This document shows, one piece after another, positions 1 to 53,760 of a stretch of DNA of 53,760 bases. Source of the stretch: Ileibacterium valens (lineage in GTDB: Bacteria > Bacillota_I > Bacilli_A > Erysipelotrichales > Erysipelotrichaceae); NCBI RefSeq assembly GCF_001945525.1, contig NZ_MPJW01000189.1, forward strand, positions 1 through 53,760, written 5' to 3'. The position numbers and the translations under genes were made by a program. The number at the start of each line of letters is the position of its first letter. The first letter of the stretch is position 1. Under the pieces are notes generated by a model, which was given only the letters and a program-made list of their open reading frames with translations, had not been told where the DNA came from and searched no databases.

Positions 1-141
1 AAGCCCCTTCGGGGTCCTGTGGACCCTGGACAGAACAGACCAGGCATGTAGTGTTTGAATCAGGCAGTGAACTGGTCCAGTAAACTAACGGCTGTAAAAC
101 TACTTACACAGTTTAGTTGACAGATCCGCTAAAGCCTCTTT

Positions 142-477
142 TTACTTTGTTAATATAGTCTCTATCTCACGGATTCGATCGGAACATGCAATGGATTCGT
201 TAGAATCTGAATCCTCTATACCAGTAAATATTTCTTGAGCAGCTTTAAGTGATTTCAATTCTTTGGTAGTAGAGTTTAATCCGCGATAAGCTTGGGCTTG
301 AGTTAATAGGACTAAAGCCTGTAATCGATTCGGTAAGGGCTGCTCTGCAAGTCTTTTAGCCGGTTTTCTAAGTTCAAGTAATGCGCTTTGATACCAGCCG
401 CGTGAAATACTGTCGCGGGCTGCATCAAGCGCTTTTTTTATCCAGTAAAATTCTTTGGTGTTTAGCTGAATAGGCAT
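142..477 (-). CDS. small TPR-like hypothetical protein
   Basis: A 111-residue soluble, helical protein with no signal peptide or membrane segment. The middle (about residues 15-90) has the alternating small/large helical pattern of tetratricopeptide repeats (for example ALLELRKPAKRLAEQ followed by ALVLLTQAQAYRGL), so a protein-protein interaction role is possible, but the family is not recognised. The ATG at 477 is preceded on the minus strand by AAAGGAG at a good distance, which supports a real gene and this start. It lies downstream of the tRNA-Ile/tRNA-Ala pair and its terminator on the same strand, so it probably has its own promoter. The 141 bases beyond its stop hold only imperfect hairpins. 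Confidence 0.6.
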   Translation of the reverse strand: MPIQLNTKEFYWIKKALDAARDSISRGWYQSALLELRKPAKRLAEQPLPNRLQALVLLTQAQAYRGLNSTTKELKSLKAAQEIFTGIEDSDSNESIACSDRIREIETILTK

Positions 478-500
478 ATTTCTCCTTTAAATATATAAAT

Positions 501-524
501 AAAAAAACGGTGCATAAGCACCGT
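501..524 (-). terminator. intrinsic terminator of the tRNA-Ile/Ala transcript (left copy)
   Basis: On the minus strand the stem ACGGTGC/GCACCGT (7 bp, 4-base loop) is followed by seven T. It lies directly downstream of tRNA-Ala. Confidence 0.85.
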
Positions 525-540
525 GTCCTTATCAAAAAAA

Positions 541-616
541 TGGTGGAGCGTAGGAGGATCGAACTCCTGACCCCCTGCGTGCAAAGCAGGTGCTCTCCCA
601 GCTGAGCTAACACCCC
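541..616 (-). tRNA. tRNA-Ala (TGC), left copy
   Basis: A 76-nt cloverleaf on the minus strand: it begins GGGGTGTTAGCTCAG, has anticodon loop TTTGCAC (anticodon TGC), T-arm GTTCGATCC, and an encoded CCA end. It is co-transcribed behind tRNA-Ile. An identical gene is at 14160-14235. The Ile-Ala order is that of rRNA-operon spacers, but no rRNA gene is present here. Confidence 0.97.
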
Positions 617-643
617 ACATATAAAATATAAGAAGCAAAGAAA

Positions 644-720
<77 letters not shown>

Positions 721-738
721 GTCTCTCAATGCCTGATT

Positions 739-767
739 AATATAACAAAAGTAAATTTGAAATACAA
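739..767 (-). promoter_or_regulatory. sigma-A promoter of left tRNA-Ile/Ala unit
   Basis: Minus-strand -35 TTGTAT (762-767), 17-bp spacer, -10 TATATT (739-744), about 20 bp before tRNA-Ile. The -10 belongs to the duplicated segment. The -35 does not; it lies in CRISPR-side sequence and is weaker than the TTGCCA of the other copy. Confidence 0.6.
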
Positions 768-910
768 GGGGGATAACAAAAAAACTAAAAAAGCCGGTAA
801 GATGTTTTTTAGCCGATTTAAAAATTATTTTACAAATCATGCATCGATAATGTCTAGATACCTGATAGGCTGATTTTATCAATGATAACGACGGTAAAAA
901 AGATAGGTTT

Positions 911-936
911 TTAGTTATGAGCATTTAGTCATGACT
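911..936 (+). promoter_or_regulatory. paired direct repeats upstream of cas3
   Basis: TTAGTTATGA (911-920) and TTAGTCATGA (925-934) are direct repeats 14 bp apart, and the second overlaps the perfect palindrome AGTCATGACT (927-936). They lie 23-48 bases before the cas3 start. They could be a regulator binding site. No convincing -35/-10 pair was found in 745-958. Confidence 0.3.
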
Positions 937-958
937 GTGTTAGAAAGGAAAAAATAAC

Positions 959-3712
959 GTGAGATATGATGTTTTAAATAAGCTTAAGGAGAAAAGTGTA
1001 AAAGCCGTAGCTAAAGCTGGAAAAGACGATACTTCAAAATACCTTCCGCTTTGGATGCATTTATGCGATACCGCCGGAGTTATGGGAAAGTTGTATGACG
1101 AAAGGTTATCTGCACATGAAAGAAAATTATTTACAGAAGCCATAGGATCAAGTGATAAAGCAAAACAGATTTTTGAACTTGTAGGATTGATGCATGACTT
1201 TGGAAAAGCTAGTTCGATCTTCCAAGCTACGATTCTAAGTAATATTCCTGACTATCGTCGTTTTCCTGTTCAGCTCTTAAAGAGCTCATCGTATGAACAT
1301 TCGGAGAAATCCCACCATACGTGGCTCGGGATGCTGTTGCTGATGGCGCAGGGTTTTTCAGAAAATATTTGTTCTGTTATTGGAGCGCATCATGGACTGA
1401 TTTTAAATGGGAAAGAACTAAGAAATCAAAAAACGGCTGCAAGTAAAATTGATCAACCGTGCTTTGGGTTAGCAAAACTTAAAGATGAGTGGAACCAAAT
1501 CTGGATGGATTTAGCTCAAGAGATTTTGAATGTTGCAGGATTTGAAAGCCCGGAAAATATTCCGCAACTAGATGTTCACCTTTTGATGTTGCTTTCAGGC
1601 ATTCTCGTCGAAGCAGATTGGATTGCCTCTAATGAAGAATACTTTCCTCTGATTTCCGTTTCATCCGATGGATATGTTGGTGACTACCCAAAGCGAATAG
1701 AAGAAGGTTGGCAAAAACTATCCTTTCCAAAAGCCTGGAAGAACCGAAGCCCATTAAAAACAATTTCTGATTTTGAAAAATTATTTGGATTTGATCCAAA
1801 TGATATGCAGTCTGAAGTACTCAAAGTCTGTAACCAGATTCAGGAACCTGGTCTGATGATTATTGAAGCGCCTATGGGGATTGGAAAAACGGAAGCTGCA
1901 CTGACGGCAGCTGATATCTATTCAGCAAAATCCGGGTGTAATGGAGTTTTTTTTGGACAGCCAACTCAGGCTACCGCAAATGGATTATTTCCCCGTTTTC
2001 TTACGTGGACGCAAAAAGAATCAGACTCCGCTCAGTTGATTGTGAAAATGATGCATGGGGGTGCCGGGTTTAATAAGGATTACCAGGAGTTACCTGTAGG
2101 GACTAGCCGAATTAATGACGATGGGAAACAACATTCAATATTTTTGCATGAATGGATGCAGGGAAGAAAGCAGGGAATTTTATCTGATTTTGTCATAGGT
2201 ACAGTGGATCAGGCTTTTATGAGTGTCCTGAAACACAGGCATTTAATGCTTCGTCATGCTGGATTAGCAGGCAAAGTGGTAATTATCGATGAAGTTCATG
2301 CTTATGACAGTTATATGAATGTTTATTTTGATCGAATGCTGTTGTGGCTGGGTTTATACCGAGTACCGGTAATTTTACTTTCTGCAACTTTGCCAATAAA
2401 GAGGCGGAAAGAGATGATTCAATCTTATCTTCAGGGAGTGAATCGAGACTCAAAACTAAAATTAGAATCAATCTCTGAAGCCACTAAACATTCCTATCCA
2501 GCCATACTGTGGACTGATGCGAATCAGGTTTATTCAGCAAACCAAATTATGTCTATTTCCGAAAAAGAAGTATCTATAGAAAAAGCAGAGGTTCAGGATT
2601 GGTCTGAAGTAGGCACAAGGATTTCTCAGATATTGAAAACAGAATTGGTGGATGGAGGATGTGCTGGAGTTGTTGTCAATACAGTCGGCAGAGCACAGCA
2701 AGTGGCTAAGGATTTAATAGAAGCATTTCCCGATCATGAAGTGATCTTGGTACATTCCAGGTTTACCGCATCTGATCGAGCGCTGCTGGAAAAAAAGTTG
2801 ATTCAAAAAGTTGGTAAAAAATCGAAACCAGGTCAACGCAATCGAGTCATTGTTGTGGGAACTCAAGTTATTGAGCAATCTCTAGATATAGATTTTGACT
2901 TTTTGATTACTGAGTTGGCTCCTATCGACCTTCTGCTTCAAAGAATAGGACGTCTCCATCGACATATCAGAGAATGGCGTCCTCTTGGACTCTTAAAACC
3001 CAAGTGTACTGTAATCGTTGGGACAAACAATACGCTTGATCCATCAACTAAGAGAATCTACGAACCTTATATCCAAAAAAAGACTCAGGAGATTTTACCT
3101 GAACGGATAAGCATTCCAAATCAAATTCCTGTGCTTGTAAATGAGGTTTATAAAGAATTTTGTGTTGAGGGCACTAAAACAGGTGTAAAAGAGTTTGAAG
3201 ACATGGTGCTCGCGGAAGATAAAAGCCGTGTGAAGGCTGCGGCACATCTTTTAGGATCTTCTTTATCAAAACTTCAGAGAAAGCATGGTCTATCAGGTTT
3301 GATGGATAAAGGAGATGACATTGATGTTGATGATGCAGCGACTAATTCGGTGCGGGATATTGATCCAGTTATTAGTTGTTTGCTTCTTACGACGAATGAC
3401 ATCGGTGAAATATATCCAGTTGGACAAACCGAATGCGATAAATGTTCTGTTGAATCTAAGCCGCTTTCAAGTGTAGAAGAGATTGCTGCTCAAAAAATTA
3501 GTTTGCCTGCAAGTCTTCCTTTCGAAAAAGGGGTTCAAGAAATTAAGGCTCAAATGCGGCAAAGCAAAATAAAAGCTCTGGATGCGTTTAAATATGAGCT
3601 GTTTTTGATGATGGATAAAAACAATCAAATAGAAGTAGCCGGATATTTGCTGGAATACTCTAAGATCTTTGGACTTACGGCCAGGAAGGTTGCGGATGAA
3701 AATAAGAAATAG
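959..3712 (+). CDS. cas3: CRISPR-associated helicase-nuclease Cas3 (type I-E)
   Basis: The effector nuclease-helicase that Cascade recruits to R-loops to nick, unwind and degrade invader DNA. The order is N-terminal HD nuclease then SF2 helicase. The HD motif is at H79-D80 (LMHDFGKA), followed by HTWLG and GAHHG. Walker A APMGIGKTEAA is near residue 305, the DEAD-like box DEVH is near 444, SATLP follows, and helicase motif VI QRIGRLHRH is near 660. At 917 residues it is full length for fused Cas3. It starts with GTG; AAAGGA lies about 10 bases upstream. It is separated from cse1 by about 430 bases, so it is a separate transcription unit from the Cascade operon. No frameshift or missing core residue is seen. 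Confidence 0.97.
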   Translation: MRYDVLNKLKEKSVKAVAKAGKDDTSKYLPLWMHLCDTAGVMGKLYDERLSAHERKLFTEAIGSSDKAKQIFELVGLMHDFGKASSIFQATILSNIPDYRRFPVQLLKSSSYEHSEKSHHTWLGMLLLMAQGFSENICSVIGAHHGLILNGKELRNQKTAASKIDQPCFGLAKLKDEWNQIWMDLAQEILNVAGFESPENIPQLDVHLLMLLSGILVEADWIASNEEYFPLISVSSDGYVGDYPKRIEEGWQKLSFPKAWKNRSPLKTISDFEKLFGFDPNDMQSEVLKVCNQIQEPGLMIIEAPMGIGKTEAALTAADIYSAKSGCNGVFFGQPTQATANGLFPRFLTWTQKESDSAQLIVKMMHGGAGFNKDYQELPVGTSRINDDGKQHSIFLHEWMQGRKQGILSDFVIGTVDQAFMSVLKHRHLMLRHAGLAGKVVIIDEVHAYDSYMNVYFDRMLLWLGLYRVPVILLSATLPIKRRKEMIQSYLQGVNRDSKLKLESISEATKHSYPAILWTDANQVYSANQIMSISEKEVSIEKAEVQDWSEVGTRISQILKTELVDGGCAGVVVNTVGRAQQVAKDLIEAFPDHEVILVHSRFTASDRALLEKKLIQKVGKKSKPGQRNRVIVVGTQVIEQSLDIDFDFLITELAPIDLLLQRIGRLHRHIREWRPLGLLKPKCTVIVGTNNTLDPSTKRIYEPYIQKKTQEILPERISIPNQIPVLVNEVYKEFCVEGTKTGVKEFEDMVLAEDKSRVKAAAHLLGSSLSKLQRKHGLSGLMDKGDDIDVDDAATNSVRDIDPVISCLLLTTNDIGEIYPVGQTECDKCSVESKPLSSVEEIAAQKISLPASLPFEKGVQEIKAQMRQSKIKALDAFKYELFLMMDKNNQIEVAGYLLEYSKIFGLTARKVADENKK

Positions 3713-3920
3713 ATCAATGATAGAAGTTACTTTAACAAAAGAATTATGAATACAATTCGAGTGCAGTAGAACAATTGGAAAATATTAAATCATTATAACC
3801 TATGTCCAATAGTTAGTGGAATTTTTAAATGGGTAAGGATAATCTGAACAATTGACTTCAGCTTGAATAGGTGATGTTGCTCATGTCAAATAATTTACCT
3901 GTTATTCAGATTAGATAATA

Positions 3921-3950
3921 ATCGGGCTGTTATAATGACAACAGCCCGAT
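3921..3950 (+). promoter_or_regulatory. extended -10 promoter inside a perfect 11-bp-arm palindrome (drives the crRNA-like RNA)
   Basis: The arms ATCGGGCTGTT (3921-3931) and AACAGCCCGAT (3940-3950) are exact inverted repeats around 8 bases. The -10 TATAAT (3931-3936) lies at the centre and is preceded by TGT, an extended -10 element that can work without a good -35. A start point near 3943 would begin the RNA at the first degenerate repeat. A palindrome centred on the -10 suggests a repressor site; the left arm would not be transcribed, so an RNA hairpin alone does not explain it. Confidence 0.6.
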
Positions 3951-4048
3951 TGGCGGGGGTGATCCATATAGGATTAAATGTTTTAAAAAGTTATTCTAAT
4001 TATCCCTGCACAGGGCGGGGAGGGTGGCTGATGCTGCCCTTTTTTTGT
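3943..4048 (+). ncRNA. crRNA-like cas autorepressor RNA (CreR type): degenerate repeat - 33-nt spacer-like segment - degenerate repeat
   Basis: A one-unit degenerate array in the cas3-cse1 gap. The first pseudo-repeat keeps the last 13 bases of the array repeat exactly (GCGGGGGTGATCC, 3953-3965), so it keeps the crRNA 5' handle, plus a short CCCG/CGGG stem. A segment of exactly 33 bases follows (3966-3998), the spacer length of the array. The second pseudo-repeat starts ATTATCCCTGC at 3999 (array: GTTGTCCCCGC) and runs into GCGGGG. It has its own extended -10 promoter and an intrinsic terminator. Counted as one PAM-derived base plus 32, the spacer part (3967-3998) matches the minus strand of the cse1 promoter (4081 down to 4050) at 21 of its first 23 positions. 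The only mismatches there are 6 and 14; 6 is a flipped-out, unread position in Cascade. The RNA is therefore predicted to guide Cascade to repress its own operon. CreR-type regulation is known for type I systems; this instance is inferred from sequence. Confidence 0.85.
4022..4047 (+). terminator. intrinsic terminator of the crRNA-like RNA
   Basis: GGGTGGC/GCTGCCC stem (with two wobble pairs) and a TGAT loop, followed by seven T. It ends the small RNA before the cse1 promoter and also insulates cse1 from upstream transcription. Confidence 0.75.
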
Positions 4049-4049
4049 T

Positions 4050-4084
4050 GGTTATTCATTTTTAAAAAATTTAATTCTATAGTT
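4050..4084 (+). promoter_or_regulatory. cse1 (Cascade operon) promoter and predicted crRNA-like RNA target
   Basis: The predicted promoter is -35 TTCATT (4055-4060), a 17-bp spacer, and -10 TATAGT (4078-4083). The predicted protospacer lies on the minus strand from 4081 down to 4050, with 5' PAM AAC at 4082-4084 (read on the minus strand). Seed positions 1-5 and 7-13 match the crRNA-like RNA perfectly, and matching ends at position 23. Cascade bound here would cover the whole promoter. The mismatched PAM-distal end fits binding without efficient Cas3 cleavage. Confidence 0.75.
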
Positions 4085-4144
4085 AAAAAATAGTTGACGA
4101 GAGATGTTGAAAGCGGTATCTTTAAATTATTAAAAGAGAGGAAG

Positions 4145-5839
4145 GTGATTATCATTAACCACGAAGAATGTAAATTTAATCTGGTGGATATGCCATGGAT
4201 AAAAGTCAGATGGTTAGATGAACGGGTTGAAGAAGTTTCTTTACAGCAAGTTTTGAATGAATCTGATCAGATACTCGAATTAGCTGGAGAGTCAAACACT
4301 CAAAACGCTGCTGTTTTAAGATGGCTGTTAGCAATCACAATCACATTGCTTTATCGATTTTCTGAAGAAGGGGTTCTTAAGCCTCTGGAAGACGAGTCGG
4401 AAGCATTAGAGAGATGGAAGGCGGTATGGGATAACAGAAAATTTTCTGAAAAAGCTGTGAATGATTACCTAAAGAAATTTTACGATAAGTTCTGGCTTAT
4501 ATCAGATGATCATCCATTTATGCAAACAGACGCGGCTTGCAAGGGGACGGAATATGCTGCTGGGAAACTGGATGGATGCCTGTTAGAAAGCAGTAATAAG
4601 CCGAGACTTTTCCAAATGAAATATGGTCAGTTTAAAAATGAGATTGGTTTAGCTGATGCCTCCAGATGGTTGATCAATCTTAATGCCTTCGATGATACAT
4701 CTGCAAAAGCGAGCAAAGAATATAAAGAATCCAGTGAAAAAAAATCACCTGGAGCTGGTTGGCTTGGAAAGCTGGGATTGGTATTTGCAAAGGGAGAAAC
4801 ACTGTTTGAAACTCTGATGTTAAATTCGATACTACTCAATCGAGATTTAGAGTTATACAACTCTCCGTATCCAGCCTGGGAAAATGAGACTCCAAGTTTT
4901 GTAGAACGAAGAGAAATTAATCTACCTGATAATCTTCCGGAATTATTGACACTCTCATCCAGAAGGATTCGCTTAAAAATTAATGAGAATGGGAATGTTA
5001 CTGGATATTTTGTAATTGGTGGGGATTTTTTTCAGAAAGAGAATGCTTTTATTGAACCATTTACTATGTGGAGAAAAAAAGGAGGAAAAAAAGACAAAGC
5101 GGAGTATGTACCGGCGCGGCATACACCAGGAAGACAGATTTGGAGGGATTTCGGAAATATTGTCCCGAAAACAGAGAATATGGACAAAGTACCCGGGATA
5201 ATGAAATGGATTAGCATTCTGGAAACAGAGGATATTCTTCCAGATGATTATTTTATTACTTTGGAAACTCCTTCGGTGTTCTATGGAGATAAAGATTTCT
5301 TTGTTCAAGATTTAGGATCACAAAATATGACTCTATATGGCTCACTTCTGAAAGATAAAGGAGTTGATTGGCGAGAAGAGATTGAAAATCAAATAAGCAA
5401 AATTGATAAGCTCGCTTTTGCAACAGGGATTTTAGCTAAAGAAGTTGCATTATCGGAAGGTAAAACTGGAGAACAGCTAAATGACGATCTAAATTATGGA
5501 AAAAATTTGGCTTATCACGATATTGATCGTCCTTTCCAATTATGGATTTCGCAAATTGCTCCTACTGAAAATAACATAAGTTCGGAAATGTTAGAGCAAG
5601 TTAGAGAGAAATGGGAATCAACAGCTCGAAGGCTTGCTGCTGAACTCCTGGCACAGGTTGTGAAAAAATCAGGAGCTCTCATGAATAAAAATGCTCTGCT
5701 TGGCCGATCAATTAAATCAGAAAATGATGATCAAAAAGTTATATCGTTGCCAGATGCAGAAATGAAGTTTCGACGGATGGTATCAAAAATTTATCCTGTA
5801 AAGTCTGAAATAAAAGGAAAAGATAATGAAAAATCATAA
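4145..5839 (+). CDS. cse1: Cascade large subunit Cse1 (Cas8e/CasA)
   Basis: The large subunit of type I-E Cascade, which reads the PAM, opens the target DNA and recruits Cas3. The N-terminal motif KFNLVDMPWIKVRW is the family's FNLLDEPWIPV-like start, and the long helical C-terminus (about residues 430-560) matches the four-helix bundle. The length is slightly above the roughly 500 residues of the E. coli protein. The start is uncertain: the reading frame opens at TTG 4094, but that has no ribosome site and lies about 4 bases after the predicted transcription start. GAGAGGAAG stands just before GTG 4145, and ATT codons follow at 4148 and 4154. It overlaps cse2 by 14 bases. It is first in the cse1-cas2 operon, and its promoter is the predicted target of the crRNA-like RNA. 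Confidence 0.93.
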   Translation: MIIINHEECKFNLVDMPWIKVRWLDERVEEVSLQQVLNESDQILELAGESNTQNAAVLRWLLAITITLLYRFSEEGVLKPLEDESEALERWKAVWDNRKFSEKAVNDYLKKFYDKFWLISDDHPFMQTDAACKGTEYAAGKLDGCLLESSNKPRLFQMKYGQFKNEIGLADASRWLINLNAFDDTSAKASKEYKESSEKKSPGAGWLGKLGLVFAKGETLFETLMLNSILLNRDLELYNSPYPAWENETPSFVERREINLPDNLPELLTLSSRRIRLKINENGNVTGYFVIGGDFFQKENAFIEPFTMWRKKGGKKDKAEYVPARHTPGRQIWRDFGNIVPKTENMDKVPGIMKWISILETEDILPDDYFITLETPSVFYGDKDFFVQDLGSQNMTLYGSLLKDKGVDWREEIENQISKIDKLAFATGILAKEVALSEGKTGEQLNDDLNYGKNLAYHDIDRPFQLWISQIAPTENNISSEMLEQVREKWESTARRLAAELLAQVVKKSGALMNKNALLGRSIKSENDDQKVISLPDAEMKFRRMVSKIYPVKSEIKGKDNEKS

Positions 5840-6443
5840 GTATATTGCGAAAACAGCAACTGATTCCGTCGCTAAACAGATAGCAAAGTTGGAGGCTATT
5901 GGCGATAGTGGCGTTGGGAAAGCTTTGTTAGCCAATCTAAGACGCGCAGCAGGCCGAGATCTTCAAAAAAATCCGGATATTTGGGGAATGGTTTTAGAGG
6001 ATTTACCTGTACCAGAGTATGATTCGCCAGAAATCATGCCTGAAGAAATGGCTGTTTTTATATCGATGACATTATATGCAGTTGCACAACAGGGGGAATC
6101 ACCTGTGACACATTCAATGCATCAAAAAGATGTTTCTTTTGGTGCTGCATGTGGTCAGTTGGCTGGTTCAGACGAAAATCAACAGGAACGTGTACGAGCT
6201 AAACTCAAAAGATTGCTCGGAGCAAAAAATATGGATGAACTGGCTGAGCAGTTAAGACGAATGATACAGCTCATTAAGGCAGAAGATATAAAACTCGATT
6301 ATGCAAAACTTTGCAATGATTTGTACTGGTACCAATTTACAAACGGCCGGGATAATGTGCAGCTGCAATGGGCCAGAGATTTTACCAGATCAATGAAACA
6401 CAACACTGAAGAGAAAAAAGAAGAGGAAGAAAATAATGGATAA
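5826..6443 (+). CDS. cse2: Cascade small subunit Cse2 (Cas11e/CasB)
   Basis: A 205-residue, all-helical basic protein that fits the small (Cas11) subunit of type I-E Cascade, which forms the belly dimer stabilising the R-loop. The sequence shows the family's features: EEMAVFISMTLYAVAQQG in the first helical half, RARLKRLL-like basic helices in the middle, and KLCNDLYWYQF followed by VQLQWARDF near the C-terminus. The tail is a run of Glu/Lys (KKEEEENNG). The start ATG overlaps the cse1 end by 14 bases and the 3' end overlaps cas7e by 8, so translation is coupled. No anomaly is seen. Confidence 0.95.
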   Translation: MKNHKYIAKTATDSVAKQIAKLEAIGDSGVGKALLANLRRAAGRDLQKNPDIWGMVLEDLPVPEYDSPEIMPEEMAVFISMTLYAVAQQGESPVTHSMHQKDVSFGAACGQLAGSDENQQERVRAKLKRLLGAKNMDELAEQLRRMIQLIKAEDIKLDYAKLCNDLYWYQFTNGRDNVQLQWARDFTRSMKHNTEEKKEEEENNG

Positions 6444-7503
6444 CAAAAGAATTTATGTAGATATTCATGCACTGCAGATAGTACCTCCAAGCTGTATTAA
6501 TAGAGATGATACTGGGGCACCAAAAACTTGTATTTATGGAGGAACGATGCGTTCAAGAGTTTCTTCGCAATCATGGAAGAGATCAATCCGAGAAGAATTT
6601 AAGGAATTATACCCTGATGAAACAGGAATCAGAACTAAAAAAATTGTTGGAATGGTTAAGGATGAGATTTTGCTTCAGGATCCTGCATTTACTGAAGAAA
6701 AAGCTGCTAAAGCAGCTCAGACTGCTCTTACTAACGCCGGTTTAAAGATTAAAGATGCTGAAAAGGGTACAGATGCTCTGATGTTTATGAGCAAGAAACA
6801 GGCTTCGGCTCTGGCAGAACTCGTTGTTAAGGGCGAAAAAGATAAAAAAGAGTATAAAAAGGCACTTGCAGGAAATCCATCTATTGATATGGCTTTGTTT
6901 GGCCGTATGGTAGCGAGCGATCCTTCTTTGAATTATGACGCAGCCTGTCAGGTTAGTCACGCTATTTCTACCCATGAAACGCCCACTGAATTTGATTACT
7001 TCACGGCTGTTGATGACTTGTCTGAAGATACGAGTGGAGCTGGTCATATCGGAATCACAGAGTTTAATTCCTCGACATTATATCGTTATGCAACAATCAA
7101 CGTTATGGAGCTGTACAGGTCATTAGGAATGAAAGCTCCAGAAGCAGTTGGAGCCTTTGTAAAGGCATTTATCAAGAGCATGCCTTCTGGGAAAATAAAT
7201 AGTTTCGCTAATGGAACATTACCATCGTCGGTTTATATTACTGTTAGGGACGATCAGCCAGTGACGTTAGTAGGTGCATTTGAAAAAGCAATTCCTGCCA
7301 GCTCCGAAGGTTATCTCGAGCGATCGGAAGACAGACTAATTCAGCATGCAAATAAGTTAACTTCTTCGTTTGTTAAGGAACCATACAAATCTTTTGTGAT
7401 TGGCGACGGATTAGAAGGTTTGGCAAAGCCAGTTCGTATCGAGGAAGCTGTTGAGAATCTCGAAGAAGAAATTAAAAATCTTCTTGAGAACGGAGGCTGT
7501 TAA
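6436..7503 (+). CDS. cas7e: Cascade backbone subunit Cas7e (CasC)
   Basis: A RAMP-fold backbone subunit; six copies coat the crRNA spacer. The N-terminus YVDIHALQIVPPSCINRDDTGAPK and the TMRSRVSSQSWKRSIRE motif that follows are hallmarks of the Cse4/CasC family. GHIGITEFNSSTLYRYATINV and the C-terminal region with NGTLPSSVYITVR also fit. At 355 residues it has the normal length. The upstream AGAGGAAG lies inside the cse2 coding end. The stop TAA shares its last base with the cas5e start codon. Confidence 0.97.
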   Translation: MDNKRIYVDIHALQIVPPSCINRDDTGAPKTCIYGGTMRSRVSSQSWKRSIREEFKELYPDETGIRTKKIVGMVKDEILLQDPAFTEEKAAKAAQTALTNAGLKIKDAEKGTDALMFMSKKQASALAELVVKGEKDKKEYKKALAGNPSIDMALFGRMVASDPSLNYDAACQVSHAISTHETPTEFDYFTAVDDLSEDTSGAGHIGITEFNSSTLYRYATINVMELYRSLGMKAPEAVGAFVKAFIKSMPSGKINSFANGTLPSSVYITVRDDQPVTLVGAFEKAIPASSEGYLERSEDRLIQHANKLTSSFVKEPYKSFVIGDGLEGLAKPVRIEEAVENLEEEIKNLLENGGC

Positions 7504-8192
7504 TGGCTTATACTCTGCTTCTCAGGTTGGCTGGGCCAATGCAAAGCTGGGGATCAGATAGTCATTTCGAAATACGTAAAACTGATCAGTATCCTACAAA
7601 AAGCGGCGTTATTGGAATGCTAGCGGCAGCTCTTGGCCGAAGTAGAGATGCGGATATATCTGATCTTAAAAAACTGGATTTTGGCGTACGGGTTGATCAG
7701 CCAGGAGAAACCATAACGGATTTCCATACAGCCCGAAAAGATTCTAAAACTTCTTACATTACCCGCCGCAGTTATCTCTCGGATGCAGTTTTTGTCGTAG
7801 GGATTTCTTCAGATGATCGAAGTTTGATTGAAAAAATTGAGTATGCCTTGAATCATCCTGCTTACCCACTATTTTTAGGACGAAGATCTTGTCCACCTGT
7901 TCAGCCGCTTACGCTCGGTGTTAAGGATGATGGTTTGAAAGTAGCTTTATTGAAAGAACCATGGCACGGCAGCTCTGATATTTATAAGAATTCAGTCGGC
8001 CAGGAACAGTTGAAGTTGGTTCTGGAAGGAAGAGGAGCTGGGGTTATTCGAAGAGTAAATGATAGTCCGTCGAGCTTCGACTTTCATGATAGACAATATG
8101 AATCCAGATTGATTTCAGAAATCATGGTTCCCAAAGTAAACACAGAAAATACCGATCATGATGTTATGAGTTTTTTGGAGGATTTGGAATGA
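7503..8192 (+). CDS. cas5e: Cascade subunit Cas5e (CasD)
   Basis: A RAMP protein that binds the 5' handle of the crRNA and sits next to Cse1. The diagnostic N-terminal motif LLLRLAGPMQSWGSDSHF is present, with KSGVIGMLAAALGRSR (the typical PTKSGVIGLLAAALG block), FHTARKD, and FLGRRSCPP in the second half. At 229 residues it has normal length. Its ATG overlaps the cas7e stop by one base, and its end overlaps the cas6e ATG (ATGA arrangement), so the genes are tightly coupled. Confidence 0.97.
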   Translation: MAYTLLLRLAGPMQSWGSDSHFEIRKTDQYPTKSGVIGMLAAALGRSRDADISDLKKLDFGVRVDQPGETITDFHTARKDSKTSYITRRSYLSDAVFVVGISSDDRSLIEKIEYALNHPAYPLFLGRRSCPPVQPLTLGVKDDGLKVALLKEPWHGSSDIYKNSVGQEQLKLVLEGRGAGVIRRVNDSPSSFDFHDRQYESRLISEIMVPKVNTENTDHDVMSFLEDLE

Positions 8193-8815
8193 TTCTGACT
8201 AGATTAAAACTTGATACGAAGTTACGGAAAACAATGCAGGCTCTAAATAATCCAAATATATTTCATGGGGCGATTGAACAGGCAAGAAAAGGACCTAGAA
8301 CTCGTTTGCTCTGGAGACTTGATTCGATTAATAATCAAAAATATCTTTTGATATTAAGCAGCGAACCATTGGAAACCGCAAATCTGGAGAAGCAATTTGG
8401 ATATCCAAATGATAAAGCTGAATCAAAATCATATGATGCATTTTTGAATAGTATTCAAAACGGAAGCTTATGGAATTTTCGATTGGTTGCAAATCCCTGC
8501 TACTCAATTCCAAGGGATGGTGAGAGAGGGAAATTGATGGCTCATGTAACTATCCCCCAGCAAACAGAATGGTTGCGAAAAAAAGAAGTGCCCTGTGGCT
8601 TTGAATTAGACCATAATTATCGGGTTACCAATAGCGGGTGGATTTCCTTTAAGAAAAAAGACGGAGGACCGAATGTTACGATTCGAACCGCTGCTTATGA
8701 AGGGGTTCTGAAAGTTACAGACAAAGAATTGTTTAAAAAAACATTAATCGATGGAATAGGACGTGGAAAGGCTTATGGATTAGGACTTTTAACTGTCGTT
8801 CCCTTTAGAAAGTGA
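8189..8815 (+). CDS. cas6e: crRNA-processing endoribonuclease Cas6e (CasE)
   Basis: Cleaves the repeat hairpin of pre-crRNA and stays bound to its 3' stem. The catalytic-type histidine is at residue 26 (NIFHGAIE), as in E. coli CasE. The C-terminal glycine-rich motif GIGRGKAYGLGLLTV is present. At 208 residues it is full length. It should cut at the 3' base of the CCCCGC/GCGGGG stem, leaving a handle ending GTGATCC. That same handle is preserved in the degenerate repeat at 3953-3965, so the crRNA-like RNA could be processed by this enzyme. Confidence 0.96.
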   Translation: MILTRLKLDTKLRKTMQALNNPNIFHGAIEQARKGPRTRLLWRLDSINNQKYLLILSSEPLETANLEKQFGYPNDKAESKSYDAFLNSIQNGSLWNFRLVANPCYSIPRDGERGKLMAHVTIPQQTEWLRKKEVPCGFELDHNYRVTNSGWISFKKKDGGPNVTIRTAAYEGVLKVTDKELFKKTLIDGIGRGKAYGLGLLTVVPFRK

Positions 8816-8821
8816 TCTTTT

Positions 8822-9775
8822 ATGTCTGATGAAATTGATCAAAAAAGGAAGGGAGCGCCCAAGCCAGAACTGCAGGAACTTCCAAGAGTCATTGATAGAC
8901 TTTCGTTTATATACCTTGAACATGCCAGGATTACTAAGAAGGATAGTGCTTTAGTAGTTGAGGATAAGGAAGGGATAATTCGCATACCATCTCATTCATT
9001 TTTAGTGATTATTTTAGGACCCGGTATAAATCTAACCCATCGCGCTATGGAACTGATTGCCGATTCGGGGGTTACATTTGTCTGGACTGGAGAAAGTGGC
9101 CTTAAGTATTATGCCCACGGCAGAGCATTGAGTAAGAATTCAGCGTTCCTGATTCAGCAAGCTAAAGTTGTTTCTAATCCCAGACTGCATCTGGAAGCAG
9201 TTAGGAAAATGTACCAGCTTAGATTCCCTGATGAGATTTTAGAGGGGTTGACACTCCAACAGCTCAGAGGGAAAGAAGGAAGCAGGGTAAAAAAGATATA
9301 CTATGAAGAATCTGTAAAATGGGGTGTCCCATGGCAGGGACGAAACTATAATCCCAATGACTTTAAATCAGGTGATCCGGTTAATCGCGCTTTATCTGTT
9401 GGTAATGCATGTCTGTATGGTATTGTCACTGCAGTAATCTGCGCTTTGGGTTTATCTCCTGGCCTGGGCTTGATTCATACTGGTCTGGAGCTTTCGCTGG
9501 TTTATGATATTGCAGATCTTTATAAAGCCGAAATTGTTATTCCGGAAGCTTTTAGGCTGGCTTCTGAAAGTTCTTTGAATATCGAAACACGAATGCGAAA
9601 AGTGGTGAGGCAACTCTTACATGAAAATAAAATAATAAGACGAATGGTTAGAGATATCGGTAATGTTTTTGATGTGAAAGAGCTGGATTGTGATGCCGAG
9701 TCACTTAGGCTCTGGGACGGCAAACGCGAAAGTAAACAAGCAGGAATTCAATATTTGCCTAGAGATGAGAAGTAA
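8822..9775 (+). CDS. cas1: CRISPR integrase Cas1 (type I-E)
   Basis: The integrase of the Cas1-Cas2 spacer-acquisition complex. The active-site residues expected for Cas1e are all visible: E152 (LRGKEGSR), H219 (LGLIHTG), and D229/D232 (VYDIADLYK). The N-terminal beta domain ends with VTFVWTGESGLKYYAHGR. At 317 residues it is full length. It lies 6 bases after cas6e and shares one base with the cas2 start. The intact catalytic set suggests the array can still gain spacers. Confidence 0.97.
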   Translation: MSDEIDQKRKGAPKPELQELPRVIDRLSFIYLEHARITKKDSALVVEDKEGIIRIPSHSFLVIILGPGINLTHRAMELIADSGVTFVWTGESGLKYYAHGRALSKNSAFLIQQAKVVSNPRLHLEAVRKMYQLRFPDEILEGLTLQQLRGKEGSRVKKIYYEESVKWGVPWQGRNYNPNDFKSGDPVNRALSVGNACLYGIVTAVICALGLSPGLGLIHTGLELSLVYDIADLYKAEIVIPEAFRLASESSLNIETRMRKVVRQLLHENKIIRRMVRDIGNVFDVKELDCDAESLRLWDGKRESKQAGIQYLPRDEK

Positions 9776-10629
9776 TGGTTGTTATTACGATTTCAAAATG
9801 TCCTGCTTCTTTAAGAGGTGACTTATCAAAATGGTTTTTTGAAGTCTCTCAAGGTGTTTATGTTGGAACAGTTTCGCAGCGAGTCAGAGAAAATGTCTGG
9901 GACAGAATAGAAAAAAGTGTTAAGTCTGGTAGAGCGGTTCTCGTTTATTCTTGTCACGATGAACAAAAGTTAAAGTTTTTGGTTTGCGGCGAGAGTAATT
10001 GTAAGCCTATAGATTATGACGGTATTGAAATCATGAAACACTTAAAGCGCATTGAGAGTTCTGAAACAAAAGATACCTCAAATTTATTGAGTTCGGCTGG
10101 TCTTTTTCCGGATGGAAAATTTGTCGCTTTGGATATTGAGACCACTGGATTAGATTCATCAAAGGATTTGATCACTGAAATTGCTGCTGTGAAATTTGAA
10201 GAAAGTGGGGAAGTGGTAGATCGGTTTAAAAGATATATTTGTATCGACATATCAGTACCAGATAACATTCAAAAATTAACTGGTATTACTGATGAGTTAT
10301 TGAAAAACGAAGGTGTTCAATTAGAAACGGCATTAAACGATTTGCAGATGTTTGTTGAGGAATTGCCAATAGTATGTCACAATGCAGAATTTGATATGGC
10401 ATTTTTAAAAAACAAGGTATCTCAAGAATCTGAAATTTTAAAAACCAATCAAGTAGTAGATACATTAAATCTCTCCAGGAAGTTAATTAAGGATGTACAG
10501 AATTATAAACTACCTACATTAGCAAAATATTTTTCTATCGCTCATGCAGATTCGCATGAAGCATTGGTTGATGCGGAAGTAACGGGACAATTGGTAGCAA
10601 AACTAAAGATTTTAGAGATAAATAAATAA
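9775..10629 (+). CDS. cas2: Cas2e fused to a DnaQ-like DEDDh exonuclease
   Basis: A two-domain protein. Residues 1 to about 95 are Cas2e (VVITISKCPASLRGDLSKWF, GVYVGTVSQRVRENVW), the bridge of the integrase complex. Residues 112-284 are a DnaQ-family 3'-5' exonuclease with a complete catalytic set: D120 and E122 (ALDIETTG), D207 (HNAEFD), H261 and D266 (HEALVDAE). Such fusions are known in some Firmicute type I-E systems, where the exonuclease trims prespacer 3' ends. A normal Cas2e is about 95-100 residues, so this is about three times that length. It is the last gene of the cas operon; the array begins 31 bases after its stop. Confidence 0.97.
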   Translation: MVVITISKCPASLRGDLSKWFFEVSQGVYVGTVSQRVRENVWDRIEKSVKSGRAVLVYSCHDEQKLKFLVCGESNCKPIDYDGIEIMKHLKRIESSETKDTSNLLSSAGLFPDGKFVALDIETTGLDSSKDLITEIAAVKFEESGEVVDRFKRYICIDISVPDNIQKLTGITDELLKNEGVQLETALNDLQMFVEELPIVCHNAEFDMAFLKNKVSQESEILKTNQVVDTLNLSRKLIKDVQNYKLPTLAKYFSIAHADSHEALVDAEVTGQLVAKLKILEINK

Positions 10630-10660
10630 AACAGTACTTTATATAAGGGATCAAAATAGT
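10630..10660 (+). promoter_or_regulatory. very short CRISPR leader
   Basis: Only 31 bases separate the cas2 stop from the first repeat. They are A/T-rich and contain TATATAAG, a possible -10. Leader elements for integration and pre-crRNA transcription must fit here or extend into the cas2 coding end. Orientation is set by the degenerate repeat at the far end of the array. Confidence 0.55.
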
Positions 10661-13914
<3,254 letters not shown>

Positions 13915-14119
13915 TTTTCATTACTTATAAGATCCAGACAAAATGTCTTTAGGTATATGTGACTGAATTGAAGTAACAGAATTGTCTTAAATTTGTAATG
14001 GAAGGATTGATGAGTAGATATACAAAAAAAAAGAGAATATGTGAGCCCCAAGGGATTAATATTTTATGATTTAAGGATTGTCATATTGACGGTACTCTAA
14101 ATAATGTTTATGGAGCAAT

Positions 14120-14143
14120 AAAAAAACGGTGCATAAGCACCGT
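14120..14143 (-). terminator. intrinsic terminator of the tRNA-Ile/Ala transcript (right copy)
   Basis: Same ACGGTGC/GCACCGT stem and T-run as the left copy, on the minus strand, directly downstream of tRNA-Ala. Confidence 0.85.
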
Positions 14144-14159
14144 GTCCTTATCAAAAAAA

Positions 14160-14235
14160 TGGTGGAGCGTAGGAGGATCGAACTCCTGACCCCCTGCGTG
14201 CAAAGCAGGTGCTCTCCCAGCTGAGCTAACACCCC
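14160..14235 (-). tRNA. tRNA-Ala (TGC), right copy
   Basis: Identical over all 76 bases to the gene at 541-616, with anticodon TGC and an encoded CCA. The cloverleaf is intact. Confidence 0.97.
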
Positions 14236-14262
14236 ACATATAAAATATAAGAAGCAAAGAAA

Positions 14263-14339
<77 letters not shown>

Positions 14340-14357
14340 ATTTCTTAATGCCTGATT

Positions 14358-14386
14358 AATATATCAGATCGAAAGAATGTTGGCAA
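14358..14386 (-). promoter_or_regulatory. sigma-A promoter of right tRNA-Ile/Ala unit
   Basis: Minus-strand -35 TTGCCA (14381-14386), 17-bp spacer, -10 TATATT (14358-14363). The same -35 hexamer precedes a tRNA-Glu gene at 40485. This is probably the ancestral promoter, because the -35 lies on the non-CRISPR side. Confidence 0.75.
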
Positions 14387-14437
14387 GTTTTTTTGTTTAT
14401 TCAAGGAAATTATCTTTAAGACAAAAATGACCAAATC

Positions 14438-14473
14438 AAAAGAAAAGCCGGGTAAATACCCGGTTTTCTTTTA
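14438..14473. terminator. bidirectional terminator between tRNA promoter and ftsX1
   Basis: A long inverted repeat: AAAAGAAAA, CCGGGT, a short loop, ACCCGG, TTTTCTTTT. It has A/T runs on both sides, so it could stop transcription in either direction. Confidence 0.7.
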
Positions 14474-14637
14474 GGAGAGATTATTAGAGTTCAAAAGGCT
14501 TCAAACTCAAATAGAGTATATAAAGGAGGTTAGGAGAAGCAGTGGAATTAATTTGGTAAAAAGTGTGAGAAACGATTTATTTGTGTGAAATGGCTTCTCT
14601 TTTTGATTTCTTAGACTTGAACATGTAGTGTGATTTT

Positions 14638-15534
14638 ATGAAACTTTTTTTTCGAAGTCTCCCAAGACTTATCAAAAGTGCAAATATAGATATGAAACGG
14701 CATCTGTCGATGACCGTTTCAGCGATTCTTTCAGTAGCGATCGCTTTGCTGTTAAGTATGGCTATGTTTATGGTCACGATCAATGTATCGAAAATGACTC
14801 AGAACATAGAAGGACAGCTTGAATTACAGGTCAGTCTCTCCCCTGGGCTATCTGATGACAAAAAGGAAAGCCTGGAAAAAGAGATTCAAAGTGTATCTGG
14901 CGTTGGATCTGTCACTTTTTCTTCTAAAAACCAGGAACTGGATAAACTCATCTCTGAAAATGGAGAGATGTTTGCTAGGTATAAAGATGCCAATCCTTTA
15001 TACGACATTTATCTGGTAGAAGTTAACCCACTGAATACATTGGAAGATGTATCCGATACGATCAGTACTATGGATGGGGTTGTAGAGGTTAACTATGGAG
15101 GAGGAGCGATCACTCGAATTATTGATGTATTTTCTTCTGCCCGCCTTGGTGGTTTGCTGATTACAGTGGGGTTAATGTTTTTAGGTGTTTTTTTAATCCG
15201 AAATACAATTACTATGACAATCTCTACCCGCGAAGATGAGATTTCGATCATGCGTACCGTTGGGGCCTACAATTTTTACATCCAGATGCCTTTTATTCTG
15301 GAAGGAATCAGTATTGGATTTTATGGGGCTTTGATTCCGACTGTATTAGTTAGCAGCGTTTACTCGTGGCTTTATTATGAGTCAGGCGGGAAATTAGTCA
15401 GCGATATTTTCTCTATGGTGCCCCCATGGCCAATGCTTGGGTATGTAGTTGCTGGAGTTTTTGCGGTAGGGATTATTTTGGGTATGTCTGGATCCTGGTT
15501 AGCTGTCCGCAAACAGATTAGAAAGGTTAGGTAA
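14638..15534 (+). CDS. ftsX: FtsX-like permease, first paralogue
   Basis: The membrane subunit of an FtsEX-type complex that transmits ATP hydrolysis to peptidoglycan hydrolases. It has the FtsX layout: a cytoplasmic N-tail, TM1 near residues 25-47, an extracellular domain of about 120 residues, then three TM segments (about 175-195, 220-245 and 265-285). It carries the family block ISTREDEISIMRTVGAYNFYIQMPFILEG. The 298 residues fit the family. ATG 14638 is the only start, as a stop lies four codons upstream; no clear ribosome site is seen. It is followed after 5 bases by the M23 endopeptidase. A second FtsX is at 17687, and no FtsE lies directly upstream of this copy. Confidence 0.92.
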   Translation: MKLFFRSLPRLIKSANIDMKRHLSMTVSAILSVAIALLLSMAMFMVTINVSKMTQNIEGQLELQVSLSPGLSDDKKESLEKEIQSVSGVGSVTFSSKNQELDKLISENGEMFARYKDANPLYDIYLVEVNPLNTLEDVSDTISTMDGVVEVNYGGGAITRIIDVFSSARLGGLLITVGLMFLGVFLIRNTITMTISTREDEISIMRTVGAYNFYIQMPFILEGISIGFYGALIPTVLVSSVYSWLYYESGGKLVSDIFSMVPPWPMLGYVVAGVFAVGIILGMSGSWLAVRKQIRKVR

Positions 15535-15539
15535 GCTGA

Positions 15540-16961
15540 TTGATACGCAGATTTAATAATAAGCCGATTGACCAATCTAAGAAAAAGTACGTGGTAAAGA
15601 TCACGGCAATGCTTCTTTCGGCGACGATGATTCCGTCGTTTCTTTTGCCAGTTCAGGCAGAAGACTACTCCAATGAGGAAGAATGGTACGAAAAATGCAC
15701 CAAAGTACTGACGTCTCAGGAAGATGTCAAAGCTTGCGAAGGGTTTCAGCAATACCAGAATGATAAAAAAGCTTCTCTTCAACAATCTATTCAGTCTTTT
15801 CAGGGATCAATTGATGAACTAACTGATGATGTTGAACAGATGTCGGCTCTGGCTCAGGAGCAAAAGCAGATAAAGGAAAAGCTGGAAGCTGAAATTAAAG
15901 TTCAGGAAGAAGCGATTGCGGCCATTGAGGCTTCAATTGAGCAGCTGAATATTGAAATCGCTCAGAAGCAGGAAGAAATCGATGCCTGGGATGCTCAGAT
16001 TAAAAGCCGTATGAAAGCAGAACAGGCGGCAAGCGGAACGAATTCCCTGGCGGATCTGATCATGGGAAGCTCATCTCTGGCTGATATGCTGCGCAGAATT
16101 TCAGGGCTGGAAAGAATTACCGAGTCCGATCAGGATCAGATTCGCGAACTGAATAAGCTCAAAGAGCAGCTGCAGTTTCAGATAGAAGAATCCAGAAGAC
16201 TGCAGGAACAGCATCAGAATCAAATCAACCTGCTCGATGAAGATCGCCAAGCGGCTGCTGAGCTTGAAGAATCCTATAACCAGCTTGTGGCTGAATATGA
16301 AATGAAAGCTGCAGAGCTCGAGGCAGCTATGCGTTCTGCTCAGATTGATATGGAATCAATCAAGGATTTTGTGATCAGTGCTGATCTATCTTCCAACATT
16401 GATTATGGATCTCTGGTCAGCGTGGATGGTTTTGTCAATCCGGTTCCGGGGGGAAGAACTTCTGCCGGAACCTGGGCCTATAATGGCGGGGGATTACATC
16501 TTGGTCTGGATCGGGCAGCCCCGATTGGAACACCGGTTATTGCTCCGGCAAGCGGAGTGATTGTAGCTGCGAATAACTCGTCTCCAACCAATGGAGGATT
16601 TCTGGGAAACTGGTCTGGCTTTCCAATGGGAAGTGGAAACTTTATTGCTATGGTATGCAATGTCAATGGAACGACATATGCAATTAGTTTCTCTCATCTC
16701 AGTCAGGACTTTTATGTCAAACCTGGAGATGTTGTCAGTCAGGGACAGACTCTGGCTTTAAGCGGAAATGCCGGTAATTCATCCGGTCCGCATACTCATA
16801 TTGAAGTCTATAATCTGGGTTCACAGAGCGTTCAGGATGCAGTAGCCCAGTTTCAACAAAGTGCAGATGCATCGTTTGGAACCGGCTGGGGAACCACTTC
16901 CACCGCATGTGATTACAAGGGCAGTGCCCCTTGCCGCGAACGTCCCGAAAAGTTCTTCTAA
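15540..16961 (+). CDS. secreted coiled-coil M23 peptidoglycan endopeptidase
   Basis: A murein hydrolase of the EnvC/NlpD or PcsB-like style. It has a signal peptide (about residues 18-40, ending LLPVQA-E), a long coiled coil from about 75 to 280 rich in Glu/Gln heptads, and a C-terminal LytM/M23 domain from about 305. The zinc site is visible as H320xxxD324 (LHLGLD) and H418-T-H420. The coiled coil is the part that usually docks on FtsX. The start codon is TTG 15540, five bases after ftsX1. Its place between ftsX1 and ftsE-ftsX2 strongly suggests it is the hydrolase controlled by this FtsEX system. It ends with a short Cys-containing tail of unknown role. Confidence 0.92.
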   Translation: MIRRFNNKPIDQSKKKYVVKITAMLLSATMIPSFLLPVQAEDYSNEEEWYEKCTKVLTSQEDVKACEGFQQYQNDKKASLQQSIQSFQGSIDELTDDVEQMSALAQEQKQIKEKLEAEIKVQEEAIAAIEASIEQLNIEIAQKQEEIDAWDAQIKSRMKAEQAASGTNSLADLIMGSSSLADMLRRISGLERITESDQDQIRELNKLKEQLQFQIEESRRLQEQHQNQINLLDEDRQAAAELEESYNQLVAEYEMKAAELEAAMRSAQIDMESIKDFVISADLSSNIDYGSLVSVDGFVNPVPGGRTSAGTWAYNGGGLHLGLDRAAPIGTPVIAPASGVIVAANNSSPTNGGFLGNWSGFPMGSGNFIAMVCNVNGTTYAISFSHLSQDFYVKPGDVVSQGQTLALSGNAGNSSGPHTHIEVYNLGSQSVQDAVAQFQQSADASFGTGWGTTSTACDYKGSAPCRERPEKFF

Positions 16962-17003
16962 ATAATTAGTTACGATTGATTACGTTTGAAAGGAGGAGAT
17001 CGT

Positions 17004-17690
17004 ATGATTTCACTTTCTCATGTCAGTAAATTGTTCCCGAAAGGGGTTCATGCGCTGAATCACGTTGATTTGAATATTGATGATGGCGAATTTGTCTATG
17101 TCATTGGAGCGACTGGTTCCGGGAAATCAACTCTGGTCCGCATTCTGAATGCGGAAGAAGTACCAGACACTGGAACTGTGCTGGTGAATGGTATTGATGT
17201 CGGTAAGTTAAAACATAGAAAAATTCCAAAATACCGCAGACAGATCGGCTGCATATTTCAGGATTATCGACTTTTACCTTCATTAACTGTATACGAAAAT
17301 ATTGCTTTTGCGATGGAAGTTGTTGGAGCAAGCCGTAAGGAAATCAAGCAGCGGGTTGCTGAAGTACTGGATCTGGTTGATTTAAAGGAAAAAGCAAGAA
17401 GCTATCCGGATGAACTTTCAGGAGGACAGCAGCAGCGTGTCACCATTGGAAGAGCTATCGCAAACCATCCAAGTGTGCTGATTGCGGATGAACCAACTGG
17501 AAACCTGGATCCGGAAAAGAGCCGGGAAATTATGGATCTGTTAGAAAAAATCAACCAGACCTATGGCACGACCATTATCATGGTGACTCATGATTCAACA
17601 ATTGTTGATGAATATAAGAAGCGGACCATCATGCTTGAAGGTGGATTTGTTGTACACGACTTTGCCAAGGGCGGGTATAAATCGCTATGA
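17004..17690 (+). CDS. ftsE: cell-division ATPase FtsE
   Basis: The ABC ATPase that powers FtsX. It has Walker A GATGSGKST near residue 35, Q-loop FQDYRLLPSLTVYENI, signature LSGGQQQR, Walker B LIADEPTGNLD, and H-loop VTHD. The frame also opens at TTG 16986, but AAAGGAGG lies inside that extension, 8 bases before ATG 17004, so the shorter 228-residue form is chosen; this is the usual FtsE length. It overlaps ftsX2 by 4 bases (ATGA). It is the only FtsE in the window, although two FtsX genes are present. Confidence 0.95.
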   Translation: MISLSHVSKLFPKGVHALNHVDLNIDDGEFVYVIGATGSGKSTLVRILNAEEVPDTGTVLVNGIDVGKLKHRKIPKYRRQIGCIFQDYRLLPSLTVYENIAFAMEVVGASRKEIKQRVAEVLDLVDLKEKARSYPDELSGGQQQRVTIGRAIANHPSVLIADEPTGNLDPEKSREIMDLLEKINQTYGTTIIMVTHDSTIVDEYKKRTIMLEGGFVVHDFAKGGYKSL

Positions 17691-18589
17691 GAGAAAAGCT
17701 CTGGCTTATAATCTACGCATTTAAGAATGCGCTGATTGGGATGAAAAGGCATTGGGTTCTTTGCCTTTCGAGTGTCACGACTGTCTTTTTAACGTTGTCT
17801 TTGGCTGCAGTGCTGATTATTGCTGAACTGCATGTGAACAGATTTTCAGAAAATCTGGCTTCAGATCTGGAAATTCATGTGGTTTTAAATGATGATGTCC
17901 TTGAACAGGAGACAATTGATTCCATCGCCGCCCAAATCAATGATGTCGATAATGTGCGGGAAACCGTTTTTTCTGATAAGGATCATGAACTTGAAATGAT
18001 GATTGAACAAAAAGGAGAGCCTTTTACTGCATACCGTGGTGAAGAAAATCCCCTCAGTCATGCATTCTTTGTTAAAGTCGAAGATGAAACTTTGCTTGAG
18101 CCAACAAGACAGGAGATTGCTCTGGTTCCTGGAGTTCAGAGCGCTTATTATGGCGGATCTTCTGTTCGCGAACTGGTTGAGATTTTGCAGACCATCCGCT
18201 GGACTGCCGCAATCTTTACCTTGCTTTTGCTGATCCTATCTCTGTATCTGATTTATAATGCGATTCGCTCATCCATCCAATCCCGGGCGACAGAAATCGG
18301 AGTCATGAGAACCGTTGGAGCAACAGCCTCCTTTATTCGGATCCCATTTGAGATCGAAGGGACATTGATTGGATTAATGGGAGCCATTCTGCCATGGATT
18401 CTTATGTATTATGGCTATCCGGTTCTTTATCATACTTTTGGAGGCCATTTAATCATGCCTCAGCTGTCGTTTATTCCAATTGATCAGATGAAGCAAATGA
18501 TGGCATGGATTTTATTTGGCAGTGGAGCGTTAAGCGGTTATTTGGCCAGTCTGCTTGCTGCAAACCGGTATATTCGAAAAATTAGATAA
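17687..18589 (+). CDS. ftsX: FtsX-like permease, second paralogue
   Basis: The canonical partner of the preceding FtsE, translationally coupled by an ATGA overlap. It has TM1 near residues 28-48, an extracellular domain (about 50-165) with the usual ENPLSHAFFVKV block, and three C-terminal TM segments. The family motif SRATEIGVMRTVGATASFIRIPFEIEG is present. At 300 residues it has normal length. It is clearly diverged from the copy at 14638, so the duplication is old and the two may form a mixed complex. Confidence 0.95.
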   Translation: MREKLWLIIYAFKNALIGMKRHWVLCLSSVTTVFLTLSLAAVLIIAELHVNRFSENLASDLEIHVVLNDDVLEQETIDSIAAQINDVDNVRETVFSDKDHELEMMIEQKGEPFTAYRGEENPLSHAFFVKVEDETLLEPTRQEIALVPGVQSAYYGGSSVRELVEILQTIRWTAAIFTLLLLILSLYLIYNAIRSSIQSRATEIGVMRTVGATASFIRIPFEIEGTLIGLMGAILPWILMYYGYPVLYHTFGGHLIMPQLSFIPIDQMKQMMAWILFGSGALSGYLASLLAANRYIRKIR

Positions 18590-18726
18590 CGTTAGTTTTA
18601 TTGATCAAAGTTTTCAAATTCCGGGTGCATATGTTTACAATATATTTCAAGATAGGAAAGAACTGATGTATATCGGTTCTTTTTCTGTGTTGTGGCAGGA
18701 TGATCTGCCCAAAAGGGGTTAGAGTG

Positions 18727-20229
18727 ATGAAAAAAGTGGATCAAAAAGATCTTCCTTATCGCAAACCGATCGGTCCAAAAACCGGAAATGGTCAGGATGA
18801 TCAAAAGAAAAGGAAAATCATAGCATACAGTGTTCTCGGAATAATTCTGGCTGGAATGATTGCGGCAGGAAGCCTGATTTATTTTAAAGGCTCAGGCAGT
18901 TCCTCCTCAAAAGGGTTGAGTAAGCTGGAACAGATTTATGAACTGATGAAATCGCAATGGTATTATGCGGATACGCTTGAAGATCCTGAAAATGATTTAA
19001 TCGAAGGGGCGATTCTCGGAATGACCATGCAGCCAGAGGATCTGCACACGAATTATTTCAGTCTCGATGAAGCAGAACAATTTTCCAAATCTCTTGCAGG
19101 AAGCAATGCCGGAGTAGGAATTGTGTTCTATGAAGACGCTGATGGAAATGCAGTCGTCAGAGATGTCTTCGTGAATTCAACGGCAGATCAGGCTGGTTTA
19201 AAAGCAGGCGATATCATCGTCAAAATGAATGATCAGACAATCAGCGACCTGAGCTCGGATGAACTGGTCAGCTATATACAGAAAAATGAAGGCCGCCCAA
19301 TAGAGACCGAATTTATCCGAAATGGTGAGACAAATACTGTGAAACTGATTCCAGGGGTTTACGATTCAACTGTTTCCATGCAGCTGCATGATAACTATGG
19401 GTTGGTCACGCTGAGTAGTTTTTCGGAAATGAGCGGTAAGGAATTTGCAGATTCGTTGGGCCGGATCCGTGAAGCCGGACTCAATAATCTGGTTATTGAT
19501 CTGCGGGATAATACAGGAGGATATCTTTCTGCGGCAATGGATATTGCCGGAAGCCTTCTTCCATCAGAAAGTCCGATTTTTGTTGAAAAAGATAAAGAAG
19601 GAAATGAGAAAACATTTAAATCTTCTAAAAACTATACCCAGGTGCCGTTCGAACACATTTATGTTTTACAGAATGGCTCTACCGCCAGCGCTTCTGAAGT
19701 CCTGATTGGAGCTCTGAAAGAAACACTTGGTGAAGATGTAGTAACTACAATCGGTCAGAAAACATATGGCAAGGGAACTGAACAGGTTTCCATTCCATTT
19801 GAAGATGGAACATCTTTGAAATATACAATTGCAGAATGGACGACTCCAAATGGGGTATCCATCAACAAAACCGGATTTACTCCAGACATTGAAACTCCTG
19901 TTCATGCAGTGGCCTCCACTCGCTATCAGGATATGGCCGATGATGAAAGCATTGAACCGGATACTGTAGCTCCTAATGCGGCCGCAGTCCAGGTTTATCT
20001 CTCTTATCTCAGTTATCCTGCTAACCGTGATGATACGTATTTTTCCGTTGAATCTTCTGAGGCACTTAAATCCTTCCAGACAGATCATGGATTGGATGCC
20101 AATGGTGTTGTTGATAAAAATACATTTGATCGTCTTCGCGAAGAAGTGATTTTAAAATACAACCAAAACTTAACCAGCGAAGATGAAACGATGCAAAAAG
20201 CCATTGAGCTGATTGATAGCAATGACTGA
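18727..20229 (+). CDS. C-terminal processing peptidase (S41) with PDZ and peptidoglycan-binding domains
   Basis: A membrane-anchored serine protease of the CtpA/CtpB family. It has one TM anchor (about residues 25-45 from this start), a PDZ domain (about 120-200, GIVFYEDADG to GLKAGDIIVKM), and an S41 protease core with the catalytic serine in NGSTASASE and the lysine in KTYGKGTEQ. A C-terminal peptidoglycan-binding repeat ends LDANGVVDKNTFDRL. The frame opens at ATG 18700, but AAAAGGGG lies within that stretch and serves ATG 18727. It follows ftsX2 by about 140 bases. CtpB-type proteases near ftsEX and murein hydrolases suggest processing of wall enzymes. Confidence 0.93.
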   Translation: MKKVDQKDLPYRKPIGPKTGNGQDDQKKRKIIAYSVLGIILAGMIAAGSLIYFKGSGSSSSKGLSKLEQIYELMKSQWYYADTLEDPENDLIEGAILGMTMQPEDLHTNYFSLDEAEQFSKSLAGSNAGVGIVFYEDADGNAVVRDVFVNSTADQAGLKAGDIIVKMNDQTISDLSSDELVSYIQKNEGRPIETEFIRNGETNTVKLIPGVYDSTVSMQLHDNYGLVTLSSFSEMSGKEFADSLGRIREAGLNNLVIDLRDNTGGYLSAAMDIAGSLLPSESPIFVEKDKEGNEKTFKSSKNYTQVPFEHIYVLQNGSTASASEVLIGALKETLGEDVVTTIGQKTYGKGTEQVSIPFEDGTSLKYTIAEWTTPNGVSINKTGFTPDIETPVHAVASTRYQDMADDESIEPDTVAPNAAAVQVYLSYLSYPANRDDTYFSVESSEALKSFQTDHGLDANGVVDKNTFDRLREEVILKYNQNLTSEDETMQKAIELIDSND

Positions 20230-20304
20230 TCTTCCTTGTCAGAAACTGTTCTCGGATCGAAATTTTAAAAGACTAAGGAAACGAGAGTAAGAAAACGCAA
20301 AAAA

Positions 20305-20344
20305 ACGGTCAGCTGATTCCATATGATCTGCTGTCCGATTTTTT
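20305..20344 (+). terminator. terminator after ctp
   Basis: An imperfect hairpin (CGG-CAGC-GAT paired with ATC-GCTG-CCG) with a T6 run, about 75 bases after the ctp stop. Confidence 0.65.
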
Positions 20345-20492
20345 GTGTTCGATTTGATCATTCAGGCCTCAGTGTTCGTAACAGTCATCATAACGCCTGT
20401 CTTTACAATACCTGTCAGTCCCTGTTTGGTTATTATCGCTCAGTTAAACAACTCAGCTGTAGCAACCCATATGATTGGAGCGAGCTTGAGAA

Positions 20493-21560
20493 TCAGACTT
20501 CTGCTTCTTCAAAGGCATCAATCTCCATCTTGAGTCTTTCGACCATCTGATCGACGGGCAGTTTCTCAATAATTTTTCCCCGTTTGATTAACAGACCTTC
20601 ATCATGTCCGCCGGCGATGGCGATATCTGCATGCTTGGCTTCGCCAGGACCATTGACCGCACAGCCCATAATCGCCACAGTGACGTTCTTGTTGACGGTC
20701 TGAAGATAGTCTTCAATGGCATCCACAACAGGTTTCATCTCCCATGCCGTTCTTCCGCATGTCGGACAGGCAATGAGGTTTGGAACATGATCAGCCAGCT
20801 GACAGTCCTTTAAAAGTTCCTTAACGACTGGAAGCTCAAGTTCCGGAGAGCCGTTGACAGAAATTCGAATGGTATCCCCAATGCCATCCAGAAGCAGGGG
20901 CCCTAATGCTAAAGTCGATTTAATGGCTGAAGTCATTGCGGTACCAGCTTCAGTAACCCCAAGGTGAAGAGGGTATGGAAAGATTTCAGATGCCAGACGA
21001 TATGTCTCCAGACATAAAAGAGGATCGCTTGACTTAAAGGAAAGCACAATATCATGAAAATCCAGGTCTTCAAGAATATCGACATGTCTTTTAGCGGATT
21101 CAATCATCCCTTGTGCCGTCGGTTTGCCGTATTTTTCATGAATGTCCTTTTCAAGAGAACCAGAGTTGATTCCAATTCGAATTGGGATTCCTTTTTCCTT
21201 GCAGGCTTGAACGACTTTTTCGACATTTTCTCTCGAACCGATATTTCCCGGATTCAATCGAATTTTATCAGCTCCAGCTTCGATGGCAGCCAGTGCTAAT
21301 TTGTAATCAAAATGAATATCTGCAGAAAGCGGAATATGGATTTGCTTTACAATGTCAGCAATGGCATGAGCATCTTCCTGATCCAGAACAGAAACGCGAA
21401 TCAGTTCACAGCCTTTCTTTTCGAGTTTCAGAATCTGATCCACCACTTCATCCACGTGGCTGGTGCGAATATTGCACATTGATTGAATGACGACATGATC
21501 TGATCCACCAATTTGAACATTACCCGCCATGACCGGACGGGTCTGAGTGCGTTTTGGCAT
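20493..21560 (-). CDS. ispG: 4-hydroxy-3-methylbut-2-en-1-yl diphosphate synthase (IspG/GcpE)
   Basis: The penultimate step of the MEP isoprenoid pathway: it reduces methylerythritol cyclodiphosphate to HMBPP with a [4Fe-4S] cluster. It has an N-terminal TIM barrel (ADIHFDYKLALAAIEAGADKIRLNPGNIG) and a C-terminal ferredoxin-reductase-like domain with cluster cysteines in IACPTCGRT and IMGCAVNGPGE. At 355 residues it is the short bacterial form. The start ATG is at 21560 on the minus strand, with GAAAGGAA upstream. Divergent from uvrB. Confidence 0.96.
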   Translation of the reverse strand: MPKRTQTRPVMAGNVQIGGSDHVVIQSMCNIRTSHVDEVVDQILKLEKKGCELIRVSVLDQEDAHAIADIVKQIHIPLSADIHFDYKLALAAIEAGADKIRLNPGNIGSRENVEKVVQACKEKGIPIRIGINSGSLEKDIHEKYGKPTAQGMIESAKRHVDILEDLDFHDIVLSFKSSDPLLCLETYRLASEIFPYPLHLGVTEAGTAMTSAIKSTLALGPLLLDGIGDTIRISVNGSPELELPVVKELLKDCQLADHVPNLIACPTCGRTAWEMKPVVDAIEDYLQTVNKNVTVAIMGCAVNGPGEAKHADIAIAGGHDEGLLIKRGKIIEKLPVDQMVERLKMEIDAFEEAEV

Positions 21561-21581
21561 AGTACAGAGGTTCCTTTCGTT

Positions 21582-21605
21582 GGCTCTGCTTTACTTGACA
21601 GAGCC
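21582..21605. promoter_or_regulatory. hairpin in the ispG-uvrB divergent region
   Basis: A perfect 7-bp stem GGCTCTG/CAGAGCC with a 10-base loop, 22 bases upstream of the ispG start, so it is probably in the ispG 5' untranslated region. Its function is not known. Confidence 0.35.
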
Positions 21606-21756
21606 TTTAAAATAGTAAGGGCCAAAGAATCTGGCCTTTTCGTTTATAGTTATTTTATCAGCTTTTCGAGTGCATACTGAAATGGGATCGAAGGTCATAG
21701 GCGAGCCTTGAATCTATTTTGTTTGATTTACAAAAATTTTGAAAGGAGCTGGGAAA

Positions 21757-23721
21757 ATGGAAAAATTTGAACTGGTTTCTCAATATACACCCAATGGTGA
21801 CCAGCCGGAAGCCATTAAGGAACTTGTTGAAGGAATAAAAGAAGGAAAAAAACATCAGGTTTTGCTTGGCGCAACCGGTACAGGAAAAACATTTACGATC
21901 TCCAACGTAATCGCTCAGGTCAATAAACCAACCCTGGTGTTTGCCCATAACAAGACGCTGGCCAGCCAGCTTTATTCAGAGCTGAAAGAGTTCTTTCCAA
22001 ATAATCATGTTGAATATTTTGTTTCTTATTTCGATTATTATCAACCGGAAGCTTATATGCCAAAAACAGATACCTATATCGATAAAACGACGAAAACCAA
22101 TGAAGAACTCGATATGCTGAGAATGGCTGCGACCAATGCGGTTCTTCATCATCCGGATACGATCATTGTCGCTTCGGTCGCTTGTATCTATGGTGCTTCC
22201 AACCCGGAACAGTATGAAGATATGATCGATACGCTTCGAGTCGGAGATGTCATCGACCGCAATGATCTGATGTACAAACTCATTAACCAGCAATACAAAC
22301 GCAATGATTTTGAGACAGCGAAAGGAACATTCCGGGTAAGAGGAGATGTCATTGAAATTTCTCCGGGATGGACAGACCGGTTTTTGATCCGGATTGAGAT
22401 GTTTGGCGATGAAATCGAGAGAATCAGCGAAGTGGATCCTCTGACCGGAAAACTGATTCAGGCTTACTCTCTTTACAATATTTATCCAGCCAGTGGATAT
22501 GCCACAAGCATGGATATAATCCGCAGAGCTGCTATGAGCATTGAAGAAGAACTCGAAGAGCGTCTGGATTATTACGAACAGGAAGGAAAACCGCTTGAAA
22601 AGGAGCGGCTTGAACAAAGATGCCGCTACGATATCGAAGCCTTACGGGAATTTGGAGTCTGTCCCGGCATCGAAAACTACTCGCGCCATATTGACGGCCG
22701 GAAACCTGGAGAAACTCCCTATACACTTTTTGATTATTTCCCTGATGACTATTTGATGGTAATCGATGAATCCCACGTCTCTCTTCCACAGATTCGGGGG
22801 ATGTTTAATGGGGACCGGGCCAGAAAGCAGACTCTGGTTGATTATGGGTTCAGACTTCCTTCAGCTCTTGATAACCGCCCCTTAACATTCAGTGAATTTG
22901 AAAATAAGGCGCCGCAAAATATCTATGTCTCTGCTACCCCCGGCGATTATGAACTGGAAAAGACAGATAACCATGTCGTTGAACAGATTATTCGCCCTAC
23001 AGGTCTGCTTGATCCGGTCGTCGAAGTCCGTCCTACTGAAGGACAGATCGATGACCTTGTGGATGAAATCAAAAGCCGTATCGCCAAAAATGAACGAACT
23101 CTGATTACGACGCTGACTGTTCGAATGGCAGAAGATCTGACCGAATACCTGAAAAATCTCGATATTAAGGTCGCCTGGCTTCATCATGAAGTAAAAACCA
23201 TTGAACGAACAGAAATCATCAATGATCTGCGCAGAGGAAAATATGACGTTCTTGTTGGAATTAACCTGTTAAGAGAAGGCCTCGATATTCCGGAGGTTTC
23301 ATTAATCACGATCCTGGATGCGGATAAGGAAGGATTTTTGCGATCCAAACGGTCGCTGATTCAGATCATCGGCCGGGCTGCCCGTAATGCGGATGGAAAG
23401 GTCATCATGTATGGAGACTCAATCACTGAGTCGATGAAATATGCCATCGATGAAACCGCTAGACGCCGTAAGATTCAGATGGAATATAATGAAAAACATG
23501 GCATTGTACCAAAGACAATCATTAAACCGGTTCGTGAAGTCGTTCGAAGCAAAGAAACAAAAGAAATGGCAGATAAGTATCTCAAACGCCGTAAATTAGG
23601 CAAGAAAGATATGACGAAATTCATCCAGAATCTTGAAATTGAAATGAAGGAAGCCGCTAAAAATCTTGAATTTGAACGCGCTGCCGAACTTCGCGATATG
23701 ATCGCTGAATTAAGAGGATAG
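21757..23721 (+). CDS. uvrB: UvrABC excision nuclease subunit B
   Basis: The damage-verification helicase of nucleotide excision repair. It has Walker [13 protein letters not shown] near residue 40, the beta-hairpin region [12 protein letters not shown] near 95, VIDESH motif, helicase motifs V/VI ([18 protein letters not shown]), and the C-terminal UVR motif (about 615-654) that contacts UvrC. The frame opens at TTG 21739, but GAAAGGAG lies between it and ATG 21757, which gives the normal 654 residues. Transcribed divergently from ispG; no uvrA follows. Confidence 0.97.
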
Positions 23722-23913
23722 TCAGCAACCGAAAACTGTGATGATTTCACTTCCATGAATAATAATCAGGTTTTAATTATCAATGTTTCGATTCTTCTTT
23801 TCTGCACTGCACTTAAGCTTCAGAAATCAGCTGTTGGGATTGCCCACTCTGAATCAAAACAAAACTGAAAACTGATCTAAAAATTCAATTGCAACTGAAT
23901 TATGAACGAACAA

Positions 23914-23947
23914 AAGGGCTGCCAGACGATGGCAGCCCTTAAACTTT
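23914..23947. terminator. bidirectional terminator after uvrB
   Basis: A perfect 11-bp stem AAGGGCTGCCA/TGGCAGCCCTT with a 5-base loop, flanked by A and T runs. It serves uvrB (plus) and the small gene at 23972 (minus). Confidence 0.8.
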
Positions 23948-23971
23948 TTAAGGAAGTGAACCAGAGCTAAG

Positions 23972-24073
23972 CTACTGATTCATGGTCATCATTAAAGCGA
24001 CCAGGGCAATGATTCCAATTGCTGCCCACAAAAGCCACTTACCATAAGGAGGTTTCTTATTTGGATTATCCAT
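23972..24073 (-). CDS. 33-residue single-span membrane protein
   Basis: A very short gene: MDNPNKKPPYGKW, followed by a hydrophobic stretch (LLWAAIGIIALVALMMTM) and a short polar end. The layout is a basic N-terminus, one membrane span and almost no tail, as in many small Firmicute membrane proteins of unknown function. AGGAAGG lies upstream on the minus strand. Possible starts are ATG 24073, GTG 24079 (best spacing) or ATG 24085 (too close to the site). A strong terminator follows the stop at 25-58 bases. It lies about 100 bases downstream of ung on the same strand, so it may be co-transcribed with it. Confidence 0.6.
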   Translation of the reverse strand: MDNPNKKPPYGKWLLWAAIGIIALVALMMTMNQ

Positions 24074-24171
24074 ATTCACATTCATCCTTCCTGCATTGCG
24101 GCTGTTGGCAATGCCATATCTGACTATATTGTAATTGGTTTTAGAAAATGGCTCTTCTTTGAGGCTTCCTG

Positions 24172-24846
24172 TTAGTTTGCAAGATTGCTTTTAGCCCAAT
24201 CAATGGGTGATTCTCCTTTGGATTCAAGAAACTCATTCGCTTTTTTAAACTGACCCGAGTTGAAAAAACCGCGATTGGCAGACAGTGGAGAAGGATGAAC
24301 ACTTTCAAGAATCAGATGATTTGGATTGTTCAGAAATCGTTTGGCTTTCCTGGCCTGTGCACCCCACAACATAAAAACGATGGGCTGATTCTGTTCATTG
24401 AGAACCCGGAGAATATCATCGGTGAAATTTTGCCAGCCAAGATTGGAGTGAGACATTGGCTTGCCCTGTTCGACTGTCAAAATGGAATTTAAAAGCAGAA
24501 CCCCCTGACTGGCCCAGTCACTTAGATCACCGCTGCGTTGCACAGGTGTCTGATATTCGTTAAAGATCTCCTGATAAATGTTTCGCAAAGAAGGAGGGAT
24601 TTTTTCATTAGCGGGAACGCTGAAGGAAAATCCCTGGGCCTGATTTGGCCCATGATAGGGATCCTGACCTAAAATAACGACTCGAACTTTATCAAGAGGA
24701 GTCATTTCCAAAGCACGAAAGATGTTTTCCTTAGCGGGATAAATAATCCGTTCTTTGTAGGCTTGATCCAGATAAGGCCGCAAGGTATCAAAGGTCCCTT
24801 TGGCTTCTTCCTGCTCAATCAATTGTTCCCAGTTTTGAATACTCAT
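24172..24846 (-). CDS. ung: uracil-DNA glycosylase (family 1)
   Basis: Removes uracil from DNA in base-excision repair. The catalytic water-activating loop GQDPYHGPNQAQGFSF, the uracil-recognition segment LLLNSILTVEQG, and the DNA-intercalation loop HPSPLSANRGF are all present. 224 residues is normal. The start ATG 24846 has AGGAAGG upstream on the minus strand. Confidence 0.97.
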   Translation of the reverse strand: MSIQNWEQLIEQEEAKGTFDTLRPYLDQAYKERIIYPAKENIFRALEMTPLDKVRVVILGQDPYHGPNQAQGFSFSVPANEKIPPSLRNIYQEIFNEYQTPVQRSGDLSDWASQGVLLLNSILTVEQGKPMSHSNLGWQNFTDDILRVLNEQNQPIVFMLWGAQARKAKRFLNNPNHLILESVHPSPLSANRGFFNSGQFKKANEFLESKGESPIDWAKSNLAN

Positions 24847-24901
24847 CGGTTATCCTTCCTTTCCTGATCAGATACTCAGCAGATCATTGCGATAAGTCAG
24901 G

Positions 24902-24929
24902 TTCATGATACCAGCCAAACCGCTATAAT
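24902..24929 (+). promoter_or_regulatory. folC promoter giving a probable leaderless mRNA
   Basis: A consensus -10 TATAAT (24924-24929) with a weak -35 TTCATG (24902-24907, spacing 16). A start point 7-8 bases downstream falls at 24936-24937, on the A of the ATG at 24937. No ribosome site precedes the gene. Confidence 0.55.
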
Positions 24930-24936
24930 GAATACT

Positions 24937-26154
24937 ATGAATAAACAAACTGAAAAAATCAGACAGGCCAATGAACATATAGCCTGGATGGAAAATAAAA
25001 AAGGCAGAAATCATCCATTGAGCACTTTTCGGGAATGGATGAAAAAGGCGGGTTTATCTCAGAGATCAGAGGACTGGAATCCGATCTGTATTCACGTCGC
25101 CGGAACCAATGGAAAAGGATCTCTTTGCCGTTGGTTAAGTGATCTTATTATGAAAAAAGGAAAAAGGGTTGGGGTGTTTACCAGTCCTCATCTGATCAGC
25201 CATACCGAACGCATTCAGATCGATCAAAGTCCGATTGATCTGCTCGGTTGGGATCAGATCTTTAATGAATCGAAAGACTTCTTTGAAAAAAATGAACTGA
25301 CCATGTTTGAAATGGATCTGTGGATGTCTCTGGTGTATTTCAGCCAGACAAAACCGGATGTCATAATAATGGAAACGGGGCTGGGCGGGCAAAGGGATGC
25401 AACCACCGCACTTGATTATGATCTGTGTCTGATTACAAACATTGGACTTGATCATATGACATATCTTGGAAATACCATCGAAGAAATTGCCCAGGCAAAA
25501 GCCGGGATCCTGATTGAGAATACGCCAGCAGGGTTAGGCCGTATGGACGCTTCGGCAAAAAAAGTCATCCAGAAACAGGCAAAAATAAAAAAAGTTCCTC
25601 TTTTTGAAGTGACAGATGAACAAGTCAGACAGTTTTTTAGCAAGCATCCACAATTAGATCGAATTTTTAGGGAAAGAATGCTTCCTGATTATCAGAAGGA
25701 AAATTTTATTCTGGCACTGGAAGCTATGAAGCAGCTTGGCTATGGGTATGATGATCCTGAACTTCAGGATCTGGCATCTCGTTTTTTCTGGCCAGGACGA
25801 TTTACCATTTTAAAAAACGATCCTCTGATTGCAGCCGATGGCGCTCATAATCCCCATGGAATCAGAGCCTTATGCGAATCTTTGAAGCCTGGAGAATTCG
25901 ATCAGGTGTATTTTTCGGTTCTGGCAGATAAACAGGCGATAACAATGATCGAACTTTTAAAGAAGAAGGTTCCATCCATTATTCTGGTGGATTTTGATAC
26001 TCCCCGAATCGCTGATCTGATTGATCTATCCACACAGTGTTCTCTTCCAGTCTGTTCTTATGAGACCATGTTAGAAAACCTGAAGAAAACAGATCAGAAT
26101 ACGTTAATTTGCGGCTCTCTCTATTTCGTAGGGGATCTGCTCAGAGATTTTTAA
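24937..26154 (+). CDS. folC: folylpolyglutamate synthase / dihydrofolate synthase
   Basis: A Mur-ligase-like ATP-dependent enzyme that adds glutamate to folates. It has the P-loop VAGTNGKGSLCRWL near residue 50, METGLGGQRDATT, ITNIGLDHMTYLG, and the C-terminal substrate-domain motif ADGAHNPHGI. 405 residues fits the family. An ATG at 24928 also opens the frame, but it overlaps the -10 box TATAAT, so it cannot be on the main transcript; ATG 24937 coincides with the expected transcription start. Another folate gene (folT-like) is at 28149 on the other strand. Confidence 0.94.
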   Translation: MNKQTEKIRQANEHIAWMENKKGRNHPLSTFREWMKKAGLSQRSEDWNPICIHVAGTNGKGSLCRWLSDLIMKKGKRVGVFTSPHLISHTERIQIDQSPIDLLGWDQIFNESKDFFEKNELTMFEMDLWMSLVYFSQTKPDVIIMETGLGGQRDATTALDYDLCLITNIGLDHMTYLGNTIEEIAQAKAGILIENTPAGLGRMDASAKKVIQKQAKIKKVPLFEVTDEQVRQFFSKHPQLDRIFRERMLPDYQKENFILALEAMKQLGYGYDDPELQDLASRFFWPGRFTILKNDPLIAADGAHNPHGIRALCESLKPGEFDQVYFSVLADKQAITMIELLKKKVPSIILVDFDTPRIADLIDLSTQCSLPVCSYETMLENLKKTDQNTLICGSLYFVGDLLRDF

Positions 26155-26160
26155 GCCTGA

Positions 26161-26194
26161 AACAGAGTCCAGTTTCGTTTGGATTCTGTTTTTT
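26161..26194 (+). terminator. terminator after folC
   Basis: Stem AACAGAGTCCA/TGGATTCTGTT (one wobble pair) followed by TTTT, 7 bases after the folC stop. Confidence 0.8.
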
Positions 26195-26412
26195 GTTTAT
26201 TTTTTTATTTTTGCGTGCTTTTTTCATCATATTGAGTTTTTTGTTGATAAAAATAATTCGAATTGCGTATATAAAACGGAAAAATATTGGAAAAACTCGT
26301 TTTAGGTGCATTTTCAGAGTTTTTAAAATGGGACATGGTTGGTGTCACAATCACCGATATCCTTTATCTGCAAGAGGAGCTACCCAGAGCTCAGAGAGAA
26401 AGGAAAAAAATT

Positions 26413-27801
26413 ATGGAACCCAACAGAAAACCAGATTTACCAATGACCCCATCGTCTATTCAGGAACAAAAACCTGTACTTCCTGAACCGAAAGAAGCTG
26501 CAAAAGACTATCCGGTTCATCATGATCAGGATGACCAAAAAGAAAAAATGATGAATATTCAGTGCAGTGAAAAACTCAAAAGTGAAAAAGAGCAAGAAGT
26601 AAATATTCAATCAGAACAGGATAATCTCCAAACAAACGAAGATGACAAACATGATGCAACAGAAAGAATAGAAAGCAAGGATACAGCAGAACCTGCAGAA
26701 CCAGTGATCGATCACGATTCAGCAAATTCAGTTCAGGAAAATACGATCCGCGCAATCGATGAGAATATCAATGATGCATCAAACCAGGCAATAAACAGCA
26801 CCAGTCCATTCAAAGAAAACAACGGGAATTCTCTTGCGGAGAATGATGAATCAATGAAAAACGAATCGATTGAAAAACAGAAAGCGCCAGACTATTCTGG
26901 CGGAATGGATTTTAATGCCCAGGATTCTCAGAAATCTGAGGCTGCTGAAAAAATTTCTGCTTTTAAAACAGATTCTTATAAGGATCATCAGAAAAAGGCA
27001 TCAAAAATCTTTTCACATCTGGCAAATGGAAAGCTTTGTGCCGGGGCTATGGCAGCTGCAGCCATTCTGGGAATATTTGCGGTATCATCGAGTGCTGAGT
27101 CTTTTGAAAAATCATAGAAGATTGATGAACTGGATTCTCAGATTGCCCTGTTAAGCCAGGAAAATGCTGATAAAACAAAGCAGATTCAGTCCCTTGAAGA
27201 ACAGATCGACGAACTCCAGAACGGTCCATCAAGAAAACTCGAAATCATCCAGGCCAAATTCAATGAAAAGGACTGGGAAGGAACTCTTGCCGAAGCAAAG
27301 GCTCTTCATGAGGATTATCCAGGAACCGAAGCCGATGTTAAAGGACAGGAACTGATGCAGAAAGCACAGTCTGAAATTGAAAAAGCCAAAGAAGCCAAAC
27401 GAAAGGAAGAAGAGCGCAAAAAGCAGGAAGAAGCGAAACGAAAGGAAGAAGAAGCCAGAAAAAAAGCAGAAGAGGAAGCCCGCGGATATGAAACTGGTAT
27501 TACTTATGACGCTCTTGCGCGGTATCCAGATGACAATTTTGGTCAGAAGGTTAAATTCAGCGGTGAAGTGATTCAGGTTATGAATGAAGGCGATTCGGTA
27601 ACCATTCGTCTGGCGGTGGATCAGAATTATGACACGGTTCTGTTAGCAACATTTAACAAGGACGCAATGACTAAAGGAAATATTCTAGAAGATGACATAA
27701 TCACCATCTATGGAACAAGCATGGGAGATTATACTTATGAATCGACTTTCGGTCAGATGATTACTGTTCCATTGATCAGCGTCGCAAAAATTGATCAGTA
27801 A
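26413..27801 (+). pseudogene. membrane/coiled-coil protein with OB-like C-terminus, split by one in-frame TAG
   Basis: One continuous reading frame from ATG 26413 (AGAAAGGA upstream) to the stop at 27799-27801, broken only by TAG at 27115-27117. The first part is acidic and low-complexity (about 205 residues) and ends in a TM segment (AGAMAAAAILGIFAV). The TAG comes 10 codons after it. The following 79 codons contain no stop and encode a coiled coil (LDSQIALLSQENADK, IQSLEEQIDEL). They lead into a Lys/Glu-rich helix and a compact domain of about 95 residues (YDALARYPDDNFGQKVKFSGEV onward) that resembles OB-fold domains of Firmicute surface or zinc-ribbon proteins. Without the TAG it would be a 462-residue bitopic protein. 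It could be a nonsense mutation, a sequencing error, or readthrough. ATG 27355 could restart, giving a soluble 148-residue product. Confidence 0.8.
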
Positions 27802-28000
27802 CAAAAGACGATCTCTAAAATACTGTTCAGCCATCCAATAAAGCAGTACAGAATAGCCGGTCAAATATGAAGTAAAAAACAATAAAACAATAGAACAATA
27901 TTAAAAATTCCTGAATTAACTAGAGACAGTAATGAATAAACGATAAGAAATAAATAATCACAAACAGACCAATAGACAACAGGGAACAAACAATAAGAAA

Positions 28001-28042
28001 AGGCGGTCAATCTAATAAATTGAGATTGACCGCCTGATTTTT
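28001..28042. terminator. terminator after the interrupted gene
   Basis: A perfect 13-bp stem AGGCGGTCAATCT/AGATTGACCGCCT with a 9-base loop, then GATTTTT. The rest of 27802-28148 shows no gene; it is A-rich spacer. Confidence 0.85.
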
Positions 28043-28148
28043 GTATCTGATCTTTCGATTCATTACATCCGGCATGAACTCATTCAACCTGTAATCGATC
28101 CGATTCAGCATTGATCATACGACCTGTTTCTAATCAATGGACAAAATT

Positions 28149-28703
28149 CTAATTCAGCCAGCGAATTCTTTTCTTTAGCCGGATGCACTCGCGAATGACA
28201 AAGTAAAGCATAGCGGTTTCGATTGGAAACAGGATCAGGTTTTTAACCAGACGTTCACTCATCAAAACCCAGAATGGAGTGCCATAAAGCATGGAAAGAA
28301 GAATCGGATTAATGACAATGTTGCATAGAATAGTCGACATTCCCTTGGCTAAGGCGACGCGTTTGAGACTGATCTTTTGCATGCCATAAAAGCACACCGA
28401 ATAAATGACGGCATTCAGGATGGCAGTAAGCGCAAATAATGGCATGTAGGGTCCAACCGGATGGGCAAGATAGCCAAGCAGGTCGACCAGAAAAGCGGCA
28501 AGAACATTTGGCCACAGACCAAAAAAGTAACAGCTTGCAGCCACGCCAAGAAAGGTAAACGAGATTCTCAGAGTTTCAGTCAGATTGATGCTTAAAGATC
28601 CTAAAAGGACATCTAAGGCCATGAAAAGCGCGACGCCGACAAGCACTCTTGTGTGCTGCAGACTTTCACTTTTCCAGATCAGCAGATTCGTGTTTTTTTG
28701 CAT
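28149..28703 (-). CDS. folT: ECF transporter S component, folate type (FolT-like)
   Basis: The substrate-binding membrane subunit of an energy-coupling-factor importer. It has six hydrophobic segments in 184 residues. The block SINLTETLRISFTFLG near the first helices, GYLAHPVGPYMPLFALTAILNAVIYS in the middle, and the C-terminal ERLVKNLILFPIETAML resemble FolT proteins. The frame extends upstream to 28841, but GGAAAGGAGGG sits 11 bases before ATG 28703 on the minus strand, so this start is chosen. The ECF energising subunits are not in the window. Substrate is inferred from motif similarity. Confidence 0.85.
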   Translation of the reverse strand: MQKNTNLLIWKSESLQHTRVLVGVALFMALDVLLGSLSINLTETLRISFTFLGVAASCYFFGLWPNVLAAFLVDLLGYLAHPVGPYMPLFALTAILNAVIYSVCFYGMQKISLKRVALAKGMSTILCNIVINPILLSMLYGTPFWVLMSERLVKNLILFPIETAMLYFVIRECIRLKKRIRWLN

Positions 28704-29593
28704 TGTATAATCCCTCCTTTCCCACCGAACAGAAAAAAGAGAGAAAAAATTTTCTGAGACAGCGGGATAAGAATCCAGACAGCAAGCTTTCGCTTTTCGT
28801 GGCAGATCCAGCTCGACATGCTCAACGTACCAGACATTCACAAACGGCTCGATAAAATCAGAAAAGATCGAAATTTATCGTTTTGAAGGATTCATTTGAC
28901 TGACCAATGAATCGCAGTTCTGAATGCTGACAGTTCATCCCGTAATCTGCCCACTTAACTTCCGAATTCGTGCTCTGTTGAACTGAGCGTATCTTACGTG
29001 TCAGATTCTGTCTTAGTCAACTCCTGCCAGAGCAGAGTTAAAGGCAGATGATCGTGATCAGATTGAAAATAATGAAAATTATCGATAAAAGTGGAGTTTT
29101 TTTTAAGAACTGGAAGGGTTTTACGAAAAGATCAAGCGCTTACAGGGCTGAAGTTGTGAAAAAAATAATAAGGGGACAAAACCGCTTTTTGTGGCCTCAA
29201 AACGGTATACTTAAAACAAAGGGCGATATCGAAGGCCTTATCATTTCAGGCATATCTGTTCTGCAGACAATCTCAAAAATCGATCGGATGGATCGGTGAA
29301 GAGATCTATGGTTGGATCCGTTCATTCATCGTTATTCAATCAGGCCGAAAAAAACATGCTCAGGAAATGGGTAATGACAAAAAGCAAAGCTGTGATATTC
29401 AAAATTCAGGAATCAGAAATGAAGATTCAGGATCGATCTTATTGGATGAATCCTGAAATTTGCATTGAATGCTTTAAGCTTAGCAAAATCGCAGCAGACC
29501 ACAATGAAAGCAACATTCCATTTGATGGCAATTTACAGAACAGCCGGTCTGCTGGCCTTCAGTACCATCGCTTTTAGAAAGGCAAATTGAGTC
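28704..29593. other. 890-base stretch without a convincing gene
   Basis: Contains the folT leader on the minus strand and the upstream region of pta on the plus strand. A long imperfect hairpin spans 28972-29035 (outer GCTCTG/CAGAGC, inner GTTGA-CTGAG/CTTAGTCAAC). Two open frames (29048-29299 and 29296-29577) lack ribosome sites and recognisable motifs. The length is unusual for this gene-dense region; a decayed gene or a long pta leader are both possible. Confidence 0.4.
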
Positions 29594-30568
29594 ATGATCG
29601 TAGAAGATTTAGCAAAAAAAGTCGCTGGAAAAGATGTAAGTATTGTATTTACTGAAGGATGGGACCCAAGAGTTATGGGTGCTGCCGTTCGTCTAAAAAA
29701 AGGTAATGTGGTAAGGCCAATTCTGCTTGGCGAACATGAACAGGTCAATGCCTGTGCCACTGAAAATGGATTCGACATTACTGGAATTGAAGTAATCGCT
29801 CCTTCCGAATACCCGGATATTGATAAAATGGCTGTCCGTATGGTTGAACTGCGTCGTGGACGTCTCGACATGGAAGCTGCCAGACAGGCACTGACTCAGA
29901 CAAACTACTTCGGAACCATGTTAGTTGAAATGGGAAAAGCCGATGGTCTGCTTGGTGGAGCAACCTATTCCACTGCAGATACCGTTCGTCCTGCACTGCA
30001 GCTGGTAAAAACCGCTCCAGGTCAGAGTCTGGTATCCTCCGCTTTCCTGATGGAAAAGGGAGATGATCATTGTCTGATGGGAGACTGTGCCATCAACCGT
30101 GATCCAAACCCGGATGAACTGGTAGAAATTGCCATTCAGACCGCGGCTACCGCAAGAGCCTTTGGAATTGAACCGAAAGTCGCTCTGCTTTCCTATTCTT
30201 CCTTTGGAAGTGCAACTGGACACTGTGTAGCAAAAATGTCAGAAGCAGCAATCCGTCTGAAACGTATGCCATTGGATTTTGACGTGGATGGTGAAATGCA
30301 GTTTGACTGTGCTGTAAGCCCTGAAGTCGCTGCCTTAAAAGCTCCGGAAAGCAAGGTTGCTGGTCATGCCAACACTTTTATTTTCCCAAACCTTTCTTCT
30401 GGAAACATCGGTTATAAAATCGCAGCCCGCCTTGGCGGATGGGAAGCCATCGGACCAGTTTTACAGGGTCTGAATGCTCCAATCAATGACCTTTCCCGCG
30501 GCGCAAACGAAGAAGAAATTTACAAGATGGCTGTTGTCACAGCAGCTCAGAAAGCTCTTGGCATTTAA
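29594..30568 (+). CDS. pta: phosphate acetyltransferase
   Basis: Converts acetyl-CoA and phosphate to acetyl phosphate, the first step of acetate formation in fermenters. It is the short 324-residue Firmicute form. Family motifs include MVELRRGRLDMEAARQAL, GLLGGATYSTADTVRPALQ, MGDCAINRDPNPDELVEIA, LLSYSSFGSATG, VAGHANTFIFPNLSSGNIGYK and GLNAPINDLSRGA. The ATG is 16 bases after AGAAAGG. ackA is not adjacent. Confidence 0.96.
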   Translation: MIVEDLAKKVAGKDVSIVFTEGWDPRVMGAAVRLKKGNVVRPILLGEHEQVNACATENGFDITGIEVIAPSEYPDIDKMAVRMVELRRGRLDMEAARQALTQTNYFGTMLVEMGKADGLLGGATYSTADTVRPALQLVKTAPGQSLVSSAFLMEKGDDHCLMGDCAINRDPNPDELVEIAIQTAATARAFGIEPKVALLSYSSFGSATGHCVAKMSEAAIRLKRMPLDFDVDGEMQFDCAVSPEVAALKAPESKVAGHANTFIFPNLSSGNIGYKIAARLGGWEAIGPVLQGLNAPINDLSRGANEEEIYKMAVVTAAQKALGI

Positions 30569-30644
30569 TTGGCTGCTCTGAGATCAAGCTTTACTCAGAA
30601 AAATCTGATTGCGAAGTATCCTGATCAGATAATCTACACTCATT

Positions 30645-30690
30645 GCTTTCTGAAAACAGGCAAATCTGGTCTGCTTTCGGAAAGCTTTTT
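30645..30690 (+). terminator. terminator after pta
   Basis: GCTTTCTGA pairs with TCGGAAAGC and is followed by TTTTTATTT. A shorter nested hairpin GCTTT-CGG-AAAGC can also form. Confidence 0.6.
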
Positions 30691-30812
30691 ATTTGATCTG
30701 GGTGAATGAAGATAAAAAGAGGCGCCTGACTATTTATAATGATTTTGAACGCCTTTCAAAGACAGCACTTGAAGAATAAAACATCGTATTCAAAGCATGG
30801 TGTCTGATAAAA

Positions 30813-30842
30813 AACATATTGGTCCTCAACATATTGGTCCTG
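30813..30842 (+). repeat. 15-bp tandem duplication A
   Basis: AACATATTGGTCCTC followed directly by AACATATTGGTCCTG (14 of 15 identical), in the gap between pta and the gene at 30948. Confidence 0.85.
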
Positions 30843-30869
30843 ACAGAATTGAAGCCTTTAAAGCGAATC

Positions 30870-30899
30870 AAAGATTTCATTTTGAAAGATTTCATTCTG
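30870..30899 (+). repeat. 15-bp tandem duplication B
   Basis: AAAGATTTCATTTTG followed directly by AAAGATTTCATTCTG (14 of 15 identical), 27 bases after duplication A and just upstream of the gene at 30948. Confidence 0.85.
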
Positions 30900-30947
30900 G
30901 AAATATAACCCTGCACGATGGAATGGCGTAGAAGATGGAGAAACGCA

Positions 30948-31457
30948 ATGACAGATGAACATAAAAATGAACACAAAAAGGGAGATATTTTTCCTTACGA
31001 AGTGGATGAAGGCAGCGTGACTGATTTTGTGGATGGTCATTTTGTACTGGTTGTAAAAGACCAGTTCTGGAGTGATGAGGAAATCGAGCTGTTCAGACAG
31101 CCAATTGACCTTCATTTCTGCTATACCAATGATCTGGCTTTCTTTATTGTCGAAGGCGGACCGCTGGATTCCGGTGATTTTTATTTCAACGTACAGGAAT
31201 GTGATGATAAGGAGGCACTCCTTAACAGGGATCTGCTCAGTGCAGAGCTGCTTCTGATTGATGGAACCAATCAGATCCGCGCCAAAAGAAGTCATGATTT
31301 TTCAAAGGAAGAAAGCCGTCAGATCCTGGAACTGTTAAAAAAACAGAATGAGACAGAGTTTATGCCTGGTGAATATGAAGTCAATGTGGAAGGGCTTCAG
31401 AACGCTTATGAGCCCTATGATCTTGAAAAGTTTTCCAAAGTCTCAGTAAAACTGTAA
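30948..31457 (+). CDS. acidic hypothetical protein
   Basis: A 169-residue soluble protein, strongly acidic, with no signal peptide or TM segment. Mixed alpha/beta character: a predicted beta-rich region (HFVLVVKDQFW, IDLHFCYTNDLAFFIVEGGPLDSGDFYFNV) and then a helical, charged C-terminal part. The family is not recognised. The frame also opens at ATG 30918, but the ATG at 30948 (MTDEHKNEHKK) has TGGAGA upstream and gives a more natural polar N-terminus. It stands alone between two terminators, with the tandem 15-bp duplications in its upstream region. Confidence 0.75.
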   Translation: MTDEHKNEHKKGDIFPYEVDEGSVTDFVDGHFVLVVKDQFWSDEEIELFRQPIDLHFCYTNDLAFFIVEGGPLDSGDFYFNVQECDDKEALLNRDLLSAELLLIDGTNQIRAKRSHDFSKEESRQILELLKKQNETEFMPGEYEVNVEGLQNAYEPYDLEKFSKVSVKL

Positions 31458-31470
31458 AATAAAAAATCAG

Positions 31471-31503
31471 ACGGGATTCACATCAAATTCCGTCAAATTT
31501 TTC
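31471..31503 (+). terminator. terminator after the acidic hypothetical gene
   Basis: ACGG-A-TT paired with AA-T-CCGT (imperfect) followed by AAATTTTTC, 14 bases after the stop. Confidence 0.5.
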
Positions 31504-31783
31504 AATTTGATGAATCGTTTTTTTCTTTTTTTAAGTCAGGCAAAAGAAATGATGAAACGTCAGAAACAGTGGATTCAGGGAATACGAATCGCGCAGAGTC
31601 TGGTAAAGGAATGTTCGAATCATTTCATTGATTGGAATATGGATCAGAATTCTGTACCGAAAGCTGCCTGTTCGCTGCATACTGTATAAAAAACGATTCA
31701 GAAAAATTGAAAACGAATCAGTACCAGACGTAATGAATGATCAGAGCTTGTCCTCTGAACCAGAAAGGATTGGATATAGGATT

Positions 31784-32053
31784 ATGAAAGCAGTTATCAG
31801 TGTTATCGGCAACGACCGGGTGGGCATTCTGGCCATGACTTCAACCCTGTGCGCTTCCCGCAGCGTAAATATTCTCGAGGTGGCTCAGACTATTCTTGAT
31901 GGTACCTTCTCTATGACGATGATCGTAGACATGAATGCCATGACCGTTCCATTTGACGTGTTTGCTTCGGAAATGGAAGAACTTGGCCTTCAGCAGGCTT
32001 TGATTATCCGCGTGATGAATCAGGAAATCTTCAACGCGATGCACAGCATTTAA
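31784..32053 (+). CDS. ACT-domain protein (UPF0237 type)
   Basis: An 89-residue single ACT domain ([34 protein letters not shown] in two beta-alpha units), the fold that binds amino acids and similar ligands. The frame extends upstream to 31628, but ATG 31784 (GGATATAGGATT before it) starts exactly at the ACT domain and is the usual family length. It is 11 bases before a UPF0210 gene, a pairing conserved in many Firmicutes; the two probably work together, but the function is unknown. The 280 bases upstream show no gene. Confidence 0.92.
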
Positions 32054-32064
32054 GAGGTCCATTC

Positions 32065-33420
32065 ATGCAGACAGATAAGATTCTTGAAACGATAAAAATG
32101 ATTGATGAGGAATGCCTGGATATTCGTACGATCACGATGGGAATTTCCCTGCTGGATTGCTGCGACCCGGATATCCATGTTTCCTGCCGCAAAATTGAAG
32201 AAAAGATCTGCCGCCTGGCGAAGGATCTGGTAAAAACCGGTGAAGATATTTCCCGTGAGTACGGAATTCCCGTTGTAAACAAACGAATTTCGGTGACTCC
32301 GATCGCGTTGTTAGTCGCTTCAAGCGGAGGCGATCCGGTTGAATATGCCTTAACTCTGGAACGATGCGCGAATAAACTGGGCGTCAACTTCATCGGAGGC
32401 TACTCAGCGCTGGTTCAGAAAGGCTATTCAAAAGGGGATTATGAACTGATTGAAAGCATTCCCAGAGCCCTTGCGCAGACAGAGCACGTTTGCTCTTCAG
32501 TCAACATCGGTTCGACCAAGGCGGGTATCAACATGGATGCCGTCAGACAAATGGGCCATGTCGTCAGAAAAAGCGCCGAAATTACAGCCGATAGAAATTG
32601 CATTGGGGCAGCCAAACTCGTCGTTTTCTGCAACGCTCCTGAAGATAATCCATTCATGGCCGGCGCCTTTCATGGAGTTGGCGAAGGAGACTGCGTAATT
32701 AATGTTGGCGTTTCCGGTCCTGGCGTGGTGCGCGCAGCGTTAGCTAAGGCAAGCAAGGAAGCCAGCCTGGATGAAATGGCCGACCTGATCAAAAAAACCG
32801 CATTTAAGATTACCCGTATGGGTCAGCTTGTTGGAAAAGAGGCCAGCAAACGCTTAGGTGTTCCTTTCGGGATTGTAGATCTTTCTTTAGCACCGACTCC
32901 AGCAGTCGGGGACTCTGTTGCCTACATTCTTGAAGAACTTGGGCTGCAGACCTGCGGCGCATATGGAACAACTGCCTGTCTGGCTATGCTTAATGATGCC
33001 GTCAAGAAAGGCGGTGTCATGGCAACGAGTCATGTCGGTGGTCTTTCCGGCGCTTTTATTCCAGTCAGTGAAGATGCAGGAATGATCCATGCGGCTCAAA
33101 GCGGATGTCTCGTTCTTGAAAAGCTGGAAGCCATGACCGCAGTATGCTCAGTTGGACTTGATATGATTGTCGTTCCTGGAAATACCAGTGCGGATGTCAT
33201 TGCCGGAATGATTGCAGATGAAGCCGCTATTGGAATGGTAAATTCCAAGACAACAGCGGTTCGTGTAATTCCTGCCATCGGTTATGAAGTGGGACAGGTT
33301 CTGGATTTCGGTGGTCTGCTTGGCTCTGGTCCAGTCATGCCAGTCAATCAGGAAAATAATTCTGTATTTGTAAACCGTGGAGGAAGAATTCCTGCTCCTC
33401 TGCAGGCTCTTAAAAACTAA
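32065..33420 (+). CDS. UPF0210 / PFL-family protein (DUF711)
   Basis: A 451-residue cytosolic protein of the UPF0210 family, distantly related in fold to the glycyl-radical PFL superfamily but without a radical-site motif. Characteristic blocks are [81 protein letters not shown] and [14 protein letters not shown]. Function unknown. It is co-transcribed with the ACT-domain gene; a strong terminator follows 47 bases after the stop. Confidence 0.92.
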
Positions 33421-33466
33421 CCGCAAGAAAAAATCAACTATAAAGATTAAAAGTAAATCGGTATTC

Positions 33467-33503
33467 AAAGGACAAGGTCAACAGAAAGGTCTTGTCCTTT
33501 TTT
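33467..33503 (+). terminator. terminator after the UPF0210 gene
   Basis: AAAGGACAAG paired with CTTGTCCTTT, ending in a T6 run. Positions 33504-33790 hold no convincing gene. Confidence 0.85.
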
Positions 33504-33799
33504 GGCATTTATAATGAAGAACACGACTCATCGGTCTGGCGATATAACCCAAAAATATAAAAGACATAAGTTTGTCAAAGATGTGAATGGATCAAAGGCA
33601 TCAACACCTCCTTCAGACCAGCTAATCGATTCTAGATCCCTTCGAAATCTGTCCTGTTTTCTCCATAATGGTTCTGAAATCATTCACTAATTCATAAATC
33701 AAAGCCCAAAATGTGGATGAATATGGGATTTATTGTTCAAATTGAATAAAAGGGTTTGTCAATCCATGGTTCATGTGCTTAAATACTCGCATAAACGTT

Positions 33800-33995
33800 G
33801 AAGAGAAGGAGTACAGACGGGAATCCTGAAGAGAGGCAGCGGTTGGTGCAAGTTGCTGGAGGAAACTCTGGAACGTGTCTTGGAGTGCAGGCTAATCCCT
33901 GCCGCGGTCCGCGTTATGGACAAGCGTCCTGTTCAATGAACAGGGAAGTCAGGTGGTACCGCGTGATTCACGTCCTTTCGCAGGGGCGTTTTTTT
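33800..33995 (+). promoter_or_regulatory. T-box riboswitch controlling the amino-acid transport/aminotransferase operon
   Basis: A tRNA-sensing transcription attenuator. Stem I is visible: lower helix AAGA/TCTT, the loop-E specifier bulge with AGTA (33810-33813) facing GAACGTG (33871-33877), upper helix CAGA/TCTG, an AGAGAGG box, and a GGTTGGTG distal region. The T-box AGGTGGTACCGCG is at 33951-33963. The terminator (ACGTCC...GGGGCGT then T7) ends at 33995. The specifier codon register is not certain: GTG (Val) or CGT (Arg) are the likelier readings. Uncharged cognate tRNA would bind the T-box and let transcription pass into 34052 onward. Confidence 0.92.
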
Positions 33996-34051
33996 ATTTT
34001 CCGCTGTCTCTTTTTATCCATTGGGCGTGTGCCCGGAAAGGAAATTAACTC

Positions 34052-34834
34052 ATGAAAAAACTGATGACTGTATTGGCTGCGGGTTCTATGGCGCTTACGT
34101 TAGCAGCCTGCTCAAACGCTGGATCAAACGATGCAGCAGGCTCAGAGGCTCCAGCAGAAGCCAAGGAAATTCTGATTGGAATTTCACCAGACTATCCACC
34201 TTATGAATCCAAGAACACCGCGGGTGAAATTGAAGGATTCGACGTCGATATGACAAAATGGCTGTTCGACTACCTCAATGAAAATGGCTATAACTACACT
34301 TACGATTTTGAAGAACTGTCTTTTGATACGATTATTTCCAGCCTGCAGGCCGGACAGATCGATCTCGGTATTTCTGGATTTACTTATGATGAAGACAGAG
34401 AAGGAATCTTCTCCGATTCCTACTATGATTCCGCACAGGTGATCGTTGTAAAAGCTGATTCTGATATCGCTTCTTCTGCAGACCTGGCAGGCAAGAAGGT
34501 TGGAGCTCAGCAGGGAACAACTGGCGAAACTGTTGCCGGTACGGTAGACGCAGCTGATGTCCAGGCAATCAGTGATGCCAAAGTGCTGATGGAAAACCTG
34601 AAGGCTGACGGAATCGATGCTGTAATTATCGATAAGGCTGTAGCTGATTCCTATGCCGCAAATGGTGAATACAAAGTTCTCGATGAAGAGCTTCTAGATG
34701 AAGAAAATCTGATTTACACAACAGAAGACCACAAAGAGCTCCTTGACCAGATCAATACTGCAATCAAAGCGTTCAAGGAAAGCGATGATTATACAAAATT
34801 AACTGAAAAGTGGTTTGTCGCTTCGAATGAGTAA
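34052..34834 (+). CDS. amino-acid ABC transporter substrate-binding lipoprotein
   Basis: An extracellular receptor of a polar-amino-acid importer (solute-binding family 3). It has the lipoprotein signal MKKLMTVLAAGSMALTLAAC with lipobox LAAC (Cys20), then the family-3 fold: ILIGISPDYPPYE, GEIEGFDVDM, IISSLQAGQIDLGISGFTYDEDREGIF, VGAQQGTTGE, and a C-terminal KLTEKWF. Length 260 is normal. It is the first gene after the T-box; AAAGGAAA lies upstream of ATG. Its stop overlaps the permease start. Confidence 0.95.
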   Translation: MKKLMTVLAAGSMALTLAACSNAGSNDAAGSEAPAEAKEILIGISPDYPPYESKNTAGEIEGFDVDMTKWLFDYLNENGYNYTYDFEELSFDTIISSLQAGQIDLGISGFTYDEDREGIFSDSYYDSAQVIVVKADSDIASSADLAGKKVGAQQGTTGETVAGTVDAADVQAISDAKVLMENLKADGIDAVIIDKAVADSYAANGEYKVLDEELLDEENLIYTTEDHKELLDQINTAIKAFKESDDYTKLTEKWFVASNE

Positions 34835-35498
34835 GATTCTAACGGCAGAGAATCTCGGCTTCCTGCTTCAGGGGGCTGGGCTTTCCTTACTGCTCGCTTT
34901 TGGGGCCCTGACCATTGGGATGGTAATTGGTGTCATTATGGCTTCAGCCAGACTTTCTAAAGTGAAAATCTTTAACTGGCTTGGAGCAATCTATGTCGAA
35001 CTATTTCGTGGAACCCCGATGCTTCTGCAGATTTTCTTCTTCTACCTGGGAGTTCCAGTTCTGATTCGAATGGTTACAGGGGTTCGCATTCGTATGGATG
35101 TCACCATGGTTGCTCTGATCGCCTTATCCCTGAATTCGGGTGCCTATCAGACCGAGCTGATCCGTTCAGGAATTCAGGGGGTTGAAAAAGGGCAGTGGGA
35201 AGCCTGTGAGACCCTTGGGATTTCCTATTGGACCATGATGCTTAAGGTAATCCTGCCGCAGGCCTTCAAACGCATTATTCCGCCGATGGTTTCTGAATTC
35301 ATTACGCTGATCAAGGACAGTTCACTTGCTTCCTGTATTGCCGTAGGTGAGTTGATGTACAACACCCAGGTCCTGGGTGCCCGCTACTATAACTATCTGT
35401 ATCCGCTGATCATTGCGGCGGTAATTTATCTGTGTATGACGTTAGTCATCTCCTGGTTTGCCCGCCGATTGGAAAGGAGGCTTGCAGTCAGTGATTAA
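34827..35498 (+). CDS. amino-acid ABC transporter permease
   Basis: The membrane subunit of the importer (HisM/GlnP type), with about five TM segments. The conserved motifs [19 protein letters not shown] and the EAA loop [25 protein letters not shown] are present. The frame opens at TTG 34815, but ATG 34827 overlaps the preceding stop (ATGAGTAA), a typical coupled start, and leaves 223 residues. The 3' end overlaps the ATPase start. Confidence 0.95.
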
Positions 35499-36222
35499 AG
35501 CCGAACATATCTCCAAACACTTTTCCGGTCTGCATGCCTTAAATGATGCCTCTCTGGAAGTCAATAAAGGAGAAGTCGTCTGCCTGATCGGTCCTTCCGG
35601 TTCTGGTAAATCGACATTCTTACGCTGTATTCACGGCCTGGAAACACCGGATGGAGGACTTGTCTATCTTGAAGGCGAAGCTCTCAATCCGAAAAACAAG
35701 GAATCCTTTCGCCGTCTGAGAAATCGGATGGGATTTGTATTTCAGCACTTTAACCTGTTTCCAAATATGACTGTTTTGGATAACTGCACTCTGGCTCAGA
35801 TCTCTGTTTTACAGAAGACTCCGGAAGAAGCAGAAAAAACAGCTATGCTGTATCTGGGAAAAGTTGGACTTCTCGATAAGAAAGACAGCTATCCCAATCA
35901 GCTTTCAGGAGGTCAGAAACAGCGTGTAGCGATTGCAAGAGCGCTGTGCATGAATCCGGATATCATGCTTTTTGATGAACCGACTTCGGCGCTCGATCCT
36001 GAAATGATCAAGGAAGTTCTCGAAGTCATGCAGGATCTTGCTGCACAGGGGATGACGATGATTGTCGTAACACATGAAATGGGTTTTGCCCGCAAGGTAG
36101 CAGACCGCGTTGTCTTTCTGGAAGCTGGAAGAGTCATTGAAGAAGCGGATTCCGAAACGTTCTTCTCCAATCCAAAGACGGATCGGGCCAGGGAATTTTT
36201 AGGAAAGGTATTTTATAACTGA
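35491..36222 (+). CDS. amino-acid ABC transporter ATP-binding protein
   Basis: The ATPase of the importer (GlnQ/HisP type): Walker [11 protein letters not shown]-loop [15 protein letters not shown], signature LSGGQKQR, Walker [16 protein letters not shown]-loop [14 protein letters not shown]. The frame opens at ATG 35458, but AAAGGAGG at 35474-35481 lies inside that extension and serves GTG 35491, which overlaps the permease stop. 243 residues is the normal length. The stop overlaps the aminotransferase start by one base. Confidence 0.95.
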
Positions 36223-37337
36223 TGAAACCTGCCAGCTTTTTATCTGAACAATGGATGACACAATATGAACATCAGGCCAGGATCAACCTGACTGATTCTT
36301 CGGCGGATTCCCTGAGTTTTGAGCAGCTGGCAAACTTCGAGCCGGATCTGCTTAAGAATCTGGTTCTGGACTATGGAACGATAGAAGGGGATCTTCGCCT
36401 GCGAGAGAAGATCCTCTCTTTTTATAAGGATCGAAACCCGAGAACGCTTGCGATTTCGCATGGGTGTTCTGAGGGCAGCCGGCTGGTCATGGAGGTGCTT
36501 CTGGAAGCAGGGGATCATGTCATTACCTACGTACCCGGCTATCAGCAATTCTGGGAAATTCCAGAAAAAATGGGATGCCAGGTTACGCTGATTGAACTGA
36601 ATGAAAAAGACTGGTCACTGGATATAGAGAAGCTGGAAAAAAGCATCAACAAAAAAACGAAACTGCTGATTCTGAACCATCCAGCTAATCCAACCGGAGC
36701 CAGCCTGTCCAATAGTCAGATGCTTAAAATCGCAGAGATTTGCAAAAAACATCATGTTTGGATTTTATGCGATGAAGTGTATCTGTATCCGGATGAAGAT
36801 CATCCTTCGTTTAATGATCTGTATGATCAGGCAATTGTCACTTCAAGTCTTTCCAAGACACTGGGACTGCCGGGACTGAGAATCGGATGGATCAAGGGAC
36901 CAGAAAGCGTCGTTTCCGATATCACCCTGGCCAGAGATTATTCACTGATTTCAACGGGCCCCTTAATCGATACGCTTGGATACATCGCTTTAAAGCATCG
37001 GGATGAAATCCGAAAACCGATTGAAAAAGTGATCGGGCATAACCGGCAGACAGTGGATGAATGGATCGGACTTCAGAAAGACTTTGAATGGGTGAAACCG
37101 GAAAACGGCAGCCTTGGCTTTATGAAAATTGTTCCCATAACGGATTCGGCTGATTTTTGCCGCAGACTTCTGGATCAGACCGGGATTTTCTTTGTTCCCG
37201 GATCCTGTTTTGGAAAGGAAGGCTATGTCCGAATCGGATTAGGCTTTATTCATGAAAATATCCAGGGTTCACTGGATGAAGTCAGAGACTTTCTGCAAGA
37301 GTATTTAAAACAAAATCCATCAACCCTGCAAAAATGA
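36222..37337 (+). CDS. PLP-dependent aminotransferase (class I/II)
   Basis: A fold-type I aminotransferase of 371 residues. PLP-site features are LNHPANPTGASLS (Asn), ILCDEVYLYPDED (Asp-Tyr) and SSLSKTLGLPGLRIGW with the Schiff-base lysine. The C-terminal arginine region KEGYVRIGLGF is present. It overlaps the transporter ATPase by one base and shares its T-box, so it likely acts on the imported amino acid or its keto acid. The substrate cannot be read from sequence. Confidence 0.9.
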   Translation: MKPASFLSEQWMTQYEHQARINLTDSSADSLSFEQLANFEPDLLKNLVLDYGTIEGDLRLREKILSFYKDRNPRTLAISHGCSEGSRLVMEVLLEAGDHVITYVPGYQQFWEIPEKMGCQVTLIELNEKDWSLDIEKLEKSINKKTKLLILNHPANPTGASLSNSQMLKIAEICKKHHVWILCDEVYLYPDEDHPSFNDLYDQAIVTSSLSKTLGLPGLRIGWIKGPESVVSDITLARDYSLISTGPLIDTLGYIALKHRDEIRKPIEKVIGHNRQTVDEWIGLQKDFEWVKPENGSLGFMKIVPITDSADFCRRLLDQTGIFFVPGSCFGKEGYVRIGLGFIHENIQGSLDEVRDFLQEYLKQNPSTLQK

Positions 37338-37488
37338 ATATCACTGGTTGTGATTTAATCATTTCCTTTAAAGGAAAAATCAGGAAATTAACAGGATGGA
37401 ATGACGTTCAGACATTCCTGCAGACAACTATCCTGTAAAAAAACAGGCAGGAAATCTCTGTTTGATTTAAAATGAATATATTGATAAG

Positions 37489-37526
37489 GACAAATATTCT
37501 GAATCGTTTAGAATATTTGTCTTTTT
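37489..37526 (+). terminator. terminator of the T-box operon
   Basis: GACAAATATTCT pairs with AGAATATTTGTC and is followed by TTTTT; 150 bases after the aminotransferase stop. Confidence 0.8.
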
Positions 37527-37549
37527 CTGTTGAGAAACACACAATTTCC

Positions 37550-37577
37550 GAAAGTCTTTACCCGGGTAAAGACTTTC
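37550..37577. promoter_or_regulatory. 28-bp perfect palindrome upstream of the DUF1307 gene
   Basis: Half-site GAAAGTCTTTACCC and its exact reverse complement with no loop. It lies about 10 bases before a -10-like TATGAT (37587-37592), so it would overlap the -35 region of the following gene. It looks like an operator for a dimeric regulator rather than a terminator, as no T-run follows. Confidence 0.6.
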
Positions 37578-37621
37578 TTGTGTAATTATGATATAACAAA
37601 AACGAAGAGGCCATAGAAAAA

Positions 37622-38152
37622 ATGAGTAACAAAGGAAGAAATAAAATATGGATTTTTCTGGGAATCTGCCTGCTTTCAGGCTGTATGCGCGTCAATATGT
37701 CTGAATCAGATTCTCAAAACACTGGTGCAAATGAGGAGCAAAGTGAAATCCGGCTCTCGCTGGTCTGCAATGGTCCAGGTGTTAATACGACCTATGAAGC
37801 CAGGGGAGATAAGATAGTCCGCATTATTCAGACGATAACGATTTCTGATTCAGAGATCGGCGTTGCCGAAAATACGGATCGAAAAAAAGCAGAAGAAGCG
37901 CTTGAAAAAAGCGCGAAATCAATGCACTCGTCCTTAGATGGAATCGATATTTCGATTAAGGATACCGAAAAGGCTTTTGAAGTCACAACGGTCTATGACC
38001 TTGAAAAAGCAGATTTGAAGCAGCTTGAAAAAGAAGGACTCCTGCAGGGCGGAGATGAAACGAGCTCGTTTGTTTCATTCCAGAAGACCCGGGACAGACT
38101 TAATGACAAAGCCTGTCCTTTGGGACTCAGCCTGTCCAGGGAGAAAGACTGA
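37622..38152 (+). CDS. DUF1307 family lipoprotein (YehR-like)
   Basis: A 176-residue exported lipoprotein: basic start, hydrophobic core IWIFLGICLLSGC with lipobox LSGC. The mature part contains the DUF1307 pattern, a strand (YEARGDKIVRIIQT) and helices that resemble YehR. Function is unknown in the family. GAAGAGG lies 11 bases before ATG. The last base overlaps the metallophosphoesterase start, so the pair is one operon; a perfect palindrome sits at its promoter. Confidence 0.8.
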   Translation: MSNKGRNKIWIFLGICLLSGCMRVNMSESDSQNTGANEEQSEIRLSLVCNGPGVNTTYEARGDKIVRIIQTITISDSEIGVAENTDRKKAEEALEKSAKSMHSSLDGIDISIKDTEKAFEVTTVYDLEKADLKQLEKEGLLQGGDETSSFVSFQKTRDRLNDKACPLGLSLSREKD

Positions 38153-38799
38153 TGCGTTATTACATCTCCGACTGCCATTTCTGGCATGAAAAACTGCTAT
38201 CCCAAATGGATCACCGCCCTTTCGAGAGCGTGGAAGCGATGAATGATTTCATGATTGAACAATGGAATAAAAGAGTGCGAAAGAATGATGATGTCGTAAT
38301 ATTGGGAGATTTCTCCTGGGGTAATGGAATACAGACCAATGAAATTCTTGAAATGCTCAATGGGAAGAAATACCTGATTGTCGGCAACCATGACCTGTAT
38401 CTGAAAGATAAGAATTTTGATCCTTCTTATTTTGTATGGATTCGCGAATATGCGGAACTCAGGGACAACCGGCGCAAGGTCTGTCTGTCTCACTATCCGA
38501 TGCCCTGCTACAACGGACAGTACCGCAAGGATGAAGATGGGAATCCCAAAAGCTACATGTTATACGGACACGTCCATGATACAAGGGATCAGAAATTCCT
38601 TGAGATGTATGGAAATTTTATTCGCTCGCAGACCCATCGTTCGATTGGAGATGGTTCGAGTCAGCCTATTCCTTTCAATATGATCAACTGCTTCTGTATG
38701 TATTCCAACTATATTCCGCTTACGCTTGATGAGTGGATTGAAAATGACAAGTTAAGAAGAGAAAAGATGTCTGTTTCAGAAAACTCCCTGATCAACTAA
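38152..38799 (+). CDS. metallophosphoesterase
   Basis: A calcineurin-like phosphoesterase of 215 residues. Metal-site motifs are in order: YYISDCHFWH (D-x-H), VILGDFSWG (GDF), VGNHD (GNHD), CLSHYPMPC (H) and LYGHVHD (GHxH). All metal ligands are visible. The substrate is unknown; stand-alone enzymes of this subtype hydrolyse diverse phosphodiesters. Coupled to the DUF1307 gene by a one-base overlap. Confidence 0.92.
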   Translation: MRYYISDCHFWHEKLLSQMDHRPFESVEAMNDFMIEQWNKRVRKNDDVVILGDFSWGNGIQTNEILEMLNGKKYLIVGNHDLYLKDKNFDPSYFVWIREYAELRDNRRKVCLSHYPMPCYNGQYRKDEDGNPKSYMLYGHVHDTRDQKFLEMYGNFIRSQTHRSIGDGSSQPIPFNMINCFCMYSNYIPLTLDEWIENDKLRREKMSVSENSLIN

Positions 38800-38907
38800 G
38801 GAGTAAATTGTAAGCACAAAGTCAGAATTCATAAATCAGACAAACCGTCTGAAATGCTTCTTTTGCTTGCATATAAGATGACTTTCCATTCAGACGAATG
38901 GACTTAG

Positions 38908-38975
38908 AAATCTCCTGATTAAACAGGAATCGATCATTGAATCATTTCGATCGTTTCAAATCATCAGGAGATTTT
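38908..38975 (+). terminator. long hairpin after the metallophosphoesterase gene
   Basis: Outer 12-bp perfect stem AAATCTCCTGAT/ATCAGGAGATTT, an inner CGATC-containing partial stem, then T. The remainder of 38800-39390 has the GntR-gene promoter but no gene. Confidence 0.6.
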
Positions 38976-39157
38976 AACTGATCTGTCGGATCGATCCTGA
39001 CTGATCATCCTGTCCCGATATGATTATTTCTCTCTTTTCTCCTTTCCTTATTGTTATATTGTTATCCAGGATGATGAATCATTTTGATGGCACATAATTA
39101 TCAGTTATAACGATAAGAACCATTTTCAAGGATGGAATTAAGTTGTCCTTGCATATC

Positions 39158-39182
39158 TGGTATAATCCAGCGTCAGCTGGAT
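39158..39182 (+). promoter_or_regulatory. extended -10 promoter with a start-site palindrome, upstream of the GntR gene
   Basis: TGGTATAAT (39158-39166) is an extended -10. It overlaps the inverted repeat ATCCAGC-gtca-GCTGGAT (39165-39182) at the expected start point. The arrangement fits repression, perhaps by the GntR-family protein encoded downstream. The leader to that gene would be about 215 bases. Confidence 0.5.
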
Positions 39183-39390
39183 ATATCAAAGGTGAATGTG
39201 AAAAATTGCTGCAGCATTTCACCTGTCAATCGGACTGAACTACTGCTTTTTCTTTCTTCATGCGATTTTCAATCTTTAAAAACACCAGAATGAAAATACG
39301 CAGCTGAATCAATGAATCGCTTGAAATGCCACTCCAGATGTGAAGTAAAAGAACAAAACTGTAAGGAATTGAAGGAAGGAGAGAACCGGA

Positions 39391-40155
39391 ATGGCACAGA
39401 CAGGAACGGAATTGTTGAACTTTCAGAAAGGATCCAAAGCGCTGTATATCCAGATAAAGGAATTGTACAAGGAACAGATACTGAATGGACAGATCAAACA
39501 TGGAGAACGCCTCGACAGTGAGGCGCAGATCCAGAAGCTGTTTGGGGTATCCAGAATTACGGCCCGACAGGCCATTCTCGATCTCGAAAGAGAAGGGTTG
39601 GTCAACCGCGGACGCGGAAGGGGAACTTTTGTTATATGGCAGTCTCCTAAACAAAAAGAAGAAGCCTACGAAGATGAGCACTGGCGAATCCATCCCTGCA
39701 AGAAAAAGCAGGGAGAGCTGGTTTTTCAACAGATTGTGCGTGAATACCCACCAGAAGAAATTATCGGGGAGTTTAATCTTCCAGAAGAGCAGATGATGTA
39801 TTGTCAGGTTCAGATTTTTGGCTCTGATAATATTCCATTGAGCTTTTCAAAAACATGGTATGCCGGTTCGGAAAAGGTTCAGGAAAAAGAAGGGCCAGTC
39901 AGCCGCAGTGAGATTCATCAGCGGCTGCTGAATCATGTCAATGAAAATCAGAGGCATTATGAAGAGTCTCTGCGGGCAATGATCCCGGATCAGGAAGTCA
40001 GAGCTGCACTCAGGATTTCGGATGAAGTCCCCGTATTATGCCGTACAAGAAAGACAACAGATGGCGCCAGACGACTGCTGTCCATCGAACTTGACTACAG
40101 TCGTGGGGACATGAGTTCCTACTGTCTGCGGGCTACCAGTCAGAACACGCACTGA
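39391..40155 (+). CDS. GntR/HutC-family transcription regulator
   Basis: A DNA-binding repressor of 254 residues. N-terminal winged helix: YIQIKELYKEQILNGQIKHGERLDSEAQIQKLFGVSRITARQAILDLEREGLVNRGRGRGTF, split here as the helix-turn-helix from about 20 to 85. The C-terminal UTRA-like ligand domain (about 95-250) ends ELDYSRGDMSSY. Targets and ligand are unknown. GAAGGAGAGA precedes the ATG. It stands alone, so it may act at a distance and on its own promoter. Confidence 0.92.
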   Translation: MAQTGTELLNFQKGSKALYIQIKELYKEQILNGQIKHGERLDSEAQIQKLFGVSRITARQAILDLEREGLVNRGRGRGTFVIWQSPKQKEEAYEDEHWRIHPCKKKQGELVFQQIVREYPPEEIIGEFNLPEEQMMYCQVQIFGSDNIPLSFSKTWYAGSEKVQEKEGPVSRSEIHQRLLNHVNENQRHYEESLRAMIPDQEVRAALRISDEVPVLCRTRKTTDGARRLLSIELDYSRGDMSSYCLRATSQNTH

Positions 40156-40484
40156 GTCATTCAATGTGCAAAGCAATAGCCTGCAAATCTGACATTCATG
40201 ATCATTGGCTGATTTGAAGAGTGCAGATAAACGAAGTAAAGCTGAGAAAAAAAACAGAAACAAGACAGAGAAAAAATAAAGTAAAAAACAGAGAAAAGAA
40301 AAAGATTGAACCAGGAAAACACCAGGAACCATAAAACGCGATAGCGCGGCCCTGCTGCTTTTCAAAGCGTTGATGTATCCGGATTTTACAGTGGTTGTCA
40401 GTCCGCAAGGATAAAGAATGAATTTGGTATGAGATGAGTCCCAAAAAAGTCGTGAAAAAAGTTCAAAAAAATTAATTGTTTTGC

Positions 40485-40512
40485 TTGCCAACGTTAAACG
40501 GTGTGTTATACT
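40485..40512 (+). promoter_or_regulatory. promoter of first tRNA-Glu
   Basis: -35 TTGCCA (40485-40490), 16-bp spacer, -10 TATACT (40507-40512). It uses the same -35 as the right tRNA-Ile/Ala unit. Positions 40156-40484 hold no convincing gene. Confidence 0.75.
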
Positions 40513-40556
40513 AATCAAGCCTTAAGACATGCCGGCCGTCTTAAGTAACTATATAT

Positions 40557-40632
40557 GGCGCGTTGGAGAAACGGTTAACTCACATGCCTTTCACGCATGC
40601 ATTCACGGGTTCGAATCCCGTACGCGTCACCA
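40557..40632 (+). tRNA. tRNA-Glu (TTC), copy 1
   Basis: A 76-nt cloverleaf with acceptor GGCGCGT/ACGCGTC, anticodon loop CTTTCAC (anticodon TTC), T-arm GTTCGAATC, and an encoded CCA. It is followed by its own terminator. Confidence 0.96.
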
Positions 40633-40645
40633 TTTTGAAATCAAC

Positions 40646-40680
40646 AGAGTCTGTCTGAGTAATCAGACAGGCTCTTTAAT
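40646..40680 (+). terminator. terminator of first tRNA-Glu
   Basis: AGAGTCTGTCTGA pairs with TCAGACAGGCTCT and is followed by TTTAATT. The 360 bases to the second tRNA-Glu show no gene. Confidence 0.75.
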
Positions 40681-41041
40681 TATATAGCTTGTATATTCTG
40701 AAAGATATATAACCTGAAAGGTGTAGCGGCCAAAAGAATCAGAGTCAGGAAAAAACAATCGATGAAAAGTACGTTCAGAAAAAATGCAATTCTTCTCTTC
40801 TGTAAAACTGGATTCAAAGAATGAATAAAACGATGGAAATCAGAGAATGATTGGTTTGTTCGAGTTGTTAAATAACTAGCCAGGTTTGAAGAATGAAACC
40901 GCGGCGGCAGGCATTCAGATAGTGAAGATCATCTATAAGTTAGTTTTAAATAACTGAAATTGAAATGTTTCTTTTGCCATTTTGGAATTTGAGTGATAAC
41001 ATAAGTGAGCACTGATTGATCAGCAAATAAAGATCTTAGAT

Positions 41042-41117
41042 GGCGCGTTGGAGAAACGGTTAACTCACATGCCTTTCACGCATGCATTCACGGGTTCGAA
41101 TCCCGTACGCGTCACCA
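41042..41117 (+). tRNA. tRNA-Glu (TTC), copy 2
   Basis: Identical over 76 bases to copy 1, 485 bases downstream. The flanking sequence differs except for TTTTGAAA directly after CCA. A weak promoter (TTGCCA at 40974, then a poor -10) may precede it. Confidence 0.96.
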
Positions 41118-41130
41118 TTTTGAAAGCAGC

Positions 41131-41157
41131 CCTTTATCGAAAGATAAAGGTTTTTTT
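41131..41157 (+). terminator. terminator of second tRNA-Glu
   Basis: CCTTTATC-gaaa-GATAAAGG followed by T7: a strong intrinsic terminator. Confidence 0.9.
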
Positions 41158-41212
41158 ATTGAGAAGAATTCGAACAGTTTTTCATGCTTTTTATAAGATC
41201 TTCACATATGAC

Positions 41213-41241
41213 TTGTGAAAACAGGGTGTATTTACTAAAAT
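41213..41241 (+). promoter_or_regulatory. rplKA promoter
   Basis: -35 TTGTGA (41213-41218), 17-bp spacer, -10 TAAAAT (41236-41241), about 70 bases upstream of rplK. Confidence 0.65.
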
Positions 41242-41308
41242 AGTTTGGCATGCGTGGGAGGACGATTCCGTAAACCACTGCATAAGACCATACAAGGAGG
41301 AGAGTCTT

Positions 41309-41731
41309 ATGGCTAAGAAAAAAGTTACTAAAGTTGTAAAACTCCAGTTTCCTGCTGGAGGAGCAAAACCAGGACCAGCTTTAGCCGGTGTTGGTATTAA
41401 CATGCCTCAGTTCTGCAACGCCTACAACGATGCAACAAGAGATCGTAAAGGGGACGTTGTACCTGTAGTCATCACTGCTTATGAAGACAAGAGCTTCGAT
41501 TTCGTACTGAAAACAACCCCAGCAGCTAACATGCTTAAAAAAGCCGCCGGCATCAGCAAGGCCAGCGGAGATCAGAAGCAGACAGCAGGTTCTATCACTG
41601 CTGACCAGCTGCGTGAAATTGCTGAATATAAAATGCCGGATCTGAACGCCAATGACGTAGATGCCGCAATGAAGATCATTGCTGGTACTGCTAAAAACAT
41701 GGGTATCAAGATCAACGGCTATGAAGGGTAA
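41309..41731 (+). CDS. rplK: 50S ribosomal protein L11
   Basis: L11 of the GTPase-associated centre: [26 protein letters not shown] and the C-terminal rRNA-binding domain with [10 protein letters not shown]. 140 residues is normal. AAGGAGGAGA precedes the ATG. First of the rplKA pair; nusG and secE, common upstream neighbours, are absent. Confidence 0.98.
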
Positions 41732-41745
41732 GGAGGAAAAGAACA

Positions 41746-42429
41746 ATGGCTAAGAAGAGCAAACGTTTTGCAGAAGCTAGCAAGCTTGTAGATAAAACGA
41801 AAACTTATACAGTTGAAGAAGCAGTTGCTCTTGCTAAGAAAGCAAGCACAGCTAAATTTGACGAAACCGTTGAAGTATCCTTCAACCTGAATGTAGACCC
41901 ACGTCATGCTGATCAGCAGATCCGTGGTGCGATGGTTCTTCCAAACGGTACTGGTAAATCTCAGACTGTTGCCGTCGTTGCTGAAGGCGACAAGGCAAAA
42001 GAAGCTGAAGAAGCCGGTGCAGATTTTGTAGGCGCAGACGATCTGATCGAAAAAATCCAGGGCGGATGGCTCGGATTTGATGTTCTGATCGCTACTCCAA
42101 ACATGATGGGTAAACTTGGAAAACTCGGTCGTATGCTCGGACCGAAAGGTCTCATGCCTAACCCAAAAACTGGAACCGTAACAATGGATGTAACCAATGC
42201 GGTTAATGAAGTTAAAAAAGGTAAAATCACTTACCGTGTTGACAAGGCCGGAAACATCAACTGCCTGATCGGTAAAGTATCTTTTGATGATGGAAAACTG
42301 GTAGAAAACTTCCAGGCTCTTTATGATGTCATCAAAAAAGCAAGACCTGCTAAAGTAAAAGGAACTTACATGAAGAATCTTGTTCTTTCTACAAGCATGG
42401 GTCCTGGAATTCATGTTGAAATTAAGTAA
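41746..42429 (+). CDS. rplA: 50S ribosomal protein L1
   Basis: L1-stalk protein, also a translational repressor of its own operon in many bacteria. Motifs: [39 protein letters not shown], and the C-terminal [14 protein letters not shown]. 227 residues is normal. It is 14 bases after rplK; AAGGAGGAAAAG precedes the ATG. Confidence 0.98.
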
Positions 42430-42437
42430 ACGAACAG

Positions 42438-42466
42438 TTGACACCGTTTATTTATTTCCCTATTAT
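42438..42466 (+). promoter_or_regulatory. rplJL promoter
   Basis: -35 TTGACA (42438-42443), 17-bp spacer, -10 TATTAT (42461-42466). It begins 9 bases after the rplA stop, so rplJL has its own start. Confidence 0.8.
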
Positions 42467-42467
42467 T

Positions 42468-42680
42468 TTGATTGTTCTCAATAATTCTTAAAAAGGAACA
42501 GATCCTGTTTCGAAAAAGCCCATCACCGGATGGTGAACCTATTCCAAAGACAGTAACTGCGAAAGCTTAATTTGTTACCGAGGGATTGACGCTGGTTGTT
42601 TTTTTACTGTGCTCGTCAAGCCCGCTTTGCGGGCTTTTTCTTTGAATATTGATGCAATATACAGAAAGCAGAGGAACACG
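42468..42680 (+). promoter_or_regulatory. L10 leader with attenuator upstream of rplJ
   Basis: A structured 5' leader of about 210 bases with an intrinsic terminator inside (AGCCCGC-ttt-GCGGGCT then T5, 42619-42641) before rplJ. This is the layout of the Firmicute L10 leader, in which L10(L12)4 binds the RNA and changes folding or termination. The autoregulator identity follows from family knowledge; the terminator is visible. Confidence 0.8.
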
Positions 42681-43202
42681 ATGAACAAACAAATCCTTGC
42701 TCAGAAGGAAGCTGACGTTAACGCCCTGATTCAGCAGATGAAGGACGCTAAAAGCGTTGTCGTTGTTGAATACCGCGGTCTGACTGTTGGTGAAGTCACA
42801 GAACTTCGCCGCGCTCTCCGTGAAGAAGGCGTTAGCATGAAAGTGTATAAAAACACTTACGCTCAGCGTGCAGCCAAAGAACTTGGATATGATGAGATCA
42901 TTGATACTCTGGTTGGACCAAACGCACTTACATTTGGTGCTGACCAGGTAGCTCCTGCCCGCGTTCTTGCGAAATTCGCAAAAACACACGACAAACTGAT
43001 CCTGAAAAACGGTATCGTTGACGGAGCTGTTGTAGACAATGCAACCATCCAGACTTTAGCGAGTCTGCCAAACAAGGAAGGCATGCTGGCGAAATTTGCA
43101 TCCTGCCTGAACGCACCTGTTATCAAATTTGCTATGACCGTTAAGGCATTAGCAGAAGCCAAAGAAGGCACTAACACAGAAGCAGCGCCAGCTGCTGAAT
43201 AA
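42681..43202 (+). CDS. rplJ: 50S ribosomal protein L10
   Basis: L10 of the ribosomal stalk: KSVVVVEYRGLTVGEVTELRRALREEGV and a C-terminal helix that binds L7/L12 dimers. The frame extends upstream to 42609, but that part lies inside the leader terminator. AGAGGA precedes ATG 42681, which gives the normal 173 residues. It forms an operon with rplL. Confidence 0.97.
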   Translation: MNKQILAQKEADVNALIQQMKDAKSVVVVEYRGLTVGEVTELRRALREEGVSMKVYKNTYAQRAAKELGYDEIIDTLVGPNALTFGADQVAPARVLAKFAKTHDKLILKNGIVDGAVVDNATIQTLASLPNKEGMLAKFASCLNAPVIKFAMTVKALAEAKEGTNTEAAPAAE

Positions 43203-43222
43203 GCACATTGGAGGATATATAA

Positions 43223-43591
43223 ATGGCTAAATTAACTCAGGAAGATATTCTTGCATATCTTGAAGAAGCAACCATCTTAGAACTGAACGATCTTGTAAAA
43301 GCAATCGAAGACAAATTCGGTGTTGTAGCCGCTGCTGCTGTAGCTGCTCCTGCCGCTGCTGAAGCTGTAGATGAAGGACCAACCGAAGTAACTGTTACTC
43401 TGACAGAAGTTGGTGGAACTAAAGTTGCAGTTATCAAAGCTGTACGTGAAATCACTGGTCTTGGACTTGTTGATGCGAAGAAACTGGTTGACGGCGCTCC
43501 TGCTGCAATCAAAGAAAACATTTCTCCGGAAGAAGCTAATGAAATCAAAGAAAAACTCATGGCTGCCGGCGCATCTGTTGAAGTTAAGTAA
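43223..43591 (+). CDS. rplL: 50S ribosomal protein L7/L12
   Basis: The multicopy stalk protein that recruits translation GTPases: N-terminal dimerisation helices, an Ala-rich hinge ([15 protein letters not shown]), and C-terminal domain [37 protein letters not shown] read in two parts. 122 residues is normal. GGAGGATAT precedes the ATG. rpoB does not follow. Confidence 0.98.
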
Positions 43592-43681
43592 GAATCATTT
43601 AAGCTTACAAGAAAACAAAAAGAAGAATTCAGTTCGGGTTCATACGAAATGTTTGTTTAAACCCCGGCTGCTGAATTCTGC

Positions 43682-43711
43682 GAGACACCTTAACTGGTGT
43701 CTCTTTTTTTT
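43682..43711 (+). terminator. terminator of rplJL
   Basis: GAGACACC-ttaact-GGTGTCTC followed by T8. A second hairpin (GAATTCAG/CTGAATTC) lies just before it. Together they end the ribosomal operon here. Confidence 0.9.
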
Positions 43712-43788
43712 CTGCTTTTACTTCCTCGTTTTCTTATTCGTCCTCTTCCAGAGAGAAAAAAGGATAAAAGGAATCAGGGAAAATAAAA

Positions 43789-43814
43789 AAAGCCGAATCC
43801 GAAGATTCAGCTTT
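43789..43814 (-). terminator. terminator for the minus-strand aminotransferase
   Basis: On the minus strand: AAAGCTGAATC-ttcg-GATTCGGCTTT followed by a T-run. It is about 300 bases past the stop of the gene at 44110; the gap shows no gene. Confidence 0.7.
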
Positions 43815-44109
43815 ATAAACTCAAGAAAGAGATTTTTACCTGTCGTTTGTACAGGTGGGTTTCCTGATCAAGCGTTTAGGATACCGATCTTCTGAAGATT
43901 CGAAAATTGGAATCAACAGGAACGGTCTTCAACACCGGCTCAATCGTCCGGAATCCCATATCTCAGATGTAGGAAAAATGTATTCCTTGAGCGATTAGAT
44001 TATAGCAAATTTTGAGCCGGATGCCACCTTCTGAAACTCTATTTTCTAAGAATTGAAAAAGTATCCGATTCGGATTTGTCAAGGATTAGCAGTCTGTCGG
44101 CTTTAACCA

Positions 44110-45276
44110 TTAAAACAGGCCGGAAGCAGCAATTCGCTTCGCTGCCAGCTTGACTTCCTGATCAGAACGAACCAGAGCCAACCGGACAAAATACTTTCCA
44201 AGAGAGCCAAAATTTGTTCCCGGGTGTACCAGAACTCCGGCTTTGTTTAATAGATCGATGGTAAATTCCATGGAATCCTGATAGGAATCAGGAACAGGCG
44301 CCCAGACAAACATGGTTCCCTGAGAAGGCTCAATTTTCCATCCGACCTTTTCAAATTCTTCGATCAGAACATCCCGTCTGCGCTTATATTCCTGACAGAC
44401 TGTTTTTGGAAATTCCTTTTCATTTTCCAGGGCATAAACAGCAGCTTTAGCGACTGGGGCAAATCCCCCAAAGTCGATCATATCCAGAAGCTTTCGATAA
44501 GCGGCAATCATATCTGCGTTGCCAACCATTACGGCAAATCTCGCTCCGCCTAAAGAATAAGATTTAGACAGCGAATTGAGCTCAATACCCACCTCTTTTG
44601 CGTGCTCGAATGAGAGAAAGCTGCGGCCTGGTTTTCCGGAAAAAAGCAGTTCGGAGTAGGCGTTATCGTGAACGACAAGAAGATTGTTCTTTCTGGCAAA
44701 ATCGATCAGTTCTTCATAGAACGAATCCGGTGCACAGGCCCCGGTTGGATTGTTAGGATAGGAAACCAGGATCATTTTTGCCTGGTCCAAAACCTCTTCT
44801 GGAATCTGATCCAATTCAGGAAGATAATCATTTTCTGGTTTCAGCGGCATTTCATAAATGGGATTATTGTTAATAGAGCAGGCGATGGAATAAATCGGAT
44901 AATGAGGATCCGGCAGTAAAAGAAGATCGTCCTCATCCAGAAAAGCCATGGGGATATGAGATAAGGCTTCCTGTGAACCTTTCAGAATGGCAATCTCTTT
45001 TTCTTCAAGTTCAGTATCATATCGTTGCTGATACCATTTCTGAACGGCTGCGATCAATTCATCACCAGGATTCAGCGTATATTGATAGCTTGCATCCTCC
45101 AAAGCGGCCTGAGCAAGGATATCCTTAATCGCATCGGCAGGCGGAATGTTGGAACTGCCAATCGAAAAATCGATGACTTCCTGTTGATGATCCTGTATAT
45201 ATTTCTTTTTCAGATTGGCCAGCGCACTAAAGGAAGGAGCGAGTATGGAGCCAACACGCCTGGATTCGATATTCAT
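44110..45276 (-). CDS. PLP-dependent aminotransferase (class I/II)
   Basis: A 388-residue fold-type I aminotransferase. Visible PLP-site elements: ILVSYPNNPTGACAP (Asn), LLVVHDNAYSELLF (Asp-Tyr), and NSLSKSYSLGGARFAVMVGN with the Schiff-base lysine; FVRLALV carries the C-terminal Arg. The style resembles DapL/AlaT-like enzymes, but substrate is undetermined. The frame opens upstream at 45318; AGGAGG lies 8 bases before ATG 45276, so that start is chosen. Single gene, opposite strand to its neighbours. Confidence 0.92.
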   Translation of the reverse strand: MNIESRRVGSILAPSFSALANLKKKYIQDHQQEVIDFSIGSSNIPPADAIKDILAQAALEDASYQYTLNPGDELIAAVQKWYQQRYDTELEEKEIAILKGSQEALSHIPMAFLDEDDLLLLPDPHYPIYSIACSINNNPIYEMPLKPENDYLPELDQIPEEVLDQAKMILVSYPNNPTGACAPDSFYEELIDFARKNNLLVVHDNAYSELLFSGKPGRSFLSFEHAKEVGIELNSLSKSYSLGGARFAVMVGNADMIAAYRKLLDMIDFGGFAPVAKAAVYALENEKEFPKTVCQEYKRRRDVLIEEFEKVGWKIEPSQGTMFVWAPVPDSYQDSMEFTIDLLNKAGVLVHPGTNFGSLGKYFVRLALVRSDQEVKLAAKRIAASGLF

Positions 45277-45574
45277 CAAATAAAACCTCCTGATCCTAAG
45301 ATATAAATAGATATTCAAATATAAGATAAGTTCAAAAATTAAGGATCGAGTACCATCTTATCGCTTTTGTGAAAAGATTTACAGGATGAACAGCTAATTT
45401 ACAGCTTTTTTCATTTTAAGCCAGACTGTTGTATGCTTCGAATTATCAGATTATGGTGAATAATTTCCTGGCAGGCCTCTATATGTCACTTTGTTCGGTT
45501 ATAATTGAGGTACAAAGCACATAGGTTATAACTCAGAATGATTGTCAGAAAATACTGTGGCGGAGGTGATCAGC

Positions 45575-46282
45575 ATGAATGCAATCGTGATTTCGGAGCA
45601 GGCCGCAAATTCTGATGAAAAATATGCCGAAGAATTGAAGAACTGGTTAGGTTCTCATCAGGTTCTGCTTGCCGATTTCTTTTCTTCTCCCGGGGCTGGG
45701 AAAACCACTCTGTTAAAACAGCTGTATTCATTGATGAAAAAAGCAGGCCTGTCAGCGGGAGTGCTTGAAGCGGACTATGACAGTTCACATGCAATAAGCG
45801 CCTTAAGAGATCTTGGATATCCGACTGTCCGGATGCTGACACCCGATGGAGTCCATCTTGATGCAAGGATGGTCTATGAGGGACTGAATGGTTTTGAATC
45901 GAGGCTTCAGGATGAATTGGATATTGTGTTTTTAGAAAATAACGGTTCGCTTTCGCGTCCGGTCTCCCTGAAAACAGGGGCTCATGCGGAAATTCTGGTT
46001 TTTTCCATTCCAGAAGGAGAAGACAAACCATTGAAGTATCCTGCAAGTTTTCAAAGGGCAGATCTGTTGGTCGTCTCAAAATCAGATGCAGCAGAGCACT
46101 TCCATTTCAATATGGACCGGTTTCTTGCAGCAGTCCGGGTACTGAATCCAAATCTTCCAATTATCCGTTATTCCTCCAAGACGGGTGAAGGTCTGCAGGA
46201 GATAGCCGACTGGATTGAAGCCAGACAGCGGCGTTTAACAAATGAAAAAGACTCAAATTCGAAGAATTCGAAAACAGAGTAA
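45575..46282 (+). CDS. hypB: HypB-like metal-insertion GTPase
   Basis: A SIMIBI-class GTPase resembling HypB, the nickel-insertion factor for [NiFe]-hydrogenase: P-loop FFSSPGAGKTTLL near residue 35, switch region VLEADYDSSHAISALRDLG, VFLENNGSL, and the guanine-specificity motif VVSKSDAAE (NKxD replaced by SKSD). It lacks the N-terminal CxxCGC metal motif and any His-rich stretch. The frame opens at TTG 45542, but GGAGGTGA serves ATG 45575. No hydrogenase, urease or other hyp gene is in the window, so its client enzyme is unknown. An ABC ATPase gene follows after 22 bases. Confidence 0.85.
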   Translation: MNAIVISEQAANSDEKYAEELKNWLGSHQVLLADFFSSPGAGKTTLLKQLYSLMKKAGLSAGVLEADYDSSHAISALRDLGYPTVRMLTPDGVHLDARMVYEGLNGFESRLQDELDIVFLENNGSLSRPVSLKTGAHAEILVFSIPEGEDKPLKYPASFQRADLLVVSKSDAAEHFHFNMDRFLAAVRVLNPNLPIIRYSSKTGEGLQEIADWIEARQRRLTNEKDSNSKNSKTE

Positions 46283-46304
46283 TCAGAAAATGCACGAATA
46301 GGAT

Positions 46305-47453
46305 ATGAAAGTAAAGAATAAAGAAAATGAAGCGGCCATTGTCTTTGACGATGTCCGCTTTGCTTATGCAAAAAAGAATGATCCACATGCTGAAATGATT
46401 ATTGATCATTTCTCTCTGCAAATCCAAAAAGGATCTAGAACCGTTTTGTTTGGGCCTTCCGGAGCAGGAAAAAGCACATTGCTCAAGCTGATCTGTAAAC
46501 TCCAGAAGCCGATCTCAGGAACGATTCAGAATAACGCTGAAAAAATCAGCATGGTCTTTCAGCGGGATGGTTTATTTGAAAGATTATCGGTTCTTGAAAA
46601 CATAAAATACGGTATTCCTGCAAATTCAGTATCCAGTAAAAAGAGGGAACAGAAAGCGCAACAGTGGGCTAGAGTTTTTAAATGCGATGATCTGCTTGGC
46701 CGTCCCGTCTCTACTTTGTCCGGCGGACAAAGACAAAGAGTCTCCTTAGCCCGGGCTTTCATGAAAGATCCGGACCTGCTGCTGATGGATGAGTCCTTTC
46801 AGGGGCTTGACAGTGCCTTAAAAGAGCAGCTGATCGAAGAAATTCTGCAATTGCATGCCAAACGAAAATTTACTCTGATTCTGATTACCCATTCCTACTC
46901 GGAGGCTTTAAAGCTTGGACAGACTATGGTGCTAATTGAAAATGGCAAGCTGCAGAGAATGGGAGAGATCTGGTCCATGATCAATGATCCTTCAAGCCTT
47001 TTTACTGCAGGAAGTATGGGCTATTTTCCAATGAACCTTTATGATCTGAGTTCTGTGCAAAATATAAGCGGTCTGCCAGCACACCTGCAGCAGGAAATTC
47101 CAGAACAGGCACTCTGGATGGGATTTTATCCATGGCAGGCAGAAGTGGTTTACCTCAATCCAGGGGATCAAAAAGAAACAGATCGAAGATTAGAGCGGGA
47201 AAATAGAAAGGATCAGAACTTTCTTGAAGCAAAGATGATATCGACGACTGAAGCTGGTTTTGGCAGATTATTTGTCTTTACAATTCAAAATCATCAGATT
47301 CAGGTTCTTGAAGAGCGAAAAGCGGATCAAAAGATGGATCTGCAGGATTGCTCGGTCTTTGGTTTTCGAATATTAAGCAGAGTCTACTTTGATTCAGAAG
47401 GAAATCAGATCATAACCAGGAATATCGGTGACAAATCCGACGGACTTCTGTGA
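46305..47453 (+). CDS. ABC transporter ATP-binding protein with C-terminal extension
   Basis: A 382-residue ABC ATPase: Walker A FGPSGAGKST, Q-loop FQRDGLFERLSVLEN, signature LSGGQRQR, Walker B LLMDESFQGLDSAL (DES in place of DEP), H-loop LITHSYSEALKLG. From about residue 235 an extra domain of about 145 residues follows, similar in position to the TOBE regulatory domain of MalK/PotA-type ATPases. No permease or binding-protein gene is adjacent. Likely co-transcribed with the HypB-like gene, which hints at metal transport, but that is inference. Confidence 0.88.
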   Translation: MKVKNKENEAAIVFDDVRFAYAKKNDPHAEMIIDHFSLQIQKGSRTVLFGPSGAGKSTLLKLICKLQKPISGTIQNNAEKISMVFQRDGLFERLSVLENIKYGIPANSVSSKKREQKAQQWARVFKCDDLLGRPVSTLSGGQRQRVSLARAFMKDPDLLLMDESFQGLDSALKEQLIEEILQLHAKRKFTLILITHSYSEALKLGQTMVLIENGKLQRMGEIWSMINDPSSLFTAGSMGYFPMNLYDLSSVQNISGLPAHLQQEIPEQALWMGFYPWQAEVVYLNPGDQKETDRRLERENRKDQNFLEAKMISTTEAGFGRLFVFTIQNHQIQVLEERKADQKMDLQDCSVFGFRILSRVYFDSEGNQIITRNIGDKSDGLL

Positions 47454-47590
47454 TATGGAATCAAATATAAATAAATGGATTAGCTTATAAGCGATGTCTG
47501 CAAATGGTCAGATCATTGAGATCCAGCAAAACCAGAGATGTAAACAAAACATACAAAAAAGGATCAAAAACATATAATCAAAGACATATA

Positions 47591-47625
47591 AAAAGGGAGT
47601 GCAGTGAATCATTGCGCTCCCTTTT
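47591..47625 (+). terminator. terminator after the ABC ATPase gene
   Basis: AAAAGGGAG-GCA(G)TG paired with CA-TGC-CTCCCTTTT, 140 bases after the stop. Usable on both strands, so it may also serve the HAD gene. Confidence 0.7.
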
Positions 47626-47722
47626 GCCTATCCTGTTTTTTTATTCGATTTTAATGCTGCTTTCGTGGTTATGGTTGAAGAACACTTCTTCAGGTTTCTG
47701 ATCAGATACTTGTCAGGTTAGA

Positions 47723-48529
47723 CTATTCTTCTTCAGCCAGAATATCCTTGACGGCATTGAAGATTCCGTTTGCGTATACAGAAGTGGTGGTTCGATTGGC
47801 AAAAGATTTTACGAAATCGGATGCAGAGCCCATCGCGATTCCCAAATCCGCTTTTTCAAGCATGCGGATATCATTGGTTGAGTCTCCAAAAGCAATAACG
47901 TCGTCCCAACTGAGTCCTTCACGCTCAAGAACTGTTTCAATACCAGAAGCTTTATCGTTTCCAGCGTGGAACAGATCATAGGCAAAGCCGTTCGTTCTTA
48001 CATTGATTAAATCCATGCGCAGATCCGGATGGCTTTCAATAAAATCACTTATAATGCCAGAATCACGAGTCAGGACGATTGCCTGATAAGGGTCGTGGCG
48101 ATGGTGGAAGGATTGGGTCTGATCGTAAAAGACACCATCCAGAGAATTGGTATATTTCATGAAATCGTAAATCGGATAAAAGTTATTATAGATGTATGAA
48201 GAATCTCCAAAATGGAACAGCAGGCCGAGATCGTTGTTTCCAGCCAGTTCTACCAGATCCTGAATATCAGAACGGGCAATCGGTCCTGCGCCAATCTCGT
48301 TGAAATCACCATCAAGAACATATCCTCCGTTGATTAATACATAATAGTCAAAAGTAACACGATCAAGAATGGGCTTTAGCATATTCAGGCCGCGTCCTGT
48401 AGCTGCTGCCACCAGGTATCCCTGATTTTTCAGACGATCAATGGCGGCCAGGGTTGAATCCTGAATAATTCCATCCGTCGTCTGAAATAGCGTTCCATCC
48501 ATATCAAAAAAAACAATTTTATGCTTCAT
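47723..48529 (-). CDS. HAD-superfamily phosphatase (Cof type)
   Basis: A 268-residue Cof-like (HAD IIB) hydrolase: motif I FFDMDGTLF (nucleophile Asp), motif II AAATGRG, Lys in the NDKASGIE segment, motif IV FGDSTNDIRML. The cap domain (about 85-190) decides substrate, typically a sugar phosphate or similar; it cannot be told here. ATG 48529 is preceded by GGAGGAT on the minus strand. Single gene. Confidence 0.93.
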   Translation of the reverse strand: MKHKIVFFDMDGTLFQTTDGIIQDSTLAAIDRLKNQGYLVAAATGRGLNMLKPILDRVTFDYYVLINGGYVLDGDFNEIGAGPIARSDIQDLVELAGNNDLGLLFHFGDSSYIYNNFYPIYDFMKYTNSLDGVFYDQTQSFHHRHDPYQAIVLTRDSGIISDFIESHPDLRMDLINVRTNGFAYDLFHAGNDKASGIETVLEREGLSWDDVIAFGDSTNDIRMLEKADLGIAMGSASDFVKSFANRTTTSVYANGIFNAVKDILAEEE

Positions 48530-48866
48530 GATCTATCCTCCAGTCTTTAACTCATTGAATGTGTTCAGTTCAATTATAAGAAGATTCAGGATAAAAGAGC
48601 GTCAATTTGCTTGTCACAGCTGTTTTAGTTATCACATTGTTCCTGGCTGTTATTCTGATCTGGACAGATTGCGCTGCGAAACTTGAAACTAAATGTAAAT
48701 AAAATTCAACCAGACGACAACGTTTTCATAAAGTTTTCATCATCTGATCCTTTCACGAATCTGGATTTTTTGGATCGATCTATCTGAAAATAAACCGGCA
48801 ATAGAGATGAAAAGTATTTTTTTATCGATTTTTGCCCTGAAAGTAAAATAAATCTGTATTTTCTAT

Positions 48867-48895
48867 TGACATAGACCGACTGATTTTGTAAATTT
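48867..48895 (+). promoter_or_regulatory. str operon promoter
   Basis: -35 TTGACA (48867-48872), 17-bp spacer, -10 TAAATT (48890-48895), about 120 bases before rpsL. Positions 48530-48866 hold no gene. Confidence 0.8.
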
Positions 48896-48911
48896 AACGA
48901 GCATGCGAAAA

Positions 48912-48927
48912 ACGGGCTTGAGCCCGT
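48912..48927. promoter_or_regulatory. hairpin at the start of the str operon leader
   Basis: A perfect stem ACGGGC-ttga-GCCCGT about 15 bases after the expected start site. A T-run follows it only on the minus strand (A-run on plus), so on the plus strand it is a 5' leader hairpin rather than a terminator. Confidence 0.5.
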
Positions 48928-49018
48928 AAAAAAAGCGGTGGAAATGATCCACCCGGTTTCGTTTGTTGAAGACAAGCTGGCAGCAGCCGGCTGATCCATA
49001 AGAGGAAAGGAGATAACC

Positions 49019-49432
49019 ATGCCTACAATTAACCAGTTAATTCGCAAAGGCCGTCATACCGGACAGAAGGTTTCCAAAGCCCCGGCATTAAACCGCGGCT
49101 ACAACTCTTTAAAGTCCAGACCGACTACCCTGTCCAGCCCTCAGAAAAGAGGTGTCTGCACCCGTGTTGGTACCATGACTCCAAAGAAACCAAACTCAGC
49201 ACTGCGTAAATACGCTCGTGTACGTTTAAGCAATGGAATGGAAGTTACTGCTTATATTCCAGGAATCGGACACAACCTTCAGGAACACTCTGTTGTTCTG
49301 ATCCGCGGTGGACGTGTTAAGGACCTGCCAGGTGTTCGTTACCACATCATTCGTGGAACACTTGACTGCGCTGGTGTGAATGACCGCAAACAGAGCAGAT
49401 CCCTGTACGGAACGAAGAAACCAAAAAAATAA
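49019..49432 (+). CDS. rpsL: 30S ribosomal protein S12
   Basis: Decoding-centre protein: [12 protein letters not shown] start, [20 protein letters not shown] with the lysine region tied to streptomycin response, [29 protein letters not shown], and a basic tail. 137 residues is normal. AGGAAAGGAG precedes the ATG. First gene of the str operon. Confidence 0.98.
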
Positions 49433-49457
49433 ATCAATCGTGAAAGGAGAATAAACC

Positions 49458-49928
49458 ATGCCTAGAAAAGGACATATTGCAAAAAGGGATGTATTACCAG
49501 ACCCAATTTACAACTCTAAACTTGTCACTCGTTTAATCAACAAAATCATGATTGATGGAAAACGGGGAACTGCACAGAAGATCCTGTATCATGCTTTCGA
49601 TATCGTCGAAGTCAAAACAGGAAAACCTCCTATGGAAGTTTTTGAACAGGCTCTCGAAAATGTTATGCCTCAGCTGGAGCTGAAAGTTCGCCGCGTCGGC
49701 GGTGCCAACTACCAGGTACCAGTTGAAGTCAGCGAAGAAAGAAGACTGACACTTGGTCTGCGCTGGCTTGTAAACTACGCAAGACTGCGTAATGAAAAGA
49801 CTATGGAACAGCGTCTTGCCGCTGAAATCATCGATGCAGCCAACAATGCTGGTGCTTCTGTTAAACAGCGTGACAATGTTCATAGAATGGCTGAAGCCAA
49901 TAAAGCATTTGCTCATTACCGCTGGTAA
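49458..49928 (+). CDS. rpsG: 30S ribosomal protein S7
   Basis: Primary 16S-binding protein of the 30S head: [39 protein letters not shown], and C-terminal [14 protein letters not shown]. 156 residues is normal. GAAAGGAG precedes the ATG, 26 bases after rpsL. Confidence 0.98.
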
Positions 49929-49964
49929 TCAGCTGCTTTTAATAAATAGAAAAGGATGTCGAAT

Positions 49965-52037
49965 ATGCCAAGAGAATATACATTAGACAACACTCGTAAT
50001 ATTGGAATCATGGCCCATATCGACGCCGGAAAAACAACCACTACTGAACGTATTCTGTTCTATACAGGTGTTAACCATAAGATTGGTGAAACCCATGATG
50101 GTGCATCCACTATGGACTGGATGGAACAGGAAGCAGAACGCGGTATTACAATTACCTCCGCTGCTACAACCGTTCACTGGAAAGGCAACCGCATCAACAT
50201 CATCGATACTCCGGGTCACGTGGACTTCACAGTAGAAGTTGAACGTTCCCTGCGCGTACTCGATGGTGCGGTTACTGTTCTTGATGCTAAAGCCGGTGTT
50301 GAACCACAGACTGAAACTGTATGGCGTCAGGCTACCGCTTATGGAGTTCCGCGAATTGTTTTTGTAAACAAGATGGACTCAACTGGTGCTGACTTCATCA
50401 TGTCCTGCAATACCATTATCGACCGTCTGGGGGCTAAATCATGCCCAATTCAGCTTCCTATCGGAGCAGAAAACGAATTCAAGGGCGTTGTTGATATTAT
50501 CGAAAGAAAAGCCCTCTATAACGAAGGCGATAAGGGAATCAAGATCGTTGAAGGCGAAGTGCCTGAAGATCTCGTTGACCTGATGGAAGACTACCGTCAG
50601 AAACTGCTTGAATACCTTGCAGACTATGACGAAGACTTCATGATGATGGTTCTTGAAGGTGAAGAACCTTCAATCGAAGAAATCAAGCGTGTATTACGAA
50701 TCGCTGTGTGCAACGGTGACTTCTTCCCGGTTCTTTGCGGATCTGCTTATAAGGACAAAGGTGTACAGATGGTTCTGGATGCCGTCGTTGATTATCTGCC
50801 TTCTCCAGTAGATGTTCCTGCTATCCAGGGAACTCTGCCTGATGGAACCGAGACTGTAAGACATTCTTCTGATGACGAACCATTCTCTGCTCTTGCATTC
50901 AAGATCATGACTGATAAATACGTAGGAAAACTGACTTTCTTCCGTGTTTATTCCGGAACAGCCGATTCTGGAAGTTATGTTCTGAACTCGACAAAAGATC
51001 AGAGAGAACGTTTTGGCCGTATCGTGCAGATGCATGCCAACCAGCGCCATGAAATTCCTAAAGTTTACGCCGGCGATATTGCCGCAGCTGTTGGTCTGAA
51101 AAATACCACAACTGGTGATACGCTGTGTGATCCGGATAATGAAATCATTCTTGAAAAGATGGAATTCCCGGAACCTGTAATCGAACTTTCTCTTGAACCA
51201 AAGACGAAGGCCGACCAGGATAAAATGGGTCTTGCTCTGGCTAAACTGGCTGAAGAAGATCCAACTTTCAAAACTTACACGAACAAGGAAACTGGACAGA
51301 CAATCATCGCTGGTGTCGGTGAACTTCACCTCGATATCATCGTTGACCGTCTGCGCCGTGAATTCAATGTTGAAGCAAACATTGGTAAACCTCAGGTTGC
51401 TTACCGTGAAACCATTCGCAAAGCCGCTGAATGTGAAGGAAAATACATCCGTCAGTCCGGTGGTAAAGGTCAGTACGGTCACGTATGGATCAAATTTGAA
51501 CCGAATGAAGAAGGTAAGGGATATGAATTCGTGGATGCCGTAGTTGGTGGAACTGTTCCAAGAGAGTACATCAAACCAACCAACGAGGGACTGCAGGATG
51601 CACTTGAAAAAGGTGTTCTTGCCGGATTCCCAATGATCGATGTCAAGGCGACTCTGTTTGATGGAAGCTACCATGATGTCGACTCTTCTGAACAGGCTTA
51701 TAAGATTGCTGCTTCCATGGCTCTTCGTGAAGCTGCCAAGAAGTGTAATCCAGTTCTGCTTGAACCAATCATGCTTGTTGAAGTAACTGCTCCAGCTGAA
51801 TACCTTGGTTCTGTCATGGGAGATGTCAGCAGCCGCCGTGGTCAGATTACTGACCAGGAAGAAAGAGGAAATGCCGTTATCGTTCGTTCGATGATCCCTC
51901 TTGCTGAAATGTTCGGTTATGTAACCGACCTGCGTTCCTTCACTCAGGGACGTGGAAACTACTCCATGAAGTTTGACCACTACTCTGAAGTACCAAAATC
52001 CGTTTCTGAACAGATTATTAAAGAGAGTGGACGCTAG
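49965..52037 (+). CDS. fusA: elongation factor G
   Basis: Translocation GTPase with five domains: G1 [13 protein letters not shown] near residue 20, G2 [10 protein letters not shown]3 DTPGHVDF, G4 NKMD, and domains II-V to the C-terminus. An ATG also lies at 49956, but it touches the AAAAGG ribosome site; ATG 49965 has proper spacing and gives the standard [15 protein letters not shown] start and 690 residues. Third gene of the str operon. Confidence 0.98.
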
Positions 52038-52052
52038 TCCTTCAAAGATTTG

Positions 52053-52081
52053 TTGATTTTAGATTTCCGTTGTTTTAGAAT
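52053..52081 (+). promoter_or_regulatory. internal promoter for tuf
   Basis: -35 TTGATT (52053-52058), 17-bp spacer, -10 TAGAAT (52076-52081), in the 82-base fusA-tuf gap. Confidence 0.55.
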
Positions 52082-52119
52082 TTAGAAAGACTGAATTTAG
52101 CATTTAGGAGGATATATAA

Positions 52120-53304
52120 ATGGCTAAAGAAAAATTTGACAGAAGTAAAACTCATGTCAACATTGGAACCATCGGTCACGTTGACCATGGTAAAACAACT
52201 TTAACAGCTGCTATCACCAGTGTTCTTGCCGGCAAAGGTATGGCTGAAAAACAGAACTACGACGATATCGATGGTGCTCCTGAAGAAAAAGAACGTGGAA
52301 TTACCATTAATACCGCTCACGTAGAATACCAGACTGACGGACGTCACTACGCTCACGTAGACTGCCCGGGTCACGCTGACTACATCAAGAACATGATCAC
52401 TGGTGCAGCTCAGATGGATGGTGCTATCCTGGTTGTAGCTGCTTCTGATGGTCCTATGCCTCAGACTCGTGAACACATTCTGCTTGCTCGTCAGGTAGGT
52501 GTACCAAAAATCGTTGTATTCCTGAACAAATGCGACATGGTTGATGACGAAGAACTGATCGACCTTGTTGAAATGGAAGTACAGGAACTGCTGACTGAAT
52601 ACGGATTCGATGGCGACAACACTCCAATCATCCGTGGTTCTGCTCTGAAAGCTCTCGAAGGCGATCCAAAATGGACTCCTGCTATCGATGAACTGATGGA
52701 TGCAGTTGACAGCTGGATCGACGACCCAGTTCGTGACGTTGACAAACCATTCCTGATGGCTGTCGAAGACGTTATGACTATCTCCGGCCGTGGTACTGTT
52801 GCTACTGGTCGTGTTGAACGTGGTACTGCTCACCTTGGTGACACAGTTGAAGTTGTTGGTATCAAACCAACTCGTTCTACTGTATTAACTGGTCTTGAAA
52901 TGTTCCACAAACAGCTTGATGAAGCTCAGGCTGGTGACAACATCGGTGCACTGCTTCGTGGTGTATCCCGTGACGAAATTCAGCGTGGACAGGTTCTTGC
53001 AAAACCAGGTTCTGTACACCCTCACACAAAATTCAAAGCCCAGGTTTATGTACTGAGCAAAGAAGAAGGTGGACGTCACACTCCATTCGTTTCCAACTAC
53101 CGTCCTCAGTTCTACTTCCGTACAACTGACGTAACTGGTGTCATCACTCTTCCAGAAGGAACTGACATGGTTATGCCTGGCGATAACGTTGAAATGAACG
53201 TTGAACTGATCGCTCCAATCGCTATCGAAAACGGTACTACATTCTCCATCCGTGAAGGTGGACACACTGTAGGTGCTGGAAACGTAACTGAAATCGTTGA
53301 ATAA
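52120..53304 (+). CDS. tuf: elongation factor Tu
   Basis: Delivers aminoacyl-tRNA to the ribosome. G-domain motifs [35 protein letters not shown]; domains II and III to the C-terminal [10 protein letters not shown]. 394 residues is normal. GGAGGATAT precedes the ATG. Last gene of the str operon, with a strong terminator after it. Confidence 0.99.
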
Positions 53305-53337
53305 TTTTTATTCAAACTCTATTTCATAACGTAGTTA

Positions 53338-53394
53338 AAGGGGCTGTTAAATTTCGACTGATTTTTCATCAGCGAGATTTACAGCCCCTTTTTT
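53338..53394 (+). terminator. terminator of the str operon
   Basis: AAGGGGCTGT pairs with ACAGCCCCTT around a second inner stem (CTGAT/ATCAG), then TTTT. It lies 34 bases after the tuf stop. Confidence 0.85.
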
Positions 53395-53505
53395 CTATGC
53401 TTTTTATCTGATTCAATCTTGTTTTATGATGTGTTTTTCCGCTCAAGTCAATTTTTGAACGCACTGAAAAGAGCCAAAACTCAAAAAGACTGTTTATAAT
53501 CTTTT

Positions 53506-53760
53506 TCAGATTTCGCTTTTCTGCTCCTTTAATTTTCCATAACGTTCGAGTTCTGAGCAACTCATCCGATTTCTGTTGTTTAATTTTCTGATATTGTGTC
53601 CCATGGCCACAATAAGCACCTCAAATTTTACGTTTTCCAGTCCCCGGCGTCTCAATCGGCTGTATCTGTAGTTTTCTTTAAGATCTCCGAAGGTTCCTTC
53701 CGCCTGAATGCTCCGGCTGACCATAATCTCATGTCCTTCATCTGAAGACATGTTCTCCCG
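53506..53760 (-). CDS. IS1182-like transposase, C-terminal part (runs off the window)
   Basis: The minus-strand frame is open to the window edge, so the N-terminal part is outside. The visible end (SIQAEGTFGDLKENYRYSRLRRRGLENVKFEVLIVAMGHNIRKL, read in parts) is the typical C-terminus of DDE transposases of the IS1182 family: the glutamate-containing QAEGTFGDLKEN block followed by RRRGLENV. Only about 82 codons are seen, so whether the element is complete cannot be judged here. An IS directly behind the str operon marks a possible rearrangement end. Confidence 0.75.
   Translation of the reverse strand, partial: RENMSSDEGHEIMVSRSIQAEGTFGDLKENYRYSRLRRRGLENVKFEVLIVAMGHNIRKLNNRNRMSCSELERYGKLKEQKSEI

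Follow-up and report, generated by a model that had tools for sequence, protein, structure and literature searches.

A predicted CreR-type mini-CRISPR between cas3 and cse1 of a type I-E CRISPR-cas locus in Ileibacterium valens

The type I-E locus and its array

The window analysed here, a 53,760-nucleotide stretch of Ileibacterium valens DNA, holds a complete type I-E system, every cas gene of which was identified by NCBIfam models, together with its cognate array (Table 1). The array repeat is GTTGTCCCCGCGTATGCGGGGGTGATCC, and the first base is T or C in 45 of the 52 array spacers, which fits an AAY PAM at acquisition, provided that this base derives from the PAM as it does in E. coli. Comparison of the array spacers with phages gave no usable protospacers; the apparent matches were set aside, as the phage or metagenomic records concerned probably contain CRISPR repeats. 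The PAM was deduced solely from the first spacer base and from the creR targets described below.

The cse1 gene lacks an ATG start (4141–4156), the candidates being GTG at 4145 or ATT at 4154, behind AAGGTGAT, and a non-ATG start may in itself restrict Cse1 synthesis. The cas2 gene (9775–10629) is fused to a DEDDh (DnaQ-like) exonuclease, with a comparable fusion length in most relatives within the family. The final array repeat (13834–13863) is degenerate, GTTGTCCCGCGTATGCGGGGTTTTC, and resembles an intrinsic terminator. A 250-nt direct repeat, 98% identical between its copies at 498–747 and 14117–14366, flanks the CRISPR-cas locus; both copies carry the same tRNA-Ala(TGC)–tRNA-Ile(GAT) pair, and the repeat may have been left when the whole locus was inserted or recombined.

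Table 1. Features of the CRISPR-cas locus and of the predicted creR element, in window coordinates.
Feature	Position	Strand	Basis and remarks
cas3	959–3712	+	NCBIfam models; 5′ of the element, outside the predicted loop
Predicted creR promoter	3907–3936	+	Promoter scoring; weak –35 CAGATT (3907–3912), 18 bp, extended –10 TGTTATAAT (3928–3936)
Perfect inverted repeat	3920–3951		12-bp arms AATCGGGCTGTT ... AACAGCCCGATT; overlaps the creR –10
psiR1	3938–3965	+	Shares 16/28 bases with the array repeat; the 13 at the 3′ end are exact, GCGGGGGTGATCC at 3953–3965
Pseudo-spacer	3966–3998	+	33 nt: one base (A) and a 32-nt guide at 3967–3998, TATAGGATTAAATGTTTTAAAAAGTTATTCTA
psiR2	3999–4026	+	15/28 identical to the array repeat, ungapped
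Intrinsic terminator	4017–4046	+	T7 run; also given as 4017–4044
Guide target	4050–4081	–	Pairs at 1–5, 7–13, 15–23 (4081–4059)
PAM	4082–4084	–	Minus-strand AAC, plus-strand GTT
Best predicted cse1 promoter	4094–4122	+	TTGACG-17-TATCTT, score 10.3
cse1/casA	4145–5839	+	TIGR02547, 98.2 bits; GTG start assumed; first gene of the predicted regulated operon
cse2, cas7, cas5, cas6e, cas1, cas2	5826–10629	+	NCBIfam models; downstream operon genes
Cognate CRISPR array	10661–13863	+	53 repeats, 28-nt repeat, 33-nt spacing, 61-nt period

A mini-CRISPR element in the cas3–cse1 gap

The gap between cas3 and cse1 contains a mini-CRISPR with two pseudo-repeats, psiR1 and psiR2 (together 3938–4026), and with its own predicted promoter and terminator. 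The –35 of this promoter scores poorly, and we infer that the creR RNA starts near 3943; the promoter scoring matrices are approximate. The 5′ handle supplied by psiR1 is GUGAUCC followed by A. The hairpin of psiR1 is weak, amounting to 4 bp or to an interrupted fold that is not better than those of shuffles. By sequence alone psiR2 is also weak, with 1.75% of background windows reaching its local score. It forms the stem-loop TCCCTGC-ACAGG-GCGGGGA (4003–4021), with 7 bp in exact array register (offset 37), and a comparable stem is present at offset 36–39 in eight of the 11 related elements considered below. The arrangement is that of a crRNA-like unit beside its own CRISPR-cas locus, psiR1 carrying a 5′ handle and psiR2 a Cas6 hairpin; it is not that of an ordinary array unit, given how far both pseudo-repeats diverge from the array repeat (Table 1). 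When the whole RNA was folded, the minimum-energy structure paired psiR1 with psiR2; it was set aside because repeats pair mutually in any array. An Rfam scan of 3700–4200 returned no family.

The guide matches a single site upstream of cse1

Against the minus strand (4081–4050), the guide matches at 21 of positions 1–23, with mismatches at 6 and 14, and within positions 24–32 it matches only at 27 and 28. A PAM is thus combined with limited complementarity (seed 1–5, 7–11) to the element's own cas upstream region, as in a CreR. When the guide is shuffled with its dinucleotides preserved, a full seed plus AAY PAM turns up in this region at a frequency of 0.0005; among 1265 real array spacers there is no such case. 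Across the 2.74-Mb genome (291 contigs), the combination of AAY, seed and position 13 occurs at one site, that upstream of cse1.

A first-pass annotation of this DNA had described the extended –10, psiR1 with its 13 exact 3′ bases, the 33-base segment, psiR2 and the terminator, as well as the 21/23 match, its mismatches at 6 and 14, the two matches in 24–32 and the AAC PAM; all of these coordinates and counts were recomputed and hold. Its placement of the target over both hexamers of the cse1 promoter did not stand, as this fits only a weak candidate (TTCATT/TATAGT, 4055–4083, score 6.1). That candidate was dropped for the promoter in Table 1, the –35 of which starts 9 bp past the PAM, so that the target sits just upstream.

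Counterparts with other guides in type I-E loci

Elements of this kind were found in 11 of 110 type I-E loci with the cas3 start covered: in the window, in a second genome (G003), in Candidatus Ornithomonoglobus, Kallipyga massiliensis, Buchananella hordeovulneris, Peptoniphilus duerdenii, Specibacter cremeus, Mogibacterium pumilum and Ndiopella massiliensis, and in two Peptoniphilaceae-family genomes. The first scan, of 88 loci and with no PAM required, returned nine non-array elements with a 10/10 seed, all nine with AAC or AAT as the PAM. For these nine the summed shuffle expectation is 0.00175, and 1265 true array spacers run against their regions yielded a single AAY match. Forty further loci were added from two families around L087 and L098. 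A Cas7 scan of genome contigs gave no matches with a single sequence and succeeded with an alignment; a class-level search gave no further locus. The guides differ in all 11 elements, each pairing with its own cas upstream region at 1–5 and 7–11, and the PAM is AAC in nine and AAT in two. All but those of the window and G003 lie upstream of cas3. Elements at L079, L091, L101 and L107 were discarded as second arrays. At 1262–1330 of L180, in a Peptoniphilaceae-family genome, lies a possible twelfth creR with an AAT PAM; its seed is 9/10, and it was left out of the 11.

G003 belongs to the same family as the window, with a Cse1 that is 42% identical. Its cas3–cse1 gap contains a pseudo-repeat with the same handle, GTGATCC, and a stem that is fully changed yet paired (ACCTGA/TCAGGT). 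The G003 guide, TTAAAGATCGA..., faces the cse1-upstream site TTAAATATCGA with an AAC PAM, the mismatches within 1–13 falling at 6 and 12, and the combination of AAY, seed and position 13 is likewise single-site in the G003 genome. A Cse1 search gave eight genomes of the family, the window's own included, and of these only the window's and G003 show the element. Co-variation of guide and promoter in relatives, which the first-pass annotation had put forward as a check, is therefore borne out by G003, where the same position holds a new guide and a new matching target, and more widely by the 11 loci, where every guide, unrelated to the others, pairs with its own cas upstream region beside AAC or AAT.

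As the elements were selected on positions 1–5 and 7–11 only, the remaining positions could be compared with chance. Position 6 matches in 5 of the 11, position 12 in 2, position 14 in 8 and position 13 in all 11, against an expectation for position 13 of 0.32 per locus (P=4e-6); other positions outside the selection are at about chance level. Every sixth base is flipped out in Cascade (PMC5904413), and mutation has shown that CreA requires exactly positions 1–5 and 7–11, not 6 or 12 (PMC8501985). A copied DNA stretch would not omit position 12 yet keep 13, so the pattern speaks for Cascade pairing, of which skipping 12 and keeping 13 appears to be a signature.

Minus-strand targets are also found in L077, L099 and L011 (the G003 locus), where a strong promoter (rank 1 or 2) lies 8 bp past the PAM; the spacing from PAM to –35 is 9, 8, 8 and 8 bp in the window, L011, L077 and L099, respectively. 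Cascade in this subgroup would sit upstream, on the side of the UP element, and abut the –35 with its PAM end. The target instead overlies the core promoter or start region in L062, L087, L098, L161 and L179. At three of these (L062, 2297–2420; L098, 2203–2330; L179, 1062–1145) the target is at the creR promoter or start, upstream of cas3, which suggests that creR and cas3 may share one autoregulated transcript. The rules predicted from these comparisons are an AAC or AAT PAM, pairing at positions 1–5, 7–11 and 13, and, in the one subgroup, a PAM 8–9 bp from the –35. Sequence comparison alone would thus have RNA-guided type I-E cas autorepression recurring in Erysipelotrichaceae, Peptoniphilaceae, other Bacillota and Actinomycetota, in about one-tenth of the loci examined, with guides replaced and the pairing rule retained.

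Predicted autorepression and its alternatives

The layout, the single genomic target, the co-variation, the position 12/13 pattern and the shared PAM-to-–35 spacing all support the reading already proposed in the first-pass annotation, and from the sequence we consider it very probable that the element is a CreR-type, cas-regulating mini-CRISPR of this type I-E system. The weak psiR1 hairpin, the poor creR –35 and the presence of the element in only two of the eight same-family genomes count against it. Its RNA would be transcribed from the creR promoter and cleaved by Cas6e at both pseudo-repeats, which would leave a crRNA-like guide bearing the handle GUGAUCCA. Cascade loaded with this guide would bind just upstream of the cse1 promoter via the AAC PAM and partial pairing, and the PAM (Cse1) end of the bound complex, 9 bp from the –35, would keep RNA polymerase off. 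The predicted outcome is lower expression of cse1-cse2-cas7-cas5-cas6-cas1-cas2, a negative feedback loop; because cas3 lies upstream of the element, the loop should govern cse1–cas2 and not cas3. Release from repression would come, as in published CreRs, from competing crRNAs or anti-CRISPR proteins.

In E. coli, off-target Cascade binding with short matches left gene expression unchanged, and promoter repression dropped strongly at six or more PAM-distal mismatches (PMC5904413), which counts against strong repression by partial matches in that species. Robust interference and priming in E. coli need 18–25 bp, and mismatches over positions 19–32 abolish both (PMC5904413); on this basis, the end of pairing at position 23 should curb Cas3 recruitment and self-cleavage. 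The window guide has the longest PAM-proximal match of the 11, and this member would therefore stand nearer the Cas3 threshold than the others, its pairing attaining the length at which Cas3 licensing begins. The same two facts would favour an alternative in which the long pairing (21/23) lets Cas3 act, self-priming being served or caused in place of stable repression. However, position 14 and nearly all of 24–32 are mismatched, none of the ten other guides pairs so far, and a site cut by the cell's own Cas3 would be lethal or soon lost; we hold this alternative to be very improbable.

Insofar as CreA and CreR are alike in anatomy and seed logic, the element could also be a CreA antitoxin of the CreTA/CrePA kind, through which Cascade silences a toxin and not the cas operon. 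The sole genomic seed-plus-PAM site is nevertheless upstream of cse1, the gene downstream of the target being cse1 itself, and the 3712–4094 gap contains no toxin ORF of at least 80 aa, although a very small RNA toxin escapes a sequence search; the likelihood of a CreA is slight. Chance has to be weighed as well, since guide and target are both A+T-rich and the pseudo-repeats share only 16/28 and 15/28 bases with the array repeat, as would suit a degenerate array relic beside AT-rich DNA that resembles its spacer by accident. The shuffled-guide rate and the single genomic site tell against such a relic, and co-variation leaves it strongly disfavoured, the same arrangement recurring with other guides in ten more loci and position 13 being matched in 11 of 11; its probability appears negligible. 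Barely any probability attaches to a decoy RNA that, like Racrs, occupies Cas6e or Cascade without a DNA target: the retained 5′ handle and Cas6 hairpin would allow binding of Cas proteins without one, but a decoy requires no guide–target match, whereas matches co-evolve in 11 loci, and the element is host-borne, with two pseudo-repeats, and lies within a cas locus.

An inverted repeat over the creR –10

The predicted creR element of the window is overlapped at its –10 by a perfect inverted repeat, the right arm of which is the 5′ half of psiR1. Its counterpart in G003 is 9 bp, and the other elements have little or none. In a computed fold of read-through RNA, the inverted repeat pairs with the 5′ half of psiR1 at –21.6 kcal/mol. 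The genome was searched for a second copy of the palindrome as a shared operator, and none was found. The inverted repeat is a candidate operator, or a candidate read-through lock on psiR1. A joint reading, which we think unlikely, would place only cse1–cas2 under the loop, with cas3 decoupled, and have the inverted repeat lock psiR1 in RNA read through from cas3. Were it true, a Cascade-blocking anti-CRISPR would raise the Cascade:Cas3 ratio, and guides would arise only from RNA begun at the creR promoter.

Comparison with known systems

The element resembles a self-targeting type I-E array spacer in its handle, guide length and 61-nt register; it differs in having degenerate repeats, a single unit and its own predicted promoter and terminator, and in a partial match that ends before the PAM-distal end. 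With CreA of CreTA (PMC8501985, PMC9458426) it shares two diverged pseudo-repeats and a seed at 1–5 and 7–11; psiR1 of CreA retains the 5′ (Cas5) handle, and psiR2 loses the handle and keeps the Cas6 part (PMC9458426). Unlike that of CreA, the target here is upstream of cse1 and not at a toxin promoter, and the search of the gap found no adjacent toxin ORF. Racr, a phage RNA anti-CRISPR (PMC10651486), is likewise a repeat-like RNA outside an array that engages Cas proteins, as is predicted for the element, but Racrs are phage-borne solitary repeats, whereas the element is host-borne and its guide is directed to its own operon. Self-repression by Cas9 (PMC11078563, cited in PMC13131331) is a natural effector-guided autorepression with release by anti-CRISPRs, both predicted for the element; it belongs to type II and uses the single effector Cas9, in contrast to the Cascade predicted here.

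The closest agreement is with CreRs, for which PMC13131331 and PMC12737573 both cite Liu et al. 2023 (Cell Host Microbe, doi 10.1016/j.chom.2023.08.005). According to those two reviews, CreRs autorepress types I-B, I-E and V-A via partial promoter complementarity. The element is like the CreRs described there in being a mini-CRISPR within the cas locus, with degenerate repeats and limited complementarity to a cas promoter; those CreRs have no toxin, and the gap here showed no ORF of at least 80 aa. Relative to the same descriptions, what is particular to the window is the position between cas3 and cse1 with cas3 outside the loop, the match extending to position 23, the PAM 9 bp upstream of the –35, and the 12-bp inverted repeat overlapping the creR –10 and psiR1. 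On that published record, CreR autorepression in type I-E has already been described, and the element, as predicted here, is a further CreR in a new host.
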